Assembly: GCA_001768195.1 (NCBI GenBank)
Contig: MENI01000052.1
Span: 1-64,000 of the forward strand
Source: Bacteroidetes bacterium GWA2_40_15
GTDB lineage: Bacteria; Bacteroidota; Bacteroidia; Bacteroidales; VadinHA17
Reading direction: 5' to 3'
Length of the DNA: 64,000 nucleotides
This document shows positions 1 through 64,000 of this stretch, piece after piece. Position 1 is the first letter of the stretch. Each line of letters starts with the position of its first letter. The notes below the pieces were generated by a model. That model did not search any database, had not been told where the DNA came from, and saw only the letters and a program-made list of their open reading frames with translations. The position numbers and the translations under genes were made by a program.

Positions 1-1053
1 ATATATACAAAGAGGCTGGAAAAGGCTAAAGAGCTTACAAAAGCTCAGGCTTTTAAAAATTATCAGGATATTCTGCAGAATAAGGATATTGATTATGTGC
101 TGATTTCTACTCCGGAACACTGGCATTATCAAATGACACTGGATGCTATTGATAACGGAAAGCACATTTATGTTGAAAAGCCAATGACACATACCATTGA
201 ACAAGCCAAAGACATATGTCAGAAAATTGCAGCGACAAAACTCAAAATGCAGGTCGGTGTACAGGGTATGTCGGATGATTCGTATGAAACTGCGCATAAA
301 ATGATTCAGGAAGGGGCGCTTGGGAAAGTTGTCATGGCTCATATTGATTACTCCAGGAATTATCCTGATGATTTCTGGGCATACCCAATCGATGCAGATG
401 CCAAACCCGGGATAAATCTCGACTGGGAAGCCTGGCTTGGTCCTGCACCAAAACGCCCCTGGGACCCAAGAAGATATTTTCAGTGGAGACGGTACTGGGA
501 TTACTCAGGTGGAATTGCAACAGATTTATTTATTCATCGTGTGACCAGGATCATTAAATCGGTGGGATTAAAATTCCCGGATTATGTTGTCGCGACCGGA
601 GGCACCTGGAATTTTGTAAACAGTGTGGCCGAGATACCTGATACTTTTAACATGATGCTGGACTATCCGGAAAAGACCACTGTAATGGTAGTTTCATCAC
701 TGGCAAATGATATGCCGATCAGGCACGTGATCAGAGGGCACAAGGCAACACTGGAATTTACGAAAGAAGGGTTTACAATAACGCCACAGGAACAATCAGA
801 AATGGCTACCATAAGCGGTACAGGTGAGGCTCTGAAAGGAGCCAAACAGTTTACCCATAAGAAAACCGGTGCCGAAGACGTAACCCTGCACCACAGGAAT
901 TTACAATCTGCGATCAGGAAAAACGAAGCCCTTAATTGTGACCAAAACCTTGGTTTCTATGGTGTTGTAGCATGTATGATGGGAGTTGAATCATTTCGTA
1001 GCAGGAAATATCTGAAATGGGACCATCAGAGTAAAAGGGTTATTGAAAGCTGA
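1..1053 (+). CDS. Gfo/Idh/MocA family oxidoreductase, 5' truncated by window edge
   Basis: NAD(P)-dependent sugar or polyol dehydrogenase-type protein. The frame is open from base 1, so the gene starts left of the window and most of the Rossmann fold is missing. What remains includes the family signature GKHIYVEKP, which ends the nucleotide-binding domain and contains the catalytic Lys. After it comes the C-terminal alpha/beta domain with a W..WLG.AP and DYSGG..TD pattern typical of the Bacteroidetes/Planctomycetes secreted Gfo/Idh subgroup. A Tat signal is likely upstream but cannot be seen. It is the only + strand gene at this edge; the next genes run on the minus strand. Family assignment is secure, substrate unknown. 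Confidence 0.9.
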
Positions 1054-1090
1054 TTATCCAGGCGTGATTTTCTGGTATAAATTCAGATAT

Positions 1091-1780
1091 TCAGAGTTTT
1101 TGTAAGAATTCAGCCAGTTTAAAAAGATCTTCTTTGGAATCAAATTTTACTTTATTGGTTTTCAGATATGATTTTATTGTCTTTTTACTTCCAGGATATA
1201 AGTCCAGAACATTTTTCCTGTTAAACAACCGAAAATCATTCTCAGTAAGCTTTATATAGTAACGAATTGTCTTTTTGAAAACTATATCCTTATCTGCTGT
1301 AAGCTTATAAAAATTACCATCGGCAGGCAATGAAGAGTAAGATGAGGATGCACCTCCGGAACTTGCGGTTCCGTATGGATCCTTTTTCTGTATCTCCTTG
1401 AGGTCTATGAACTGTTTCTGTCCTATCCCGGGAGAGCCGCTTCTGATCAACTCAATATAGCCATTATCGTAATAAAATGTATCCTGTGCAATAAGTACCA
1501 TCCTGACATCTTTCCTGTTGGCAATAGACAAGGTATCATGTCTCTGGATGAACTCTATTTCTCCTGCAATGAAATTATAATTCAGATTTCTGTCAGATTG
1601 GCTTCCATTTGTGAATATTACCCTGCCCGGTATAAACTCGGAATAAAGATATCTTTCAGCAACGGTAAAATAATCAAGCAGCTTTGTTCCGGCCTTAACG
1701 ACTATCAGATCATTATTCTGTGCAGATAAACTTCCGGTCAGTATCAGGGCGGTGCCTATTGTAGTTATTGTTCTTTTCAT
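1091..1780 (-). CDS. Hypothetical exported protein
   Basis: 229-residue protein with a clear Sec signal peptide (MKRTITTIGTALILTGSLSA followed by Q). The mature part is a mixture of beta-strand-like and Lys-rich stretches, with a low-complexity SSGGASSSYSS segment near residue 145. It ends in a Lys-rich region that looks helical. I do not recognise a family. It ends just downstream of the Gfo/Idh gene, convergent with it, and starts 54 bp downstream of the DUF6057 gene on the same strand, so it may be the last gene of that minus-strand unit. Confidence 0.7.
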   Translation of the reverse strand: MKRTITTIGTALILTGSLSAQNNDLIVVKAGTKLLDYFTVAERYLYSEFIPGRVIFTNGSQSDRNLNYNFIAGEIEFIQRHDTLSIANRKDVRMVLIAQDTFYYDNGYIELIRSGSPGIGQKQFIDLKEIQKKDPYGTASSGGASSSYSSLPADGNFYKLTADKDIVFKKTIRYYIKLTENDFRLFNRKNVLDLYPGSKKTIKSYLKTNKVKFDSKEDLFKLAEFLQKL

Positions 1781-1834
1781 CCGGGAAATAAGTATTTGAG
1801 TGGTAAAATTAAGACTTATTTATTGTAAAAAAAA

Positions 1835-3691
1835 TCAATAGATACTTCTGTCGACCGGTTTGCTTCTCATGAATTCGCCACTGATTGTTCCGAACTGAAG
1901 GTAATACCAGAAGGTATTCTTTTCTGTTTTCTTCATACTGGCTTCAATCAGCGACTTATTGCCTTTCAGATCATTCACGACCTGTGCATATCCGGAGAAT
2001 CTTTTTCCTGTTTCAGGATCTGTGGATAATCCTCCCAGGTCAGGCACCGCCTTTGCAAAATTTCTGTATGCTACAATTGCTTCATCAATATGCCTGGGGA
2101 AAGAGGTGTATCCCATGGATTTCATATTTTTTACTTCCTCTTCAACCGCAATCAGATCTTTTTCAAGCAGCAGTCGCGCCATTTTGTATTCGAAAGCTTT
2201 TCTGTTTAAATGGTTGGACTTTATAAGCTGATCAATATTCCTTGCTTCGCCGGGAACTATGAAAAAATCGGACTGTGGCATCAGTTTTATTTTTTCTCCA
2301 AGCTCCGGATCAGCTTTTACCAGTTCAGGGTTGAAAAGGTATTTCTCATATTTTCCGGCCCAGTTCCTGTATTTCAGGGTTTTTTTGAGAACACCGAGGT
2401 ATCTCTCTGCAGGCCTGAAGTTACCATTTATCAATTCTGTCCTTATCAGCATCTTTATGTTCTCAGGAGTGTATCCATTCCGGACCATCAGTTCAAAGGC
2501 AAGATGACGGGCTTCGTTGATAAGACCTATGGTGTAGTAATAATGTATTGTCCGTGAAGCCTGTTCACGATTTCCTTCCAATGATAAAGACATTGGCCCG
2601 GAACTCTGGCGGCTGAAAAACATCCTGCTGCATAACTGGTCTTTCTCAGACAGTGCCAGGTTGTAATAAAACTGCTCAATAATATTTGGGGCAGAATATT
2701 TCTCAATACGTAAAATTACTTTATCTGTCTGCCCGTTAATGAACATCCTCTCAGTTTTCATTATTCCTTCAAGAACCGGATTATTTTGCCATAAAAGAAA
2801 CAAAACTGTTGCCGGGAAAAAAGAAAGAATTGTTACAGGAACAAGATAACCTTCAATTCTTTTGTATCTAAGAATAACTGATAATCTGATGAATAAAGGA
2901 TAGATAACAAAAAGCGAACCGGCAATTAAAAGAGGAATTGTATAAATGCTATAGTCATTGATAATCAGTGGATAATCGAGAATAGTCTTTAATGGTTGAA
3001 GAAAAAGCACTTTGTAAAACAATACCAAAGTCAGGATCGATACGGCAAGCTGGATCAACGGAAATACATACCTCTCTTTTCCATTTTCAAATAAGCCACA
3101 GTACATAAAATACATTCCCAGGTATACCAGGGCAAATGTGCCGGCTATATAGTAGAATAAAGGGAACAATAATAACAGGATAATCCGGACTTCTATTCTT
3201 TTTATAGCGATTGATGCACGAAACCAGAGAGCAACTGAAAGAAATCCCAATGTATGAAAGATATAATAGTTGTAGTTTGCCTGACAGATTAGTAAAGCGA
3301 GAGGTAATAGAATAATAAGGAATATACCTTTGGAATCTTTTTGCGTAAACAGGTTTAAAACAGATCTTAGAATCAAGCAGATAAGTATAAACAGAATGGA
3401 ATTTACCAATGAACCGTATATAGTGCTGAAATAGCCCTGGGTGAGGAAGTTACCTGCATATACAAGCAATCCGCCGGGTCTGGATAGATACTTCGCGAGA
3501 TAATCAAATGAATATATGAACAGGGAGTTGTTTTCCTGGTGGAAAAAGATGCCGTTTCCGAACCATTGAAAATATACAAAAGACAAGGCAAATAGCAGTA
3601 GAAGAGAGATTTGGGTTCCATACCCGGAAATACTCTCAGATACTTTGAGGAAACGAGGTTTTAATTGATATTCAGCCTCTTTCTTTTTCAT
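1835..3691 (-). CDS. DUF6057-like polytopic membrane protein
   Basis: 618-residue protein whose first ~300 residues hold about nine or ten strongly hydrophobic segments. The remaining half is soluble and helical and resembles TPR-like repeats (for example around EARHLAFELMVRNG and LLLEKDLIAVEEE). This layout fits the Bacteroidetes family DUF6057 as I remember it; function is unknown. The gene lies 25 bp downstream of a haem-binding PD40 lipoprotein on the same strand. The pair is probably co-transcribed and may form one envelope complex. Assignment rests on overall layout and genomic partner, not on a named catalytic motif. Confidence 0.75.
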   Translation of the reverse strand: MKKKEAEYQLKPRFLKVSESISGYGTQISLLLLFALSFVYFQWFGNGIFFHQENNSLFIYSFDYLAKYLSRPGGLLVYAGNFLTQGYFSTIYGSLVNSILFILICLILRSVLNLFTQKDSKGIFLIILLPLALLICQANYNYYIFHTLGFLSVALWFRASIAIKRIEVRIILLLLFPLFYYIAGTFALVYLGMYFMYCGLFENGKERYVFPLIQLAVSILTLVLFYKVLFLQPLKTILDYPLIINDYSIYTIPLLIAGSLFVIYPLFIRLSVILRYKRIEGYLVPVTILSFFPATVLFLLWQNNPVLEGIMKTERMFINGQTDKVILRIEKYSAPNIIEQFYYNLALSEKDQLCSRMFFSRQSSGPMSLSLEGNREQASRTIHYYYTIGLINEARHLAFELMVRNGYTPENIKMLIRTELINGNFRPAERYLGVLKKTLKYRNWAGKYEKYLFNPELVKADPELGEKIKLMPQSDFFIVPGEARNIDQLIKSNHLNRKAFEYKMARLLLEKDLIAVEEEVKNMKSMGYTSFPRHIDEAIVAYRNFAKAVPDLGGLSTDPETGKRFSGYAQVVNDLKGNKSLIEASMKKTEKNTFWYYLQFGTISGEFMRSKPVDRSIY

Positions 3692-3716
3692 TATGGTTAA
3701 TCTCTCTCTTTCTTTT

Positions 3717-5198
3717 TTAATTACCGATCCATTTTGCTTTCAAAGGGTCTTGCTTTGATGCTTTCATGAAATCTATAGGGCCTGTTTTTATTTTTCCGGT
3801 AACAAGTTCAGGTCTGTTAAATGTTTTGCCCAGCCTTTGATATAATGAAGGATCTTTTTGGGGCAATACAAATGGTTTGCCGACACTGTCTTCCGTACCG
3901 AAATATGCGAAATAGGGTCGGGCCGTCAGTCCGTCACCACGTTTACTGCTGAAAACAATCCATTTACCGTTTGATGACCATGAATGCCAGCTTTCGGTTT
4001 CATTACTGTTCAGATTCATCTTATCAGTTTTCATGGTTTTCAGATTTAGAAGGTACAGGTCGGCCTCCTTATGCCAGATTGAAAATGTCCCATAATCATG
4101 GAGAGTGAATACCAGAAATTGACCATCCGGTGAAACTGACGGGAAAGAGACTGACTTATCCTTTTCAGATGCATTAAATACAACCTCGGCGTTTCCAAAA
4201 AGTGATAAAGCTGAGTCAAATGACCTTCTGACCAGGTCGTATTTAACCCCTTTGAAGTCATATCCATCTTTAACCTGGATTGTCCTGCAATAATAAAGAT
4301 AGTTGCCCTCGGGAGACCAGCAGGGGAAGGTTTCCATATACTTTACTGAATCATCCTGCGGTAACCCGGACATCCCGTTTCTTTCAACATCATATAAAAA
4401 CATCGAAGAGTACATATCTGAAACTTCAATGTTTTTATCTGTATGCATATGAAAAGACTGCACCGTTTTGTTTGATGAGAAAGCCACATATTTCCCTGAA
4501 GGGTGCCATGATGGATAGACCGCATTTGCGGGCATATTTTCTGTTCTTAAAGCAGTACGGGTGATCTTCTCTCCGTCAATAAAATATGTTCCTCCCAGAG
4601 AGCCTCGTACATGTAATAAAAATCTGTCAGACTGATTTTGTTTAAATGAATGGCAGTTAACGCAATTATCCTTAAGCAGCTGATTTTCAAATATAGATGT
4701 CTCTCTGAAATCTTCTGTTGACCTCTGGACTATTTTCATTTCGACCCATGACTCATAGCCGGGATAGAGTAACCGGTAGCAGAGATATGGGTCCAGCGGT
4801 TCATTGGCAACTCTCATGATTACCGGATCATATTTCTGAAGTTTTTTCTCTTTATCTACCGATATAATATCGATTTCAATATTTCCCTCCTGACTTTCTG
4901 CAAGTAATTTTTTCCATAATTTCAGGGGAAATTGAACGGTTCCATCAGAAGATTTTATGATAAAACTGGTTCCTGCTAAAGAGACGGCTCTGACTAAAAA
5001 CGAGGTTCCCTCTTCCAAAATTATAAAATTCATCGGCGCAATATTCTTTGGTATGGTGACACCTGAATAATCCGGCTCAATTACAGGTTCGCGTCCTGTT
5101 GATGCGATGTTTTCATATACAGCTTCTTTACAGCCGCTGAAGAAGATTAATATTAAAATTATTAAAACTAAACCAGAAAACTGTTTAATGGGATTCAT
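3717..5198 (-). CDS. Lipoprotein with a c-type haem motif and TolB/PD40 beta-propeller repeats
   Basis: 493 residues with a lipoprotein signal ending FFSGC (Cys23). A single haem-binding motif CVNCH lies at residues 179-183. Downstream are at least four PD40/WD40-like units with the PSWHPSGKY, CWSPEGNYL, PSVSPDGQF and HSWSSNGKW patterns, so the C-terminal half is probably a TolB-type beta-propeller. It should sit in the periplasm, anchored to a membrane. It precedes the DUF6057 gene by 25 bp. The haem may serve electron transfer or sensing; I cannot tell which. Homologues are often labelled cytochrome c biosynthesis protein, which the sequence itself does not support. Confidence 0.82.
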   Translation of the reverse strand: MNPIKQFSGLVLIILILIFFSGCKEAVYENIASTGREPVIEPDYSGVTIPKNIAPMNFIILEEGTSFLVRAVSLAGTSFIIKSSDGTVQFPLKLWKKLLAESQEGNIEIDIISVDKEKKLQKYDPVIMRVANEPLDPYLCYRLLYPGYESWVEMKIVQRSTEDFRETSIFENQLLKDNCVNCHSFKQNQSDRFLLHVRGSLGGTYFIDGEKITRTALRTENMPANAVYPSWHPSGKYVAFSSNKTVQSFHMHTDKNIEVSDMYSSMFLYDVERNGMSGLPQDDSVKYMETFPCWSPEGNYLYYCRTIQVKDGYDFKGVKYDLVRRSFDSALSLFGNAEVVFNASEKDKSVSFPSVSPDGQFLVFTLHDYGTFSIWHKEADLYLLNLKTMKTDKMNLNSNETESWHSWSSNGKWIVFSSKRGDGLTARPYFAYFGTEDSVGKPFVLPQKDPSLYQRLGKTFNRPELVTGKIKTGPIDFMKASKQDPLKAKWIGN

Positions 5199-5273
5199 CT
5201 TTTGATTTTTTCAGTTGTAGGGCTGAAATCTGTATTTTTTTAAATCATAATAGACATTTCTATTATTCAATCT

Positions 5274-6461
5274 CTATTTTAAGATCTGACCAGCAGCCAG
5301 TAACACCATTCCCGGAATATATCCATGATAACCCGTATCCATAACCAGCTGCTTCTGTTCAGCTGGTATTGCCCAGCCTGTGTAGGCATTCTTGACTTTA
5401 CCATCCTCCGATACACAACCGGAAATAAAGCTCCAGGCTTTTTGAACATAATCAGTGTAGCTTTTTGATATCCACCCTTTATCCATTGCTTCCTGGATGC
5501 ATCCTGCAGTCATAGCTGTTGAGGTAACCTCTTCAGGAGATGTCGGGTCATCAACCCATACGTGTAGTCCTCCATTAGGGCCCTGGTGAGCCACCAATCC
5601 ATCTGCAATCTGAGAAAATGTTTCAGTAATAAACTTATAATCCTGGTGATCTTCTGGTAAATGTCTCAATAAAGCTGTCAGAGTATATACCATCCATCCT
5701 GAAGCCCTGCACCAATATGTTTTACCTGGTTCTCTTTGTTCCAGATATATAGTCCTGGTCAACTTTTTTTCGGTATCAAAAAAGAGGTTAATCGACGTTT
5801 TGGCCTGGAAAACGGCGTTCTTCAAATACACCTTTGATGTACTTTCGTCAACAAGGGCTGATGCATCTGCCATGGCCCGAACTGAAAAATATCCTCCGTC
5901 AGGGATACACCATTTATGATAATCGTTATCATCATGCGCCATATAACCAAACCTGTCGCGTGCAGTATAGTGTAGAATAGCGTCTGCTACCGAGAGGCAT
6001 ACTCTCTTTGCATCTGCGTTTTTTATTTGCTGATACAATACATAGCATGGAAATGACACACCTAATGTACCTGCATAAAGTGAAAAAGGGAGTACCCCAT
6101 CTCTTATAATTCTGGCTTTGTTGCCCGAGTAAGTTTTCAGGTACTCTTCATCACTCAGTTTATTATCATGATCGATATGGTAGTTAAGCCAGTTTTCAAC
6201 ATACTGAATACCTTCAGGATACCCCTTCTCTGCCCATACTAATAAGGCTTCTGTCTGGATGGTGCCAAACCAATCCGTATTGAGACTTTCAAATGGTTGT
6301 TCCAGTGTTTTACTGATTAAGGCTTTTATGTTAGTTGGAATAGCTGGCTTATTTGCAGCATTTTCTGTCGTTTGACTGATCTTTTGAGGGTTGCCATTTA
6401 ATATGATGCAAAAAACAGCAACGATCGTAACCACTATTTTTTCTGTATTGCTACGCTTCAT
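5274..6461 (-). CDS. Glycoside hydrolase family 105/88-like unsaturated uronyl hydrolase
   Basis: 395 residues with an N-terminal hydrophobic signal segment and then an (alpha/alpha)6-barrel-like sequence. The WCRASGWMVYTLTALLRHLP segment is the hallmark region of YteR-type GH105 enzymes, and PDGGYFSVRAMADA matches the substrate-cleft helix region. Enzymes of this family hydrate and release 4,5-unsaturated uronic acids left by polysaccharide lyases, for example from rhamnogalacturonan or ulvan fragments. It lies on the minus strand 82 bp after a secreted esterase gene, so the two probably act together on esterified oligosaccharides in the periplasm. GH105 rather than GH88 is inferred from the motif pattern. 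Confidence 0.85.
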   Translation of the reverse strand: MKRSNTEKIVVTIVAVFCIILNGNPQKISQTTENAANKPAIPTNIKALISKTLEQPFESLNTDWFGTIQTEALLVWAEKGYPEGIQYVENWLNYHIDHDNKLSDEEYLKTYSGNKARIIRDGVLPFSLYAGTLGVSFPCYVLYQQIKNADAKRVCLSVADAILHYTARDRFGYMAHDDNDYHKWCIPDGGYFSVRAMADASALVDESTSKVYLKNAVFQAKTSINLFFDTEKKLTRTIYLEQREPGKTYWCRASGWMVYTLTALLRHLPEDHQDYKFITETFSQIADGLVAHQGPNGGLHVWVDDPTSPEEVTSTAMTAGCIQEAMDKGWISKSYTDYVQKAWSFISGCVSEDGKVKNAYTGWAIPAEQKQLVMDTGYHGYIPGMVLLAAGQILK

Positions 6462-6543
6462 TATATTGTTGTTTGTCTGTACATCAGTAAGCCTGCAAAA
6501 GTTTCAAAAATTCTCATATTCTGATATCTGTTCATTAACAAGG

Positions 6544-8625
6544 TTATTGCTGTCTGATAATGGAGGCTGTTCCATCCTCTGATATGTGTATATTGAGATA
6601 AGCATATCCGAAACCATCGGCCACGGGCCTGTGACAGTGCTTATCAATTACTTCAGTCCAGAGCAACTCAGATTGAACAGCAAATTTTAAAGGGTTCTCT
6701 TCAGACGGTTTTTTGTCCAGACGGATCATGGCAGACATCAATGACCGTCCCGTGCTGAATGAATGATATGCAATATCTTCAAGTACAACACCCGGATTGT
6801 TAGCGTTATTAATTGGGATAACAGGGTGCCAGGTATCTGTATCACGGGGATCATAAGCATCCGGAAGCTGAACCCATATAGAAAATATCTCGCCTGGTTC
6901 AGCCTTCCCGTTACCGTTTCCTTTGCCTTCAGAGATCATTGCCGTGTTTAGCGGCCTGTCCCACTCATTCCATGCATATTTGAAAACCGGAAGCTCCTCT
7001 GATCTGCCGTCGAATATTTTGATCTGAACACCTTTATCAGACAATGTTCTGCTTTTCACAACAACCGGAAGAATATGTTCCCGGTCAAGTATAACACCTC
7101 CTGCTTTCATAGAGATCCTTATAAATGCCCTGTTCTCATCAGGAGAAGAGATTAAAGCTTTGCAGATCAGCATTGAATCTACTTTTGTTTTGCTTCCGGC
7201 TTGCAGCAATACGGTTGATGTATGCCTGGTGAATGAAAGTATATCTGTGCTCTCGCTGGCAGCACTTATCTCAACAAGCTGGGCTGATCCGGAAAGATTC
7301 AGGATCTCAAATGTAAGAGGTCTTAAACAGTTGTTTTCGAGATAGATATTTTCATTAATGGTGTCAGTGAGTAAAATTACAGGCGGCTGAAGTTCTTTTC
7401 CTGTAATCCCTATTTCTTCACCTGCCCCTCCCCGGGTTGTCAGAACCAGCTTCCCGTTCCGGTCAGCCCTGGTCTTTTCTTCCCATATTTCGTTTTTCTT
7501 ATATGAATAATGCACCAGCTTATACTCTTCTCCCGGAATGTATACAGGAGGTGTGAAAACAGAAATCTTAAACTCTGAAAGTGATCTCCCCCAGGGTAGT
7601 TTTTTCCTGGTATATATTCCTGCTCCGTTTTTGCTAACATTTCTCAGGTATATCCAGCCAGCTTCGTTTTTATCACTTTTTACTTCATAGCCCCATGTTT
7701 CGAATTCAGGATAGAGATTTATTGCTGAGAAGCAGGGGATAGTCTTTTTTTCAGAGCCGAACAGCCTCATGTGAAAATCAAACTGCAGGTCAACTCCTGC
7801 AGCATGATGATTGCAGAATTCCGCCATATGGTACTCGTTATCGAAGCCGGCTCCTTTAAATGCATTATGAAGTTCTGTGGTGTAATATTTAATATAGTCG
7901 CCGGTTGTTGTTGTATGCCTGAATGGCAAAGCGCGTAAATTTCTCCATAGTTGCTGAACATCGACTGTTGTTGAATATGCAGTCTCGCCAACATCATAAA
8001 AATTCGGGGAATGACAGAACTCCGAGGCGCTGCTGAAGAGATGAGGATTGGTTGCTGCAATCCATATAGCTGTATTGCCCCCCATTGATAATCCTGATAT
8101 TGCCCTGAACTGTGGTCCTTTTTTAGTGTTGTATCTTGAGTCGACGACATCAAATAACTCCCTTATATACAGGGAGAAGTTATAATAATTGCCCTTCCAG
8201 TCTTTTGCCTGTGATGGAAAATAAACCCCGCAACCATCTAGTCCATTGATCTTCCCATCTACACATATTATAATTACATTGTTGTTATATGTGTAATTCT
8301 CAAAGTCAGCATTACTTGAATAATCATATGCAGGATCATGCTTTCGGCCGGTTACAGACGGGGGTGTCAATCCGAAATCTGCATAGCTGTATGTACCACT
8401 CTTTTCATAGCTGCCTCCGCATCCGTGGAAATAATAGATCACAGGATACCTTCTGGCCTGGTTTAAAGGATTGTAATCAGGAGGTGTAAATATCCTGAAC
8501 GACCTTTCTTCATTGAAAACCCTGCTGAAGTGACTCTCATCGTTGTAAGAGAAAAGTGTCAGCGAAAAGCACAGCAGGAATATGTTCAGCAGGAAGAGCT
8601 TATAAATCATCGGGATATAATTCAA
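6544..8625 (-). CDS. Secreted esterase-D/feruloyl-esterase-like alpha/beta hydrolase with C-terminal accessory domains
   Basis: 693 residues with a signal peptide and then an esterase-D (PF00756-like) domain to about residue 300. Its features are an oxyanion region YYFHGCGG, nucleophile elbow GLSMGG and a late FCNHH region with a candidate catalytic His. The remaining ~390 residues look beta-rich and probably form two accessory domains. Such enzymes remove acyl or aromatic esters from plant or algal polysaccharides. The gene is divergent from the GH88-like gene at 8778, with a 152-bp gap as possible shared control region, and is followed by the GH105-like gene. Substrate is inferred from context only. 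Confidence 0.82.
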   Translation of the reverse strand: MNYIPMIYKLFLLNIFLLCFSLTLFSYNDESHFSRVFNEERSFRIFTPPDYNPLNQARRYPVIYYFHGCGGSYEKSGTYSYADFGLTPPSVTGRKHDPAYDYSSNADFENYTYNNNVIIICVDGKINGLDGCGVYFPSQAKDWKGNYYNFSLYIRELFDVVDSRYNTKKGPQFRAISGLSMGGNTAIWIAATNPHLFSSASEFCHSPNFYDVGETAYSTTVDVQQLWRNLRALPFRHTTTTGDYIKYYTTELHNAFKGAGFDNEYHMAEFCNHHAAGVDLQFDFHMRLFGSEKKTIPCFSAINLYPEFETWGYEVKSDKNEAGWIYLRNVSKNGAGIYTRKKLPWGRSLSEFKISVFTPPVYIPGEEYKLVHYSYKKNEIWEEKTRADRNGKLVLTTRGGAGEEIGITGKELQPPVILLTDTINENIYLENNCLRPLTFEILNLSGSAQLVEISAASESTDILSFTRHTSTVLLQAGSKTKVDSMLICKALISSPDENRAFIRISMKAGGVILDREHILPVVVKSRTLSDKGVQIKIFDGRSEELPVFKYAWNEWDRPLNTAMISEGKGNGNGKAEPGEIFSIWVQLPDAYDPRDTDTWHPVIPINNANNPGVVLEDIAYHSFSTGRSLMSAMIRLDKKPSEENPLKFAVQSELLWTEVIDKHCHRPVADGFGYAYLNIHISEDGTASIIRQQ

Positions 8626-8777
8626 AAATTTTAATTAATGGTTGAAAACCAGAATCTTTGTTAAGATACAACAAAAACTGCATCACCTGTCACCCGGAGG
8701 GTTATTTAGTTTATTTGTTTTTTGCCTTATGATGATTAAATTGCATCCCGTTTCATATTTTAAATGTATTCCTGTAT

Positions 8778-10160
8778 ATGATTTTGATTGATAAAAACCT
8801 TAAACCCGCCGACCTTTCAAAAAAATTAAAAAGGTTCTGGCAGCTATCCGGAGAAAAAATTCATCTGATTGAAAAGCAGTATGATGAATCGAAAGGCTCA
8901 CCTGTATTTACGGTAAATGGAAAATATTCAACCCGGGGCTGGACCGAATGGACACAGGGTTTTCAATATGGCTCTGCCATTCTGCATTATGATGCCACCG
9001 GAGAAGAAGACATGCTTGATTATGCCAGGAAGAAGACAATTGAAAAGATGGCCCCTCATCTAAGCCACATTGGTGTCCATGATCACGGTTTCAACAATGT
9101 AAGTACATACGGAAATCTTCTCAGGCTGATGAAAGAAGGAAAGATACCTTACGATGAATGGGAGAAGAATTTTTATGAACTTGCCCTCAAGATATCAGGC
9201 GCCGTCCAGGCTTCCCGCTGGACAACTATAAAGGAAGGAGGTTTTATTCACTCTTTCAACGGGGCACACTCACTTTTTGTAGATACCATCCGTTCATGCC
9301 GGGCCCTGACATTAAGTTACATACTCGGACATATTTTCAAGGGAGAGGGAGATGTAAAAATAAATATGCTTGAACGGGCAATGCTCCATATGAAAGCAAC
9401 AGCAAAATACTCAGTATTCTATGGTGAAGGGCGCGACAGTTTCGATGTATGGGGGAGGACAGCACATGAAAGCATTTTCAATGTAAAAGACGGCAATTTC
9501 CGCTGTCCGGGTACACAGCAGGGATACTCCGGTTTCACCACATGGACCAGGGGATTGGCCTGGGCAATGTGTGGTTTTGCTGAGCAGCTTGAATGGATTG
9601 AAACGATTAATACTGAGGAGCTTGCTCCGTTAGGGGGGAAAGAGGCTCTTAAAGCAATCTTCCTTCATGCAGCCAGGGCTACCTGCGACTTTTATATTGC
9701 CACTACCCCGGTGGATGGCGTTCCATACTGGGATACAGGCGCTCCCGGACTTCAGAAAATGGGTGATTACATGGACAGGAAATCTGATCCGTTCAATTCC
9801 TTTGAACCTGTTGACAGTTCTGCAGCTGCCATTGCTTCTCAGGGCTTATTGAGGCTTGGAAGATACCTCACGGATAATGTCGACCAGGAAGAAGGTAAAA
9901 TCTACTGGCTGGCAGGACTTAAAGTAATTGATACATTGCTTGAAGAACCATATCTCAGTACAGACAAAGCTCATCAGGGTCTTCTTCTTCACACAATTTA
10001 TCATCGTCCCAATGGCTGGGACCATGTACCTGAAGGAAGCAAAATACCGTACGGTGAATCGTGCATGTGGGGCGATTACCATATCCGTGAAGCATGCCTT
10101 TACCTCGACAGGATAATCAGCAACGGAAAATATTATACCTATTTTAATTGTGTAAAATGA
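8778..10160 (+). CDS. GH88-like unsaturated glucuronyl/galacturonyl hydrolase
   Basis: 460 residues with no signal peptide, so probably cytoplasmic. The sequence follows the (alpha/alpha)6 barrel of unsaturated glucuronyl hydrolases. GVHDHGFNN places Asp102 where family members carry one catalytic Asp, and FVDTIRSCRAL places Asp169 at the second. Trp/Gly-rich loops (TTWTRGLAWAMCGFAEQL) and a C-terminal WGDYHIREACLYL segment also fit. It would remove the unsaturated uronic acid from imported disaccharides. Its stop overlaps the start of the next gene (ATGA), so the two are translationally coupled. Confidence 0.82.
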   Translation: MILIDKNLKPADLSKKLKRFWQLSGEKIHLIEKQYDESKGSPVFTVNGKYSTRGWTEWTQGFQYGSAILHYDATGEEDMLDYARKKTIEKMAPHLSHIGVHDHGFNNVSTYGNLLRLMKEGKIPYDEWEKNFYELALKISGAVQASRWTTIKEGGFIHSFNGAHSLFVDTIRSCRALTLSYILGHIFKGEGDVKINMLERAMLHMKATAKYSVFYGEGRDSFDVWGRTAHESIFNVKDGNFRCPGTQQGYSGFTTWTRGLAWAMCGFAEQLEWIETINTEELAPLGGKEALKAIFLHAARATCDFYIATTPVDGVPYWDTGAPGLQKMGDYMDRKSDPFNSFEPVDSSAAAIASQGLLRLGRYLTDNVDQEEGKIYWLAGLKVIDTLLEEPYLSTDKAHQGLLLHTIYHRPNGWDHVPEGSKIPYGESCMWGDYHIREACLYLDRIISNGKYYTYFNCVK

Positions 10161-10990
10161 ACATCGATCCGGTAAAAGACCTTTCGCGTCTCTGTATTCA
10201 TACAATCACTACAAAACCCTGGAACATTGAAGAGGCTGCAAAACACTATTCTGCTTCTGGTGTGAAAGGAATAACAGTATGGCGTGACGCACTTGCCGGC
10301 AGGAATATAAGAGAGACCGGAGATATGCTTCGGGATAACGGACTTTCAATAGTCTCCCTTTGCCGTGGCGGATTCTTTCCCGGCACAAGCAAAGAGAAAA
10401 GAAAAGCAGCCATTGATGATAACAGAAAAGCAATTGAAGAGGCCTTTGAACTTGGGACAGATAAGATTGTACTTGTCTGTGGTGCAGAACCTTCACAATC
10501 CTTAAAAGAGTCAAGAAAACAGATCTTTGAGGGGATCTCTTCAATTCTCACTGATGCTAAGGCAGCAGGTGTGAAACTTGCAATTGAGCCATTGCATCCG
10601 ATGTATGCCGACACCCGTTCGGCAATAAACACCCTTGCCCAGGCAAATGATATGGCTGAAAAACTTGATAGTAAGGTTGTGGGAGTGGCAGTGGATGTAT
10701 ATCATCTCTGGTGGGATCCTGACCTGAAAGAAGAAATTATGAGATGCGGGAAGAACAAAAACCTTCTTGCATTTCATATCTGCGACTGGAAATCACCCAC
10801 AATTGACCTCCTAAACGACCGTGGCCTGATGGGGGAGGGCTGTATCCCGATCAGGAAGATAAGATCATGGGTTGAAGCAGCAGGATTTAATGGCTTTATA
10901 GAAGTTGAGATCTTCTCAAACATCTATTGGAAGCAGGATCAGAGTGAATTTTTGAAAAAAATTGTAAGTGCTTATAAAGAATTTGCATAG
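10157..10990 (+). CDS. Sugar phosphate isomerase/epimerase-like TIM barrel protein
   Basis: 277 residues of the xylose-isomerase-like TIM barrel superfamily (PF01261). AIEPLHP provides the metal-binding Glu, VGVAVDVYHLWWDPD the Asp/His pair, HICDWK another His/Asp ligand set, and FIEVEIFS the final Glu. I chose the ATG at 10157, which overlaps the TGA of the GH88-like gene by four bases; an upstream TTG at 10148 is possible but less likely. No signal peptide is present, so the enzyme should be cytoplasmic and could isomerise the keto-uronate or keto-sugar produced by its neighbour. Confidence 0.88.
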   Translation: MNIDPVKDLSRLCIHTITTKPWNIEEAAKHYSASGVKGITVWRDALAGRNIRETGDMLRDNGLSIVSLCRGGFFPGTSKEKRKAAIDDNRKAIEEAFELGTDKIVLVCGAEPSQSLKESRKQIFEGISSILTDAKAAGVKLAIEPLHPMYADTRSAINTLAQANDMAEKLDSKVVGVAVDVYHLWWDPDLKEEIMRCGKNKNLLAFHICDWKSPTIDLLNDRGLMGEGCIPIRKIRSWVEAAGFNGFIEVEIFSNIYWKQDQSEFLKKIVSAYKEFA

Positions 10991-11038
10991 TTAATGTTAA
11001 CACCCACTGCCCTCAAAGGCTTCTGAATTAAGAATGAA

Positions 11039-11102
11039 GAACAAACGAACAGCAAATTAAGAAGTTATGGAGATCAGTTCTGAATTCTGATTTCGTTTGT
11101 TC
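11039..11102. repeat. Short inverted repeat between two catabolic genes
   Basis: An 11-bp arm GAACAAACGAA at 11039-11049 is matched exactly by its reverse complement at 11092-11102, with 42 bp between. Inside is a partial palindrome around GTTCTGAATTCTGA. It is followed by a C/G-rich CCCCCTGTGGGATTTAGGGG string at 11124-11143. The arrangement could be an operator, an RNA hairpin or the footprint of a small element; nothing in the sequence decides this. Confidence 0.45.
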
Positions 11103-11178
11103 AAATGTTCTTACTTCGAAAGTCCCCCCTGTGGGATTTAGGGGTGAAAAAGTGTTAGAAAAAAAGCAGTATAATATT

Positions 11179-12333
11179 ATGAAACAACACACAGTAGGGA
11201 TTATCATGAACGGTGTAACAGGCAGGATGGGAACCAACCAGCACCTGCTCCGTTCCATAGCTGAAATAATAAAGCAGGGTGGAGTAAAAGTCGGTCCGGG
11301 TGAAACAATTATGCCCGATCCAGTTCTTGTTGGTCGCGATGAGAATAAACTCAGAAAGCTTTGTGCGATGACCGGAATAACCAAGATGACCACCGATCTC
11401 GATTCTGTTCTTGACGATCCTTCTAATTCTCTCTATTTCGATGCTCAGACAACCGGCAGAAGGGCTGATGCAGTAAAAAAAGCTGTTAAGGCAGGCAAGC
11501 ATATATATTGTGAAAAGCCAATAGCTGTAAGTACTGATGTTGCCATGGAGCTTTATAATCTTTGTAAAAATGCAGGATTGAAAAATGGGGTTGTGCAGGA
11601 TAAGCTATGGCTTCCGGGAATTATCAAGCTGAAGAGGCTGATACAGCAGGGATTTTTTGGTAAAATACTTTCGGTGAGGGGGGAATTCGGCTACTGGGTG
11701 TTTGAAGGCGATACAATTGCTGCCCAGCGTCCTTCGTGGAACTACAGGAAAGAGGATGACGGCGGTATAATTGTCGATATGCTCTGCCACTGGCGCTATG
11801 TACTTGATAATGTATTTGGAAATGTTACGGCTGTTTCGTGTATCGGTGCAACTCACATAGATAAAAGGGTTGATGAGAACGGAAAGGAATACAAATGCAC
11901 AGCTGATGATTCAGCTTATGCCACTTTTGAGCTGGAGAACGGCATTATTGCACATTTCAACTCATCATGGACGGTGAGGGTGCGCCGCGATGATCTTCTT
12001 ACTCTCCAGGTTGACGGCACAAAGGGGTCGGCTGTGGCCGGGCTCCGTGAGTGCTATATCCAGCATTATGGGAATACTCCCAAACCTGTCTGGAATCCCG
12101 ATATTGCACAACCTATCAATTTTTTTGAGGGGTGGTCGAAAGTGCCAGAGCAGGAGGTTTATGAAAATGCTTTCAAGGTTCAGTGGGAACTGTTCCTGAA
12201 ACATGTTGTTAAGGATGAGTCATTCCCATGGGACCTGAGGGAAGGTGCAAAGGGGGTACAACTTGCAGAAAAAGGTCTTGAAAGCTGGGCTAAACGTTGC
12301 TGGGTTGATATACCTGAACTGAAAAACATTTAA
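11179..12333 (+). CDS. Gfo/Idh/MocA family oxidoreductase
   Basis: 385 residues. The N-terminal Rossmann region reads VGIIMNGVTGRMG, and GKHIYCEKPIAVS is the family catalytic-Lys signature near the end of the nucleotide domain. A C-terminal dimerisation/substrate domain follows (GGIIVDMLCHWRYV). I start at ATG 11179 because the sequence before it, from GTG 11131, encodes a poorly structured stretch and the glycine motif begins right after this Met. No export signal is visible. Ten bp separate it from the Tat-exported TIM-barrel gene that follows. The pairing of a Gfo/Idh enzyme with a TIM-barrel isomerase suggests a sugar oxidation and elimination or epimerisation step. Confidence 0.9.
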   Translation: MKQHTVGIIMNGVTGRMGTNQHLLRSIAEIIKQGGVKVGPGETIMPDPVLVGRDENKLRKLCAMTGITKMTTDLDSVLDDPSNSLYFDAQTTGRRADAVKKAVKAGKHIYCEKPIAVSTDVAMELYNLCKNAGLKNGVVQDKLWLPGIIKLKRLIQQGFFGKILSVRGEFGYWVFEGDTIAAQRPSWNYRKEDDGGIIVDMLCHWRYVLDNVFGNVTAVSCIGATHIDKRVDENGKEYKCTADDSAYATFELENGIIAHFNSSWTVRVRRDDLLTLQVDGTKGSAVAGLRECYIQHYGNTPKPVWNPDIAQPINFFEGWSKVPEQEVYENAFKVQWELFLKHVVKDESFPWDLREGAKGVQLAEKGLESWAKRCWVDIPELKNI

Positions 12334-12343
12334 AACGGAAAAT

Positions 12344-13351
12344 ATGAAAACCACACGCAGGAACTTTATTGCAAAATCGGTGCTGACAGCAGCAGGTGTT
12401 ACAGCAGGGATGAACTCAGGACTTTTAAGAGGCGCTTCACTGACTGATAATTATGCAACTCCGGCTTTTTCCGGAGCTGATACCGATGCATTTAAAATAT
12501 GCATCTTTTCAAAGCATCTTCACTGGCTTGATTACCAGGGAATGGCAAAGGCTCTGGCTGACCTGGGGTTTGACGGAGCCGATCTTACTGTAAGGCCCGG
12601 AGGTCATGTCCTGCCTGAAAAAGTGGAGACAGATCTTCCAAAAGCAGTTGAAGCACTGGCGAAACAGGGGAAAAAGGTGTACATGATTACCACATCAGTT
12701 ATAGATGCTGATGACCCGGTATCGGAAAAGATCCTGAAAACAGCCTCCTCACTTGGCATTAAGCACTACAGGACGGGTTATTTGTATTACAAGGACAAAA
12801 ATCCTGTAAAGGACGATATAACACAGTTTCACAAACATTTGAGCAAACTTGCGACACTGAATGCAAAATATTCAATTTCAGGAGAATACCAGAACCACTC
12901 CGGCAACTACGGGCAAGGGATATATTTTGGAGCCCCCATATGGGATCTTGCGGCAGCTCTTGAAAAAATCAATTCGCCATGGCTTGGATCCCAATATGAT
13001 GTTTACCATGCAACTGTGGAAGGTGCAAATGCCTGGACTGTAGGACTCAGGATGATAAGTCAGTATATCAGGTCAGCGGATATTAAAGACTTCAGATGGA
13101 TGACGCAGGATGGAAAGACCAGGTCTGTTACTGTTCCGCTTGGTGAGGGGATGGTCGATTTCAGAACTTTCTTCTCCCTTCTGAAGGAATACAAGGTAAG
13201 TATCCCTCTGTCAATACATTATGAGTATCCGCTTGGTGGCTCAGAGCATGGCAATAAGGAGCTGACAATGAAAAAAGAGGATGTACTTGCTGTAATAAAG
13301 AAGGACCTTGAGACACTGAAGGTTTACCTGAAGGAAGCGAAACTTATATAA
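12344..13351 (+). CDS. Tat-exported sugar isomerase/epimerase-like TIM barrel protein
   Basis: 335 residues. The N-terminus carries a twin-arginine signal (TTRRNFIAKS, then a hydrophobic Ala/Gly stretch), so the folded, probably metal-loaded protein is exported to the periplasm. The rest is a xylose-isomerase-like TIM barrel, with GEYQNHSG, GSQYDVYHATVEG and SIHYEYPLGG supplying candidate metal ligands. It sits 10 bp after a Gfo/Idh gene and 10 bp before DUF4838, clearly one operon. The last ~18 codons recur, slightly diverged, just after the DUF4838 gene (15230-15286). The exact reaction is unknown. Confidence 0.88.
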   Translation: MKTTRRNFIAKSVLTAAGVTAGMNSGLLRGASLTDNYATPAFSGADTDAFKICIFSKHLHWLDYQGMAKALADLGFDGADLTVRPGGHVLPEKVETDLPKAVEALAKQGKKVYMITTSVIDADDPVSEKILKTASSLGIKHYRTGYLYYKDKNPVKDDITQFHKHLSKLATLNAKYSISGEYQNHSGNYGQGIYFGAPIWDLAAALEKINSPWLGSQYDVYHATVEGANAWTVGLRMISQYIRSADIKDFRWMTQDGKTRSVTVPLGEGMVDFRTFFSLLKEYKVSIPLSIHYEYPLGGSEHGNKELTMKKEDVLAVIKKDLETLKVYLKEAKLI

Positions 13352-13361
13352 CAATCAGATT

Positions 13362-15227
13362 ATGTTGCAGCTCTATATATTTGCTCCGCTTATCTTCCTT
13401 CTGGCAAATGCAAACACAGAAGTACAACCATCTTCTGAAAATAAGGATTACAGGGGAGAAGAGGTGCTCATGTCTGGTTCAGAAAAAAGAGAACAATATG
13501 TTCTTTCTTCTGAGGGAAAATCAGATTACATTATTTCGATTGACACCAGGGCATCTGAATCAGAGAAATGGGCTGCAAGTGAACTTCAGTACTGGCTGAA
13601 GGAGATCACAGGAGCGGAACTGCCGGTTCGTGAGATTAATGATGCTTATTCTGGTCCCCGGATAATAATTGGTTATAATAACCTGGTAAAGAAAAAAACA
13701 GGAGCAGAACCACCTTCAGAATCAGATGAATCATTCCACTATATCAATTCAGGACCTGATATCTGCATTTACGGCGGGAGCCAGCGTGGTACAATGTATG
13801 GGGTATTGACATTTCTTGAAAATGAGCTGGGATGCAGATGGTACACACCTGTTGTAAGTGTTATTCCGAAACGGAAGGAAATCACTTTTACAGCATATGA
13901 TCATTCGGAGACTCCAGGAATAAGAGTTCGCAACGACTTTTACTTTGAAGCATTTGATCCGCTCTGGTGTGCAAGGAATAAAATGAACGGGGCGATGGGA
14001 TCTACTAAAGATACCCTGAATTCTGAAGAGAGATGGGCTGAGGCAAGAATACAACCCGGAGGCATTGAGAGTTACTGGGCTGTCCATACTTTTTATCCGC
14101 TGGTGCCCCCTGAGGAATTTTTTGACAGGCACCCTGAGTACTATAGCCTGATTAATAACAAACGAACATATCAAAAAGCCCAGTTATGCCTGACAAACAC
14201 CGATGTTCTCAGGATCGTTACGGAAAGAATAAAGAAAATAATGCTTCAGAATCCGGGTTATCTTATATACGATGTATCTCAGAATGACTGGGATAATCCC
14301 TGCCAGTGTGATAAATGCCAGGCAATTGTAAAACAGGAGGGCAGTGAATCAGGTGTTGTTCTGTGGTTCGTCAATAAAGTGGCGGAGAACGTGGAAAAGG
14401 AGTTCCCTGATAAATATATCGGAACACTGGCATACAAGTATACTCGTAAACCATGTAAAACAATTCGTGCAAGGAAAAATGTTGTTGTTCGTTTAAGCAG
14501 CATAGAATGTTGCTTTTCGCATGATATTAAATCATGTCCGAGAAACGAAGCGTTTCTTGCTGACCTTAAAGGATGGTCTGCAATTGCACCAAACCTCTAT
14601 ATCTGGGATTATGTTGTATATTTTCAACACTATCAGATGCCATATCCCAATATTCGTGTCCTTCAGCCAAATATCAGGACATTCAGGGAGAACAATGCCA
14701 TTGGAATAATGGAGCAGGGAGCTTATCAGAGTCGCGGGGGAGAATTTGCTGAGCTCAGGTCCTATATCATATCACGCCTTTTGTGGAATCCTGATTGTAA
14801 TGTGGAAGATGTTATTGATGATTTTGTTTACGGGTATTATGGAAGAGCAGGAAAAAATGTCCGTGAATATTTCAATTTGCTATATTCAGGGATTACTCCT
14901 GAAACCCATATGCATATTGAAACTCATAATTATGAAAGACTGACAGCCCGGGATAAAATGTTTTCAGATGAATTTGTTGAAAAGTCATGCCGTATTTTTG
15001 AGGAGGCTGCTAAAGTGGCCGATAACGATGAAATATTGCATCGTGTAGAACTTGCATATTTACCGGTATTGTATCTCAAATGCAAAAGAACACCGGTTAT
15101 TGCAAGGAATGATGGAACATACGCAAAATTCAACGAAATTGTAAAACGCGAAGGAATAACCCGTTATGCGGAATACGGAGAAGAGACTTTCAGCTCATTT
15201 CACAGCACTGTTGAAACCGCAAAATAG
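13362..15227 (+). CDS. DUF4838-containing secreted glycosidase-like protein
   Basis: 621 residues with a Sec-type signal (LQLYIFAPLIFLLANANT). Residues ~55-155 resemble the alpha-glucuronidase/GH20-type N-terminal domain (ASELQYWLKEITGAELPV, then SQRGTMYGVLTFLENELGCRWY). The core matches DUF4838: QNDWDNPCQCDKCQ near the middle, followed by a Cys-rich ECCFSHDIKSCPRNEAF segment. Such proteins are thought to be carbohydrate-active and occur widely in Bacteroidetes and Planctomycetes catabolic loci, but activity is mostly untested. It is the last intact gene of the 11,179-15,227 operon. Confidence 0.85.
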   Translation: MLQLYIFAPLIFLLANANTEVQPSSENKDYRGEEVLMSGSEKREQYVLSSEGKSDYIISIDTRASESEKWAASELQYWLKEITGAELPVREINDAYSGPRIIIGYNNLVKKKTGAEPPSESDESFHYINSGPDICIYGGSQRGTMYGVLTFLENELGCRWYTPVVSVIPKRKEITFTAYDHSETPGIRVRNDFYFEAFDPLWCARNKMNGAMGSTKDTLNSEERWAEARIQPGGIESYWAVHTFYPLVPPEEFFDRHPEYYSLINNKRTYQKAQLCLTNTDVLRIVTERIKKIMLQNPGYLIYDVSQNDWDNPCQCDKCQAIVKQEGSESGVVLWFVNKVAENVEKEFPDKYIGTLAYKYTRKPCKTIRARKNVVVRLSSIECCFSHDIKSCPRNEAFLADLKGWSAIAPNLYIWDYVVYFQHYQMPYPNIRVLQPNIRTFRENNAIGIMEQGAYQSRGGEFAELRSYIISRLLWNPDCNVEDVIDDFVYGYYGRAGKNVREYFNLLYSGITPETHMHIETHNYERLTARDKMFSDEFVEKSCRIFEEAAKVADNDEILHRVELAYLPVLYLKCKRTPVIARNDGTYAKFNEIVKREGITRYAEYGEETFSSFHSTVETAK

Positions 15228-15229
15228 CT

Positions 15230-15286
15230 TTGAAGAAAGACCTTGAGACACTCAAGAATTTTCACAAGGAAGCGGGTTTGGTGTAG
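15230..15286 (+). pseudogene. 3' remnant of a TIM-barrel epimerase gene
   Basis: Eighteen codons plus TAG encode LKKDLETLKNFHKEAGLV. This is close to the C-terminus of the intact epimerase gene at 12344-13351 (IKKDLETLKVYLKEAKLI), with 12 of 18 residues identical by eye and about 22 of 24 bases identical over the KKDLETLK codons. It begins 2 bp after the DUF4838 stop. It looks like what is left of a second epimerase copy after deletion, or a partial 3' duplication. Confidence 0.75.
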
Positions 15287-15302
15287 ATTCAGATTTTATG
15301 TT

Positions 15303-15588
15303 GGGCTAAAGCCCTGTTATATAGATTTCCGTTTACCGTTGGCTGAAGCCAACGGCAATTGAGAGGAAGTATCTCCCATTTTTGCTAAAGCCCTTTTAAG
15401 CAGATCTTTAAATTTTGGCTGAAGCCAACAGTAATTGAAAAGAAGAATTTTCCTGTAGAGTTAGCTTTATTAACTCTTGCGGAGGGCAACGGTGATTAAA
15501 CCAGCAACTTCCGGGGTGTTTCTTTCAGTTACCGTCGGTTTTAACCGACGGTATTAGCCGGTTCAATACAAGCCGGGACTTTAGTCCC
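15303..15588. repeat. Cluster of REP-like hairpins
   Basis: This gap (15,287-15,711) holds no gene but a series of short perfect palindromes: GGGCTAAAGCCC (15303), arms of ACCGTTGGCT type (15335), TTGGCTGAAGCCAA (15415), arms ACCGTCGGTT/AACCGACGGT around TT (15531-15552) and GGGACTTTAGTCCC (15575-15588). Two of them are followed by a conserved linker close to AATTGAGAGGAAG. The same hairpin-plus-linker occurs at 18.7 kb and the hairpins recur at 36.0 kb. Hairpins with a conserved one-sided linker resemble REP elements moved by Y1 transposases. Confidence 0.75.
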
Positions 15589-15711
15589 TCCGGGTTTTCT
15601 TATTTCATATACTTGTCGGACCAGTTGGAGGATATCTTTCAGAAAGAATATTATTCCTTTGATACATATTCAAATACCACAGGAAATTCTTAACTTTAAT
15701 ACCTTGCACTT

Positions 15712-16599
15712 ATGGAAACAAAAAAATATACACAAGTCGGAACCTTTTCTATAATTTCTATTGGCTCTGCTTTGATTCTCTGCATTGTAATAATGATAAT
15801 AACCGGACTTAATGACCTGGCTCCTGTTGGAATTATGGGCTTTGTCGTTATGACTTTGTTGATCTGCCTTCTGATCTTTTACAAACTGACAATAACCATT
15901 GACAACACTTACATTCGATTCTCTCTTGGCACGGGACTAATTGCTAAAAAGTATCTGATCTCCGATATTCAAAGCTGTAAATCAGTTAGTAATAACCTTA
16001 TTTACGGAATTGGAATCAGAAAGATCCCAAAGGGCTGGTTATATAATGTAAGTGGATTAAAAGCTATTGAAATCAAATTCAAAAACTCAAAATCAGTTAT
16101 CAGAATTGGAACAGACCATCCTGATGAAATTGCAGGAATAATTTCTAAAATGATTAAAGCAGATCAATCAGGGAGTGGCATGGATTATAAAGATAAGACA
16201 GCTTTTCGCCTGGTATGGATAATTATGGCAATAACTTTATTAATTCCTGTTATTTTAATCCTTATTGGCAATAGAGATCCGGGAATTACTTTATCAAAAC
16301 CAGGACTTAAAATAAGTGGAATGTACGGTTTGACAATCAATTATTCAGACATTAAACAACTTGACACATTATCGACATTACCACGTATACAAATGAGAAC
16401 CAATGGATACGCATTTGGAAAATCTCTTAAGGGAAATTTCAGACTTCAAAATAACGAGAATGCCAAATTGTTCATTACCAAAAGGGTACCTCCGTATATA
16501 TTGATCAGGACTGATGATCTAAATGTTTACTTAAATTTCAAAGAATCAAAGAAAACGGTTGATTTATTTAAAACCATGACCAAAGTCCGGAAAGAATAA
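15712..16599 (+). CDS. Membrane protein with PH-like domains, function unknown
   Basis: 295 residues. Two adjacent transmembrane segments occupy about residues 13-56 and are followed by a beta-rich domain resembling bacterial PH domains (TIDNTYIRFSLGTGLIAKK, with I-S-I-S alternation). A further membrane segment lies at about residues 168-186, with a second PH-like module (YGLTINYSDIKQLDTL) after it. It appears to be a stand-alone gene between two repeat-rich gaps. No enzymatic motif is visible. Assignment to PH-like families is structural guesswork from the pattern. Confidence 0.65.
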   Translation: METKKYTQVGTFSIISIGSALILCIVIMIITGLNDLAPVGIMGFVVMTLLICLLIFYKLTITIDNTYIRFSLGTGLIAKKYLISDIQSCKSVSNNLIYGIGIRKIPKGWLYNVSGLKAIEIKFKNSKSVIRIGTDHPDEIAGIISKMIKADQSGSGMDYKDKTAFRLVWIIMAITLLIPVILILIGNRDPGITLSKPGLKISGMYGLTINYSDIKQLDTLSTLPRIQMRTNGYAFGKSLKGNFRLQNNENAKLFITKRVPPYILIRTDDLNVYLNFKESKKTVDLFKTMTKVRKE

Positions 16600-16640
16600 A
16601 AGGATTTTTTTATTGAAATACAGTTCGTTCATAAGTTGGA

Positions 16641-16790
16641 GGCTGTTGAAAAAGTCTTTAAGTAGTTGTTTTTACCTTAGTGTTACTTTGTGCTCTACTT
16701 TGTGATCCTTTGTGGTTCAATGCTTTATTTTTTACCACCAAGGTACTCAAAGGTTAACACAGAGGTTCACAAAGGACTTTTTCAACAGCC
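16641..16790 (+). mobile_element. 150-bp MITE-like element, copy 1
   Basis: The element begins GGCTGTTGAAAAAGTC and ends with the exact reverse complement GACTTTTTCAACAGCC. Inside are two imperfect inverted arms made of CACAAAG/CAAAGG words around a T-rich loop. A second copy lies at 33701-33850 in the opposite orientation. Aligned by eye over 150 bp without gaps I count 9 differences, about 94% identity. It has no coding capacity. The rest of the gap (16,600-16,977) shows only the possible promoter listed at 16906. Confidence 0.88.
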
Positions 16791-16905
16791 GCAAACTTTT
16801 TTCATTCTATCCTGCAACGAAACTATGCTTATGTTAACGCATATGCCCGGAGGGGTTGAATAATGAACTCAGTATACCCGGTTGAAGTAAACCTGGTCCA
16901 TTTAA

Positions 16906-16936
16906 TTGTAAAGTTTATTATAAATTTCTAACTTTA
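16906..16936 (+). promoter_or_regulatory. Possible Bacteroidetes-type promoter
   Basis: TTG at 16906-16908 is followed after 20 bp by TAACTTTA (16929-16936), close to the Bacteroidetes -33/-7 pattern TTTG-N19-TAnnTTTG but with the last base changed. It lies about 40 bp upstream of the lipocalin-like gene. Confidence 0.35.
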
Positions 16937-16977
16937 AATACAGAATTCATCTATTCATCTACCAAAAATCGTTCATC

Positions 16978-17517
16978 ATGAAACAAAGGCATCCATACAG
17001 AAGCAGACAAATTGAAATTGTTAAAACAATCTTCATTTCTTTGTTTATTATTTTTTCATTGGATCTCAATGCTCAGACGCCAACCAACTTCTCGGGCAGA
17101 TGGGAGTTTGATAAGGCCAAAAGCGACAAGGATGAACGAGGGGATGCATCCTTTGATGGTGCAATTATTCTGGAAATAAAACAGAATACTGATACAATTA
17201 CATTTACCAATACATTTTTCCTGCCGGGTAAGGCTGGTAAAACTTTACGGCCCGACTCATATCTGACTAACGGTATAGTGACACCTGATGAGTCCGGAAT
17301 CGATCCCGCCAAAAAATTTGTAAAATGGTCCCCGGATAAGAAAATACTTACAACTAATTATGTCATGACAGCTACCATTGATGGAGTTGCGCAGGATTTC
17401 CTTACAGCAAAGACTTACAAACTCGATGAGAACGGAAAAACATTAGTTGTTGATGAGTTGAACAGAAGTAAGCTGAATGGAGAAAAAACAATCAAAAAAG
17501 TATATCAAAAAAAATAA
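16978..17517 (+). CDS. Secreted lipocalin-like hypothetical protein
   Basis: 179 residues with a signal peptide ending around LDLNAQ. The mature part begins NFSGRWEFDKAKS, the start typical of lipocalin-like domains in Bacteroidetes, and continues with alternating beta-strand patterns. Such domains bind small hydrophobic molecules or have structural roles; none is demonstrated here. It is followed 33 bp later by the DUF3795 gene on the same strand. No close functional family is recognised. Confidence 0.7.
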   Translation: MKQRHPYRSRQIEIVKTIFISLFIIFSLDLNAQTPTNFSGRWEFDKAKSDKDERGDASFDGAIILEIKQNTDTITFTNTFFLPGKAGKTLRPDSYLTNGIVTPDESGIDPAKKFVKWSPDKKILTTNYVMTATIDGVAQDFLTAKTYKLDENGKTLVVDELNRSKLNGEKTIKKVYQKK

Positions 17518-17550
17518 ATAATACTCTCCTCTAAAAGCAAGTTTAAGTTA

Positions 17551-17961
17551 ATGATCCAGTCTGTTTCCTTTGAAAAACATCTTATTGCACCCTGTGGTAT
17601 GAACTGCGGGACCTGCATTGGCTATCTCCGGGACAAAGACAAATGTCCCGGCTGCAGGATAATTTCTTCAGACAAAGCTATTATAGTCAATAGATGTATT
17701 ATACCGGGATGCAGCTATCTGCAAAAGACAACATCAAAATTCTGTTATGATTGTGAAAAATATCCCTGTCGGAGGATCAAAAACCTGGATAAAAGGTACC
17801 GTACAAAATATCGGACAAGTTTCATTGAGAACCTGACAATGATAAAAGAAAACGGATTGCACAGCTTTCTGGTTTTTGAAGCAAAGCGCAGGACTTGTAA
17901 AAATTGCGGATCTGTGTTAAGTGTCCACCGGGACAATTGTATTAAATGTAACCAGATATGA
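17551..17961 (+). CDS. DUF3795 Cys-rich protein
   Basis: 136 residues with many cysteines in a regular arrangement: APCGMNCGTCIGYL near the start, KCPGCR, FCYDCEKYPC in the middle, and a C-terminal CKNCG...CIKCN zinc-ribbon-like pair. The N-terminal pattern is that of DUF3795, a small metal-binding family of unknown function. The TGA overlaps the ATG of the following AlkD-like gene (ATGA at 17958), so the two are translationally coupled. Confidence 0.85.
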   Translation: MIQSVSFEKHLIAPCGMNCGTCIGYLRDKDKCPGCRIISSDKAIIVNRCIIPGCSYLQKTTSKFCYDCEKYPCRRIKNLDKRYRTKYRTSFIENLTMIKENGLHSFLVFEAKRRTCKNCGSVLSVHRDNCIKCNQI

Positions 17962-18674
17962 TTAATAAGAAAGTATCCGAGATCAGGGATTTTTGTACCA
18001 GGAATTCAAACCAGGCCAACATTGAAAAATATTCAAGATACTTCAAAGATGGATTCAATGGTTACGGAATAGACCAGAAAGTATTTGAACAACAGAGAGA
18101 TGCCTGGATCAATCTCTGGAAGAATGAAATGAATCTTGATAAGTACCTGGAACTTGGAGATACCTTAGTCCGGATCGGTAAATACGAGGAAATCTCTTTT
18201 GCAATTTCATTTGTAGCCTCTGAAAGAAAAAACTATTCCGAAAAAACATTCGATAGAATCGGTACATGGTTTGATTATGGAATAACAAACTGGGCAAATA
18301 CAGATGTCCTGTGCATGCTGGTTCTATCTAACTTCTTAATCGACAAAGTTGTTCCCTATACAAAGCTACTGGAATGGACAGATTCTCATTCTGAATGGAA
18401 AAGAAGAGCGGTTCCTGTGACTCTGGTCGAACTGGTAAGGAAGGGACTGACCCCTGATGAGGCCATACCCCTGATTGAGCCTTTGATGTACGACAAATCA
18501 GAAAATGTTCAGAAAGGTATCGGGACTTTATTACGCGGATTATGGAAGAGTCATCCTGAGAGAATTGAAGCTTTCCTTCTGAAGTGGAAAAATTCCTGCG
18601 GCAGATTGATAATTCAGTACTCTACAGAGAAAATGGATAAAGAGTACAGGAAGAAATTCAGGAGAGAAAAATAA
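17958..18674 (+). CDS. AlkD-like DNA alkylation repair protein (HEAT-like repeats)
   Basis: 238 residues with the layout of the DNA alkylation repair enzyme family (PF08713): YFKDGFNGYGI close to the N-terminus, a helical repeat body, and a segment with WKRRAVPVTLVELVRKG in the region where members place conserved basic and Trp residues. These proteins recognise alkylated bases by backbone contacts. Some branches lack glycosylase activity. It is coupled to the DUF3795 gene by a 4-bp overlap. REP-like hairpins follow the stop codon closely. Confidence 0.82.
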   Translation: MINKKVSEIRDFCTRNSNQANIEKYSRYFKDGFNGYGIDQKVFEQQRDAWINLWKNEMNLDKYLELGDTLVRIGKYEEISFAISFVASERKNYSEKTFDRIGTWFDYGITNWANTDVLCMLVLSNFLIDKVVPYTKLLEWTDSHSEWKRRAVPVTLVELVRKGLTPDEAIPLIEPLMYDKSENVQKGIGTLLRGLWKSHPERIEAFLLKWKNSCGRLIIQYSTEKMDKEYRKKFRREK

Positions 18675-18682
18675 CTTCTTAT

Positions 18683-18767
18683 ACCGTTGGCTGAAGCCAA
18701 CGGCAATTGAGAGGAAGAATCTCCCTTTTGGGCTGAAGCCAACTGTAATTGAGAGGAAGAATATACC
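18683..18767. repeat. Two REP-like hairpin-plus-linker units
   Basis: Unit 1 (from 18683) has arms of ACCGTTGGCT type followed by AATTGAGAGGAAGAATCTCCC-like sequence. Unit 2 (from 18728) has GGCTGAAGCC with the same kind of linker. The hairpin and the linker match units at 15.3-15.4 kb, in the same orientation. They fill the gap between the convergent AlkD-like and alpha/beta hydrolase genes and may also act as a bidirectional terminator. Confidence 0.75.
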
Positions 18768-18778
18768 TGGTGTTTTTT

Positions 18779-20077
18779 TTACTTCAGCCACTTATCAAAC
18801 CAGTCAAACGCCTCTTTCTGCATATCGGAGTCAAACTTGTGCTCGCCCGGGTAGAAGGTACATTTGTATCTGTCTGAAGCACCTGCTTTTTTGTATACCT
18901 CGCTGAGGATTTTGTCGGCAGCATTCATCTCCGGTACAGTATACAGATCGTCATTTGTATCATTCAGTACAAGAGTTGGAAGCGGAACCCTTAAACCAAG
19001 TATTTCGGGAAAATCCAGCTCATTGGGCAGTATTGGCACATAGGTCATCCATGTGTGAGTGAATGACTTATTGAGAACAAAGTCTTTCCATGTTGTCATG
19101 AATCCAACGCATACAGCACATTTGATCCTGCTGTCGAGTCCGCCTGTGAAGACTGTCCGCATACCCCCACCTGACAATCCCCCACAGCCTATCTTATCCT
19201 TTATCACATCTTTCCTGGCACTGAGGATATCCAGTGCAACCCTGTCTTCTGCCATAAAGACCCCCGGCCATGTTGTACCTGCGCTGAAAAGCGATTTTGC
19301 CATTATATGCTCATGTTCACCTGCCCAGCTGTTATATTTTTCAATATTCTTCGGATCCTCAGGGTTGTTGTCATTAAGCCCATCTCTTTGCTGTTCAGGC
19401 ACATCCTGCATCAACACTCTACGGCTTGCGAAGGGGAAGGCATCTGATACAAGCACAACGTATCCTCTTTTTGCTACCTCATTTGCCCATGCTCTTCCAC
19501 TGTAGTAATTTGTCTGATGCTCTTTCATAAGTGGATGCTGATCATCACCGGTCCGGGTGATCTTCCTGGTTCCAAAATACTTATTTCCACCATGATCATG
19601 AAATGCGAGTATGCCTGGTAAAGGAGTTTTTGCGTCTGCTGGCTTCAGGAGTATAGCATCAGTGGGACGACCATACGGCAGTCTCCATGTAAGTTCTTCA
19701 ATATGAAGACCATCCCATATATATTGCTTCTTAACTGTAACTTCAGGAGCTGATCCTATATTGGGAACAGCAAGCCTGTCTCTGACTTTTGCATCTGCAG
19801 CCTGGTGCCATTTTTTTATGTCCGTCCACTCTTTCCTTCGAAAAGAGAGCGATGGCATTTTATTATTGGCCAGGGATGTTGCCCATTCACCATATTGTCC
19901 TATTAAGCTGAGGTTTTCTTCTTGTGTCATTCTGTTAATATTTGTTTCTGAAATTATTTCGGGAAAGGGTATAGAACTTTCATTACCTGATGCCAGGCTT
20001 TCTGTGAATCTGCTGCCGGCAATACCTAATCCTGCCATTCCGGCATATTTGATGAATTTTCTTCTGCTGTTTTTCAT
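18779..20077 (-). CDS. Tat-exported alpha/beta hydrolase (dienelactone hydrolase/acetyl esterase type)
   Basis: 432 residues. The N-terminus SRRKFIKYAG plus a hydrophobic stretch is a twin-arginine signal. The hydrolase domain shows LAFHDHGGNKY (oxyanion-hole region), nucleophile elbow GLSGGG, an acid region VLNDTNDDLYTVPEM and catalytic His in FYPGEHKFD near the C-terminus. The size and the HDHGG motif fit the exported hydrolase group common in Bacteroidetes and Planctomycetes catabolic loci, whose substrates are probably acetylated sugars. It stands alone on the minus strand, divergent from the GH106-like gene. Confidence 0.83.
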   Translation of the reverse strand: MKNSRRKFIKYAGMAGLGIAGSRFTESLASGNESSIPFPEIISETNINRMTQEENLSLIGQYGEWATSLANNKMPSLSFRRKEWTDIKKWHQAADAKVRDRLAVPNIGSAPEVTVKKQYIWDGLHIEELTWRLPYGRPTDAILLKPADAKTPLPGILAFHDHGGNKYFGTRKITRTGDDQHPLMKEHQTNYYSGRAWANEVAKRGYVVLVSDAFPFASRRVLMQDVPEQQRDGLNDNNPEDPKNIEKYNSWAGEHEHIMAKSLFSAGTTWPGVFMAEDRVALDILSARKDVIKDKIGCGGLSGGGMRTVFTGGLDSRIKCAVCVGFMTTWKDFVLNKSFTHTWMTYVPILPNELDFPEILGLRVPLPTLVLNDTNDDLYTVPEMNAADKILSEVYKKAGASDRYKCTFYPGEHKFDSDMQKEAFDWFDKWLK

Positions 20078-20170
20078 ACCAGGTTAAATTAGCTGATTTA
20101 TCACAATGAAGGTACAATAAAAAATTTTTAACCGCAAAGCAGAATCTTGACTGATAGCTTTTTCCAGCTA

Positions 20171-20275
20171 CAAAGAGTTCCACTGAGGTTCACAGAGTTC
20201 CACAGTTCCACAGAGTGAAGAGGATTGATCAATTGATAACTCTGTGCTCCTCTGGATTTCCTCTGTGTAAGTTCT
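20171..20275. repeat. CACAGAG/GTTCCAC repeat patch in a divergent intergenic region
   Basis: The gap 20,078-20,401 between divergent genes contains three spaced copies of GTTCCAC with CACAGAG words (20171-20220), then an opposing arm rich in CTCTGTG (20240-20275) around a loop with TTGATCAATTGATAA. The whole is an imperfect palindrome of the same style as the CACAAAGG elements elsewhere in the window. A shorter relative lies at 55238. No gene or clear promoter is seen in this gap. Confidence 0.55.
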
Positions 20276-20401
20276 TAAATATATGAAGCTAAGACCTTCC
20301 AGTGTTAATAACAGACAGATATTAAGTCAATGGTGTTTGAAGGATTTATTTCTTCAACCTAATTCTTACCTTTATATCAAACCTTCTTCTATACTGAAAA
20401 A

Positions 20402-22678
20402 ATGAAATACTTTAAATTTTCGTTGCTGCTGATTCTGGTAATCCTTCTATGGATGTGCAGAGAATCTTCTAAGAAGGGTTCTTTTACAAAGAATGATTTT
20501 ATTGATCCTCCGATATATTACTGGCCCAGACCATTGTATTTCTGGAATAATGCAACTGTCACCGCAGATGTACTGATTGAACAGATGCAGTCACTCAGGG
20601 ATAAATGCGGATACGGAGGATTTGGGGTTGTCCCGTTCGGTAGGGACTTCAGTCCTGAATATTTGTCAGAGGAGTATCTGAAACTATATGGTACAATGCT
20701 GGAAAAAGCAAAGGACCTGGGTATGACAATAAGCCTTTATGACGAATTCGGTTTTCCCAGCGGATCGGTAGGGGCTTTTGCCGAAGGTGATGGGAAACCA
20801 CGTTTCCGGCAGAAATATCCTGATCAGACTATACAGAGGCTCGATAAAGCAGAAGAAGAGATAACAGGCCCGGTTATTTACAGGAAAAAGGTCCCGGAAG
20901 GAAAACTTATGGGTGCTGTTGCAATGGACTTAAAGAGTAAGGAACGAATCGATATTACAGGAAGTGTTACTGATGGTATGCTTAAATGGGATGTCCCGTC
21001 AGGGAAATGGAAAATCATGTTCTTCAATTGTGTGATTGATGGTAATCCGTTAGCAGATTATCTAGATCCTGAAGCTGTGGGTTATTTTACAAAAATGGTA
21101 CATGATGTTTACTATGACCGTTTCAAAGATTATTTCGGTACAGTTATTTCCGGAACTTTTTTTGATGAGCCTTCAATGTATCGTGCACAATTCCGGATGT
21201 GGACGCCCATGTTTAATGAAAAATTCACCGGTAAACATGGTTTCAGTCCGGTCACACTTTACCCTGCTTTATGGTATGATATTGGTGACGAAACATGGTC
21301 AGCCCGTAATTATATGTTTGGTTTTCGTGCGGAATTGTATTCAGAGGGATTTCATAGGGTAGTCAGTGACTGGTCTGTAGCTCATGGAATAACAGCTACA
21401 GGTCACACGGCTCCGGAAGAAGCAATTATTCCGGCAAACGGACCGGGTGATCTTATGAAGTCATTTAAATACCTTGAGATCCCCGGAATTGATAAGATAG
21501 GTGGCCACCGGCCTGCAGAAAAGTTCTATAAATTAGTCAGTTCCTCAGCTAATAACTGGGATAAGAAACTTGTGATGTCGGAGACATTTGGTGCAATGCC
21601 AAATTACGATGAACCGGGAGACCTGGCGTGGAATGATATTTGGTCGATTGCCAATGACCAGTACACCAAAGGAATAAATATGCTCATCCCTCATGCTGTC
21701 TGGTATGATAATACAAAGGTCACCTATAAACCTGAGCTTTCATACCGGAGTACGCTATATGCCGACAGCCTTAAGGATTTCACAACTTATCTCTCCAGGC
21801 TTAATGTGATTTTGCAGTCGGGAGGAAGACATGTTGCGGATATTGCAGTACTTTATCCTGTGCATTCTCTTTTAGGTGATCATTATTTCTATACAGAAAC
21901 AGGTCCTGCCAATGTCGACGGATGGGTTGATCCCGAAAACAGCTTCTTCAATGATGCTGTCTCAAAGATAGACTATGTTGATATCGGGGGTTGGCTTATG
22001 AATGGTAACGGCCTCGATTTCACCTATATTCACCCTGAAGTTCTGGATGAAAAATGCTCTGTTGCCGGGAGCAGGCTTGAATTGAAAAACAGTACAAACT
22101 ATGAGAATTACAGCGTACTCTTACTTCCTTCCTGTTATATGCTTTCTCTGAGCAACCTGAGGAAAGTGGTTGAATTTTACAATTCCGGAGGAATGGTTGT
22201 CTTTACCAGCCGTCTTCCGCATAAGTCATGTGAAACCGGAAAGGATATGGAGGTTGACAGTCTCATCAGATCTGTTTTCCCCGGACTGGAGGATGATGCC
22301 TGGGAAATGAAAGAAAATGAAAAAGGAGGCAAAGCCTTCTTTATGCCCGATCCTGATGCAGTTGGAATCTCGGAAATTTTATATGGTTCCGGACTGTATT
22401 TTGATGTCAGCTATCCGTTAAACCCTGATATTCAATATATTCATAAAGTCGTTGACAACAGGAATGTCTATTTCTTTGCCAATTCAGGGAAGAGCGGTAT
22501 TCAAACTGAAGTAACGCTCAGAGGTAAAATCAAGGTTGAAGAATGGGATCCTCACACAGGTGAAATCAGGAAGGCTGAAACCAGATATTCTGAAAATAAG
22601 TCTTCAGGTTCAAATTCAACAGTTGTTGAAATAAACCTCAAGCCTTATAATTCAATATTCCTTATTGAAAAAGAGTAG
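20402..22678 (+). CDS. GH106-like glycoside hydrolase, probable lipoprotein
   Basis: 758 residues with a signal ending LLWMC (possible lipobox at Cys19). The start of the mature protein has the YYWPRPLYFWNN, then GYGGFGVVPFGRDF, then LYDEFGFPSGS pattern seen in GH106 alpha-L-rhamnosidase-like proteins. In this family Glu residues around the DE..FPSG and later FFDEPS segments are candidates for catalysis. A C-terminal region with VVVFTSRLP- and VEEWDPHTG-like motifs suggests a class-I glutamine amidotransferase-like domain plus beta domain. It probably removes rhamnose or a related sugar from oligosaccharides. The GH106 label is a family-level inference; a distant related clan is possible. Confidence 0.72.
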   Translation: MKYFKFSLLLILVILLWMCRESSKKGSFTKNDFIDPPIYYWPRPLYFWNNATVTADVLIEQMQSLRDKCGYGGFGVVPFGRDFSPEYLSEEYLKLYGTMLEKAKDLGMTISLYDEFGFPSGSVGAFAEGDGKPRFRQKYPDQTIQRLDKAEEEITGPVIYRKKVPEGKLMGAVAMDLKSKERIDITGSVTDGMLKWDVPSGKWKIMFFNCVIDGNPLADYLDPEAVGYFTKMVHDVYYDRFKDYFGTVISGTFFDEPSMYRAQFRMWTPMFNEKFTGKHGFSPVTLYPALWYDIGDETWSARNYMFGFRAELYSEGFHRVVSDWSVAHGITATGHTAPEEAIIPANGPGDLMKSFKYLEIPGIDKIGGHRPAEKFYKLVSSSANNWDKKLVMSETFGAMPNYDEPGDLAWNDIWSIANDQYTKGINMLIPHAVWYDNTKVTYKPELSYRSTLYADSLKDFTTYLSRLNVILQSGGRHVADIAVLYPVHSLLGDHYFYTETGPANVDGWVDPENSFFNDAVSKIDYVDIGGWLMNGNGLDFTYIHPEVLDEKCSVAGSRLELKNSTNYENYSVLLLPSCYMLSLSNLRKVVEFYNSGGMVVFTSRLPHKSCETGKDMEVDSLIRSVFPGLEDDAWEMKENEKGGKAFFMPDPDAVGISEILYGSGLYFDVSYPLNPDIQYIHKVVDNRNVYFFANSGKSGIQTEVTLRGKIKVEEWDPHTGEIRKAETRYSENKSSGSNSTVVEINLKPYNSIFLIEKE

Positions 22679-22690
22679 TCGTCAGACTTT

Positions 22691-23764
22691 CTATTTTATA
22701 AGTTTTCTGATAGTTGGTTCAAGCTCTTCGGCTATACGCAGCATGCCGATGTCATTCGGGTGGACTCCGTCAACGGTACCCTCATAGTCATCGCCGATAA
22801 GACCTTCACCTTTCCTGTAATAGAGTTGCTTTATTCCCGACTTCTTTAAAGTGTCATATGCTCTTTTCAATTCCAGATTTTTCTTATGGTTTTCTGATTC
22901 AAGAGGTTTGGTGAATCCGTTTACATAGGGAAAAGCTTCAACAAGTAAAACAGGAACATCAGGTCTTTTCTCCTTCAGATATTTTACCAGTGCAACTGCT
23001 CTTTCGTAGATGAGGTCTCTTGTTGTATTAGGATTGCAATCAATGACATACAGAACTGCATCAGTTTCGCACAAGGCTTCTCCAACCGAAAGGTCGAATG
23101 TACCGCTTCCGCTGAAGCCCATGTTTATAAATGGCCTGTCGAGTTTCCTTGCCAGGATATTGGTAAACAGTAACCCGGGCCTTGATGCACAGCCTCCCTG
23201 TGCAATGCTGCTTCCGTAATATACAACAGGCTTTTTTGCAATAAGATAATTCTCCTGTGGCATTGTGATGGAAGCCGGGTTACTGATACCTATCGATACT
23301 GTATCTGCTCCATCATATAGCGGAAGATTCAGGAGGTACTCCCTGTAATTATTGCCCGCTCCCCCCACCATCATGAATTCATTCCTTTTACCCTGTACTC
23401 TTCCCGTATTGATGTACTTCCAACTTCCATCAACATATGAATAAAGGTCCACACCTTTTATCCCTGTAAAAGGCATATGATCCATAACAGCGTCATTCTT
23501 TACTGCCCACCTTACTGCAATAAAAGGGGAGTTTGTCCTGAAACGTATGGAGATGCCTGCTGAATGTTGACCGAGATTCCACACGGGTTCCCTTAACTTA
23601 TCCTTATAATTTGCAGGGAATCTGGCATAGTTCTTTTCAGAATGAAATCTTCCTATTATGGTAAACTGCTGACCATCATAATATTTAATGGTGTCAATTG
23701 ATTGTGCCTCAATTAAGACAATAGATGTAAGCAATGCCAGTCCAAAACTGAATATAGTCTTCAT
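22691..23764 (-). CDS. Secreted SGNH/GDSL hydrolase with N-terminal GxDLY domain
   Basis: 357 residues with a signal peptide (ending IEAQ). The N-terminal beta domain includes GVDLYSYVDG, the GxDLY signature, and is followed by the SGNH hydrolase with block I YGSSIAQGG (catalytic Ser186), block III-like VIDCNPNT and the C-terminal DGVHPND with catalytic Asp/His. Family members act as carbohydrate acetyl or other esterases. The gene is convergent with the GH106-like gene (12-bp gap) and is the last gene of a minus-strand run starting at 30466. Confidence 0.9.
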   Translation of the reverse strand: MKTIFSFGLALLTSIVLIEAQSIDTIKYYDGQQFTIIGRFHSEKNYARFPANYKDKLREPVWNLGQHSAGISIRFRTNSPFIAVRWAVKNDAVMDHMPFTGIKGVDLYSYVDGSWKYINTGRVQGKRNEFMMVGGAGNNYREYLLNLPLYDGADTVSIGISNPASITMPQENYLIAKKPVVYYGSSIAQGGCASRPGLLFTNILARKLDRPFINMGFSGSGTFDLSVGEALCETDAVLYVIDCNPNTTRDLIYERAVALVKYLKEKRPDVPVLLVEAFPYVNGFTKPLESENHKKNLELKRAYDTLKKSGIKQLYYRKGEGLIGDDYEGTVDGVHPNDIGMLRIAEELEPTIRKLIK

Positions 23765-23773
23765 AAACTGTTT

Positions 23774-25039
23774 TTAGGCTTCTTCAACAACTTTCCATCC
23801 AACTGAATCGGCAAATGCAAATACCGGCTCCTTCAGATCACCATAGAATGTAACCCTGTGCCATCCCCATGCAGACCATTGTCCGAATAGTTTTTCAATA
23901 TCACCAACAGGTTCGGCGCATATCTTGGTTCTGCATGCCCTGTCATCCGGATCATTGCCAACAGCTTTTGCCTGGTGGAAGAGTATCTCTTTTTTTGAAG
24001 CATCAACTTCAAGGGTAGTTGTCAGGTAATCAACAGGAAGTACTGATCTGACAGATGCTCCCTGCCTGTCTTCGGAATGGGTCATTATTGTGAAAGGATT
24101 AACAGGCCCATCAGGTCCGAAAGCCTTATTAGAAGCAACACAATGTGCATATATGATCTGGCGTTTTGAGGTATCTATAACAGGATCGGAGATATACCCC
24201 GGCCGGCCTGTCATATTTGTGAATGTAACCATCGTTGCTGTTGATCTGACATCAGCTTCGCAGGCACCTACAAGCCCATCATTCAGAAGTTCATGGAATC
24301 CAAGACATGGATATGCATGAATATGTCCTCCATAGAATCCTCCCAGGCAATTGATTGTTATGCCATTGGCATTATGGGTTTTTAGTACTGACTTCATTCC
24401 CAGATACATGGCAGCCGAGGTTTGCAGTGTCTCATCAGGAATATCGATGATTTCGGTTGCCGATTTTTTCCATTTTTTAACAATGGCTTCTGCTTCATCC
24501 TTATCTGCTGTCTCCCAGGCTTTATTGACTTCGGCAAAGGTTATGTACTCAACCGGGATACCCAGAATTGCATCTGCAGCTCCTGATTTATGATCGCGGG
24601 CTACCAGTATCCTTGACTCCTTATTCATCCTCCGGCATTCTTCTGCACCCAAAGCTTTCAGATTATCAGGTTTGCATGTCAGGTTGCCTGGTTTTGGAGT
24701 TGAATTAATCCTTGCAGTTCTTGTCGCTGCGGCAAACCCGGCTGCTGTTCCTCCTTTGCTTATTACATCAAAACAACTTACTGCTGTCAGAAGATCCTGC
24801 GTGCGCGACGAAGCCACAAATCCTACATTTGGCCAGTCGGGTTTTGTCTGCTGAAGGGCATGCAGTGAATAGATATTCCTGATCTTCAGTTTTTTTGCAG
24901 ATCCGTTTGATGGTGCTGCGCCAAGAAATGACACAGGCTTAAGGGCAAAACAAGCTCCGCAGGCTGCACATGCAGAAATAAATCCACGCCTTGAGGTACG
25001 CAAGGTTGTTTTTGAGGAATAGTTAATTTCAGATTTCAT
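23774..25039 (-). CDS. Tat-exported L-fucose isomerase-like protein
   Basis: 421 residues. Arg17-Arg18 in TSRRGFIS followed by an unusual Ala/Cys-rich segment (CAACGAC) forms a twin-arginine signal. The C-terminal half contains GACEADVRSTATM and the TGRPGYISDP..D pattern, resembling the substrate/metal region of FucI/AraA-fold ketol isomerases. Sugar isomerases are normally cytoplasmic, so an exported version is unusual and may have a different role such as sugar binding or periplasmic conversion. It lies 9 bp before the SGNH gene in transcription order and after a CocE-type hydrolase. Relationship to FucI is moderate-confidence pattern recognition. Confidence 0.7.
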   Translation of the reverse strand: MKSEINYSSKTTLRTSRRGFISACAACGACFALKPVSFLGAAPSNGSAKKLKIRNIYSLHALQQTKPDWPNVGFVASSRTQDLLTAVSCFDVISKGGTAAGFAAATRTARINSTPKPGNLTCKPDNLKALGAEECRRMNKESRILVARDHKSGAADAILGIPVEYITFAEVNKAWETADKDEAEAIVKKWKKSATEIIDIPDETLQTSAAMYLGMKSVLKTHNANGITINCLGGFYGGHIHAYPCLGFHELLNDGLVGACEADVRSTATMVTFTNMTGRPGYISDPVIDTSKRQIIYAHCVASNKAFGPDGPVNPFTIMTHSEDRQGASVRSVLPVDYLTTTLEVDASKKEILFHQAKAVGNDPDDRACRTKICAEPVGDIEKLFGQWSAWGWHRVTFYGDLKEPVFAFADSVGWKVVEEA

Positions 25040-25072
25040 GGTTATTATTGTTTATAAATATTTTGGTAAGGA

Positions 25073-26959
25073 TCATTCTATTACATTAATTATTATGCTG
25101 GAGATGTTAGTTTTATCATGATAGATCCTGTGGGTCGCTTTCTGAAAATCCTTCTCATCGGCCTGGTAGATATCAACAAATTTCTGCGGATTGCGGTCAA
25201 CAAGAGGAAACCAGGAGCTCTGAACCTGGATCATAATACGGTGCCCTTTCCTGAAGCAATGGGCTACATCGGGTAGCGCATATTTAACCTTAGCCGGTGT
25301 TTCCGGAACAAATGGCTCCGGCTTCTCAAAACTGTTTCTGAATTTTCCTCTCATTACCTCACCCCTGACAAGCATCTGGTATCCATCCAACTTGCAGCTT
25401 ACTTTATCATCTGCCTGATTACTATAATTATCAGGGTAGACATCGATCAGTTTGACAACCCAGTCAGCATCGGTTCCGGTTGTTGAAACCATCAGGTCAG
25501 CAATAACAGGTCCTGCAAGTACTACGTCATCTTCCAGAGGCTCTGTCTGATATACCATTACATCAGGCCTTCTGGATGCAAACCTCTGGTCATTTTTCAT
25601 GTACTCCTGTGTCCTGGACAGGTGAATACCGTCATCGTACGGGACCGGTTTAGACGGATCGCTTACATATTCATCATAGCTATCCTGTTCCCTTGATGCA
25701 GTAAAAGAAAGAAGCCCATCCTTCTGCAGGTAAAGAATTTTTTCTGTACTTTTTTCAGGGGGCCATCTCTCAAATTTGCGCCATGTATCCGATCCTGTTT
25801 CAAAGATAAATGCTTCAGAAGGAGCAGAAACAGATTTATTGTTAAGATACTTCTCGAAGAACGGGAATTCCACATTTTCCTGGTACCATGTTGCTGTGTT
25901 TTTCTCAGGTTTTATGTCGCACATTATCTCACTGGCTTCACCATACCAGCCTCCTGTTCCTCCTGACCATCCTCCGTGATACCATGGCCCCATGACAAGG
26001 TAGTTATGATTTCCTGTGTTCTGTTTCTCAAGAGCCTCGTAAGTGTGCAAGGCACCCCAGCAATCCTCCGCATCAAAGAAACCTCCGACAACGAGTGTGG
26101 CAGGTTTGATATCTTTTAGATGGGTACGGATATTCCTGGCTTTCCAGAAATCATCATAATTGCCATGCCTCATAACATCATTCCAGAACTTTAATGTATC
26201 TCCGAAATACTTAAGCTGAACATTCTTTACAGGGCCCAGTTCAAGGAAAAATTTGTAGTTATCCTGAGTATAGTATTTAAAAGGTTTAGGTCCTTTATCA
26301 GGTGTGATTGGTTCTGGTCTTGGCTTTCCGAATGAGGAGTAAAAGTTGAATGCATCCATCATCATGAAGGCTCCGTTATGGTGCCAGTCATCACCTATAA
26401 ACCAGTCGGTTACCGGTGCCTGGGGCGATACTGCCTTTACCGCAGGATGGGCTCCGGGCAATGAAGCAGAGGCGTAAAACCCGGGGTAGGAGATGCCATA
26501 AATTCCCACATTCCCGTTATGGGAAGTAAGATTTTTCATGAGCCATTCAACAGTGTCATATGTGTCACTGCTCTCATCTATGTCGCGTTTCCCTTTCTTC
26601 TCAGGATTATGCGGACGAATATCAACAAATTCGCCCTCGCTCATCCATCTTCCTCTGACATCCTGATATACAATTATATATCCTTCTTTTACAAACAGCA
26701 TTGAGGGAATAAGTGACCGGTGGTACTTATCTTCACCATAAGGAGAGAGCGAATATGGAGTACGCGTGATAATTACAGGATGTTTTTTTGATTTGTCAGC
26801 AGGTTCATAGATTGTTGTGAAAAGTTTCACACCGTCGCGCATTGCGATGTAATGTTCTGTTTTTATGTAGTTTTGACTTATATAAGCTGCCTTTTCATCT
26901 TTTTGTGCATATGAACTTAAGCCGATACCTAATATCAGTATGAATATTGTCTTTTTCAT
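25073..26959 (-). CDS. Secreted CocE/NonD-type (X-Pro dipeptidyl-peptidase S15-like) hydrolase
   Basis: 628 residues with a signal peptide ending SSYAQ. The N-terminal S15 alpha/beta-hydrolase domain starts MRDGVKLFTTIYEP, with oxyanion and YQDVRGR motifs and the nucleophile GISYPG (Ser157). The C-terminal jelly-roll PepX_C-like domain occupies the last ~200 residues (VIADLMVSTTGTDADWVVKL). Members cleave esters or amides, including acyl-sugar, glutaryl and peptide substrates; the in-locus role is unknown. It sits between a beta-helix gene and the fucose-isomerase-like gene with short gaps, in the same minus-strand unit. Confidence 0.92.
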   Translation of the reverse strand: MKKTIFILILGIGLSSYAQKDEKAAYISQNYIKTEHYIAMRDGVKLFTTIYEPADKSKKHPVIITRTPYSLSPYGEDKYHRSLIPSMLFVKEGYIIVYQDVRGRWMSEGEFVDIRPHNPEKKGKRDIDESSDTYDTVEWLMKNLTSHNGNVGIYGISYPGFYASASLPGAHPAVKAVSPQAPVTDWFIGDDWHHNGAFMMMDAFNFYSSFGKPRPEPITPDKGPKPFKYYTQDNYKFFLELGPVKNVQLKYFGDTLKFWNDVMRHGNYDDFWKARNIRTHLKDIKPATLVVGGFFDAEDCWGALHTYEALEKQNTGNHNYLVMGPWYHGGWSGGTGGWYGEASEIMCDIKPEKNTATWYQENVEFPFFEKYLNNKSVSAPSEAFIFETGSDTWRKFERWPPEKSTEKILYLQKDGLLSFTASREQDSYDEYVSDPSKPVPYDDGIHLSRTQEYMKNDQRFASRRPDVMVYQTEPLEDDVVLAGPVIADLMVSTTGTDADWVVKLIDVYPDNYSNQADDKVSCKLDGYQMLVRGEVMRGKFRNSFEKPEPFVPETPAKVKYALPDVAHCFRKGHRIMIQVQSSWFPLVDRNPQKFVDIYQADEKDFQKATHRIYHDKTNISSIIINVIE

Positions 26960-26969
26960 TTGGCAGATA

Positions 26970-28250
26970 TTATTTTTTTTCGTAAATTATATCCTTCGAT
27001 CCCGAAATGGTATTGCCCCCGGCTGTAACTTTTGAACTTTTCTTTCCAACGATGATCGCTGTTTTCTGATTCCCTTTTCCTGTTGAACGGATTGTATTGT
27101 TTTTAATAACAATATCATGAGTTTCTCCGCCTACATAGAATCCTGCTGACTCCTTAACTGTTCCGTTGTTTTCAATAGTATTTCCTGTAAATGTGTTTCG
27201 GTGACCTGCGTTCTGTTCATTTTCATTACGAAACAGTACACCGTGGTTTGCATTTTCGTAAACACGATTGTTTTCGAAGATATTGTCGGTATCCTTATGT
27301 CCGATCGAAATTCCATTGTCGAGGTTGGCATAAATGGTATTATTCCTGAAGACACCATTCTGTACTCTCCAGCATAAGTAGAGTCCGTCGCCTTTATTGT
27401 GATGGCTTATGCAGTTTTCAACAATTGGTCTGTCGGATCCGGTACCCGGATGAAAACCGAGTCCGTCGCCGTAGGATGCCTCGCAACCTTTAAGTGTAAT
27501 ATTTTCAGTAACCTGCAAGCTGAAAGAGTCGCCATTGAATTCATTGACCTGTACATTTTCGACAAGACAGTTTTTCGATTTATGAATATAAACACCTCCT
27601 CCGCGACAGCCGTTGATATAGTCGTTGGTGGCTTTGTTTCCTTCTATTAGCAGGTCCGATATTTTTACATTTTGTGCATTGACAGCCTCAATTATTGAGC
27701 AGCCGTTTGATACTACTCCGTTTAATTCAGCAACATAATCATATACTGTTCCGTTGTCAAAATAGATTACATTATTTGTGATATCTGTTATTACTGCCGT
27801 TGTGACATCCCATCCCTGGTTATGGGCGTCATCGAACAGCTGAATGCCCATTCCCTTTTTAAATCCGCTGGCATCTTTTACAACAGCTTTCATCATTCCC
27901 CAGTCGGCATCTATTATGTAGCTGGTTTTAAATCCATTACATTTTTTAAGTAGTGATGATTTCCCTGATCCTTTCAGTGTTATATTGTCAGATAACCTTA
28001 CAGGACCGGTTACATCGTAGGTTCCCGGATTCAGTTTAACAGTTCCTCCTCCTCTTGTTTTAACTGCATCAACTGCTATCTGTATTGCAGCTGATGTAAA
28101 TCCGGGTATGTCAGCATCAGATCCGCCTACAGTGATAAGCTGTTCCGCATATCTGACATCCACCAGTCCGATTCCCTGTCCGATGCTTGTTAAGCTTAGA
28201 CATAATAATACGATTGCTAATACTGTGACAGATGTAAACTTTTGTTTCAT
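26970..28250 (-). CDS. Secreted right-handed parallel beta-helix protein
   Basis: 426 residues with signal peptide (LCLSLTSIGQ). An N-terminal region VDAVKTRGGGTVKLNPGTYDV is typical of pectate-lyase/polygalacturonase-fold proteins. It is followed by about ten repeats of the N-x-I/N-T-I coil type (for example NNTIYANLDNGISI and ENNRVYENANHGVLF). This fold is used by polysaccharide lyases, epimerases and GH28-like enzymes; no specific catalytic pattern is clear. It is separated by 10 bp from the CocE-type gene. A decayed GxxExxY cassette lies just upstream. Confidence 0.86.
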   Translation of the reverse strand: MKQKFTSVTVLAIVLLCLSLTSIGQGIGLVDVRYAEQLITVGGSDADIPGFTSAAIQIAVDAVKTRGGGTVKLNPGTYDVTGPVRLSDNITLKGSGKSSLLKKCNGFKTSYIIDADWGMMKAVVKDASGFKKGMGIQLFDDAHNQGWDVTTAVITDITNNVIYFDNGTVYDYVAELNGVVSNGCSIIEAVNAQNVKISDLLIEGNKATNDYINGCRGGGVYIHKSKNCLVENVQVNEFNGDSFSLQVTENITLKGCEASYGDGLGFHPGTGSDRPIVENCISHHNKGDGLYLCWRVQNGVFRNNTIYANLDNGISIGHKDTDNIFENNRVYENANHGVLFRNENEQNAGHRNTFTGNTIENNGTVKESAGFYVGGETHDIVIKNNTIRSTGKGNQKTAIIVGKKSSKVTAGGNTISGSKDIIYEKK

Positions 28251-28285
28251 AACTTGTTAAATTTAATTAAGAGTTAAAATAAATA

Positions 28286-28498
28286 TTTAACCACAAAGGC
28301 ACTCAAAGTGATACACGAAGGCACACAAAGGGATAATTAAAAAACAACTCTTTTTATGCCAGCTTTTAAATGTCTAACATTAAAATTTACTAATAAACCT
28401 AATTTGCAGTTAGATAATTTTAAATACGTCTTCTATATTCATTTACTAAATTTACTTTGAGTTCCATTGTGCAATCCTTTGTTGCCTTTGTGGTTAAA
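28286..28498 (-). mobile_element. Decayed GxxExxY cassette with 16-bp perfect terminal inverted repeats
   Basis: TTTAACCACAAAGGCA at 28286-28301 is matched perfectly by its reverse complement at 28483-28498. Inner CACAAAGG-like words extend both arms. The minus strand in between keeps the last 30 codons of a GxxExxY gene (28337-28429). The total length is 213 bp, against 459 bp for the intact cassette at 53426. It fills most of the gap between the beta-helix and DUF4091 genes. Confidence 0.8.
28337..28429 (-). pseudogene. C-terminal remnant of a GxxExxY protein gene
   Basis: Read on the minus strand, 30 codons end in TAA and include YLKLSNCKLGLLVNFNV and GIKRVV. This aligns with the C-terminus of the intact GxxExxY protein at 53461 ([15 protein letters not shown] and GIRRYV). 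The upstream frame runs into a stop and the N-terminal signature and nuclease-like core are missing. Confidence 0.82.
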
Positions 28499-28537
28499 AA
28501 ATTTTAACCCTTAATTGGCATTATTAGTTTATGTTTA

Positions 28538-30466
28538 TCATTTTTGTTTCATCTCTTCTATCAATTCTCCTATTAATATCCGGCTTTTATCCCATGTTTC
28601 TGCTTCAAAGCTCCATACATCAAGATTGCCTATCGAATTGGGACCAAATGGTTGCCTAATAATGGAGTTAACAATAGAATCAACTCTGATATTATTGCCG
28701 TCAGCTTCAGCAAGGAGCCTCATAAATTCATATTCCTGTACTCCGTCGCGCATGGTTTTAAGACGGATTGAAGGACATGGACCATTTACATTTGGAATTA
28801 CTCCCGGGGCATATATCATAAGTGCGCTTCCATTTATCTTTTTAAAAGTGAACTCTGCCTCCTTCTCTGATCTCTCTTTGGAAGCATCTTTCCACGATTC
28901 AGTGTCGTACCATCCGTTTACCCATCCTGCACCTGCACCCCAGCTGAGCCAGGAAAAGGTGCGGTATTTCCAGCAGCACCAGCTTATTGCCCTGTCGTTC
29001 ACCAGTGGAAGATCGAGAATTGTAGAGCTGCCCACCCAGCTGTTTATTTTGCTCTCATAAAGCATAGGTCCGTAAAGCCATACCTTTATACCCATTTCCT
29101 GGTACTTCCTGATTGTATTGTAGTCATATTCAATTGTATGCGATGCCCATGAGCTTATTGAGTTCTTAACTATCTGCAGTGCTTCCTCTGTGTATCCTCC
29201 GTCAATCCTGAACAAGGCTTCAGGGTAATATTCCCTGAACATATCACCATAATAAACCATCCTGCTCCATGCTTCAGGGAAATATGATTCATCGAGACCA
29301 TTCAGATATACTGTGATATCTGTTTTTTCAGGGTCAATCAGGGATTTGAAATGGGTGCGGACGTTTTTAATAAAATCAATATATACAGCCCTGTTTTGCG
29401 GTTCCCGTTCAACATCAGGTTTACCGATGTCTGGCCATCCTCTGGTCCCGTGTTTGCCATAAACATCGAATGGCAGCACAAATGTTTCGATTGGTTCTCC
29501 GTAGCCCGGGCCATATTCGTAACCATATTCAGCGGTAAATGCTTTTCCGGTGAAATATTTTGAAAGGCGCTCATCAACCTGTTTCCAGTCAATGTCTGTT
29601 TTTCCGATCCGGTTCGTCTTCAGATCCGGTTCGTAAGTGGGGTCGAGCATAGCGATCCTGTTGCGTTTAAGTAGTTGATAAACAGATAATTCCTGTTTTT
29701 CATTCATGCTTTTCATGAATCCTTCATGCTGAAGGCTTGCTTTGAACCTGTTCTTGTTAGGTATAGCAAAATCCCATACTGAAAGTTCCACCGGGATCTG
29801 CTTTGTTTCACTGCCGATTGTTACAGAAAGCATTGTATTATATATCCCCGGCAGGGTCTTCTCTTTTTCAAAAGGAACATACTGATCAATCCAGACTATC
29901 ATTGATTTCTGATTATCAATCCTGTTATTGAAATCGGGCAGCCACAGAGGATAGGTCCAACGCCTTGTTACGAGTGATGAGTCATCCTGTATGTATTGAA
30001 AAGGGATGAGTGCATCCGGATACCATCCGTTGCCGAGTGAAGCTACCGGATAACCTGTGCTTGGAGATTTTACCTCCACTGACCATTCAAGGAAAAGTTC
30101 AGGTTTGATGGCGAATTGTATGTTATTCCCTTCGAAAGCCGGCATCTCAATCCTGATATTATCAAGGATATCAGTGGTATTATTGGATATAACAAGCTGG
30201 AATGATATGTATTCCCCTCTTGCGGAATGCAGTGTAACCTTTTTTCCGTCGAAGATCAGGTTTTTTTTCAACATATCTTCCTGTTGTACAGGGGCATCCT
30301 TAAGAATAAGAAACCTGTTATCAATAATTGTATTTGAAGTTGGATCAAGCCTTACGGATGAAGGCAAAACGTAGATGCCCCAGTCTGATGAGTTTTCAGC
30401 TTTATCGCCTGAATTACAGCTGAATGCAAAAACAGAGCCAAGCAGAATAAGGGTAAGGTTCTTCAT
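28538..30466 (-). CDS. DUF4091 lipoprotein, glycoside-hydrolase-like
   Basis: 642 residues with lipoprotein signal FAFSC (Cys17). An N-terminal beta-sandwich region (residues ~50-220) precedes a TIM-barrel-like middle with YLNGLDESYFPEAW. DUF4091 then follows: ISWCCWKYRTFSWLSWGAGAGWVNGWYD, and YAPGVIPNVNGPCPSIRLKTMRDGVQEYEFMRLL at the end of the domain (only parts of these are conserved). DUF4091 proteins resemble GH123-type hydrolases and are found in glycan loci. It is the first gene of the minus-strand run 30,466-22,691. Confidence 0.87.
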   Translation of the reverse strand: MKNLTLILLGSVFAFSCNSGDKAENSSDWGIYVLPSSVRLDPTSNTIIDNRFLILKDAPVQQEDMLKKNLIFDGKKVTLHSARGEYISFQLVISNNTTDILDNIRIEMPAFEGNNIQFAIKPELFLEWSVEVKSPSTGYPVASLGNGWYPDALIPFQYIQDDSSLVTRRWTYPLWLPDFNNRIDNQKSMIVWIDQYVPFEKEKTLPGIYNTMLSVTIGSETKQIPVELSVWDFAIPNKNRFKASLQHEGFMKSMNEKQELSVYQLLKRNRIAMLDPTYEPDLKTNRIGKTDIDWKQVDERLSKYFTGKAFTAEYGYEYGPGYGEPIETFVLPFDVYGKHGTRGWPDIGKPDVEREPQNRAVYIDFIKNVRTHFKSLIDPEKTDITVYLNGLDESYFPEAWSRMVYYGDMFREYYPEALFRIDGGYTEEALQIVKNSISSWASHTIEYDYNTIRKYQEMGIKVWLYGPMLYESKINSWVGSSTILDLPLVNDRAISWCCWKYRTFSWLSWGAGAGWVNGWYDTESWKDASKERSEKEAEFTFKKINGSALMIYAPGVIPNVNGPCPSIRLKTMRDGVQEYEFMRLLAEADGNNIRVDSIVNSIIRQPFGPNSIGNLDVWSFEAETWDKSRILIGELIEEMKQK

Positions 30467-30552
30467 AAAGGTTCAATATTTGAAAATATCTGCCTGGTAC
30501 TGACAGGCTTTTTACAGGATTAATTAACTGATTTAAAATTAGTAATAAAAAT

Positions 30553-30719
30553 TAATATTGAGTCTACTCCGAAGAGTATATTTTTTTGCCACCAAGGCTC
30601 CAAGGCACAAAGTTACACCAAGAATAAGTCATTGAAAGATAAGCCCTTGGTGAACCTTGGTGTCTTTGTGTCTTCGTGGCAATTTCTTTTTTGGATTTAT
30701 CGGAGTGGACTCAATATTA
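30553..30719. mobile_element. 167-bp nested inverted-repeat element
   Basis: Outer arms TAATATTGAGTCTACTCCGA (30553-30572) and its reverse complement at 30700-30719 match at 19 of 20 positions. Inside them a second palindrome (30586-30682) has arms starting TTGCCACCAAGG, made of CACAAAG/CCAAGG words, around a 20-30 bp loop. There is no coding capacity. It sits in the 30,467-30,983 gap beside a UroD-family gene remnant. Confidence 0.82.
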
Positions 30720-30805
30720 GAAGGTATATTTCTGGTATCTGATAATTCGAATCAGTATATTTATGGCTATATGTATATATACTTTTCATGCTGATAATAT
30801 GAATT

Positions 30806-30913
30806 CAAAAGAAAGAGTACTTCATCCTCGGTCCCGGACATACATATATCCAGGCTGATACTCCACTGGAGAACATTGTTGCCATGTATGACACTGCCTT
30901 TTCCTATATATAG
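30806..30913 (+). pseudogene. 3' remnant of a UroD-family (uroporphyrinogen decarboxylase-like) gene
   Basis: The + strand encodes KEYFILGPGHTYIQADTP continuing LENIVAMYDTAFSYI and then TAG at 30911. This is the conserved C-terminus of UroD-family methyltransferase-like proteins (GG.ILGPGH...D.P.ENI.AMYD). The frame is closed upstream by a TGA at 30800, and no other part of the gene is visible. It differs from the intact UroD-family gene at 34909, whose C-terminus belongs to another branch. Confidence 0.78.
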
Positions 30914-30983
30914 ATTCAGTAAATATTTCCAGATGAAATTTTTGTTATATTGTGTCCATCAAAAATCTTTTTAATCAATTAAA

Positions 30984-32288
30984 ATGACGTTAAAAAATTA
31001 CACTGTGCACAGGCCGGTTCAGGCAATGTGGATGACAGTAGGAACAATCGGATTGTTCTTTTTTATTTTCGGATTTGTAACATGGCTCAACGGAATCCTT
31101 ATTCCCTATCTGAAGATATCTTGTGAACTGAACCATTTTGAATCGTACCTGGTAGCGTTTGCATTTTATGTTGCTTACGTTATAATGGCAATACCATCCT
31201 CATGGATTCTGAAAAGAACAGGTCTTAAATCAGGTATGATGTACGGATTATTTGTCATGGCAGTTGGGGCGCTTTTCTTTGTACCGGCTGCGATGACCAG
31301 AACCTATGGGATGTTTCTTACCGGCCTTTTTGTTATGGGTACAGGGCTGGCCATACTTCAGACTGCCGCAAATCCATATATTACATTGCTCGGGCCGATC
31401 GAAAGCGCAGCACAGAGGATCAGCATTATGGGTATCTGCAATAAATCTGCAGGGATAATCGCCACTTTCCTGTTTGGCGTTATGGCTCTCAGCGACGGCG
31501 ATGCCCTGCTTGCAAGCCTTAGAAGCATGGATGATATACAGAGAGCCACAACTCTTGATGAACTGGCTTCAAGAGTGGTGATTCCCTACCTCGGAATGGC
31601 GATAATTCTGGTCCTGATAGGCATTTTTGTCAAGAAATCAGGATTGCCTGAGATTGATCCCAATGGTAAGAATAAGGAGGAGGATGTTAAGGAGAGCGGT
31701 GCCCGGTCCTCTATCTTCCAGTATCCCTACCTGCTTCTGGGAGTCATTGCGATATTTTGTGATGTAGGACTGGAGATTGTAGCCGGTGATACAATAATAA
31801 GCTACGGACTTAGTCAGGGAATACCCATTTCCATTGCAAAACACTTTACATCACTCGTTATGATTGCCTCAATAATTGGTTATACTATCGGAGTTATTGC
31901 AATACCACGTTTTATATCACAAAGTAAAGCTCTCCGTACGTGCGCAGTACTGGGTATAATTCTTACGGCTCTTGCAATAAGTACACCAGAAACGGCTTCA
32001 GTAGTCTTCATTGCACTGCTGGGGATGGCCAATTCGCTGATATGGCCTTCAGTATGGCCACTTGCAATAGATGGTCTGGGACGGTTTACCCGGATTGGCT
32101 CATCTCTGCTGATAATGGGTAACCTGGGTGGTGCCCTGGTCCCTTTACTCTACGGAAGGCTGGCAGATGTATTTAATCCGCAGCAGGCCTATCTGGTTTT
32201 AATACCGTGCTACTTCTTTATTTTATATTTTGCAATGCATGGACATAAGCTGGGAAAAAGAACAAAGCCGGTGCCGGAACCATTGTGA
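30984..32288 (+). CDS. fucP: FucP-like sugar:H+ symporter (MFS)
   Basis: 434 residues with about 12 transmembrane segments. The FHS/FucP subfamily pattern is clear: FFIFGFVTWLNGILIPYLK in TM1, followed by a second-helix region with AYVIMAIPSSWILKRTG, and TANPYITLLG in the middle. The transporter should bring L-fucose, galactose or another monosaccharide across the inner membrane. It is preceded by repeat and pseudogene debris and followed after 66 bp by a GH109-like exported oxidoreductase. The sugar is not decided by sequence. Confidence 0.9.
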   Translation: MTLKNYTVHRPVQAMWMTVGTIGLFFFIFGFVTWLNGILIPYLKISCELNHFESYLVAFAFYVAYVIMAIPSSWILKRTGLKSGMMYGLFVMAVGALFFVPAAMTRTYGMFLTGLFVMGTGLAILQTAANPYITLLGPIESAAQRISIMGICNKSAGIIATFLFGVMALSDGDALLASLRSMDDIQRATTLDELASRVVIPYLGMAIILVLIGIFVKKSGLPEIDPNGKNKEEDVKESGARSSIFQYPYLLLGVIAIFCDVGLEIVAGDTIISYGLSQGIPISIAKHFTSLVMIASIIGYTIGVIAIPRFISQSKALRTCAVLGIILTALAISTPETASVVFIALLGMANSLIWPSVWPLAIDGLGRFTRIGSSLLIMGNLGGALVPLLYGRLADVFNPQQAYLVLIPCYFFILYFAMHGHKLGKRTKPVPEPL

Positions 32289-32354
32289 TTTCTTATTCTT
32301 AAATTGCACCTGTAACATTTCAGATGGGATATATACTATACTAATTCACAGATT

Positions 32355-33665
32355 ATGAAAAATTTAACAAGAAGGAGCTTCATTAAAACCGGAACAATGG
32401 CAACCATAGGAATGGGAATGCTATCTGATCCGGGATACGCATCAGAAGCATCTGCAAAAAATGTCAGGATTGCAGTTATCGGTACCGGAAACAGGGGCAC
32501 GGGGCATGTTCATAATCTTCTTACAATTGAAGGTGTTGAGATTGTTGCAGTGTGCGATCTGGAAGAGATCAGGGCCCGGAATGCAGCTGACCTGTGTGTA
32601 AAGGCCGGAAGGAAAAAGCCTGCCATTTATGCCGGGGATCATTTTGCTTACAGAAACCTGCTGGATAAGGAGAAGACAGATGCGGTCATTATAGCAACCT
32701 ACTGGGATTCGCATACCGCAATTGCAGTGGAGACTTTGAACAGAGGAGCATATCCGGGAATCGAGGTTCCTGCAGCCCTTACAGTTGAAGATACATGGAA
32801 GCTTGTTGAAACCTCCGAGAAAACAGGTATCCCCTGCATGATGCTTGAGAACTGGAGCTTCAGGCAGGATAACCTGGCTGCCCTGAATATGAAGAGGCTC
32901 GGTCTTTTCGGTGAGATCGTCCATTGCCACTGTGCCCACTCACACGACTGTATTGACCACTGGTTTTTCGACAGTAAGACCGGCGATCAGAGGTGGCCTG
33001 CCGAATACCTTCTCAAGTATAACAGGGATCAGTACCCGACCCATAGTGTGGGGCCTGTAATAAGCTGGATGGATATCAACCGCGGCGATATTTTTACAGA
33101 GATCTATTCCACAGCTTCAGCTTCAACAGGGATTAATTCATACTTTAACAAAAAGTTCGGTCCCGATCATGCCAACTCAAAAATCAAATGGAAGCAGGGG
33201 GATATTGTGACATCACTACTTAAAACAAGGTCAGGAAAAACTCTTGTAATCAATTACGATATGCAGCTTCCAAGGCCCTATTCAAACAGGTGGTTGCTTG
33301 AAGGTACCCTTGGAGTATATGATGAAGAGAAAAGTTCCATTTACCTTACTGATTTGAGTCCGAAGTATCACGAGTGGGAACAGTGGAAGCCTTATGAGGT
33401 ACAGTATAACCACAAATGGTGGCAGGCCGATTTATCCTCACAATCTCATGGGGGAACCGATTATGTAATGATGAACGAGTTCATTAATTCCGTTAAGGCA
33501 AAGGGCCCGGCACCAATTGATGTTTACGACTCGGCAGTAATGACTGCAATTGTTGAATTGTCAGGTTTATCTATAGAGAAAAATGCACCGGTTCCCTTCC
33601 CTGATTTTACAAAGGGGAAATGGCAAACCAATAAACCATATTTTGCATTGGACAGAAGTCTTTAA
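32355..33665 (+). CDS. Tat-exported GH109-like Gfo/Idh/MocA protein (NAD-dependent glycosidase type)
   Basis: 436 residues. The N-terminus NLTRRSFIKTG is a twin-arginine signal, so the NAD-loaded protein is probably exported folded. The Rossmann motif is VIGTGNRGTGH. The C-terminal part follows GH109 alpha-N-acetylgalactosaminidases closely: MMLENWSFRQDNLAALNMKR, LFGEIVHCHCAHSHD, YPTHSVGPV, INRGD and LPRPYSNRWLLEG, with a later HEWE. The Cys/His-rich HCHCAHSHD stretch is unusual. These enzymes cleave by transient C3 oxidation and elimination. The substrate may not be GalNAc. Confidence 0.88.
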   Translation: MKNLTRRSFIKTGTMATIGMGMLSDPGYASEASAKNVRIAVIGTGNRGTGHVHNLLTIEGVEIVAVCDLEEIRARNAADLCVKAGRKKPAIYAGDHFAYRNLLDKEKTDAVIIATYWDSHTAIAVETLNRGAYPGIEVPAALTVEDTWKLVETSEKTGIPCMMLENWSFRQDNLAALNMKRLGLFGEIVHCHCAHSHDCIDHWFFDSKTGDQRWPAEYLLKYNRDQYPTHSVGPVISWMDINRGDIFTEIYSTASASTGINSYFNKKFGPDHANSKIKWKQGDIVTSLLKTRSGKTLVINYDMQLPRPYSNRWLLEGTLGVYDEEKSSIYLTDLSPKYHEWEQWKPYEVQYNHKWWQADLSSQSHGGTDYVMMNEFINSVKAKGPAPIDVYDSAVMTAIVELSGLSIEKNAPVPFPDFTKGKWQTNKPYFALDRSL

Positions 33666-33700
33666 CCCCTCTAAGAAAATGATATTCATTTAATAAAGGG

Positions 33701-33850
33701 GGCTGTTGAATAAGTCCTTTGTGAACCTTTGTGTTAACCTTGGAGTACCTTCGTGGTAAAAAACAAAGCATTAAACCACAAAGGCTCACAAAGTAAAGCA
33801 CAAAGTAACACTAAGGTAAAAACAACTACTTAAAGACTTTTTCATCAGCC
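33701..33850 (-). mobile_element. 150-bp MITE-like element, copy 2
   Basis: This is the reverse-orientation copy of the element at 16641-16790, about 94% identical by eye with no gaps. Its ends GGCTGTTGAATAAGTC and GACTTTTTCATCAGCC are a slightly diverged inverted pair. Flanking G/C runs extend the palindrome to GGGGGCTG/CAGCCCCC. It starts 35 bp after the GH109-like stop codon. The rest of the gap to 33,964 has a possible TAAGTTTG -7 box at 33918. Confidence 0.88.
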
Positions 33851-33964
33851 CCCATAAGAGGGGGTGAGGCGGAAACAAAGTCTGGGAAAATTTGTTAGTT
33901 TAACAAGTTGATTTTGATAAGTTTGTTTTAGTACTATCTATTTAAGATTTAATAGTACCAAAGT

Positions 33965-34870
33965 ATGAAAGTAAAATTTTGCAGAACAGAAGTTGAATTT
34001 CCAAGTGAGAAGCTTGGCGAATTGAGGGATTCAAATGAGCTTCTGAATGATCTCAGTGCATTAAATTCCAGAATTGAGCAGGATGGTTATCTGCTATTGA
34101 GGGATTTTTTTGACAGGGAAACTGTTTTAAAAGCGCGTGATGCCATTGTAAGATATATGGACGAAAACAATGCGCTTGTTAAAGGAACACCTTTACTTGA
34201 AGCTGTCATGCCCCGGACAGGTAAAGAGGTAAGAATGACCGGTCAGAGTGTGATCACCCATCATCCGCAATCACTTCAGCTTTTTGAAAACAGTAAACTT
34301 TTTGATTTTTTTAAATTGTTTTTCGAAGATGATGCAGTAACATATGATTATAAATGGTTGCGTGCTGTTGGGAATGAGAACTTTACCGGTTGCCATTATG
34401 ATGTTGTATATATGGGAAGAGGTTCTAAAAATGTTCATACCGTCTGGATCCCTATTGGTGAAATACCTGTCAGCCAGGGAACTCTCGCCATCTGTGAAGG
34501 TTCGCACAACCTTGAATCATTTGCACGTCTGAGAAATACATACGGAGGCATTGATGTTGACAGGGATATGATAAGCGAGGGATGGTTCAGTTCAGATCCT
34601 TATGAGATAACCGACAAGTTTGGCGGTAGATGGCTTACAACAAACTTTAATCCCGGTGATATATTAATTTTCGGCCTCTATACTCTTCATGCATCCACAA
34701 CTAACCTTACAGATAAGTTCAGGATAAGCTGTGATATACGTTTTCAACCCAAAGGAGAGAAGATGGATGACAGATGGGCAGGAAAGAGTCCTGTCGGGCA
34801 TTATGCATGGGGTAAAGATGAAAGAAAAGAGAGACCTATTTCTGAACTCAGAAAAGAATGGGGAATTTAA
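33965..34870 (+). CDS. Phytanoyl-CoA dioxygenase family protein (Fe(II)/2-oxoglutarate)
   Basis: 301 residues with a double-stranded beta-helix core. The iron ligands are visible as His144-x-Asp146 in GCHYDVVYMG and His242 in YTLHAST. Arg253 in KFRISCDIRF is placed to bind 2-oxoglutarate. No signal peptide is present, so it is cytoplasmic. Family members hydroxylate small molecules, lipids or natural products. It starts 115 bp after the MITE copy and is followed 38 bp later by a UroD-family gene, which suggests that both act in the same, unidentified, small-molecule pathway. Confidence 0.88.
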   Translation: MKVKFCRTEVEFPSEKLGELRDSNELLNDLSALNSRIEQDGYLLLRDFFDRETVLKARDAIVRYMDENNALVKGTPLLEAVMPRTGKEVRMTGQSVITHHPQSLQLFENSKLFDFFKLFFEDDAVTYDYKWLRAVGNENFTGCHYDVVYMGRGSKNVHTVWIPIGEIPVSQGTLAICEGSHNLESFARLRNTYGGIDVDRDMISEGWFSSDPYEITDKFGGRWLTTNFNPGDILIFGLYTLHASTTNLTDKFRISCDIRFQPKGEKMDDRWAGKSPVGHYAWGKDERKERPISELRKEWGI

Positions 34871-34908
34871 TTATTTATTGTTTACCAATTAGTTTAACAT
34901 AATAAATA

Positions 34909-35988
34909 ATGATAAACATCGAAGCAAGCGTTTCAAAAGGTTGGCTCCACAAAAACGGAGGATTCAATTTTGACAACAGGTATTATATGGACCCGGTTTA
35001 CAGATGGGAGCAGGATAGTACTATAAATAAATTCGTTAAGGAAAAATTTCCGCGCTATACTATCTATAACATGGAAGCAAATCTTCTGCAGGCAAAACAT
35101 GTAAAGGATAATCATGTGCTGGTCGGAGCCATTCAGCCAAATATGATACTGGCTACAATTTTGGGAGCTGAGTTCTCTTTTTTTGAAGACAAGGATGCAG
35201 ATGTCGCAGGAAAACCTCTTGAGTTTATTGCCAGAAAGGAAGAGTTACCTTCAATATCAGCAATCCTGGGACATCCCCTTGTAAAGGATCTTGAAAATCA
35301 GATTAAGGATATAAGCGAGACCAGGCCGGATATGAAGGTTATTCCGCCATTTTTCTGGGATGAATCGGGAAGGGCGACCATTCATGGCATTATAACCACA
35401 TCGCTGAAGCTTACAGGTGATAACATAATGATCACCATGATGTCGGATCCTGATCTGGCACATGCCATACATCAGTGGATTGTTGATGCCTACATAGCTC
35501 TTATTCAGCATTTTGCGGACACAGGCAAGCTTCCTGTGACCTCCATACATGTTGGTGAATGTGCCGGGACAATGATCTCATCCGAACTATATGATGAGTT
35601 TATTGTGCCCTATATCAGCCAGCTGGGTGAAAAGCTTGGATTGGTACGCATTCATACATGCGGTATTTCTGATCATATCATGAAGCCAATATCAAAGATT
35701 AAGAACCTGAACATAATCGATACAGGTTCAGGAACATCCATCAGCAAAATCAGAGAGCTTATGGGACCGGATTTTACAATTCATATTGCTCCACCAATGG
35801 AGCTTTTAATGTCTAATGTTCCGCAATCACAGATACTTGACTGGCTCAATAAAACTCTTGATGAGAACCAGGGAGGTCCGCTCCAGATAGCTTATCATAT
35901 TGAGCCAGACTATGAGCTTGGCAACTGCCTGGTGATGCATGATGAACTTGAAAGGAGAGGGCTGATTGAGAACAAGAGGCTGTATTAA
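34909..35988 (+). CDS. UroD-family (MtaA/MtbA-like) methyltransferase-type protein
   Basis: 359 residues with a TIM-barrel UroD fold. HVGECAGTMIS in the middle and IHTCGISDHIM later provide His/Cys residues in the positions where zinc-dependent corrinoid methyltransferases bind metal. NIIDTGSGTSI and IHIAPPMELL fit the barrel strands. A true haem-pathway HemE is unlikely, because the HemE N-terminal RQAGR motif is absent. It may take part in demethylation or another C1 transfer. It follows the dioxygenase gene by 38 bp and is followed by REP-like hairpins. Confidence 0.82.
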   Translation: MINIEASVSKGWLHKNGGFNFDNRYYMDPVYRWEQDSTINKFVKEKFPRYTIYNMEANLLQAKHVKDNHVLVGAIQPNMILATILGAEFSFFEDKDADVAGKPLEFIARKEELPSISAILGHPLVKDLENQIKDISETRPDMKVIPPFFWDESGRATIHGIITTSLKLTGDNIMITMMSDPDLAHAIHQWIVDAYIALIQHFADTGKLPVTSIHVGECAGTMISSELYDEFIVPYISQLGEKLGLVRIHTCGISDHIMKPISKIKNLNIIDTGSGTSISKIRELMGPDFTIHIAPPMELLMSNVPQSQILDWLNKTLDENQGGPLQIAYHIEPDYELGNCLVMHDELERRGLIENKRLY

Positions 35989-36012
35989 GTAATAAAGAAA
36001 GCATAATCAATT

Positions 36013-36129
36013 ACCGTTGGCTTCAGCCAACGGTTGATAAAGCAGATAAATTATGGACTTTAGTCCGTAATTATTGGGCTAAAGCCCGGGTAAGTAAATT
36101 GTAGTTTACCGTTGGCTGAAGCCAACGGT
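36013..36129. repeat. Four REP-like hairpins
   Basis: The gap 35,989-36,200 holds arms ACCGTTGGCT/AGCCAACGGT around TC (36013-36034), GGACTTTAGTCC (36055-36066), GGGCTAAAGCCC (36076-36087) and the first hairpin again with centre GA (36108-36129). The outer pair lie in opposite orientation, as in a REPIN-like doublet. The same hairpins occur at 15.3-15.6 and 18.7 kb. Confidence 0.8.
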
Positions 36130-36200
36130 AGTTGACTCAAACATCCGATTAAATATCTATTAATCAAAGTATTAAAAGTTATAGTTTAAGAAGTATTTGT

Positions 36201-37013
36201 ATGAAAATCATTCAATTTATAATTCTGGTTATTATGTTTACATCATGTACCAACCCAGGCAAAGTTCTTTACCAGGAACTGACTCCTGATGAATTCAGTA
36301 CCAGGCTTGCTGAATGCCCTGTAGCATACCTGCCTCTCGGTACTCTTGAATGGCATGGCGACCACCTGCCTCTCGGTTCAGATGGGATGCAATCGCTTGG
36401 GGTTTTTAAAATTCTGGCACAGGAAGCGGGAGGCATTGTTATGCCAATGCTTTTTATTGGTCCTGATGGTTATGACACAATCATCAATGGCAGGGAATAT
36501 TATGGAATGGACTGTGCAAGCCTCTTCAGCGAACAGGGGAATTATGAAATTCAGCAGTTGCCGGGAAGCGCTTACTGGGTGCCGGATTCAACATTCGATA
36601 TAATGATGAATGGCATAATGAAACAGCTGAGCCGGGCAGGATTCAAAATTGTTATTGCGCATGGTCACGGACCATCGACAAATTACATCGGGGCCAATGC
36701 TCAGATATTCAGGGAAAAGTATGATCTTACAGTTATGAATTGCTGGGGCAACGATAAAGATGATCTTTGCCTTATGTGCGACCATGCAGGTGCCAACGAG
36801 ACTTCAATAATGATGTATCTTCATCCGGATCTTGTTCATATGGAGAAACTTCCGGCTGATACCTCTGTATGGCCAAAAGGAATGCTTGGGAAAGACCCCA
36901 GGATCCATGCCAGCAGTAAACATGGTAAGGATATTATTGATTTTGAGGTTAAAAAGATGCAGGCTATAATAGAAAAAGAACTGGAGAAGCTAAAGTTGCT
37001 GGCGCGGATTTAG
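36201..37013 (+). CDS. Creatininase-family lipoprotein
   Basis: 270 residues with a lipobox MFTSC (Cys16). The metal site of the creatininase/MftE amidohydrolase family is intact: Glu50-Trp-His52-Gly-Asp-His55 in LEWHGDHLPLGSD, with Asp61. AHGHGPSTN and the later DHAGANETS (Glu) supply further ligands. The family hydrolyses cyclic amides such as creatinine or related compounds. Export with a lipid anchor is unusual for it. The last codons (LARI and stop) are provided by a repeat that starts at 37001, so the native C-terminus may have been altered by the insertion. Confidence 0.88.
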   Translation: MKIIQFIILVIMFTSCTNPGKVLYQELTPDEFSTRLAECPVAYLPLGTLEWHGDHLPLGSDGMQSLGVFKILAQEAGGIVMPMLFIGPDGYDTIINGREYYGMDCASLFSEQGNYEIQQLPGSAYWVPDSTFDIMMNGIMKQLSRAGFKIVIAHGHGPSTNYIGANAQIFREKYDLTVMNCWGNDKDDLCLMCDHAGANETSIMMYLHPDLVHMEKLPADTSVWPKGMLGKDPRIHASSKHGKDIIDFEVKKMQAIIEKELEKLKLLARI

Positions 37014-37095
37014 CGGAGCGTAATCCGTGTCTTTTGTTTTTGGCACCAATTACAACCAAACGAAGGGAGCTTGCCGAAGGCAAATTAGCGCCTGC
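37001..37095 (+). repeat. REP-like repeat R1, upstream of the DUF5107 gene
   Basis: About 95 bp beginning GGCGCGGATTTAGCGGAGCG with an imperfect hairpin (GGATT/AATCC arms). It continues through a CGAAGGGAGCT word and ends AATTAGCGCC. A same-orientation copy (R2) lies at 40142, directly after the DUF5107 gene. The TAG of the creatininase-family gene is inside the repeat. Confidence 0.85.
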
Positions 37096-37120
37096 GATAT
37101 AACATTTAATTAATCATTCT

Positions 37121-40100
37121 ATGAGATATCTGCTTTTGATTTTACTCTTTCTGGAATCAACTGCCTCTGCTCAGGATTCTAAGATCAGGGAGGTTAACAG
37201 GCCTATGACGACTTTCCCATATTCTGATCCCGATCCGGTTCCTAAAATTGGGAGGGTTTATCCGTACTTCAGGTTTGACGGATTTACAAACAAGCCTGTA
37301 ATTCAGTCCTGGAAAATGGTGGAACTGGAGAATGATTACATCAGGTTGGCCGTAATGCCTGAAATGGGAGGAAAAGTATGGGAGGCATATGAAAAATCGG
37401 AGAACTTTCCTTTTGTTTTCACCACCAGGGCGGTCAAATTCCGCGATATTGCTTTGCGGGGGCCATGGACCACCGGTGGCCTTGAATTTAATTTTGGAGA
37501 TATAGGTCATGGTACAACAGTGTCAACGCCTGTAGACTATTTTACCAGGACCAATACTGACGGGAGCGTTAGCTGCTTTATTGGAGCAACTGATTGGGCA
37601 TCCGGAACTACATGGAGAGTTGAGATAAAACTTGACCCGGATAAAGCATATTTCACTACCCGGTCATGGTGGTATAACAATACTCCTGTTGAGCAGGAGT
37701 ATTATCACTGGATCAATGCCGGTTTCAAGGCTGAAGGTGACCTTGAATTTATCTTTCCGGGAACACATCATATAGGCCATGGTGGCAGGGGAGATAACTG
37801 GCCGATTGACTCAATGGGCAGGCAGATCTCCTTCTACAGGCATAATGACTTTGGAAGCTATAAATCATATCATATAATAGGACGATCTTCAAATTTCTAC
37901 GGAGGTTTTTGGCATGCCGACAATATGGGCTTCGGCAGATACTCTCCATATTATGAGAAACTTGGGAAGAAAGTATGGATACTCGGATTATCACAGGAGG
38001 GTGATAGATGGGAAAACCTTCTTGGTGATAATGATGGCCTGAATGTTGAGCTTCAATCCGGCCGTCTTTTTAACCAGGCTTCACGCGGAAGTGAACGGAC
38101 TCCATTCAAGCAGGTGGGTTTTTCACCTTATACAACTGATTCCTGGAGCGATAAATGGTTTCCGGTGAAACATACCAGGGGTATGACGCATTCCTCTGCC
38201 AGAGGTGTATTAAACATGAGGTTGGACAATGACTGGTTGAAGATTGACTGGATGGCACTTGAAAACCAGAATGACTCACTGGTTGTTTCTAAAAGTGATA
38301 AAACCATCATAAGGCAAAAAGTTGTTTTAAAACCCCTGGAGCTTTTTCGCGATTCGGTAAGATGGGAAGGTGATCCGGATAAACTGATTGCGAGGATAGG
38401 CAATGATATTATTACTGAAGAATCAGGAGAACCGTTAAACCGCCCGATAGAATCACCGGATAATTTCGACTGGGAATCCGATTACGGATTGCTGGTAATG
38501 GGGACTGACCTTGGACGGCAGAAGAATTATAAGGCAGCCGAAGAGTATCTTTTAAAATCACTTGCAAAGAATCCTGATCTTGTTCCGGCACTTACCCGGA
38601 TGTCGCAGATAAAGTACAGGCAGGGACTATATGATGAAGCCCGAGGATTTGCCGGAAGAGCCCTGGCTGTAAATACTTACGATGCAGAGGCTAATTATTT
38701 CTGGGGACTCACCAGCGAGATGACCGGCCATCCTGCAGATGCACTCGACGGGTATTCAGTAGCTGTTCTTTCACAATCGGTAAGACGCGCTGCATACATC
38801 AGGTTGGCATGGATGGCTGTTGAAAGAAAAGACTGGTATGAGGCTGACAAGTTGATTGACAGATGCCTCGTTAGTTATCCTCACGATGAACTTGGATGGA
38901 ATGTAAAAGCTGTAATTAAACGTTATCTTGGGGATAAGGTTACAGCAATTTCAGTCATTGAGGAACAACTGAAGAGGGATCCTTTAAACCATATTTCGCG
39001 CTTCGAAAAATATATGATCACCCGGTCAGAATCCGACAAAAAGGAGTTTATAGATTTTATCCGCCAGGAGCTGCCGCATGAAACATTTATTGAACTTGCC
39101 CTTCAGTACCATAAATGGAACCTTGATGAAGATGTTTTGATCATATTGGACCTTTCTCCTTCGCATCCGATGGTTCATATCATGCAGGCATTTCTGCTTG
39201 ACAAAAGGGGCGAGAGAGAGCTTCCCCCGGGAAAACTTGAACTTGCCCTTAACGCATCACCAGAACTTGTTTTTCCATTCCGGACTGAAATGGCAGATAT
39301 GTTTTCATGGGCTGATAAACGTAAACCAGACTGGAAATGGAAATATTATGAAGCTCTTATTTACTGGCAGAATAACCGCATTGAAGAGGCAAGAAGATTA
39401 TTCACTGCCTGCTCAGATGATCCTGATTTTGTCCCTTTTTATCTTGCCAGGGCAGCACTTTTCGGTGATCAGAATGATATTGTCAGGAGTTCACTTGAGA
39501 AAGCATACAGTCTCGATCCGTTTTTCTGGCGTACAGGCCTGAGGCTTTCCAGATTTTATGCCGGTGACGGACAGCCTTTAAAAGCGCTCGAAATTGCTTC
39601 CATGAACTATAAGTCACATCCCGGCAGTTTTATTACGGGCCTTCAATATGCACATATGCTTAAGCTTAACAGGAAATATCCTGAGGCGCTGAATATTCTT
39701 GGCAAACTGGAAATGCTTCCTGCTGAAGGAGATGTAAATGCTCACACTCTCTTCAGGGAGACAAATATCCTTTATGCTATCGAACATATGAAAACCCGAA
39801 GATGGAAAAAAGCAGTTGTTGCTCTGACCCAGGCAGAGAGATGGCCGGAGAACCTCTTTTCAGGTGAGCCCTATTTCCCTGATAACAGGGTTACACAATT
39901 CATGCGTGGATACTGCTTTGAGAAACTTAAAATTCCGGCAGAAACTGAGAAGTCATTTACCTATATTAAGGAGTATAAAAATCCTGATGGCCGCAGATAC
40001 CCTTCCGGCAACAGTCTTACAAAACTTGTTGAGGCCGGATCAAGAGATTATAAAATCATTACCAGCTCTGTTTTTAATGAATTGAAGAGTGATCGTGACA

Positions 40101-40135
40101 ATGAAGTATTAAAAGCATTTCTGGAAATACTCTAA
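37121..40135 (+). CDS. DUF5107 protein with C-terminal TPR array
   Basis: 1004 residues with a signal peptide (LLLILLFLESTASAQ). Residues ~25-330 match DUF5107: MTTFPYSDPDPVPK near the start, AVMPEMGGKVWEAYEK, and LEFNFGDIGH, a galactose-mutarotase-like beta domain. The later ~550 residues form TPR-type repeats (for example YKAAEEYLLKSLAKNPDLVPALTRM and YDEARGFAGRALAVNTYDAEA). DUF5107 proteins occur in glycan-degrading loci and are probably carbohydrate-binding or carbohydrate-active. The gene is flanked by the direct repeats R1 and R2, so it may have moved as a unit. Confidence 0.87.
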   Translation: MRYLLLILLFLESTASAQDSKIREVNRPMTTFPYSDPDPVPKIGRVYPYFRFDGFTNKPVIQSWKMVELENDYIRLAVMPEMGGKVWEAYEKSENFPFVFTTRAVKFRDIALRGPWTTGGLEFNFGDIGHGTTVSTPVDYFTRTNTDGSVSCFIGATDWASGTTWRVEIKLDPDKAYFTTRSWWYNNTPVEQEYYHWINAGFKAEGDLEFIFPGTHHIGHGGRGDNWPIDSMGRQISFYRHNDFGSYKSYHIIGRSSNFYGGFWHADNMGFGRYSPYYEKLGKKVWILGLSQEGDRWENLLGDNDGLNVELQSGRLFNQASRGSERTPFKQVGFSPYTTDSWSDKWFPVKHTRGMTHSSARGVLNMRLDNDWLKIDWMALENQNDSLVVSKSDKTIIRQKVVLKPLELFRDSVRWEGDPDKLIARIGNDIITEESGEPLNRPIESPDNFDWESDYGLLVMGTDLGRQKNYKAAEEYLLKSLAKNPDLVPALTRMSQIKYRQGLYDEARGFAGRALAVNTYDAEANYFWGLTSEMTGHPADALDGYSVAVLSQSVRRAAYIRLAWMAVERKDWYEADKLIDRCLVSYPHDELGWNVKAVIKRYLGDKVTAISVIEEQLKRDPLNHISRFEKYMITRSESDKKEFIDFIRQELPHETFIELALQYHKWNLDEDVLIILDLSPSHPMVHIMQAFLLDKRGERELPPGKLELALNASPELVFPFRTEMADMFSWADKRKPDWKWKYYEALIYWQNNRIEEARRLFTACSDDPDFVPFYLARAALFGDQNDIVRSSLEKAYSLDPFFWRTGLRLSRFYAGDGQPLKALEIASMNYKSHPGSFITGLQYAHMLKLNRKYPEALNILGKLEMLPAEGDVNAHTLFRETNILYAIEHMKTRRWKKAVVALTQAERWPENLFSGEPYFPDNRVTQFMRGYCFEKLKIPAETEKSFTYIKEYKNPDGRRYPSGNSLTKLVEAGSRDYKIITSSVFNELKSDRDNEVLKAFLEIL

Positions 40136-40141
40136 GCCGCC

Positions 40142-40235
40142 GGCGCGGATTTAGCGAAGCGTAATCCGTGCCTGATTGTTTGTCACCAACTACAACCGAC
40201 CGAAGGGAGCTCGCCAAAGGCAAATTGGCGCCAGC
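40142..40235 (+). repeat. REP-like repeat R2, downstream of the DUF5107 gene
   Basis: About 94 bp, starting GGCGCGGATTTAGCGAAGCG and ending AATTGGCGCCAGC. It is the same as R1 in order and orientation, with scattered substitutions, and begins 6 bp after the DUF5107 stop codon. Confidence 0.85.
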
Positions 40236-40251
40236 ATGCCCGATGGTTTTG

Positions 40252-40310
40252 CTGGTGCGGATTTAGCGAAGCGTAATCCGTGCCTATTCGTTGGCGCCAG
40301 CAATCAATTG
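40252..40310 (+). repeat. REP-like repeat R3, partial
   Basis: The first segment of R1/R2 (GGTGCGGATTTAGCGAAGCG through the hairpin) followed directly by TTGGCGCCAGC, the end of the R2 unit. It therefore looks like an internally deleted copy. It stops 3 bp before the stop codon of the minus-strand amidohydrolase gene at 40313. Confidence 0.8.
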
Positions 40311-40312
40311 GT

Positions 40313-41452
40313 TTAACTTACTCCAAACCGATCCAGTTTATAAAACCTTGCAGCGTTATCCCAGTAAATCTTTTTAAGAGATACCTCATCGAGTCCTATA
40401 CCATCTATTTTCCATTTTCCCTGGATAGGGGTGGGGTGATCGAACACTTTATCAGTTGTCTGTAAATACCTCCAGTGTATTTCATAGAACTTCCTGTGTT
40501 CTTCAACAGTGAAATCTTTGCATGGTCCTGCCCCCTGAACATCACATTCCGACCAGTATGCCAGATCGGTTCCGAACATGATACGATCCTGGTTCCTGGT
40601 GAAGAACTCATGTCCCTCCCCGGAAGGGTGTTTCCCAAGTTCTCCAATACGGGCTGCAGTGTCGATCCATAGATTAGGGATTTCGTCGAGCCATCTGCCA
40701 ACAGCTTTTATGTTTTCTGAATATCCTGCTACATGTACTGCAACAAACTTAACGCCAGTGAATTTCCTGTAAACATTATTAACCTGCTCAAACAATGTTT
40801 CGAGAGGCGGATATTTGTTTGGGTCGGCAAATGACCATTCAGGATGCAGCTCCAGCTCCTCCCATCTTTCGTTGCCTGGCTCCCATGGCTTGAAAAATGC
40901 TACCGGATCACCTGTATGGAAAGCTACCGGAATTCCAAGCCTTTCAGCCCTTTCCCATATCGGAAACAATCTTGGATCGTCAATTGCAATAAGTTTGCCT
41001 TCACTGTCTTTAGCATTAAGCCCAAGCTGTTTCAGGTTTTTCAGGGCTATTGCACCTGCCCTGACTGCTTTCTCAAGCATATCAGGAGCTTTGCTGAAAA
41101 AATCCGGATCGCTTTCTGCCAGAGACCAGTCGTAAGTGTAATGCAAACCTATCCTGTTCCTGTAAGGTTTAAAAGCTTCAGCCAGTTCATAAAAAGCCTT
41201 GTCGCCGGTATAGAGGTCATCCCCTTTTCCTGACAGAGAGGCAATGACTACAGCATAACGGATCAGGTTATCATCCATAACCTGCAATGCTTTCTTTACC
41301 TTATCTGGTGTAATATGAACATGAGCATCTATTACCCTTCCTCCGGCCGGTTTTATGTCATTCTGATCAGGTCCGCACCCGGAAATACCTGCCAGTGAAA
41401 TAGACGCTGCTGCCATACCAGTCTGTTTAATAAAATTTCTTCTGTTTATCAT
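40313..41452 (-). CDS. Exported amidohydrolase (amidohydrolase 2 family)
   Basis: 379 residues. NRRNFIKQTG is a twin-arginine signal, and ISGCG downstream could also act as a lipobox. The TIM-barrel metal-dependent hydrolase starts with VIDAHVHITPD (HxH metal ligands). VAFHTGD and VAVHVAG carry further His residues, and MFGTDLAYW the late Asp. Members are decarboxylases or lactone/amide hydrolases. The start codon overlaps the stop of the nitrilase gene by four bases, so the two are translationally coupled and probably act in sequence. Confidence 0.87.
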   Translation of the reverse strand: MINRRNFIKQTGMAAASISLAGISGCGPDQNDIKPAGGRVIDAHVHITPDKVKKALQVMDDNLIRYAVVIASLSGKGDDLYTGDKAFYELAEAFKPYRNRIGLHYTYDWSLAESDPDFFSKAPDMLEKAVRAGAIALKNLKQLGLNAKDSEGKLIAIDDPRLFPIWERAERLGIPVAFHTGDPVAFFKPWEPGNERWEELELHPEWSFADPNKYPPLETLFEQVNNVYRKFTGVKFVAVHVAGYSENIKAVGRWLDEIPNLWIDTAARIGELGKHPSGEGHEFFTRNQDRIMFGTDLAYWSECDVQGAGPCKDFTVEEHRKFYEIHWRYLQTTDKVFDHPTPIQGKWKIDGIGLDEVSLKKIYWDNAARFYKLDRFGVS

Positions 41453-42831
41453 TTCTTTGAACCTCTGTATTCACCTATTTTACCATATACTTCCGATCTT
41501 CTGTCTTTTCTCCAAACGCCGTCCCAAACTCCCAGTCCTGCATTGCCTATCCAGTACCACTGCGGATTGAAATTAAGGTCAATTGTTTCAGTAAGAAGAG
41601 TGCCCTGGGTTCCGCTCTCCTGCAGGATATCGCCTGCCGGATTAACAATTACACTATGTCCGTCAAATATATTGGTTACGAAAAAGACACCATTGTCAAT
41701 TGCACGGCTTCGGGCTGTAACTTTCCATGCTTCAGTGGTTCCCCTTACATCTCCCCATATTGGGCAGAGAAGCATCTCAGCTCCGTTCAGCGCAAGGCTT
41801 CTTGAGATTTCCGGGAAAGCTATATCCCAGCAAATAAGTATGCTTATTTTCCCAAAATCGGTTGTAAAGACGGGAAAAGTGGTTCCGGGTACTGCCCCCT
41901 GCTCTGTTTCTGAGTCGGGAAGCTGAACCTTTTCATAGATGCCCTGTATTTTGCCTTGTCTGTCATATAGTGCAGCAACATTCTTCAATGTATCCCCTTT
42001 CCAGCTGTACAGGCCTGATACAATGTACATTCCATATTCTTTGGCTTTTGCCGACATCATCACTGATGCGCTGCCTTCAAGCGTGTTTGCTTCCACTTTC
42101 TGCATTCCAAGTCCTGTATCGCAGGTAGGCCATCCTTCAGGAAGGCAGACAATATCGCAGCCAGCTTTACCTGCCTTATCGAGCATATCGCTCATCATAG
42201 CTACATTCTTTTCAACTGTAGGTCCTGGCGGACGGAAATACATGGTCCCGACTTTTACATTGCGGGGAGGCACATCGGCACATGGCTCCAGTAAGATATC
42301 ATCCCACCATAGCGTACCTGTACTCCAGCGGAATACCAGCGATATCTCAGCTGTTTCTGCTCCCTTAACGGCTTTGATCTTATCAGAAGCAAGAAGCCAT
42401 CCATCCTTATCATCTGTTATATGATAGATATAGTTGTACCCAACCTGCTCTCTCCCTTTAAACCACTTAACCCTGATAAGCACACTCTTATCAATAGAGG
42501 TGATTTTCTCTGCCCTGAATCTTGCATTGAACTGGTAAGTCTGCCCTTCTCTGATCTGAACTATCTGTACTACTTTCCCCTGTCCGTTTGGATTAGTGCT
42601 TTCCATTTTCAGGCTGTACTTTTCACTGAATTTCATTTTGCTGTCAATGGATACTGAAGGTAACATTGTTGCAATCGGGCCGGTAATAGTCCAGCTTTCA
42701 GGTTTTCCTGCAGAATCCTCAAATCCCGGATTTTTTACCAGGTTAACTGCCATCATACCATAAGAAATTGATTGACATATAATAAAAAACACTGATAGCC
42801 AGCTTATTGCATAAATTTTTCTCATAGTCAT
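41449..42831 (-). CDS. Exported nitrilase-superfamily hydrolase with an N-terminal carbohydrate-binding-like domain
   Basis: 460 residues with a signal peptide. Residues ~28-185 form a beta-sandwich of CBM type: NLVKNPGFEDSAGKPESW at the start, WWDDILLEP at the end. The C-terminal CN-hydrolase domain carries the full catalytic triad Glu232 (CLPEGW), Lys301 (GIYEKVQLP) and Cys334 (LICWDIAFPE). It should cleave an amide or nitrile outside the cytoplasm. A fused CBM-like domain with nitrilase is uncommon and suggests an amide on a glycan. It is coupled to the amidohydrolase gene downstream. A heptanucleotide tandem repeat lies 10 bp upstream of the start codon. Confidence 0.88.
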   Translation of the reverse strand: MTMRKIYAISWLSVFFIICQSISYGMMAVNLVKNPGFEDSAGKPESWTITGPIATMLPSVSIDSKMKFSEKYSLKMESTNPNGQGKVVQIVQIREGQTYQFNARFRAEKITSIDKSVLIRVKWFKGREQVGYNYIYHITDDKDGWLLASDKIKAVKGAETAEISLVFRWSTGTLWWDDILLEPCADVPPRNVKVGTMYFRPPGPTVEKNVAMMSDMLDKAGKAGCDIVCLPEGWPTCDTGLGMQKVEANTLEGSASVMMSAKAKEYGMYIVSGLYSWKGDTLKNVAALYDRQGKIQGIYEKVQLPDSETEQGAVPGTTFPVFTTDFGKISILICWDIAFPEISRSLALNGAEMLLCPIWGDVRGTTEAWKVTARSRAIDNGVFFVTNIFDGHSVIVNPAGDILQESGTQGTLLTETIDLNFNPQWYWIGNAGLGVWDGVWRKDRRSEVYGKIGEYRGSKK

Positions 42832-42840
42832 ATCTTATAT

Positions 42841-42875
42841 CTTTTGTCTTTTGTCTTTTGTCTTTTGTCTTTTGT
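42841..42875. repeat. Heptanucleotide tandem repeat, five copies
   Basis: Five perfect contiguous copies of CTTTTGT (+ strand) lie at 42841-42875 with a partial sixth after them. The nitrilase gene reads leftward from 42831, so the repeat lies in its 5' untranslated or promoter region, starting 10 bp upstream. Next to it is a C-rich patch (CTTCCGCCTTTCGCCC). Confidence 0.92.
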
Positions 42876-42913
42876 CTTTTTCCATAGGCCTTCCGCCTTT
42901 CGCCCTTCGCCTT

Positions 42914-43840
42914 CTACCCTGTTATCCAATCATACGTACAACCCTGGTTGAAATGAATTGTTTCAATATCAGGATATTTCTGTTTAATAATCTGGTTGAG
43001 CGACCTCATTCCCATTTCTTCGCTTACTCCATGGTTTATTACGATCAGGGGGTGTCCGGTGTCAGCTGCAAATACAGTCTGAATATGAGTTCTCACCACA
43101 TCATCGATGGCAATGAACACATCAGGATTGAGGTCTGCAAAATCCATCGGATCGCAAATCCATCCGGTTCCGACTCCAACACTGGCTACCTCTCTTGACG
43201 GATCACCATAAAAAGCGACTCCGGGTTGGCCAATTTCCCTGAGTTTGCCGGCAAGAGCTGTCGCAAAAGATGAAGCAGTCTGCTTTTTAAATTTATATAC
43301 ATTATAATATGTTCGTGATGCAATTATATCGCTGTTCCTGAATCCGAGGAATTGTCCTAATGCAAAAGGTATACCTTTATCCTGCAGGGCATCAAGCGTA
43401 TCATGGTTTCTGATGATTACCAGACCATTATCATTGATCCATTTCTTTTTCTTCTGAATCTGCGACATGTATTGCTCCTTTGTATAATCAGGCCATTTCT
43501 GAAGAAACTCCGGAACTTCGTCAAGATCCCTGTGAGTATAGAATGTCGGCTCATGCGTGATAAGAACATTCACCCCCGAATCAACAGCTTTCCTGCAGGT
43601 TTCCCAGTCTGACATCCAGCATGTGCCAATCTTATTAACAACTGTATCAGGATTTCCTATGATGATGCGGTCAACTGTATCGCTCTTCAGCTGCACATGC
43701 GAAGTCAGGAACTGTTGTAGTAAGGCAGCTGTTAAATCTGACCTGCTACTTGCTGAATGCGATACTGCTCCGGATGTTCCGGTGGCAGCCAGGTAGCTCC
43801 CTGAGAGCGCTGTGATCTTAATGAATTCTTTTCGTTTCAT
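42914..43840 (-). CDS. Exported Nif3-like dinuclear metal protein
   Basis: 308 residues. The N-terminus KRKEFIKITALSGSYLAATG is a hydrophobic signal with a degenerate Tat-like start. The body follows the Nif3/GTP-cyclohydrolase-I-type-2 family: INVLITHEPTFY-like metal motif (VNVLITHEP), SVGVGTGW in the middle and VINHGVSEEMG late, which together bind two metals. Nif3 proteins are normally cytoplasmic, so export is unusual. It is the first gene of the minus-strand unit with nitrilase and amidohydrolase. The function is unknown. Confidence 0.82.
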   Translation of the reverse strand: MKRKEFIKITALSGSYLAATGTSGAVSHSASSRSDLTAALLQQFLTSHVQLKSDTVDRIIIGNPDTVVNKIGTCWMSDWETCRKAVDSGVNVLITHEPTFYTHRDLDEVPEFLQKWPDYTKEQYMSQIQKKKKWINDNGLVIIRNHDTLDALQDKGIPFALGQFLGFRNSDIIASRTYYNVYKFKKQTASSFATALAGKLREIGQPGVAFYGDPSREVASVGVGTGWICDPMDFADLNPDVFIAIDDVVRTHIQTVFAADTGHPLIVINHGVSEEMGMRSLNQIIKQKYPDIETIHFNQGCTYDWITG

Positions 43841-43890
43841 AATATTCAGATTGATCTTTATGCGGTATCTTAGCAGATATAAATGTACGA

Positions 43891-45003
43891 ATGATTTTAT
43901 TAAACAGCGGTATCGGTAATTATGTTATAAGCAATGGTAAGAGATATTCCTACTTTGGCGGGAATAATTATCTCGGTCTTGCCGGCCACCCTGCAGTTAA
44001 GGAGGCATCGATAAAAGCAACAGAGAAGTACGGAGTTAATTTTTCGGCTTCCAGGATCACTTCAGGAACAGCAGATATTCATCTGGAACTCGAAAGTAAA
44101 TTATCAGAATTTAAAGGTAAGCAGGATGCGGTTGTATTTGCATCAGGCTATCTTGGAAACAGCATCCTGCTGGAAGTTCTTAAAGGAAGGTATACAGCCG
44201 TTTTCATAGATCAGTATGCCCATCCGAGTTTAACAACAGCCCTGCACTGTGATAATAAAGATATCCATTACTATAATCATTGTGATGCTGAGCACCTTGA
44301 AGATCTTCTTGTTCGTCACAAGGGATCATCCCCTCTGATCATGACGGATGGGATTTTTGCATTAACAGGTGAAATAGCCCCGCTTGACACAATATATCCA
44401 CTGTTGAAAAAATATAGTGCACTCCTGATCGTTGATGATGCCCATTCAACCGGTATACTCGGGAAAAATGGCAAAGGTACCCCCGAGTATTTCAATCTTC
44501 AGGATGACGAAAATATCTTCCAGTCCGAAACAATGAGTAAGGCTCTTGGTGGTTATGGTGGATTTATTTCAGGAAGTACGATTATTATTGATTCAATCAG
44601 GGAAAAATCAGCAATCTACCTGTCTTCCACCGCCCTTCCTCCATCTGTAGTAGCTGCAGGTATAGCATCACTGGAGATTATAAAGAATGAACCGGGACTT
44701 CGTGTTCAGATGCTTCACAGAGCCTCCGGACTGAGAAAAGAGATTGCCGGCCTGGGTTTCTATACCAACAAGGATGAGACGCCGATAATACCGGTCATGT
44801 TTTCAGAGAAGCACAAGGCAATGGGACTTTCTTCTTTTCTTGAAGATAGCGGGATTATCGTTCCATTCATGAATTATCCGTCAAAACAGGATTTACACAT
44901 ACTCAGAATAGCTGTTTCTGCCGGTCATACAGATAGCCAGGCAGATGAATTGACAGGGTTGCTGAAAAAGTGGAAGAACAGGAATCAGGTTGGCTCTACA
45001 TGA
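43891..45003 (+). CDS. Alpha-oxoamine synthase family (BioF-like) PLP enzyme
   Basis: 370 residues with GGNNYLGLAGHP near the N-terminus, SASRITSGTADIHLELE, FASGYLGN, LLIVDDAHSTG (PLP-binding Asp/His) and the lysine motif SETMSKALGGYGG. These are diagnostic of the alpha-oxoamine synthase family, which includes 8-amino-7-oxononanoate synthase, 2-amino-3-ketobutyrate CoA ligase and serine palmitoyltransferase. The size (370) is slightly short of typical BioF. No other biotin gene lies nearby, so the exact reaction is open. The last 19 bases overlap the end of the convergent metal transporter gene. Confidence 0.87.
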   Translation: MILLNSGIGNYVISNGKRYSYFGGNNYLGLAGHPAVKEASIKATEKYGVNFSASRITSGTADIHLELESKLSEFKGKQDAVVFASGYLGNSILLEVLKGRYTAVFIDQYAHPSLTTALHCDNKDIHYYNHCDAEHLEDLLVRHKGSSPLIMTDGIFALTGEIAPLDTIYPLLKKYSALLIVDDAHSTGILGKNGKGTPEYFNLQDDENIFQSETMSKALGGYGGFISGSTIIIDSIREKSAIYLSSTALPPSVVAAGIASLEIIKNEPGLRVQMLHRASGLRKEIAGLGFYTNKDETPIIPVMFSEKHKAMGLSSFLEDSGIIVPFMNYPSKQDLHILRIAVSAGHTDSQADELTGLLKKWKNRNQVGST

Positions 45004-45833
45004 ATGGTTACATTCAGATTCCGGTACACACTTGTAAGCTCATTTTCAATCTTGTCGCAATATGTATGCGCATCACCAACTGAAACTTTTTCAGGTATCT
45101 GGATATGGAGATCAATAAACAGATAGTTTCCTGCCATCCTTGTCCGCAGGTCGTGATAATTTACTTCAAGGTTTCTCAGCCTGTTTTCCAGTACCTCAAT
45201 ATCTTCATCTTTCCATGCTGTATCCAGAAGAGGGCTGAAAGCCCTTTTAAGCAGGTTGTATGACTCAAAGATTATAAAGCCTGCAACTACGATAGCAACA
45301 ACCGGATCGATCCATTTTATTCCTGTAAGCATTATCAGTACAAGGCCTGCAGCTACGCCAAGGGATGTATATACATCAGTCTTAAGGTGCAGTGCGTCGG
45401 CTTCAAGGGCAACTGAGTTGGTTTCCCTGGCTACTTTATATAATCGCCTGGAAACTAATATATTTACCAGTGCCGAAATGACCATTACAAGGGTTCCTAA
45501 ACCAACAGATCCGAGTTCAAAGGGTCCACCGGTTAATTTTCTGACAGCCTCGTAAATTATCCAGATGGCAGCAACAAATATGAGCAATGCTTCTATCACC
45601 CCCGATATATTCTCAACTTTTCCGTGTCCGTAAGGGTGCCGTGAGTCGGGAGGATTATCCGAAACCTTTACTGAAAAGTAAGCGATAAGTGCAGCCACAA
45701 GGTCCATTGAAGAGTGTATAGCTTCAGATATGATACTGACCGATCCGCTTAATATCCCTGCAATTACCTTTAATATTATAAGTAAAGTATTGGAGAGAAT
45801 CGATAAACGGGCTACACTAACTTTTGCCTTCAT
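44985..45833 (-). CDS. Cation diffusion facilitator (CDF) metal exporter
   Basis: 282 residues with about six transmembrane segments. Metal-site residues are SEAIHSSMD in TM2 and EADALHLKTDVYTS in TM5, and DSRHPYGHGKVENI is the cytoplasmic loop signature of the family. A soluble C-terminal ferredoxin-like domain follows (LRNLEVNYHDLRTRM, then FIDLHIQIP). It exports Zn2+, Fe2+ or Mn2+. The gene starts 21 bp after pfkA on the same strand, so it may be transcribed with it, and its end overlaps the oxoamine synthase gene. Confidence 0.92.
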   Translation of the reverse strand: MKAKVSVARLSILSNTLLIILKVIAGILSGSVSIISEAIHSSMDLVAALIAYFSVKVSDNPPDSRHPYGHGKVENISGVIEALLIFVAAIWIIYEAVRKLTGGPFELGSVGLGTLVMVISALVNILVSRRLYKVARETNSVALEADALHLKTDVYTSLGVAAGLVLIMLTGIKWIDPVVAIVVAGFIIFESYNLLKRAFSPLLDTAWKDEDIEVLENRLRNLEVNYHDLRTRMAGNYLFIDLHIQIPEKVSVGDAHTYCDKIENELTSVYRNLNVTIHVEPT

Positions 45834-45854
45834 GTCGTTAAAATCAGCCGGATT

Positions 45855-46835
45855 CTATACAGACAAAATTTTTGCGAGTTCTATAAGATTACGATTTACA
45901 TCTTTGTGAAGTTTTACCGCCCTTCGGAAAGGAACAAGGGTTATCTCCCCGTTTGATATTCCTACCATCACACTTTTCTGGTCATCAATAAGCGCTTCAA
46001 CAGCAGCATGTCCCAGACGGCTGGCATTAACCCTGTCGATAGCTGAAGGTGATCCGCCTCTCTGAAGATGACCCAGCACCGAAACCCTGATATCATATTC
46101 TTTAAAATCTTCCTTTACCGACTCGGCAATTGCAAATGCTCCTCCACCCTCATCTCCTTCAGCAACTATTATAATGTTACTTGATTTCTTGCGGGTGTTG
46201 CCACCTGCTATCATAGCTTTAAGATTCCTTTCTTCACCTTTTATCTCAGGTATTATTATCGCCTCAGCTCCACTGGCAATTCCGCTGTAAAGGGCAATGA
46301 ATCCTGCTTCTGCACCCATAACCTCTACAAAGAACATCCTGTTATGGGCGCTGGCAGTATCCCTGATCTTATCAACGGCTTCTACTACTGTATTGAGGGC
46401 TGTATCATAACCTATTGTATAATCAGTTCCAAAAATGTCATTGTCAATGGTCCCGGGTATCCCCACAAATGGGATATCATACTCTTCATTGAATAATCTT
46501 GCTCCGGTAAATGAACCGTCACCACCAATTACAACCACTCCGTCTATTCCTGCTCCCTTTAGATTACCATAGGCTTTGGCCCTTCCTTCCGGAGATCTGA
46601 ATTCCTCGCATCTCGCGGTCTTAAGTATTGTTCCACCTCTTTGAATAATATCACTTACACTATTGGCATACAGAGGTTTGAAGTCTGCATCTATCATGCC
46701 CTGGTATCCGCACATTATGCCCATTACCTCACGCCCTTCATAAATTGCTGTTCTTACTACTGCACGTATGGCAGCGTTCATTCCCGGGGAGTCTCCTCCT
46801 GATGTCAGTACCCCGATCTTCCTGATTTTTCCCAT
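45855..46835 (-). CDS. pfkA: 6-phosphofructokinase
   Basis: 326 residues, the standard bacterial PfkA length. It phosphorylates fructose 6-phosphate to fructose 1,6-bisphosphate in glycolysis. Visible motifs are GGDSPGMNAAIRAVVR at the N-terminus (ATP site), GGDGSFTGA, PGTIDNDIFGTDYTIGYDTA (catalytic Asp and the fructose-phosphate site) and the C-terminal GHLQRGGSPSAIDR. The GGDGS rather than GGDDT form indicates ATP use. Its own promoter is visible at 46863-46893. It lies next to ispH-cmk-porQ, a gene order familiar in Bacteroidetes. Confidence 0.97.
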   Translation of the reverse strand: MGKIRKIGVLTSGGDSPGMNAAIRAVVRTAIYEGREVMGIMCGYQGMIDADFKPLYANSVSDIIQRGGTILKTARCEEFRSPEGRAKAYGNLKGAGIDGVVVIGGDGSFTGARLFNEEYDIPFVGIPGTIDNDIFGTDYTIGYDTALNTVVEAVDKIRDTASAHNRMFFVEVMGAEAGFIALYSGIASGAEAIIIPEIKGEERNLKAMIAGGNTRKKSSNIIIVAEGDEGGGAFAIAESVKEDFKEYDIRVSVLGHLQRGGSPSAIDRVNASRLGHAAVEALIDDQKSVMVGISNGEITLVPFRRAVKLHKDVNRNLIELAKILSV

Positions 46836-46862
46836 TAAAAATTATGTTTTAAAACGAAGCCG

Positions 46863-46893
46863 CAAAGATAGTAATAATTCCATGCAAGGCAAA
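46863..46893 (-). promoter_or_regulatory. Bacteroidetes-type promoter for pfkA
   Basis: Read on the minus strand, TTTG (46893-46890) is followed after exactly 19 bp by TATCTTTG (46870-46863). This matches the consensus TTTG-N19-TAnnTTTG, 28 bp upstream of the pfkA ATG. Confidence 0.75.
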
Positions 46894-46913
46894 ACGTAAC
46901 AATATATTAACAT

Positions 46914-47789
46914 TCAGATATTTGAAACAATATCCCTGATGTTTTCAATGAGCCATTTGGGGGTTGAGGTGGCTCCGCATACTCCTGCACTCGTTTTTCC
47001 TTTGAACCACGTCATATCCAGATCTGCTGCTGATGATACAAAGTAGGTGTGAGGATTTACCGATTTACAAACCTGATAGAGCATTTTTCCATTGGAACTT
47101 TCATAGCCGCTCACGAATATAATTATATCGTGGTTCCTTGAAAAATCCTTCAGGTGAGGCTCCCTGTTTGAGACCTGCCCGCATATCGTCCTGTTTACTT
47201 TAAGCAGTTTATCCGGATTTCTTTCACCATTCTCGCGGATCTTATTCCTGATGGTATCAGCCAGCATATTATAATCCCTGACACTCATGGTAGTTTGTGA
47301 AAAGAGACTTACCGGCCGCGTAAAATCAATTTTATGCAGGTCCTCAATCCTGCTAACCAGAATTCCATTATTACCTATCTGTCCGAGAAGTCCGATAACC
47401 TCAGCATGCGCCGGTTTTCCGAAAATGACTACCTGTGTTTTACCTTCATGGTTTTTTGTCCATGAATCTTTTATTCTCAGCTGAAGCTTTTTAACTATGG
47501 GGCAAGTGGCCTCAATTATAATAATATTATTCTTCTGTGCAGTAAGGTATGTTTCAGGAGGTTCTCCGTGAGCCCTGATGAGCACCTTGCAATCCCTGAG
47601 TTCCCTGAATTCATCATGGTTGATGCATACAAGCCCCATGGCAGATAACCTTTTCACTTCCATATCATTATGCACAATGGGACCAAGCGAGTATACCTTT
47701 TCTCCCTCAAGGAGTGCCTTCTCTGCTATCTCAACCGCATTCTGAACGCCAAAGCAGAACCCCGACTTTTTATCAATTTCTACCTGCAT
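46914..47789 (-). CDS. ispH: 4-hydroxy-3-methylbut-2-enyl diphosphate reductase
   Basis: 291 residues. The enzyme makes IPP and DMAPP in the last step of the MEP isoprenoid pathway using a 4Fe-4S cluster. The three cluster cysteines are visible in GFCFGVQNAV near the N-terminus, EATCPIVKK in the middle and TICGQVSNRE later, and GATSTPKWLIE is the C-terminal signature. It starts inside the end of cmk (17-bp overlap), so the two are translated together. Confidence 0.96.
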   Translation of the reverse strand: MQVEIDKKSGFCFGVQNAVEIAEKALLEGEKVYSLGPIVHNDMEVKRLSAMGLVCINHDEFRELRDCKVLIRAHGEPPETYLTAQKNNIIIIEATCPIVKKLQLRIKDSWTKNHEGKTQVVIFGKPAHAEVIGLLGQIGNNGILVSRIEDLHKIDFTRPVSLFSQTTMSVRDYNMLADTIRNKIRENGERNPDKLLKVNRTICGQVSNREPHLKDFSRNHDIIIFVSGYESSNGKMLYQVCKSVNPHTYFVSSAADLDMTWFKGKTSAGVCGATSTPKWLIENIRDIVSNI

Positions 47790-48474
47790 TAATCTTTTTT
47801 TCGATTATCTCTCTTACCCATTGCATCTGTGCATCAACAGTCATCCTGCTGTTGTCTAAGACTATTGCATCATCGGCCCTTCTGAGAGGACTTATATCCC
47901 TGTTCTCGTCTGCTATATCACGTGCAATTATACCTCTTTTTATCTCTTCAAAATCAATGTTTATACCTTTTGCTTTCAGTTCATCATAACGTCTTCTGGC
48001 CCTGATATCAGCCGCTGCAGTCATGAATATCTTAAGATCTGCATCGGGGAATACAACCGTACCGATATCCCTTCCATCCATAACAATTCCCTTGAATGCT
48101 CCGATCTGCCTCTGAAGTTCAACCATTCGTGCACGTACTTCAGGTATCTGGCTTATCCTGCTCACATATGAAGTTACCTCCATATTCCTTATCTCTGCCT
48201 CTACATTTTCCGAGTTCATGAAAGTTTCGTGGGTATTAATATCAGGATTATAGATAAAGTCAATATTGATATCTTTCAGCTCTTCGAGTATGCCTCGTGT
48301 ATTTAATCCCTGTCCGGAAATGAATTTTCTTCTTATGCAGTAGAGTGTTACAGCACGGTACATTGCACCGCTGTCAATAAATATATAGTTAAGCTCCCTT
48401 GCTATCATTCTGGCAAATGTGCTTTTACCGCATGATGAATATCCGTCGATTGCTATAATCAGTCTCTTTTCCAT
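47773..48474 (-). CDS. cmk: Cytidylate kinase
   Basis: 233 residues from the ATG at 48474. It phosphorylates CMP and dCMP. IAIDGYSSCGKST is the P-loop, DSGAMYRAVTL the nucleotide-binding segment and GIVMDGRDIGTVVFPDADLK the catalytic/CMP site. An upstream TTG at 48510 would add twelve unconserved residues, so I reject it. It lies 43 bp after porQ and overlaps ispH. Confidence 0.96.
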   Translation of the reverse strand: MEKRLIIAIDGYSSCGKSTFARMIARELNYIFIDSGAMYRAVTLYCIRRKFISGQGLNTRGILEELKDINIDFIYNPDINTHETFMNSENVEAEIRNMEVTSYVSRISQIPEVRARMVELQRQIGAFKGIVMDGRDIGTVVFPDADLKIFMTAAADIRARRRYDELKAKGINIDFEEIKRGIIARDIADENRDISPLRRADDAIVLDNSRMTVDAQMQWVREIIEKKINAGRN

Positions 48475-48516
48475 TTGCACAAAGGTTACAAATAAACCCC
48501 AATCATCCAAGATGGT

Positions 48517-49551
48517 TCATTTACGGCCGGACCTGTAAATCATATCCGGCCTCACAATAAGGGAAACATGATTGCTCGCTCCGGCCAGATGATAGGTAGC
48601 TCTTCCGAATTCAATGTCGATCCATGAAGTCTTTATCCCGAATCCCCATGAAAATCCGACAGTTGAAACTTTTGAATCGACCTTCAGTTCGCTCCGGCGC
48701 TGGTGGTTATAGCCGGCGCTCAAATAAAAATTCCTGTGGGGGATAAGCTCGGTACCTATAATTACATGTCGCAGTATATTCTCAGCCAGGTCCGATTCTG
48801 ATTCAGGTTGTTCACCCGATGAGGTGGGGGTTATATACTGATGGATGAGATCGAATTTCTCAAGATGCCTGAGAGTGAGAGAGAATCTGAACGGTGCATG
48901 TGCCAGCCTCTGGGAGACTCCGGCCTGGATCTCAAATGGCAGTTTCTGTTTTGGTTCTCCGGCATAGGATGTCAGCTGCAGCCCTATGTTTCTGACAGCC
49001 AGTCCTGCTGTGAAAAGTTTACTGCGGTTATGATAGGATGCACCCAGATCCATCGCAAGTCCGAAGGAAGTATATCTTTCAAGATGGGATAAAACAGGTT
49101 TAAGATTCACTCCTATATTGAATAGAGAATCAATTTCACGTGAAAAGATCATTGAAAAGGCGTATTCGGAAGCATTGAAGGTTCCGGTTATGATGCCCGA
49201 TTCATCAGCTTCAGTGAACGACCCGTAGTTGAGATAGGTAATGCCTCCGGCGAAATTACCAATACCACTGAAAGTCCGGGAATACATCGCCATCCCGTAA
49301 TTGATACCGGCAAAATAGTTCACATAATTGAGGGCAACACTCTTGCTCATCGATGAATTTAAGAGTCCGGGATTGTGATAAACCATGTTCAGGTCATTAC
49401 CGGCTATTGCAACATTTGAACCTCCCAGTGATGAAACAAAAGCTGAGTGAGTAAGATTCAGGAATTCATAGACATTATCCCCACCGGTCTGCGAAAATGA
49501 AGTAATTGACAGGGTGCTGAATATGAGTATATTTAGTGCTCTTTTAGGCAT
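48517..49551 (-). CDS. porQ: Type IX secretion system protein PorQ
   Basis: 344 residues from ATG 49551, with a signal peptide (LNILIFSTLSITSFSQ). The body is a FadL/PorV-like outer-membrane barrel with repeated aromatic-ended strands, and starts with YEFLNLTHSAFVSSLGGSNVA, a typical PorQ start. PorQ works with PorU, PorV and PorZ in the attachment complex that processes proteins exported by T9SS. An extension to 49650 is possible in frame but gives an unlikely Cys-rich leader. The position before cmk-ispH is the usual one for porQ in Bacteroidetes. Confidence 0.93.
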   Translation of the reverse strand: MPKRALNILIFSTLSITSFSQTGGDNVYEFLNLTHSAFVSSLGGSNVAIAGNDLNMVYHNPGLLNSSMSKSVALNYVNYFAGINYGMAMYSRTFSGIGNFAGGITYLNYGSFTEADESGIITGTFNASEYAFSMIFSREIDSLFNIGVNLKPVLSHLERYTSFGLAMDLGASYHNRSKLFTAGLAVRNIGLQLTSYAGEPKQKLPFEIQAGVSQRLAHAPFRFSLTLRHLEKFDLIHQYITPTSSGEQPESESDLAENILRHVIIGTELIPHRNFYLSAGYNHQRRSELKVDSKVSTVGFSWGFGIKTSWIDIEFGRATYHLAGASNHVSLIVRPDMIYRSGRK

Positions 49552-49567
49552 AATCGTCTTACAGGTG

Positions 49568-49575
49568 CAAAGATA
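49568..49575 (-). promoter_or_regulatory. Probable -7 element for porQ
   Basis: On the minus strand TATCTTTG (49575-49568) matches the Bacteroidetes -7 box, 16 bp upstream of the porQ ATG. A TTTG at the expected -33 position is not found, so the call rests on the -7 box alone. Confidence 0.4.
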
Positions 49576-49684
49576 GCATGATTTACAATAACGTGATGGC
49601 TGAACATATATTTCAAGGGATCGGTTATATTCATAAACATCTGATTTCACACACTTGCGCGGTTTTAAAGATCAATTGAAACAT

Positions 49685-49852
49685 GGAGATCCCTCGCTTC
49701 GCTCGGGATGACAGGTAAGTTTAAAGGGGGAGAGGAAGAAGCGGCGATTCAGAAAAACTGAAGCTATTTATCATTTATTACTGCTGAATCGCCGCTTCTT
49801 CCTCCTTGAACAATAAAAACGATTGTCATCCCGAGCGAAGCGAGGGATCTCC
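49685..49852. mobile_element. 168-bp nested palindromic element
   Basis: Outer arms (containing CCCTCGCTTCGCTCGGGAT) at 49685-49713 and their near-perfect reverse complement at 49824-49852 enclose a second, 21-bp inverted pair (GAGGAAGAAGCGGCGATTC at 49732-49752, with CTGAATCGCCGCTTCTTCC at 49784-49804). The core is AT-rich. There is no coding capacity. It fills most of the gap between porQ and the small membrane protein gene. Confidence 0.88.
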
Positions 49853-49925
49853 CCCTGGTTATGCAATACTTAATTATAATTATACTTCTATCCAATAATT
49901 TATTAATTTAGTATTATAATCTTTT

Positions 49926-50384
49926 ATGCTACTTATGTATAAAAAATTCACATGTGCAAAAGCAGTTACATTTGGACTGCTATTGCTTTGTGTCAGCATG
50001 TTGGTCCTGTTCCTGGCAGTAGGATATCCATGGATTTCCGGGAACATTCATTCCATGGCAGATTTGATATCAAGGATATTTTTGGGGATAATTGTACCAG
50101 CATTTTCTCTTTGGTTGTGGTTTGGTACATTTTATACAATAGAGCAAGATAATCTTACAGCAAGATCGGGCCCGCAGGTTTTTAAAATACCTGTCAGCCA
50201 GATTACTCATATTAGGCTTAATCAGAAAACTATCGGAGGATTATGGAAGCCAACCCTTTCATGGAACTCTATTAAGTTGGAGTATAAAGGATTTGATTCA
50301 ATAAACATTTCACCTGAAAGACAGGATGAATTCCTGTCTGAATTAATGAAGATCAATCCGGATATTGAGATTAAGCCGGAATAG
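49926..50384 (+). CDS. Small membrane protein with PH-like domain, hypothetical
   Basis: 152 residues. Two hydrophobic segments lie at about residues 12-32 and 42-65, followed by a beta-rich domain (FYTIEQDNLTARSGPQVFKIPVSQITHI, then ISPERQDEFLSELMKINPDIE) that resembles bacterial PH/DUF domains. The C-terminal pattern RQDEFLSELMKINP is typical of PH-domain-like small proteins in Bacteroidetes. It stands alone between two repeat-rich gaps. Function unknown. Confidence 0.68.
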   Translation: MLLMYKKFTCAKAVTFGLLLLCVSMLVLFLAVGYPWISGNIHSMADLISRIFLGIIVPAFSLWLWFGTFYTIEQDNLTARSGPQVFKIPVSQITHIRLNQKTIGGLWKPTLSWNSIKLEYKGFDSINISPERQDEFLSELMKINPDIEIKPE

Positions 50385-50490
50385 AATGCGGTGATAGGTA
50401 CTCTGTAATCGGTTTTCGGAAAACAGTGATCGGTAAGTGTTCTGATAAACCATTGCGCCGTTGTGCCATTTATTTAACCCACCCCTAACC

Positions 50491-50511
50491 CCCCGACGCT
50501 ATCGGTCGGGG
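50491..50511. terminator. GC-rich hairpin between convergent genes
   Basis: CCCCGAC (50491-50497) pairs with GTCGGGG (50505-50511) around a 7-nt loop, preceded by a C-rich ACCCCTAACC string. It lies between the convergent genes ending at 50384 and 50578. There is no clear T-run, so it could be an intergenic repeat that terminates transcription by chance. Confidence 0.4.
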
Positions 50512-50577
50512 CAGGCTCTCCCAGGAGGGGAACTGTAAACACCTGCCTTTGTGCCGGTGCTTCCCAACGTTTTTTCC

Positions 50578-51501
50578 CTATGCTGTTTTCCCTGTGAGAG
50601 TGAGGGCTTCATCAACCGGTTCGATGCGGCCTCTCAGTTGCGACATATATAAACCGGCCACAACAACTATCATCCCTATCAGGTTCTGAATAGTAAGTTT
50701 ATCTCCAAGCAGAACAAAGGAGAATAATGCTGTAAAAAGAGGTATGCTGTTTGTGAAAACATTGGCCTTCAACAGACCAAGGTTCCTTACCGAGTATGCA
50801 AAAAGGATAAATGCCGCACATGAGGCAAACAGAGCAAGCTGCATTACAGGCAGAAACATCCTGAAGTTTAAAGTAAGCCCTGCGAAAGATTTTATTTCCA
50901 TCGTAAGGAAGAGCGGAAGAAACAGGATCGCCCCGATAACATTCTGAACATTTACGATATATATCGGACTGTAATGATCAACAAGCCTGCTGAGGGTCAG
51001 GTTGTAACCTACTGCAGCAAAGACAGCCAGAAATATCAGGGCCAGCCCCTTGATATTATATGAGATGCTGCCATCTTTATTCATAATAAATACCAGCACA
51101 CCTATAAAAGATAGTATAATACCCAGGTAGTTTATGACTTTTAGTTTTTCTTTGAAGAATATCCAGGCTCCTATGGTGGCAAATACAGGAATTGTTGAGA
51201 TCAGCACCGAGCAAACTGTTGCTGATACATAAGTAAGGCCATAACTTTCGCCAAGGAAATAGATAAAAGGTTCAAATAATGCCATCATCAGGAAGAGCTT
51301 GTAATCTTCCTTGCGGATCTTCACAAACCGTTTTGTGATTGTCAGGTAGGATGTCAGGAGAATCACTGCGAATACAAGCCTTAAAAAGACTATTGTAATT
51401 GGCCGGAAGTTTTCATTGGCCATCTTGAACCAGATGAATGAAAAGGCCCAGAAGATCATAGCCAGTATGACAGCCCCGTAAACCCTGATTTTATTATTCA
51501 C
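50578..51501 (-). CDS. EamA/DMT-family transporter
   Basis: 307 residues with about ten transmembrane helices in two EamA repeats. FWAFSFIWFKMANENFRPITIVFLRLVFA is a typical first-repeat start, and later segments such as FVLLGDKLTIQNLIGMIVVVAGLY end the second repeat. Family members export amino acids or other metabolites; the substrate is not shown. It stands alone, divergent from the etf operon, with 171 bp between the two start codons. Confidence 0.9.
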   Translation of the reverse strand: MNNKIRVYGAVILAMIFWAFSFIWFKMANENFRPITIVFLRLVFAVILLTSYLTITKRFVKIRKEDYKLFLMMALFEPFIYFLGESYGLTYVSATVCSVLISTIPVFATIGAWIFFKEKLKVINYLGIILSFIGVLVFIMNKDGSISYNIKGLALIFLAVFAAVGYNLTLSRLVDHYSPIYIVNVQNVIGAILFLPLFLTMEIKSFAGLTLNFRMFLPVMQLALFASCAAFILFAYSVRNLGLLKANVFTNSIPLFTALFSFVLLGDKLTIQNLIGMIVVVAGLYMSQLRGRIEPVDEALTLTGKTA

Positions 51502-51561
51502 TTTGATAGAAGCCTGTTGTCTGTTTAAGGCGCTGCGAATTTATCTAAAAAATGTTACAGA

Positions 51562-51592
51562 TTTGGTAGTGAATCATAAATTATTATATTTG
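51562..51592 (+). promoter_or_regulatory. Bacteroidetes-type promoter of the etf/acyl-CoA operon
   Basis: TTTG (51562-51565) is separated by exactly 19 bp from TATATTTG (51585-51592), a full match to the consensus TTTG-N19-TAnnTTTG. It lies 80 bp upstream of the etfB ATG. Confidence 0.8.
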
Positions 51593-51672
51593 CCGCCGTT
51601 ATGTTTTGGTTAATGGCAATTCTGACCATTAATCTGTTTATAGTAAGTAAAATAACTAATATCAGACTTTAA

Positions 51673-52422
51673 ATGAAAATTCTGGTTTGCATCAGTAATG
51701 TTCCCGATACAACTACAAAGATCAGATTTGCTCCGGGAAACACTTCAATTGACATTGCCGGTATCCAGTGGGTAATCAATCCGTGGGATGAGTTATCACT
51801 TACACGTGCCCTGGAACTTAAAGATGATGCTGCAAATGGAATAAAATCTGTAACTGTGGTACATGTAGGTCCTGCAGCTTCTGAACCAACCATTCGCAAG
51901 GCTCTTGCAATTGGGGCTGACGATGCTGTAAGAGTGAATGCCGAACCCCGGGATGCTTATTATACAGCAGCACAAATTGCCGAAGTGGTTAAAAAAGAAC
52001 AGTTTGATATCATTTTATGTGGAATCGAGTCGAGCGACTACAACGGATCAATAGTAGGAGGAATGGTCGCTGAATTTCTGGGCGTGCCTTCAGTTTCATC
52101 TGTATCAGGCATTAAATTTGAGAATGGACAGCCTGTTATGACACGCGAGATTGACGGAGGAAAAGAGACTGTGACAGTTCCGGTTCCTTTTGTAGCCATC
52201 GTACAGAAAGGAATAGCAAAAGAACCAAGAATTGCAGCAATGAGAGGGATTATGATGGCTCGGTCAAAGCCTGTTAAGCTGGTCGAACCTGTTGCTGTTG
52301 AATCTCTTACACAGGTCCTGGAATATGAAAAACCTGCTCCGAGAGCTGCCTGTAAGTATATCGATTCTGAAAATCCGGCTCAGCTTATCGGACTTTTACA
52401 GAATGAAGCCAAGGTAATTTGA
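51673..52422 (+). CDS. etfB: Electron transfer flavoprotein beta subunit
   Basis: 249 residues. With EtfA it forms the FAD/AMP protein that takes electrons from acyl-CoA dehydrogenases. The sequence has the EtfB adenine-nucleotide pattern KILVCISNVPDTTTKIRFAP at the start, GIESSDYNGSIVGGMVAEFLG in the middle and a conserved FVAIVQKG segment. It begins the operon, with a perfect promoter upstream. The gap to etfA is 30 bp. Confidence 0.95.
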   Translation: MKILVCISNVPDTTTKIRFAPGNTSIDIAGIQWVINPWDELSLTRALELKDDAANGIKSVTVVHVGPAASEPTIRKALAIGADDAVRVNAEPRDAYYTAAQIAEVVKKEQFDIILCGIESSDYNGSIVGGMVAEFLGVPSVSSVSGIKFENGQPVMTREIDGGKETVTVPVPFVAIVQKGIAKEPRIAAMRGIMMARSKPVKLVEPVAVESLTQVLEYEKPAPRAACKYIDSENPAQLIGLLQNEAKVI

Positions 52423-52452
52423 ATTTAGTAAGAAACAGTTAATCAATACAAT

Positions 52453-53421
52453 ATGTCAGTATTAGTATATACAGAAAATTGGGACGGTAAATTCAAGAAA
52501 CTGTCATTTGAACTCGTCTCTTATGCAGCCGGCGTTGCAAAAATGACCGGTAGTTCAGTAACTGCATTATCAGTTGGCAGGGTTGAAGATGCCGAACTTA
52601 AAAAGCTGGGAGATTACGGAGCAGCAAAGATCGTGAATGTGAACAATGATCAGCTCGCCGTGTTCGATAGCCAGGTTTATGCAGGAGTGTTAGCTGATAT
52701 TAGTGCCGGGAAGGGATCAAAAATCATAATCCTGGCTAACAATAATACAGGCAAAGCAATTGCACCGCGTCTGTCGGTGAGGCTGAAGGCAGGAGTGGGT
52801 TCCGGTGTCAGCAGGCTTCCGCTTAATCTTAATCCTTTTACTGTTTATAAAAGGAGCTACTCAGGAAATGCATTTGCACACATGGAAATAAACTCAGATA
52901 TTAAAATACTGACTCTTGCCCAGAACTCATTCGACATTGCTTCAACTCCAAATACTGCAACAATTGAAAACACCTTTGTTACCATTGAAGCCTCGCAGGT
53001 GAAAACGGTTGTGAAGAATGTTGAAAAGCAGACCGGGAAGATGCTTTTAACCGATGCCGATATTGTTGTTTCAGGGGGACGCGGAATGAAATCTCCCGAT
53101 AACTGGGGACCGATTGTTGAGCTGGCTGACCTGCTCGGAGGCGCAACAGCATGTTCACGACCTGTTTCCGATGAGGGATGGAGACCTCATACCGAACATA
53201 CCGGGCAGACTGGCAAAATAATTGCCCCGAACCTTTACATCGCCGTTGGTATCTCCGGTGCAACGCAGCATCTCGCAGGAATAAGTTCCTCAAAATATAT
53301 AGTAGCTATCAACACCGACAAGGACGCTCCGATTTTCGAAGCAGCACAGTATGGTATAGTTGGCGATGCACTCAAAGTGCTTCCAAAATTAGTGGAGGCA
53401 GTAAAAGAAATTAAGAAATAG
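52453..53421 (+). CDS. etfA: Electron transfer flavoprotein alpha subunit
   Basis: 322 residues, the usual length. The C-terminal FAD domain has [48 protein letters not shown] and [21 protein letters not shown], which are diagnostic. It should dimerise with EtfB. A GxxExxY cassette begins 5 bp after its stop codon, so the operon is interrupted but not necessarily broken there. Confidence 0.96.
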
Positions 53422-53425
53422 TTAT

Positions 53426-53884
53426 TGCCACAAAGGCGCAAAGTCGCAAAGAATTGAAAGATGACACAACTTCTATCATCTGAAGAAGAAAGAATTGGGA
53501 AAGAAATAGTTAATGCATCATTTATTGTTCATAAAGCCTTGGGCCCCGGATTACTTGAGAAAGTATATGAGGTTTGCTTAAGTCATGAATTAAGAAAAGC
53601 AGGTCTAAATGTAGACAGACAAATTGATATTCCTATCGTTTATGATGGGATAACATTTGAGGAAGGTCTGAGACTTGATCTGTTGGTTAAAAGTAAAGTA
53701 ATAATTGAATTAAAGGCGGTTGATATCGTAAATCCTGTATGGGAGGCTCAGATTATAAGCCACCTTCATTTAACCGGGAAACGACTTGGATATTTGATAA
53801 ATTTTAATGTACCACTTATAAAGGATGGAATACGCAGATATGTCAAAACATAATAAATCTTTGCGCCTTCGCGCCTTTGTGGCA
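53426..53884 (+). mobile_element. GxxExxY cassette with 27-bp terminal inverted repeats
   Basis: TGCCACAAAGGCGCAAAGTC-type sequence at 53426-53452 is matched by its reverse complement at 53858-53884, 25 of 27 positions. The enclosed 405 bp consist almost only of one GxxExxY gene. The cassette sits between etfA and the Fe-S oxidoreductase gene. Without it the two would be about 35 bp apart, like the other genes of the operon. A decayed relative is at 28286. Confidence 0.85.
53461..53853 (+). CDS. GxxExxY protein (predicted PD-(D/E)XK nuclease fold)
   Basis: 130 residues. The signature Gly30-LL-Glu33-KV-Tyr36 lies in [18 protein letters not shown] (Asp73) followed by VIIELKA (Glu83, Lys85) has the spacing of the PD-(D/E)XK nuclease core, and this family is listed as PDDEXK_3 (PF13366) in my memory. 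A C-terminal [16 protein letters not shown] segment is also typical. Its biological role is unknown. It is the only gene inside a pair of 27-bp inverted repeats and is oriented with the etf operon. Foreign to the fatty-acid operon by function. Confidence 0.92.
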
Positions 53885-53917
53885 TTAAAAAGGTAATCCC
53901 AAACGAATATTTACAGC

Positions 53918-55237
53918 ATGCTGAAACAAATCATATTTACAATTACACTGCTGATAACTATCGGCGTCTTTTCTTATACAATTGACAGACTCATAAGCTT
54001 TTTCAGATTCACCCGGCCTGCATTCCCGGTAAAAGATATTGGAAAAAGAATAATGGTCACCCTCGCAGTTGCCATGGGACAGACCAAGATATTCCGCAAG
54101 CCTGTTATCGGACTGGCTCATGCGCTGGTTTTCTGGGGTTTCTGTGTAATTCTATTCGGAAGCATAGAAATGGTTATCGACGGATTGACCGGTACTGAAA
54201 GAGTATTAAAGGTACTGGGGGCCATCTATAATTTCCTTATGGCAACAGGCGATATTTTCGCTCTCATCGTTGCAATTTCAATCATTATATTTCTTTCACG
54301 CCGCCTCTTCTTTCACATCAAAAGGTTCGAAGGGATTGAAATGAAGAAAAGGTCGCATACCGATGCCAACATTTCTCTCTCTTTTATACTACTGTTGATG
54401 ATATCTCTTATGACAATGAATATCGGATATGTTGGATATGAAAAACTCTCCGGTGGGGATATCGCAGGGATATACCCTGTTGCAACCGTACTGGTAACAC
54501 TTTTTAAAGGAATGAATGCTGAAAGCCTCAAAATCGTTTACGAATCTTCGTGGTGGACGCATATTCTTTTAATCTTTTTCTTTGCAAATTATCTTCCTTA
54601 TTCAAAGCATTTTCATGTATTCATGTCGGTACCAAATGTATTTCTTTCGAGGCTCGATCCTCTGGGAAAGATTCCGAATATGGATAATGTGACCCGTGAG
54701 GTTAAGCTTATGCTTGATCCTGCAACTGCTTTTACGGCAGCGCCCGAAGGAGTTCCGGTTGAAAGGTTTGGGGTAAAGGATGCTGAAGATGCCTCCTGGA
54801 AGAACTATTTCGATTCATTGTCTTGCACCGAATGTGGCCGATGTACCTCAGTATGCCCGGCAAACATTACAGGCAAGAAGCTGTCACCCAGGAAGATAAT
54901 GATGGACCTGCGTGCCAGGATGAAAGAAAAAGGTCCGCTGATGGTTAAGAACGGGAGAGACTTCAGTGATAACAGGTCACTGCTGAGAGACTTCATTTCG
55001 GAGGAGGAGCTGTGGGCGTGTACAACATGTAATGCATGTGCTAAGGAATGTCCTATAAATATCAATCATCCGACATTAATAATTGATATGCGCAGATATC
55101 TTGTTATGGAAGAAGCTTCGGCTCCCGGAGAGCTGAAAGCAGTTTTTAATAACATTGAAAATAACGGTGCCCCATGGCAATACTCTGCTGAAGACAGGCT
55201 GAATTGGGCACGGGATCTGGAGATAATCATTAAATAG
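53918..55237 (+). CDS. Membrane-bound Fe-S subunit of ETF:quinone oxidoreductase (EMO-type)
   Basis: 439 residues. The N-terminal half has about six transmembrane helices of NarI type with haem-ligand-like His residues. Two 4Fe-4S sets follow: CTECGRCTSVCP and CTTCNACAKECP. This matches the membrane part of the EtfAB:menaquinone oxidoreductases known from syntrophic and Geobacter-type bacteria, where the CCG domain is often fused; here it is a separate gene 61 bp downstream. It would pass electrons from EtfAB to menaquinone. Confidence 0.9.
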   Translation: MLKQIIFTITLLITIGVFSYTIDRLISFFRFTRPAFPVKDIGKRIMVTLAVAMGQTKIFRKPVIGLAHALVFWGFCVILFGSIEMVIDGLTGTERVLKVLGAIYNFLMATGDIFALIVAISIIIFLSRRLFFHIKRFEGIEMKKRSHTDANISLSFILLLMISLMTMNIGYVGYEKLSGGDIAGIYPVATVLVTLFKGMNAESLKIVYESSWWTHILLIFFFANYLPYSKHFHVFMSVPNVFLSRLDPLGKIPNMDNVTREVKLMLDPATAFTAAPEGVPVERFGVKDAEDASWKNYFDSLSCTECGRCTSVCPANITGKKLSPRKIMMDLRARMKEKGPLMVKNGRDFSDNRSLLRDFISEEELWACTTCNACAKECPININHPTLIIDMRRYLVMEEASAPGELKAVFNNIENNGAPWQYSAEDRLNWARDLEIIIK

Positions 55238-55276
55238 TCTCTGTGGCTCTCTGTGCTTCTCTGTGGAACTCAGTGT
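55238..55276. repeat. Half-site of the CACAGAG repeat family
   Basis: CTCTGTGGCTCTCTGTGCTTCTCTGTG-like words run from immediately after the Fe-S gene stop codon. On the other strand they read CACAGAG/GAGTTCCACAG, matching words at 20171-20275. It is probably a relic of a palindromic element inside the operon. Confidence 0.5.
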
Positions 55277-55298
55277 AACAAAAAAGAATTAATAAATT

Positions 55299-56093
55299 AT
55301 GGAAACCCGGAAAATTGAAATACCTGTAATGGCCGACCTCTTTGCCAGGGGAGAGAAGCCTGAATACCTCTTCTGGGTAGGTTGTGCAGGAGCCTTTGAC
55401 GACAGGTACAAAAAAGTTGTAAGGGCATTTGCAAAAATACTTACCCATCTTAATACCAGTTATGCAGTACTGGGTAAGGAAGAGACGTGCACCGGCGATC
55501 CGGCCAGAAGAGCAGGCAACGAGATGCTTTACCAGATGCAGGCCCTGCAGGTAATTGAAATTTTCAAAATGTATGAAGTCAGTAAGATAATAACCATCTG
55601 TCCTCATTGCTTCAATGTTTTTAAGAACGAATATCCCGATCTGGGAGGCAACTATGAAGTCATAAATTATCTCCAGTTCCTGAACAGGAATATTGAGGAG
55701 GGAAAGCTTAAAACAGATCCGGAATCACTTGAGAATATATCGGTAACATATCACGATCCCTGCTACCTGGGAAGGGCAAACGATATCTATGACGAACCTC
55801 GCAGCATCCTTAAGAAGCTTACAGGTAATCTTGTGGAAATGGATAGGAATAAAAGCTTTGCATTATGCTGTGGAGCCGGCGGAGCCCAGATGTTCAAGGA
55901 GGCTGAGAAAGGCGACAGGGAGATATTTATTGAAAGAACTGAAGATGCCCTTAAGACAGATGCGAAAGTTATTGCAACAGCATGTCCGTTCTGTATGACG
56001 ATGCTTACCGACGGATTGAAATACAAAAACAGGGAAGAGGAGATAAAAAATCTTGATATTGCAGAACTTATTGCGCAATCACTTGAAATATAG
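55299..56093 (+). CDS. CCG-domain (Fe-S)-binding subunit of the ETF:quinone oxidoreductase
   Basis: 264 residues with two CCG domains (heterodisulfide-reductase subunit D type): LFWVGCAGAFDDR with ICPHCFNVF, then YHDPCYLGR with ALCCGAGGAQMF and CPFCMTML. These bind a non-cubane or 4Fe-4S centre. With the membrane Fe-S protein upstream it forms the split version of the EMO-type complex that receives electrons from EtfAB. The acyl-CoA dehydrogenase gene follows 27 bp later. Confidence 0.92.
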   Translation: METRKIEIPVMADLFARGEKPEYLFWVGCAGAFDDRYKKVVRAFAKILTHLNTSYAVLGKEETCTGDPARRAGNEMLYQMQALQVIEIFKMYEVSKIITICPHCFNVFKNEYPDLGGNYEVINYLQFLNRNIEEGKLKTDPESLENISVTYHDPCYLGRANDIYDEPRSILKKLTGNLVEMDRNKSFALCCGAGGAQMFKEAEKGDREIFIERTEDALKTDAKVIATACPFCMTMLTDGLKYKNREEEIKNLDIAELIAQSLEI

Positions 56094-56120
56094 AATAATC
56101 CAAATAATTATCTGACAACA

Positions 56121-57899
56121 ATGGGAAACAGTAAACTATTAAAAAGCGGTGAATTTCTTGTAAGTGAAATTGATTCCGGGAACGTATTCATTCCTGAGGA
56201 GTTCAATGAGGAACAGAGAATGATAGCACAGACATGCAGTGACTTCCTTGAGGCTGAGGTCTACCCAAACCTTGAAAAGGTGGAAAAGAGCGACAGGGAG
56301 CTCATGAAGACGATCCTGAAGAAGTCAGGTGAACTTGGATTAATGGGAGTATCAATACCTGAAGAATTTGGCGGATTCGGCCAGTCTTTTGTAACCCAGA
56401 TGCTCGTTGCCGAAACTACCGGCGCAGGCTATTCATTCTCAGTGGCTTACATGGCACACTGTGGCATTGGTACCATGCCAATAATGTATTACGGGAATAA
56501 ATATCAGCGCGAGCATTATGTTACAAAGCTGGCTACAGGTGAATTACTCGGAGCTTATTGTTTAACTGAACCGGGTGCAGGAAGTGATGCAAATTCGGGA
56601 AAAACAAATGCAAGGCTGAGCGAAGACAGCAAACATTATATCCTTAACGGACAGAAAATGTGGATCACCAATGCCGGATTTGCCGATACTCTTGTTGTAT
56701 TCGCCAAAATTGACACCGACAGGGTACTCAGTGCATTTATTGTTGAGAGCAGTTACCCGGGAGTTGTTATCGGACCGGATGAACACAAGATGGGAATAAA
56801 AGGATCCTCAACAGCACAGATTTATTTCAACGATGTAAAGGTACCTGTCGAAAACCTTCTGGGCAAGAGGGGAGAAGGATTCAGGATCGCTCTCAGCATA
56901 CTCCATATGGGACGTCTTAAGCTTGGAGCCAACGTTATTGGAGCGGCAAAAAAAGCAATAACCCAATCAGTAAATTATGCCAATGAGAGAAAACAGTTCG
57001 GTGTTCTTATTTCGACTTTCGGCGCCCTGAAACATAAAATGGCTGAGCAGGTTATTCGTCTTTTTGCTTCTGAATCAGCAGTTTACAGGGTAAGTAATGA
57101 TGTTGATACTCTTATGAAGAAAATGACTGTTGATTGCGGTGATTACGGAAGAGCCATGATAGAGTCGATAAGCCATTATGCTGTTGAGGCAGCTATACTG
57201 AAGGTGGTTGGTTCGGAAATGCTCGATTTTGTTGCTGATGAGGCTGTTCAGATACACGGCGGTATGGGTTATTCAGCCGAAATGGCTGTTGAAAGAGGTT
57301 ATCGCGACTCAAGGATTAACAGGATCTTTGAAGGAACAAATGAGATCAATCGTCTTCTTGTTGTTGATACGGCTATGAAGCGTGCCATGAAAGGCGAATT
57401 TGATCTTTTCGGAGAGGCTGAAAAACTCTGGTCTGATTTGAATAATATATCAAGTGGCAAAAAAGATGGTGAAAGCTACTTCGAACAAAAATACAGGTAT
57501 ATAAAGAACTTCAAAAAGGCGATTCTTATATGTATTCACGGAGCTAACAAAACCTTCCAGAAAAACCTTGTGTACGAACAGGAGGTACTCAACAATTTAG
57601 CTGAAATGATGATGGAGACATATGTATCCGAATCTTTGGCTCTGAGAGTTGAAAAAATGGCTTCAATGAAGAGTGATATTTCACTTTATAAAGATATGCT
57701 TGATGTGAATATTTCTGAAACAGCAAGTGTTGTCAGGAAATCAGCGCTCGATGCAATATGCACTTTCTGCTCATCGGAATCATGTGAAGCACTTCATAAC
57801 GCGATAGATAATCTTACAAAAGTCGGATGTGTAAATGTTAAAGATGCAAGGAGAAGGATAGCTGATAAGCTTATAGCTGATAATTGTTATAAATTCTGA
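56121..57899 (+). CDS. Acyl-CoA dehydrogenase, long form
   Basis: 592 residues, about 200 longer than the usual acyl-CoA dehydrogenase. The first 400 residues hold FAD and substrate motifs: YCLTEPGAGSDANS, WITNAGFAD, VQIHGGMGYS and RIFEGTNEINRLL, where the Glu is in the position of the catalytic base. The extra C-terminal ~180 residues form helices as in VLCAD/ACAD9-like enzymes. It oxidises acyl-CoA and feeds EtfAB, encoded in the same operon. The chain length is not decided by sequence. Confidence 0.93.
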   Translation: MGNSKLLKSGEFLVSEIDSGNVFIPEEFNEEQRMIAQTCSDFLEAEVYPNLEKVEKSDRELMKTILKKSGELGLMGVSIPEEFGGFGQSFVTQMLVAETTGAGYSFSVAYMAHCGIGTMPIMYYGNKYQREHYVTKLATGELLGAYCLTEPGAGSDANSGKTNARLSEDSKHYILNGQKMWITNAGFADTLVVFAKIDTDRVLSAFIVESSYPGVVIGPDEHKMGIKGSSTAQIYFNDVKVPVENLLGKRGEGFRIALSILHMGRLKLGANVIGAAKKAITQSVNYANERKQFGVLISTFGALKHKMAEQVIRLFASESAVYRVSNDVDTLMKKMTVDCGDYGRAMIESISHYAVEAAILKVVGSEMLDFVADEAVQIHGGMGYSAEMAVERGYRDSRINRIFEGTNEINRLLVVDTAMKRAMKGEFDLFGEAEKLWSDLNNISSGKKDGESYFEQKYRYIKNFKKAILICIHGANKTFQKNLVYEQEVLNNLAEMMMETYVSESLALRVEKMASMKSDISLYKDMLDVNISETASVVRKSALDAICTFCSSESCEALHNAIDNLTKVGCVNVKDARRRIADKLIADNCYKF

Positions 57900-57912
57900 T
57901 AATATTACTGAG

Positions 57913-58062
57913 AATTCAAATTTTTTAAAACATGAAAATGAAAGCTCGATTTGGGGACAGAAACCACCTGAATTCATGAGTACTCACCCATTTGACGAAA
58001 CCCGCATCCGGAAGATAAAAGATGCTCTGCCTGAGGCACTTCCATATTACAATAAACAGTAA
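57913..58062 (+). pseudogene. C-terminal remnant of an M48-type metallopeptidase gene
   Basis: In this frame the + strand encodes KPPEFMSTHPFDETRIRKI followed by a KDALPEALPYYNKQ end and TAA. STHP with a nearby Arg-Ile and PEAL..Y is the conserved C-terminal pattern of M48-family peptidases (BepA/LoiP type). The rest of the gene, including HExxH, is missing. The fragment lies directly after the acyl-CoA dehydrogenase gene. Confidence 0.68.
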
Positions 58063-58186
58063 TTTTCATTCAGGGGAACAATTCCTTTCTATTTATTGCA
58101 ATTAATATCAATCCGTGTATTGATATTTGTCAATTTTGCCAATGTTAAAGAGCATAGCATAATTGAAAATTTAAATACCTGCAAAG

Positions 58187-58216
58187 TTTGATTGTCGGGA
58201 TAATAAAATATATTTG
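58187..58216 (+). promoter_or_regulatory. Bacteroidetes-type promoter of the cytochrome operon
   Basis: TTTG (58187-58190) is followed after 18 bp by TATATTTG (58209-58216). Spacing is one base short of the usual 19. It lies 36 bp upstream of the first cytochrome gene and is the only good promoter in the gap 58,063-58,252. Confidence 0.7.
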
Positions 58217-58252
58217 TGAATTATTTAACAATCCATTTTAAACGTGAAACAA

Positions 58253-58651
58253 ATGGCAAAAATATCGAAGAATTTGTTGTTACTGATAAGCATTATTGCG
58301 GGTGTTATATATTTCTCATCATGTGAAAAATATACATTCCGTGTGGAGGGTTTGCCACCTGTTGATACATCAGGTACTGATACGACCAACTATGTCTCTT
58401 ACAGTGCAGAGGTTCAACCTATTTTCAATGCCAGTTGTGTATCCTGTCACAAAGGGGCGAGAAATCCTGACCTGAGACCGGAAAATTCCTATGCCTCTCT
58501 TACATCAGGAGGTTACGTGACTCAACCGGCTGCAGACAGCAAGTTATATAAACAGCTTAATGCCAGCAGCCATAAATCAATAACCACCCAGGCACAGAAG
58601 AATACAATCTATCTGTGGATCTCCCAGGGAGCAAAAAACAATAAAAAATAA
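58253..58651 (+). CDS. Mono-haem c-type cytochrome lipoprotein
   Basis: 132 residues. The lipobox YFSSC follows a hydrophobic leader, and one haem-binding motif CVSCH is in the middle (FNASCVSCHKGARNPDL), of the planctomycete-type cytochrome c pattern. I choose ATG 58253; GTG 58244 would add three residues. It should sit in the periplasm or outer membrane and carry electrons for the operon that follows. The gap to the DUF5777 gene is 24 bp. Confidence 0.82.
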   Translation: MAKISKNLLLLISIIAGVIYFSSCEKYTFRVEGLPPVDTSGTDTTNYVSYSAEVQPIFNASCVSCHKGARNPDLRPENSYASLTSGGYVTQPAADSKLYKQLNASSHKSITTQAQKNTIYLWISQGAKNNKK

Positions 58652-58675
58652 ATCAACCAGATAATACAAATAAAT

Positions 58676-59536
58676 ATGAAAAAGATCTTTATCATCCTGT
58701 CATTATCATTATTTCTGGCTCCTGTATTTGCTCAGGAGGAATCAGCAGGACCGGAACCTGTAACCGGTACTTTTAACACTGCCAGTTTGATTGATAACCA
58801 TACTATTGCATCACCCTACAAGGGGGGGATTGAAATGCAGATTCACCACAGATTCAGCCTTATTGAGAATATAAAAAATCTCTATGGGATCTATGGTGCA
58901 GCAAATACAAAGATAGGCCTGAATTACGGAATCACCGACAGGTTAATGATCGGAGCAGGAACCACCAAAGATTATAAACTCCAGGATATTCAATGGAAAT
59001 ATGCTATTCTTCAGCAGAAAGCTGATAACAGCATGCCTTTCTCCCTGTCATATTATGGCAATATGGTTATTGATGCAAGGGCTGATGAGAATTTTGGTCC
59101 TGAAGCCAGCTATAAATTTATTCACAGGATATCATATTTTACACAACTTATCCTGGCAAGAAAATTCAGTGAGAAGTTCTCAATGCAGGTTGCTCCTTCT
59201 GCCATTTATTTCAACTCGGTACCTGAATATTCTGACACAACCGGTTACAAAAACTTCAACCTTGGGTTGTCAGTTGGCGGCCGTTACAATGTGGCAGGCA
59301 ACCATTCCCTGATGTTTGAATATGACCAGCTTCTTACAAAGCAGGATATGGCTGACGAAGATCACCCAAAACCGAATCTTTCACTAGGTTGGGAGATCAA
59401 TACCGGAACTCACGCATTCCAGCTTTTTGTGGCAAACTATTCAAATATTATCAATCAGTATAACCTTTTGTATAATTCGAATGATTTTGCCGATGGCGAA
59501 TTTCTGGTTGGTTTCAATATTACTGTAAGATTTTAA
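58676..59536 (+). CDS. DUF5777-like outer-membrane beta-barrel protein
   Basis: 286 residues with a signal peptide ending APVFAQ. The mature part alternates aromatic and polar residues in amphipathic beta-strands and ends in a C-terminal Phe (FNITVRF), a classic outer-membrane barrel end. The FNTASLIDNHTIASPYKGGIEM start fits DUF5777 of Bacteroidetes, which is often seen beside cytochromes. It may form a conduit or porin for the respiratory complex. Confidence 0.82.
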   Translation: MKKIFIILSLSLFLAPVFAQEESAGPEPVTGTFNTASLIDNHTIASPYKGGIEMQIHHRFSLIENIKNLYGIYGAANTKIGLNYGITDRLMIGAGTTKDYKLQDIQWKYAILQQKADNSMPFSLSYYGNMVIDARADENFGPEASYKFIHRISYFTQLILARKFSEKFSMQVAPSAIYFNSVPEYSDTTGYKNFNLGLSVGGRYNVAGNHSLMFEYDQLLTKQDMADEDHPKPNLSLGWEINTGTHAFQLFVANYSNIINQYNLLYNSNDFADGEFLVGFNITVRF

Positions 59537-59554
59537 TTGAATAAGAATTCAGGG

Positions 59555-60529
59555 ATGAAGTTTTCTATTTTCCGCTTTCTTATCCTTCTTGTATTTACAT
59601 TACTGGTTTCGCTTAAGGCTAATGGTATTTTCCGTGTTCAGTCAGAAAGTATAAACCAGGATTCTGCTGCATTTATTTCACCTTACGAAGAGGATAACCA
59701 GCGATGCTTTGTATGTCATGGCCAGTCAAAGTACACCTATAAAAATGAAACTCTTGGCAGAGATATAAAAGCTCTTATGTTCAGTGAAAGGATCATCCGG
59801 AAAGATGAATATTATCAATCGAACCACAAAAGTTTCAGCTGTACCGATTGCCACTCTTCAGAATATGCGAATTTCCCTCACGCCGGAGAACTAAGAATGG
59901 AACCCAGGCTGAATTGCATCGACTGTCATGGAGGTGATGAGACATATCATTTTGATGGTATTGAGGAAGAGTACAAACAGAGTACTCATTTTAAACTTGA
60001 GGAAGAGGGATTTTCCTGCTGGGAATGTCATGATCCTCATACCTATAAGATAAGTAAGAGAACCAGCCAGAATCTTAAAGAGACGATAGCTTATGATAAT
60101 GCCATCTGCCTTAACTGCCATTCAGACTTCGACAGGTTCGAACTGCTCACTGACCATGAGGAGATAAATATTCTGAAAAAACATGACTGGCTTCCCAACC
60201 AGTCTGCCCATATGGCGAGTGTAAGATGTATAGAGTGTCATACACAGATAAATGAAAACCTGCCTGTTGCACATCTTATCAAACCAAAAACCGAGGCAGT
60301 AAAACGCTGTAACGAATGTCATTCGCAGAATTCTATGCTGATGGCTTCACTCTATAAGTTTGAATCTAAGGAAAAACGTAAAGATGGTTTCTTTAACGGA
60401 ATAATTCTCAACCAGTCGTATGTGATCGGAGCTAACAGGAATGAATACCTAAATTTCATGAGCCTAATCATATTCGGTGGTATTCTTGCAGTTATAGGAA
60501 TTCATGTCTTTTTCAGAATCAATAAATAA
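59555..60529 (+). CDS. Heptahaem c-type cytochrome with C-terminal membrane anchor
   Basis: 324 residues from ATG 59555; a TTG at 59537 is possible, but the signal peptide begins at this Met. Seven CxxCH motifs are visible: CFVCH, CTDCH, CIDCH, CWECH, CLNCH, CIECH and CNECH. One C-terminal helix (LIIFGGILAVIGIHVFF) anchors it, so the haem domain faces the periplasm. It would receive electrons from the cytochrome b and Fe-S/NrfD proteins downstream and pass them to a terminal acceptor or another cytochrome. Confidence 0.9.
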   Translation: MKFSIFRFLILLVFTLLVSLKANGIFRVQSESINQDSAAFISPYEEDNQRCFVCHGQSKYTYKNETLGRDIKALMFSERIIRKDEYYQSNHKSFSCTDCHSSEYANFPHAGELRMEPRLNCIDCHGGDETYHFDGIEEEYKQSTHFKLEEEGFSCWECHDPHTYKISKRTSQNLKETIAYDNAICLNCHSDFDRFELLTDHEEINILKKHDWLPNQSAHMASVRCIECHTQINENLPVAHLIKPKTEAVKRCNECHSQNSMLMASLYKFESKEKRKDGFFNGIILNQSYVIGANRNEYLNFMSLIIFGGILAVIGIHVFFRINK

Positions 60530-60554
60530 AATCTAATATTTCAAAGGAAGCAAA

Positions 60555-61187
60555 ATGTACCTTTACCCAAAATGGATCAGAGCCTGGCATATTCTGAATT
60601 CAATCCTGTTCATAATACTTATTGTTACCGGATTGAGCATGCAATATACCGGTAAGAAGGATTATGTTCTGGTGGTCGGATTTGAAGAGGCAGTCAGATG
60701 GCACAATATATCGGCCATTATTCTGACTATCAATTACATCTTTTTTGTGGCAGGAAATCTTTTTACCAGGAACGGAAGATATTACAGGGTTAAGAGGGAA
60801 CACTTTTTTTCTGATCTTTTCAAGCAGCTGAAATATTATTCATGGGGAATGTTCCATGGCGAAAAGCACCCGTTTCCTGTAACAATGGAGAGAAAATTTA
60901 ATCCGCTCCAGAAGCTTTCTTATATACTTGCCATGTATGTAGCTTTACCGCTTATCATAATTTCAGGATTAGGTCTCCTTTTTCCTGAGATAGTTGTTAA
61001 AGGTTTGATGGGTGTGAGCGGAATGCTTCTAACCGACCTGCTTCATATTACTATGGGATTTTTTCTGTCAGTTTTCATGATTATTCATGTTTATACATGT
61101 ACTCTGGGTAAAAGACCAGAATCACTATTCAGGGGAATGATAACAGGATATCATGCCACGGAAGATCATTATGACCTTGAGGATTAA
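60555..61187 (+). CDS. Di-haem cytochrome b membrane protein
   Basis: 210 residues with four transmembrane helices. Haem-ligand His candidates lie in the helices: His12 (AWHILN), His50 (RWHNIS), one in DLLHITMGF and one in IIHVYTC, giving two bis-His haems b as in NiFe-hydrogenase/formate-dehydrogenase-type cytochrome b. It probably links the quinone pool with the multihaem cytochrome encoded just before it (25-bp gap). Confidence 0.88.
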   Translation: MYLYPKWIRAWHILNSILFIILIVTGLSMQYTGKKDYVLVVGFEEAVRWHNISAIILTINYIFFVAGNLFTRNGRYYRVKREHFFSDLFKQLKYYSWGMFHGEKHPFPVTMERKFNPLQKLSYILAMYVALPLIIISGLGLLFPEIVVKGLMGVSGMLLTDLLHITMGFFLSVFMIIHVYTCTLGKRPESLFRGMITGYHATEDHYDLED

Positions 61188-61245
61188 TAAAGCTTCTGTT
61201 TAATAAGCTCCCGTTAATTAGTTTGAATAAAGAAATTTGAACGAA

Positions 61246-62205
61246 ATGGAAAAGAATGAAAACAGCAAATCATCGAGACGGAATTTTCTCAGGAATGTAG
61301 GTATCGGAGTTGGAGCAGTATCTGTCACAGGTGTTGCCGGAGCAAATCTACTGAGCCGAAATGAGGCAAGCACCAAATCAGGTAAAATGGTTAAGCTGCT
61401 TTCACCCGACGGCAGCCTTGTTGAAGTTGACCAGAGTGATATTAAACCCGCAAAGGAAATCCAGTCTGAGGTTAAAAGTGCAGCAAAGTCAGGACTTCCC
61501 AACAGGAAGTTCGCTATGGTTGTTGACCTCTCAAAATGTGCAAATGCACGTGCCTGTGTCGACGCCTGTCAGGAGGGACACCTTTTGCCAAAAGATCATG
61601 AATGGATGAAGATATACATGCTTCAGGATGATAATCTTACCGCCAAATACTGGTTTCCGAGGCCCTGTTTCCACTGCGACAAACCAATGTGTGTAAGCGT
61701 ATGTCCGGTAGGTGCAACTTATAAACGGCCTGATGGTATTGTCCTGGTTGATAACCAACGCTGCATAGGCTGTAAATTCTGTATGACTGGATGCCCTTAT
61801 TCAGCAAGGGTCTTTAACTGGAAAGATCCTGAAGTTGAGGTTCCGGAAGGTCATGTTTATGACCCTGAAACAAATATCCCGCCTGTTGAGGGCACGGTAG
61901 GCAAATGTGTATTCTGTGCTGATAAGCTGCGTAACGGAGAACTTCCCCGTTGCGTATCGGCATGCCCCATGGGAGTTCTCTATTTCGGTGATCTTCTGGA
62001 AGATACTGTTACAAATGGTGTTGAGACGGTACGATTCAGCAAACTTATGACCGACAGGGCCGGTTACAGGTACAAGGAAGAGCTGGGTACTTTACCATGC
62101 GTCTATTATCTGCCTCCTTCAAACAGGGAGTTCCCTGTTGAGACCGGATTGGATGGAGTTGATGAGTCAATATCCGGTAGGTACAGGAATGTTGGACCGC
62201 GTTAG
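61246..62205 (+). CDS. Tat-exported four-cluster Fe-S protein (NrfC/PsrB-like)
   Basis: 319 residues from ATG 61246; TTG 61237 is rejected. SSRRNFLRNVG is a twin-arginine signal. Four cysteine sets follow: an atypical CANARACVDAC, then CFHCDKPMCVSVCP, CIGCKFCMTGCP and CVFCADKL..CVSACP. This is the layout of the electron-transfer subunit of polysulfide, nitrite or DMSO reductase-type complexes. No molybdopterin partner is encoded in the window, so electrons probably go to the cytochromes. Confidence 0.92.
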   Translation: MEKNENSKSSRRNFLRNVGIGVGAVSVTGVAGANLLSRNEASTKSGKMVKLLSPDGSLVEVDQSDIKPAKEIQSEVKSAAKSGLPNRKFAMVVDLSKCANARACVDACQEGHLLPKDHEWMKIYMLQDDNLTAKYWFPRPCFHCDKPMCVSVCPVGATYKRPDGIVLVDNQRCIGCKFCMTGCPYSARVFNWKDPEVEVPEGHVYDPETNIPPVEGTVGKCVFCADKLRNGELPRCVSACPMGVLYFGDLLEDTVTNGVETVRFSKLMTDRAGYRYKEELGTLPCVYYLPPSNREFPVETGLDGVDESISGRYRNVGPR

Positions 62206-62228
62206 TATTTACTCACCTAATCTGAAAC

Positions 62229-63539
62229 ATGATGGAAACCGACAAAAAGCTGATAGCAGATCTCACTCCGGAAATTGAGACTACAAGTATAAAATGGTAT
62301 ATAACATTCTTTGTCTTGCTGGCTGTTTTTGTTGTTGGGATATATGGACTTATACAACAGATCGACAAGGGACATATTGTAACAGGTATGCGCGACAATG
62401 TAGTCTGGGGCTTCTATATTGTGAACTTCATATTTTTTATGGGACTCAGCTATTCGGGAGCTCTCATTTCGGGGGTGCTTCATCTGTTTCATACATCCTG
62501 GAGAAAACCTATCATAAGGATGGCTGAACTTATAACAGTCATATCCCTTATAATCGGCCCCTTCTTTATCTTCTTCTGTATCGGGCGTCTCGACAGGCTT
62601 CATTTCCTCTTCATTCATCCACGGATACAGTCTCCGATTACCTGGGACGTAATAGCTATCCTTACTGACCTCTTCGGATGTTTTATATATCTGTATCTTT
62701 CTTTTATTGAAGATTTTGCCATACTTCGGGACTATCCCTACCTCAATGTTGCTCCATGGAAGAAGAAACTTTATCGGATATTGTCACTTGGTTTCACCGG
62801 AACTGAAAAGCAGAGAAAGATCCTTGCAAATGCACGGACTGTCATGGCAGCAATGATTATTGCAATAGCAATTATAGTTTACTCGGTACTCGCGTGGATC
62901 TTTGGTGTTACTCTCCAGCCCGGATGGCATTCAACAATTTTCGGACCCTATTTTGTGATTGCTGCTGTCTTTTCCGGTACCGGATTACTGATTATTCTGA
63001 TGTGGATTTTCAGAAGAGTATATCATCTGGAGGAGTATATTACAAAACGTCATTTTGTTAATGTCGGTGTGCTACTGACAATAATAGCGGCTTTCTACGG
63101 TTATTTCACCTTCAGCGATTACCTTACGAAATGGTATGGATCAATAAAAATGGACTCCATTCTTATTGACAGGCTGTTCACTGATTATTATTCAATGTTC
63201 ATTTTTGCCAACTATGTGGGAATCCTTCTTCCGGGCATAATAATTGCATTTCCGAAATTCCGCTCAATTCCCAGTATCACCGTTGCGGCCATGATTGCAC
63301 TTACTGCACTCTGGGTGAACCGTTATATAATTGTTATCCCTACTCTTGAAACTCCATTTCTTCCAATTCAGGATATACGGCCCGACTGGATAAGCTATTC
63401 ACCAACATGGGTAGAATGGTCTCTGACACTGGCTGGAGTGTCAGTATTTGTGATGCTCTTTATGCTGATCTCAAAAATTGCTCCTATCATTTCGATTTCC
63501 GAAATGCAGGAGGAGGATAAAACAGAAATTTTGCATTAA
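62229..63539 (+). CDS. NrfD/PsrC-like quinone-interacting membrane protein
   Basis: 436 residues with about ten transmembrane helices. The early segment VVWGFYIVNFIFFMGLSYSGALISG resembles the NrfD helix region, and later TRR..YF/VLEDFAILRDYPYL-like loops fit the PsrC/ActC group. It exchanges electrons with the quinone pool and passes them to the Fe-S protein encoded 23 bp upstream. A Met at 62232 is an equally possible start. It follows the Fe-S gene directly, as in all NrfCD pairs. Confidence 0.92.
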   Translation: MMETDKKLIADLTPEIETTSIKWYITFFVLLAVFVVGIYGLIQQIDKGHIVTGMRDNVVWGFYIVNFIFFMGLSYSGALISGVLHLFHTSWRKPIIRMAELITVISLIIGPFFIFFCIGRLDRLHFLFIHPRIQSPITWDVIAILTDLFGCFIYLYLSFIEDFAILRDYPYLNVAPWKKKLYRILSLGFTGTEKQRKILANARTVMAAMIIAIAIIVYSVLAWIFGVTLQPGWHSTIFGPYFVIAAVFSGTGLLIILMWIFRRVYHLEEYITKRHFVNVGVLLTIIAAFYGYFTFSDYLTKWYGSIKMDSILIDRLFTDYYSMFIFANYVGILLPGIIIAFPKFRSIPSITVAAMIALTALWVNRYIIVIPTLETPFLPIQDIRPDWISYSPTWVEWSLTLAGVSVFVMLFMLISKIAPIISISEMQEEDKTEILH

Positions 63540-63562
63540 TTGATTTATCAATGACTGACATT

Positions 63563-64000
63563 ATGAGAAGAGCATTAAAAGCAACGGTGATCCTGGTATT
63601 TCTTCTGTTCCCTGCCGCAAGTGTTCATTCACAGGATGAAGCCACAGATAATACTTTTCAGGATGTGGTACTCAAAATGACTCTTGAAGAAGTTGACAGT
63701 ATTAAAACTGTAACAGTTGCGGCGCATACTTTAGAAAATGGCGAAGAAGTACCTGTTAGCGGTGAAACTGTAAGTGTATTTGTTCCAAGGATGTTCAGCA
63801 ATCTCACTATCGGAGAGCTCACTCTCGATGATGCAGGTACTGCAAGTATTGAGTTTCCTTCCGATCTGCCCGGCGGGAAGGAAGGTAACCTGACAATTGT
63901 GGCAGCATTCATTGACAATTCACTGTTTGGAAATGTTGAGAAGCGTGAAACAGTACACTGGGGAATACCTACAGACTATCTGCCTTCAAGCCACCGGGCT
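63563..64000 (+). CDS. Exported protein of unknown function, 3' truncated by window edge
   Basis: The first ~146 residues of an open frame that runs off the window. A signal peptide MRRALKATVILVFLLFPAAS is clear from ATG 63563; ATG 63551 is an alternative start. The mature part is beta-rich with an Ig-like pattern (VSVFVPRMFSNLTIGELTLDDAGTASIEFP). No haem motif or metal site is visible yet. It is the next gene of the respiratory operon, 23 bp after the NrfD-like gene. Confidence 0.75.
   Translation, partial: MRRALKATVILVFLLFPAASVHSQDEATDNTFQDVVLKMTLEEVDSIKTVTVAAHTLENGEEVPVSGETVSVFVPRMFSNLTIGELTLDDAGTASIEFPSDLPGGKEGNLTIVAAFIDNSLFGNVEKRETVHWGIPTDYLPSSHRA

Follow-up and report, generated by a model that had tools for sequence, protein, structure and literature searches.

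The described elements closest to the present locus are the REPIN/RAYT systems. Within the parts of PMC3116915 and PMC8049555 that were consulted, these comprise a chromosomal nuclease-type gene flanked by repeats, together with dispersed gene-less inverted doublets that have variable spacers; repeats are more numerous where the gene is present, and the system persists vertically and is rare on plasmids. The locus described here, with its relatives, is like them in each of these respects, and on our best reading it would be a system resembling REPIN/RAYT but built on an unrelated nuclease. RAYTs are Y1 (HUH) transposases, whereas the protein encoded here, of the GxxExxY family, is PD-(D/E)XK-like; because it is not a Y1 transposase, the system is not a RAYT member. 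Unlike a REPIN, the GxxExxY repeat consists of 7-nt motifs arranged in tandem, and the gene cassette has itself moved, whereas RAYTs, it is said, make no copies of themselves. With insertion sequences and MITEs the GxxExxY cassettes share inverted ends and internal-deletion derivatives, but they match no transposase family, their ends are degenerate arrays and no target duplication could be read at them. The intervening sequences of 23S rRNA that carry an S23/IVP four-helix-bundle ORF are similar in having a short ORF between inverted ends, a decaying ORF and a selfish look (PMC4990558), but the GxxExxY protein is unrelated to theirs, it lies in a protein-gene operon and not in rRNA, and selection on a stem is unsupported.

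The window (the whole stretch of 64,000 nucleotides that was analysed) contains at 53422-53888 a one-gene cassette of a mobile class, whose GxxExxY protein likely recognises and would cut its own arrays, leading to their spread; we give this reading a probability of roughly 0.55. The features on which the description rests are as follows.

52453-53421, plus strand: etfA, the operon gene upstream of the cassette (ORF and profile match)
53422-53455, plus strand: left arm, with CACAAAG at 53429-53435, CGCAAAG at 53437-53443 and CGCAAAG at 53445-53451
53461-53853, plus strand: GxxExxY gene, 130 aa, PF13366 / TIGR04256, PD-(D/E)XK-like, with D73, E83, K85 and Q97
53855-53888, minus strand: right arm, inverted, with CACAAAG, CGCGAAG and CGCAAAG on the minus strand (53859-53881)
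53918-55237, plus strand: Fe-S subunit gene, downstream of the cassette (ORF and profile match)
55239-55275, minus strand: single gene-less array of the CACNGAG flavour with a period of 10, located in the following gap of this operon
28286-28498, minus strand: decayed cassette; its heptamer-type arms enclose what is left of a GxxExxY C-terminus, 28 codons at 28346-28432
30586-30683, no strand assigned: gene-less heptamer palindrome of the same type

An earlier note on this DNA had described 27-bp inverted ends enclosing only a GxxExxY gene. Positions 53426-53452 and 53858-53884 do pair as inverted repeats, with 25 of 27 positions matching, and the single ORF between the arms is indeed that gene; ungapped extension lengthens the arms to 34 nt each, with 88% complementarity. 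The inversion therefore stands, but the ends are not plain 27-bp terminal repeats: they are tandem arrays of a 7-nt motif with the consensus C-R-C-N-R-A-G/T, the left arm reading CACAAAG-G-CGCAAAG-T-CGCAAAG and the right arm, in inverse orientation, CACAAAG-G-CGCGAAG-G-CGCAAAG, both with 1-nt spacers. Excision of 53426-53884 would leave 37 bp between the etfA stop codon (which ends at 53421) and the Fe-S start (53918), close to the ~35 bp given previously. Only ~5 nt separate the left arm from the GxxExxY start codon, too little for the cassette to hold a promoter of its own; the promoterless gene is probably expressed from the host operon, and this would explain why the cassette is co-oriented with it. 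The same orientation, remarked on in the earlier note for this copy, is general: among called neighbours, 90 of 112 on the upstream side and 87 of 108 on the downstream side share the strand of the GxxExxY gene. Allowing up to 3 mismatches, a 17-mer end motif is found 7 times in the window (0.17 expected from shuffles); with up to 2 mismatches it is found 24 times in the genome, and its reversed pattern never. The only other GxxExxY trace in this genome is the 28-codon remnant at 28346-28432.

The 130-aa protein matches PF13366 (8.7e-38; 129.7 bits, cut-off 22) and TIGR04256 GxxExxY (9.3e-40; 135.6 bits, cut-off 35), and is thus a clear member of the family TIGR04256 / PF13366 PDDEXK_3, which has no described element and includes at least 7,985 proteins at E ≤1e-5. 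Profile searches of the cassette gene returned these two families only, with no Y1 (HUH) or other transposase family. Its matches to defence and phage families are at chance level, AbiEii being the only one of the PADLOC defence models to respond to the protein (E 0.032). Asp73, Glu83 and Lys85 lie where the earlier note had placed them. The active-site residues are conserved in nearly all of 143 aligned relatives (D73 in 141, E83 in 138, K85 in 139 and Q97 in 138), and the predicted structure model of the window protein is PD-(D/E)XK-like; by its fold and its D...(D/E)xK centre the protein belongs to the PD-(D/E)XK superfamily. To our knowledge the function of the GxxExxY family is not known. 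Open-licence PMC papers mention GxxExxY, TIGR04256 or PDDEXK_3 by name only, with no description of a function or an element found there, and in the same literature we found no earlier description of the heptamer-array/GxxExxY system. Cognate end arrays now give the family a testable substrate. An algal virus carries a gene annotated GxxExxY, according to the part of PMC12085832 that was consulted.

Inverted arrays recur around other GxxExxY genes, contrary to the possibility, raised in the earlier note, that none would have them. In a sample of 109 loci from two sources, at least two inward-facing heptamers lie within 200 bp on both sides of the gene at 76 of 102 loci, compared with 1 of 80 control windows shifted by 1.3 kb, and heptamer density drops to background by ~400-500 bp. 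The left-right inverted match was scored at the 106 loci with enough flank (window copies L001, L003 and L004 were dropped), and 71 of these score at least 30; for shuffled flanks the 99th percentile is 27 and the maximum 31. Motifs are shared between different loci, and for this reason the mismatched-pair control of this score is high (median 23, 99th percentile 50). At L083 and L094 the palindrome TCCCGATAGCTATCGGGA sits within the heptamer arrays, which looks like the entry of one small repeat into another. PCR primers for an invertible promoter of Bacteroides fragilis (BF2782) contain CTCTGTG heptamers in the part of PMC3090145 consulted, so that an array of this kind adjoins a phase-variable switch there.

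The arrays differ in flavour (CRCNAAG, CRCNGAG, CRCNRAT and rarer kinds), and flavour follows the protein. With labels assigned by regular expression, which leaves 33 of 143 loci unlabelled, flavours require 36 changes on the protein tree compared with 58.2 when shuffled (0/200 shuffles as low); this tree has few columns and an unsettled bootstrap, and its support is rough. Arm similarity also tracks protein similarity (rho 0.487, 0/500, with pairs sharing a neighbour gene excluded), compared with a rho of 0.017 for control flanks 500-600 bp out.

Arrays without a gene are widespread among the relatives. Of 61 relatives, 37 contain a strict three-heptamer pattern and none its reversed form, although in further scans the reversed-pattern control was not clean (2 in G018, 1 in G046 and 16 in G012). 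When matches beside GxxExxY genes are removed (exact own-arm matches), gene-less arrays are present in 26 of 32 genomes with a GxxExxY gene and 10 of 29 without (OR 8.2, p 2.7e-4, uncorrected for relatedness); the association is weaker under a flat subtraction per gene, whether of 2 arrays (Fisher p 0.07) or of 4 (p 0.60). Matched by flavour, CACNGAG arrays associate with CRCNGAG genes (OR 10.5, p 0.004) and CRCNAAG arrays with CRCNAAG genes (OR 3.7, p 0.04), again uncorrected for relatedness, and of the two flavour-crossed comparisons one gives an OR of 2.1 (p 0.32) and the other, CACNGAG arrays with CRCNAAG genes, an OR of 5.4 (p 0.0075); association across flavours is therefore not zero. 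In partial correlations over three gene families, with own arms not removed, array number correlates with GxxExxY at 0.44 (p 4e-4), with Y1 transposase at 0.06 and with the four-helix bundle genes described below at 0.16, and Y1 transposase was rejected as the explanation of array number once GxxExxY was included. The link to GxxExxY would account for one kind of short repeat that is dispersed through these genomes.

Dispersed gene-less inverted doublets are present among the arrays. In G058, 20 of 42 pattern matches form 10 inward-facing pairs 40-81 bp apart, palindromes that have variable loops and lack the GAGCC..CTCCGAAAA repeats. In G018, 15 of 20 fetched palindromes are enclosed by GAGCC..CTCCGAAAA terminal repeats, in an element that shows 6-bp duplications. 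Because these copies are nested in another element that has terminal repeats of its own, the amplification in G018 is not evidence for the nuclease, and the burst was rejected as proof that GxxExxY mobilises arrays. The window palindrome is likewise within a 153-bp element (30560-30712) whose ends read GAGTCTACTCCGA / TCGGAGTGGACTC and which shows a 6-bp duplication, AATATT; a related element is amplified in G018.

Movement of the unit was assessed from 38 locus pairs whose proteins are at least 85% identical. A neighbour gene is shared in 22 of these (11 of 15 pairs at ≥90% protein identity and 11 of 23 at 85-90%), indicating that many copies were inherited in place, and 16 share none. In the latter pairs that were checked, DNA identity spans the gene and its arms and ends at or near the arms. 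L085 and L086, with identical proteins, have 93.7% DNA identity over 777 bp, reaching over further arrays, and identity is also confined to gene and arms for L091 with L112, L114 and L121, for L117/L120 and, within one genome, for L260/L261. Near-identical units at unrelated sites, with identity that ends at or near the arms, indicate that the unit has moved. Around 95 cassettes, a general terminal repeat outside the arms was looked for and rejected, the exceptions being L114 and further arrays; no target-site duplication was readable at the compared cassette ends, for which there was no close empty site for comparison. The "minimal mobile element" of the earlier note is borne out for the class, in which the unit has moved as a whole, but the window copy is not a fresh insertion.

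A parallel layout is found around genes of the four-helix-bundle family PF05635 (23S rRNA IVP), of which there are 13 in this genome and which are present in 51 of 61 relatives. Inverted short-repeat arrays score at least 30 at 26 of 37 such loci, compared with 3% of mismatched pairs; L172, among the 26, passes via a duplicated coding gene and not an array; L145, a duplicate, was left out. Four-helix-bundle arms track the protein more weakly (rho 0.251, 5/500; control 0.05). Their arrays, for example at L166-L172 in this genome and at L136-L165 in relatives, are made of GTGAGG, GTTCAAA, CGGTACGA and other motifs, which seem to follow protein subfamily.

Our preferred explanation is that the PD-(D/E)XK-like GxxExxY protein would recognise its own end arrays and cut DNA at them, and that this cutting is the predicted cause of the spread of both cassettes and gene-less palindromes. 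The working would be REPIN/RAYT-like, in that a chromosomal nuclease gene would keep a population of small palindromes; that the protein binds and cuts the arrays, and that its substrate is DNA and not RNA, we infer. The earlier note had made the protein the mobility or maintenance gene, a part that we regard as likely for the enzyme. A wider proposal, which we hold only tentatively, is that these cassettes form a new minimal element class consisting of a lone PD-(D/E)XK nuclease and its heptamer code, in which each GxxExxY subfamily reads an array flavour of its own and spreads it, seeding CACNNAG-type palindromes in bacterial genomes, with the four-helix-bundle genes as a convergent second version using other codes. 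If our preferred explanation is right, the REPIN/RAYT way of life arose with an unrelated nuclease, and perhaps also with four-helix-bundle proteins.

The arms might instead act in RNA, pairing in the transcript to give a site at which the mRNA is processed by the protein or by RNase III, in the manner of the 23S rRNA intervening sequences. The two arms of a cassette resemble each other more than they do the arms of other cassettes of like flavour, as such pairing would have it, and the PDB list includes splicing endonucleases. Transitions between arms that are G-U compatible are nevertheless fewer than incompatible ones (101 vs 139, p 0.017), and at the free fourth base of 182 aligned heptamer pairs 69 agree, compared with 62.3 under independence and 76.7 as the mean of within-locus permutations. 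As the free base is unmatched and G-U transitions are not favoured, the arms are kept as motif arrays; RNA-stem selection on them was rejected, and we consider a role in mRNA processing very unlikely. The likeness of arms within a cassette pulls against the motif-array reading, as do the strong single-strand hairpins into which four chosen gene-less palindromes fold (z -3.4 to -11.9). These hairpins also suit a scheme in which the movement of cassettes and palindromes depends on another enzyme acting in trans, a transposase, or on replication slippage at hairpins, with GxxExxY as cargo that has a different task. The nesting of G018 palindromes and of the window palindrome in a terminal-repeat element fits with this, and so does the occurrence of the same layout around the unrelated four-helix-bundle genes. 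We think such carriage unlikely: the number of Y1 transposases leaves array number unexplained once GxxExxY is included, a general outer terminal repeat is lacking in the 95 cassettes, and array flavour follows the protein.

Regulation is a further candidate role, in which the protein would bind the arrays to control operon transcription and movement would be incidental. Cassettes do occupy tight co-directional operon gaps, and a regulatory role of REPs is discussed in the part of PMC8049555 consulted, but a repressor needs no conserved nuclease centre, and the arrays lie on both sides of the gene and at many gene-less sites; we judge this role improbable. Recognition and cutting of the arrays by the GxxExxY protein remains the reading that we favour.

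The gaps around cassettes are tight, with medians of 24 nt upstream (n = 69) and 38.5 nt downstream (n = 60). A strict rule of insertion directly behind a stop codon was rejected, the upstream gap being smaller than the downstream gap in 20 of 40 cases (p 0.64). Carriage of the cassette subfamily by phages or plasmids was also rejected: it has no match in 50,697 phage records, and 7 of 72,556 plasmid records contain relatives, all at <60% identity. One scan of viral_contigs with two peptide patterns confirmed no GxxExxY protein. By eye, clear inverted arrays flank the gene on either side in only two of the seven remote plasmid-borne relatives, those of Bernardetia and B. finegoldii; that of Gemmatirosa has a right array and one left heptamer, that of Sphingomonas a left array only, and those of Treponema, Prevotella and Fusobacteria have other or direct repeats. 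On the Fusobacteria plasmid (L315) the GxxExxY gene is flanked by a direct repeat of ~20 bp and not by inverted arrays.

The history of the window copy was followed at the etfA–Fe-S junction across the genus, where 59 genomes were searched, 58 matched and 48 junctions were read; with G008 lacking upstream sequence, 47 were readable. Classified by eye, these comprise 3 with an intact gene (G000, G018 and G080), 4 with a remnant between arms, 5 with arms only, 7 with other arrays and 28 with none of these. Intact, broken or arms-only copies thus occupy 12 of 47 junctions in a patchy distribution, with 8 changes in cassette presence on the etfA tree (46 rows, G072 being left off), which implies losses, repeated gains or both. 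Silent sites of the intact junction GxxExxY genes are about as saturated as those of etfA (pS 0.65-0.89 vs 0.74-0.79), indicating that the insertion is old, and purifying selection on them (pN/pS 0.13-0.18 vs 0.22-0.27 for etfA) indicates that the protein was kept working in those lineages. The window copy shows vertical persistence with repeated internal deletion at the junction, and a recent insertion at this site was rejected given the 12 occupied junctions. The earlier note had named vertical inheritance at one site as what would count against its reading; the occupancy and the etfA-like saturation point that way, and the patchiness and the 8 changes do not. Overall, the recent mobility that it proposed holds for the class but not for this copy.

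The G018 junction (L209) has a tandem second cassette, internally deleted, after the intact one, with an identical right end of ~70 bp. At the junctions of seven of the 47 relatives (L191, L192, L195, L204, L206, L210 and L211) there are gene-less arrays of other flavours (CCGCAAAG, and CACAAAG facing outward), suggesting that the etfA–Fe-S gap attracts or tolerates such repeats.
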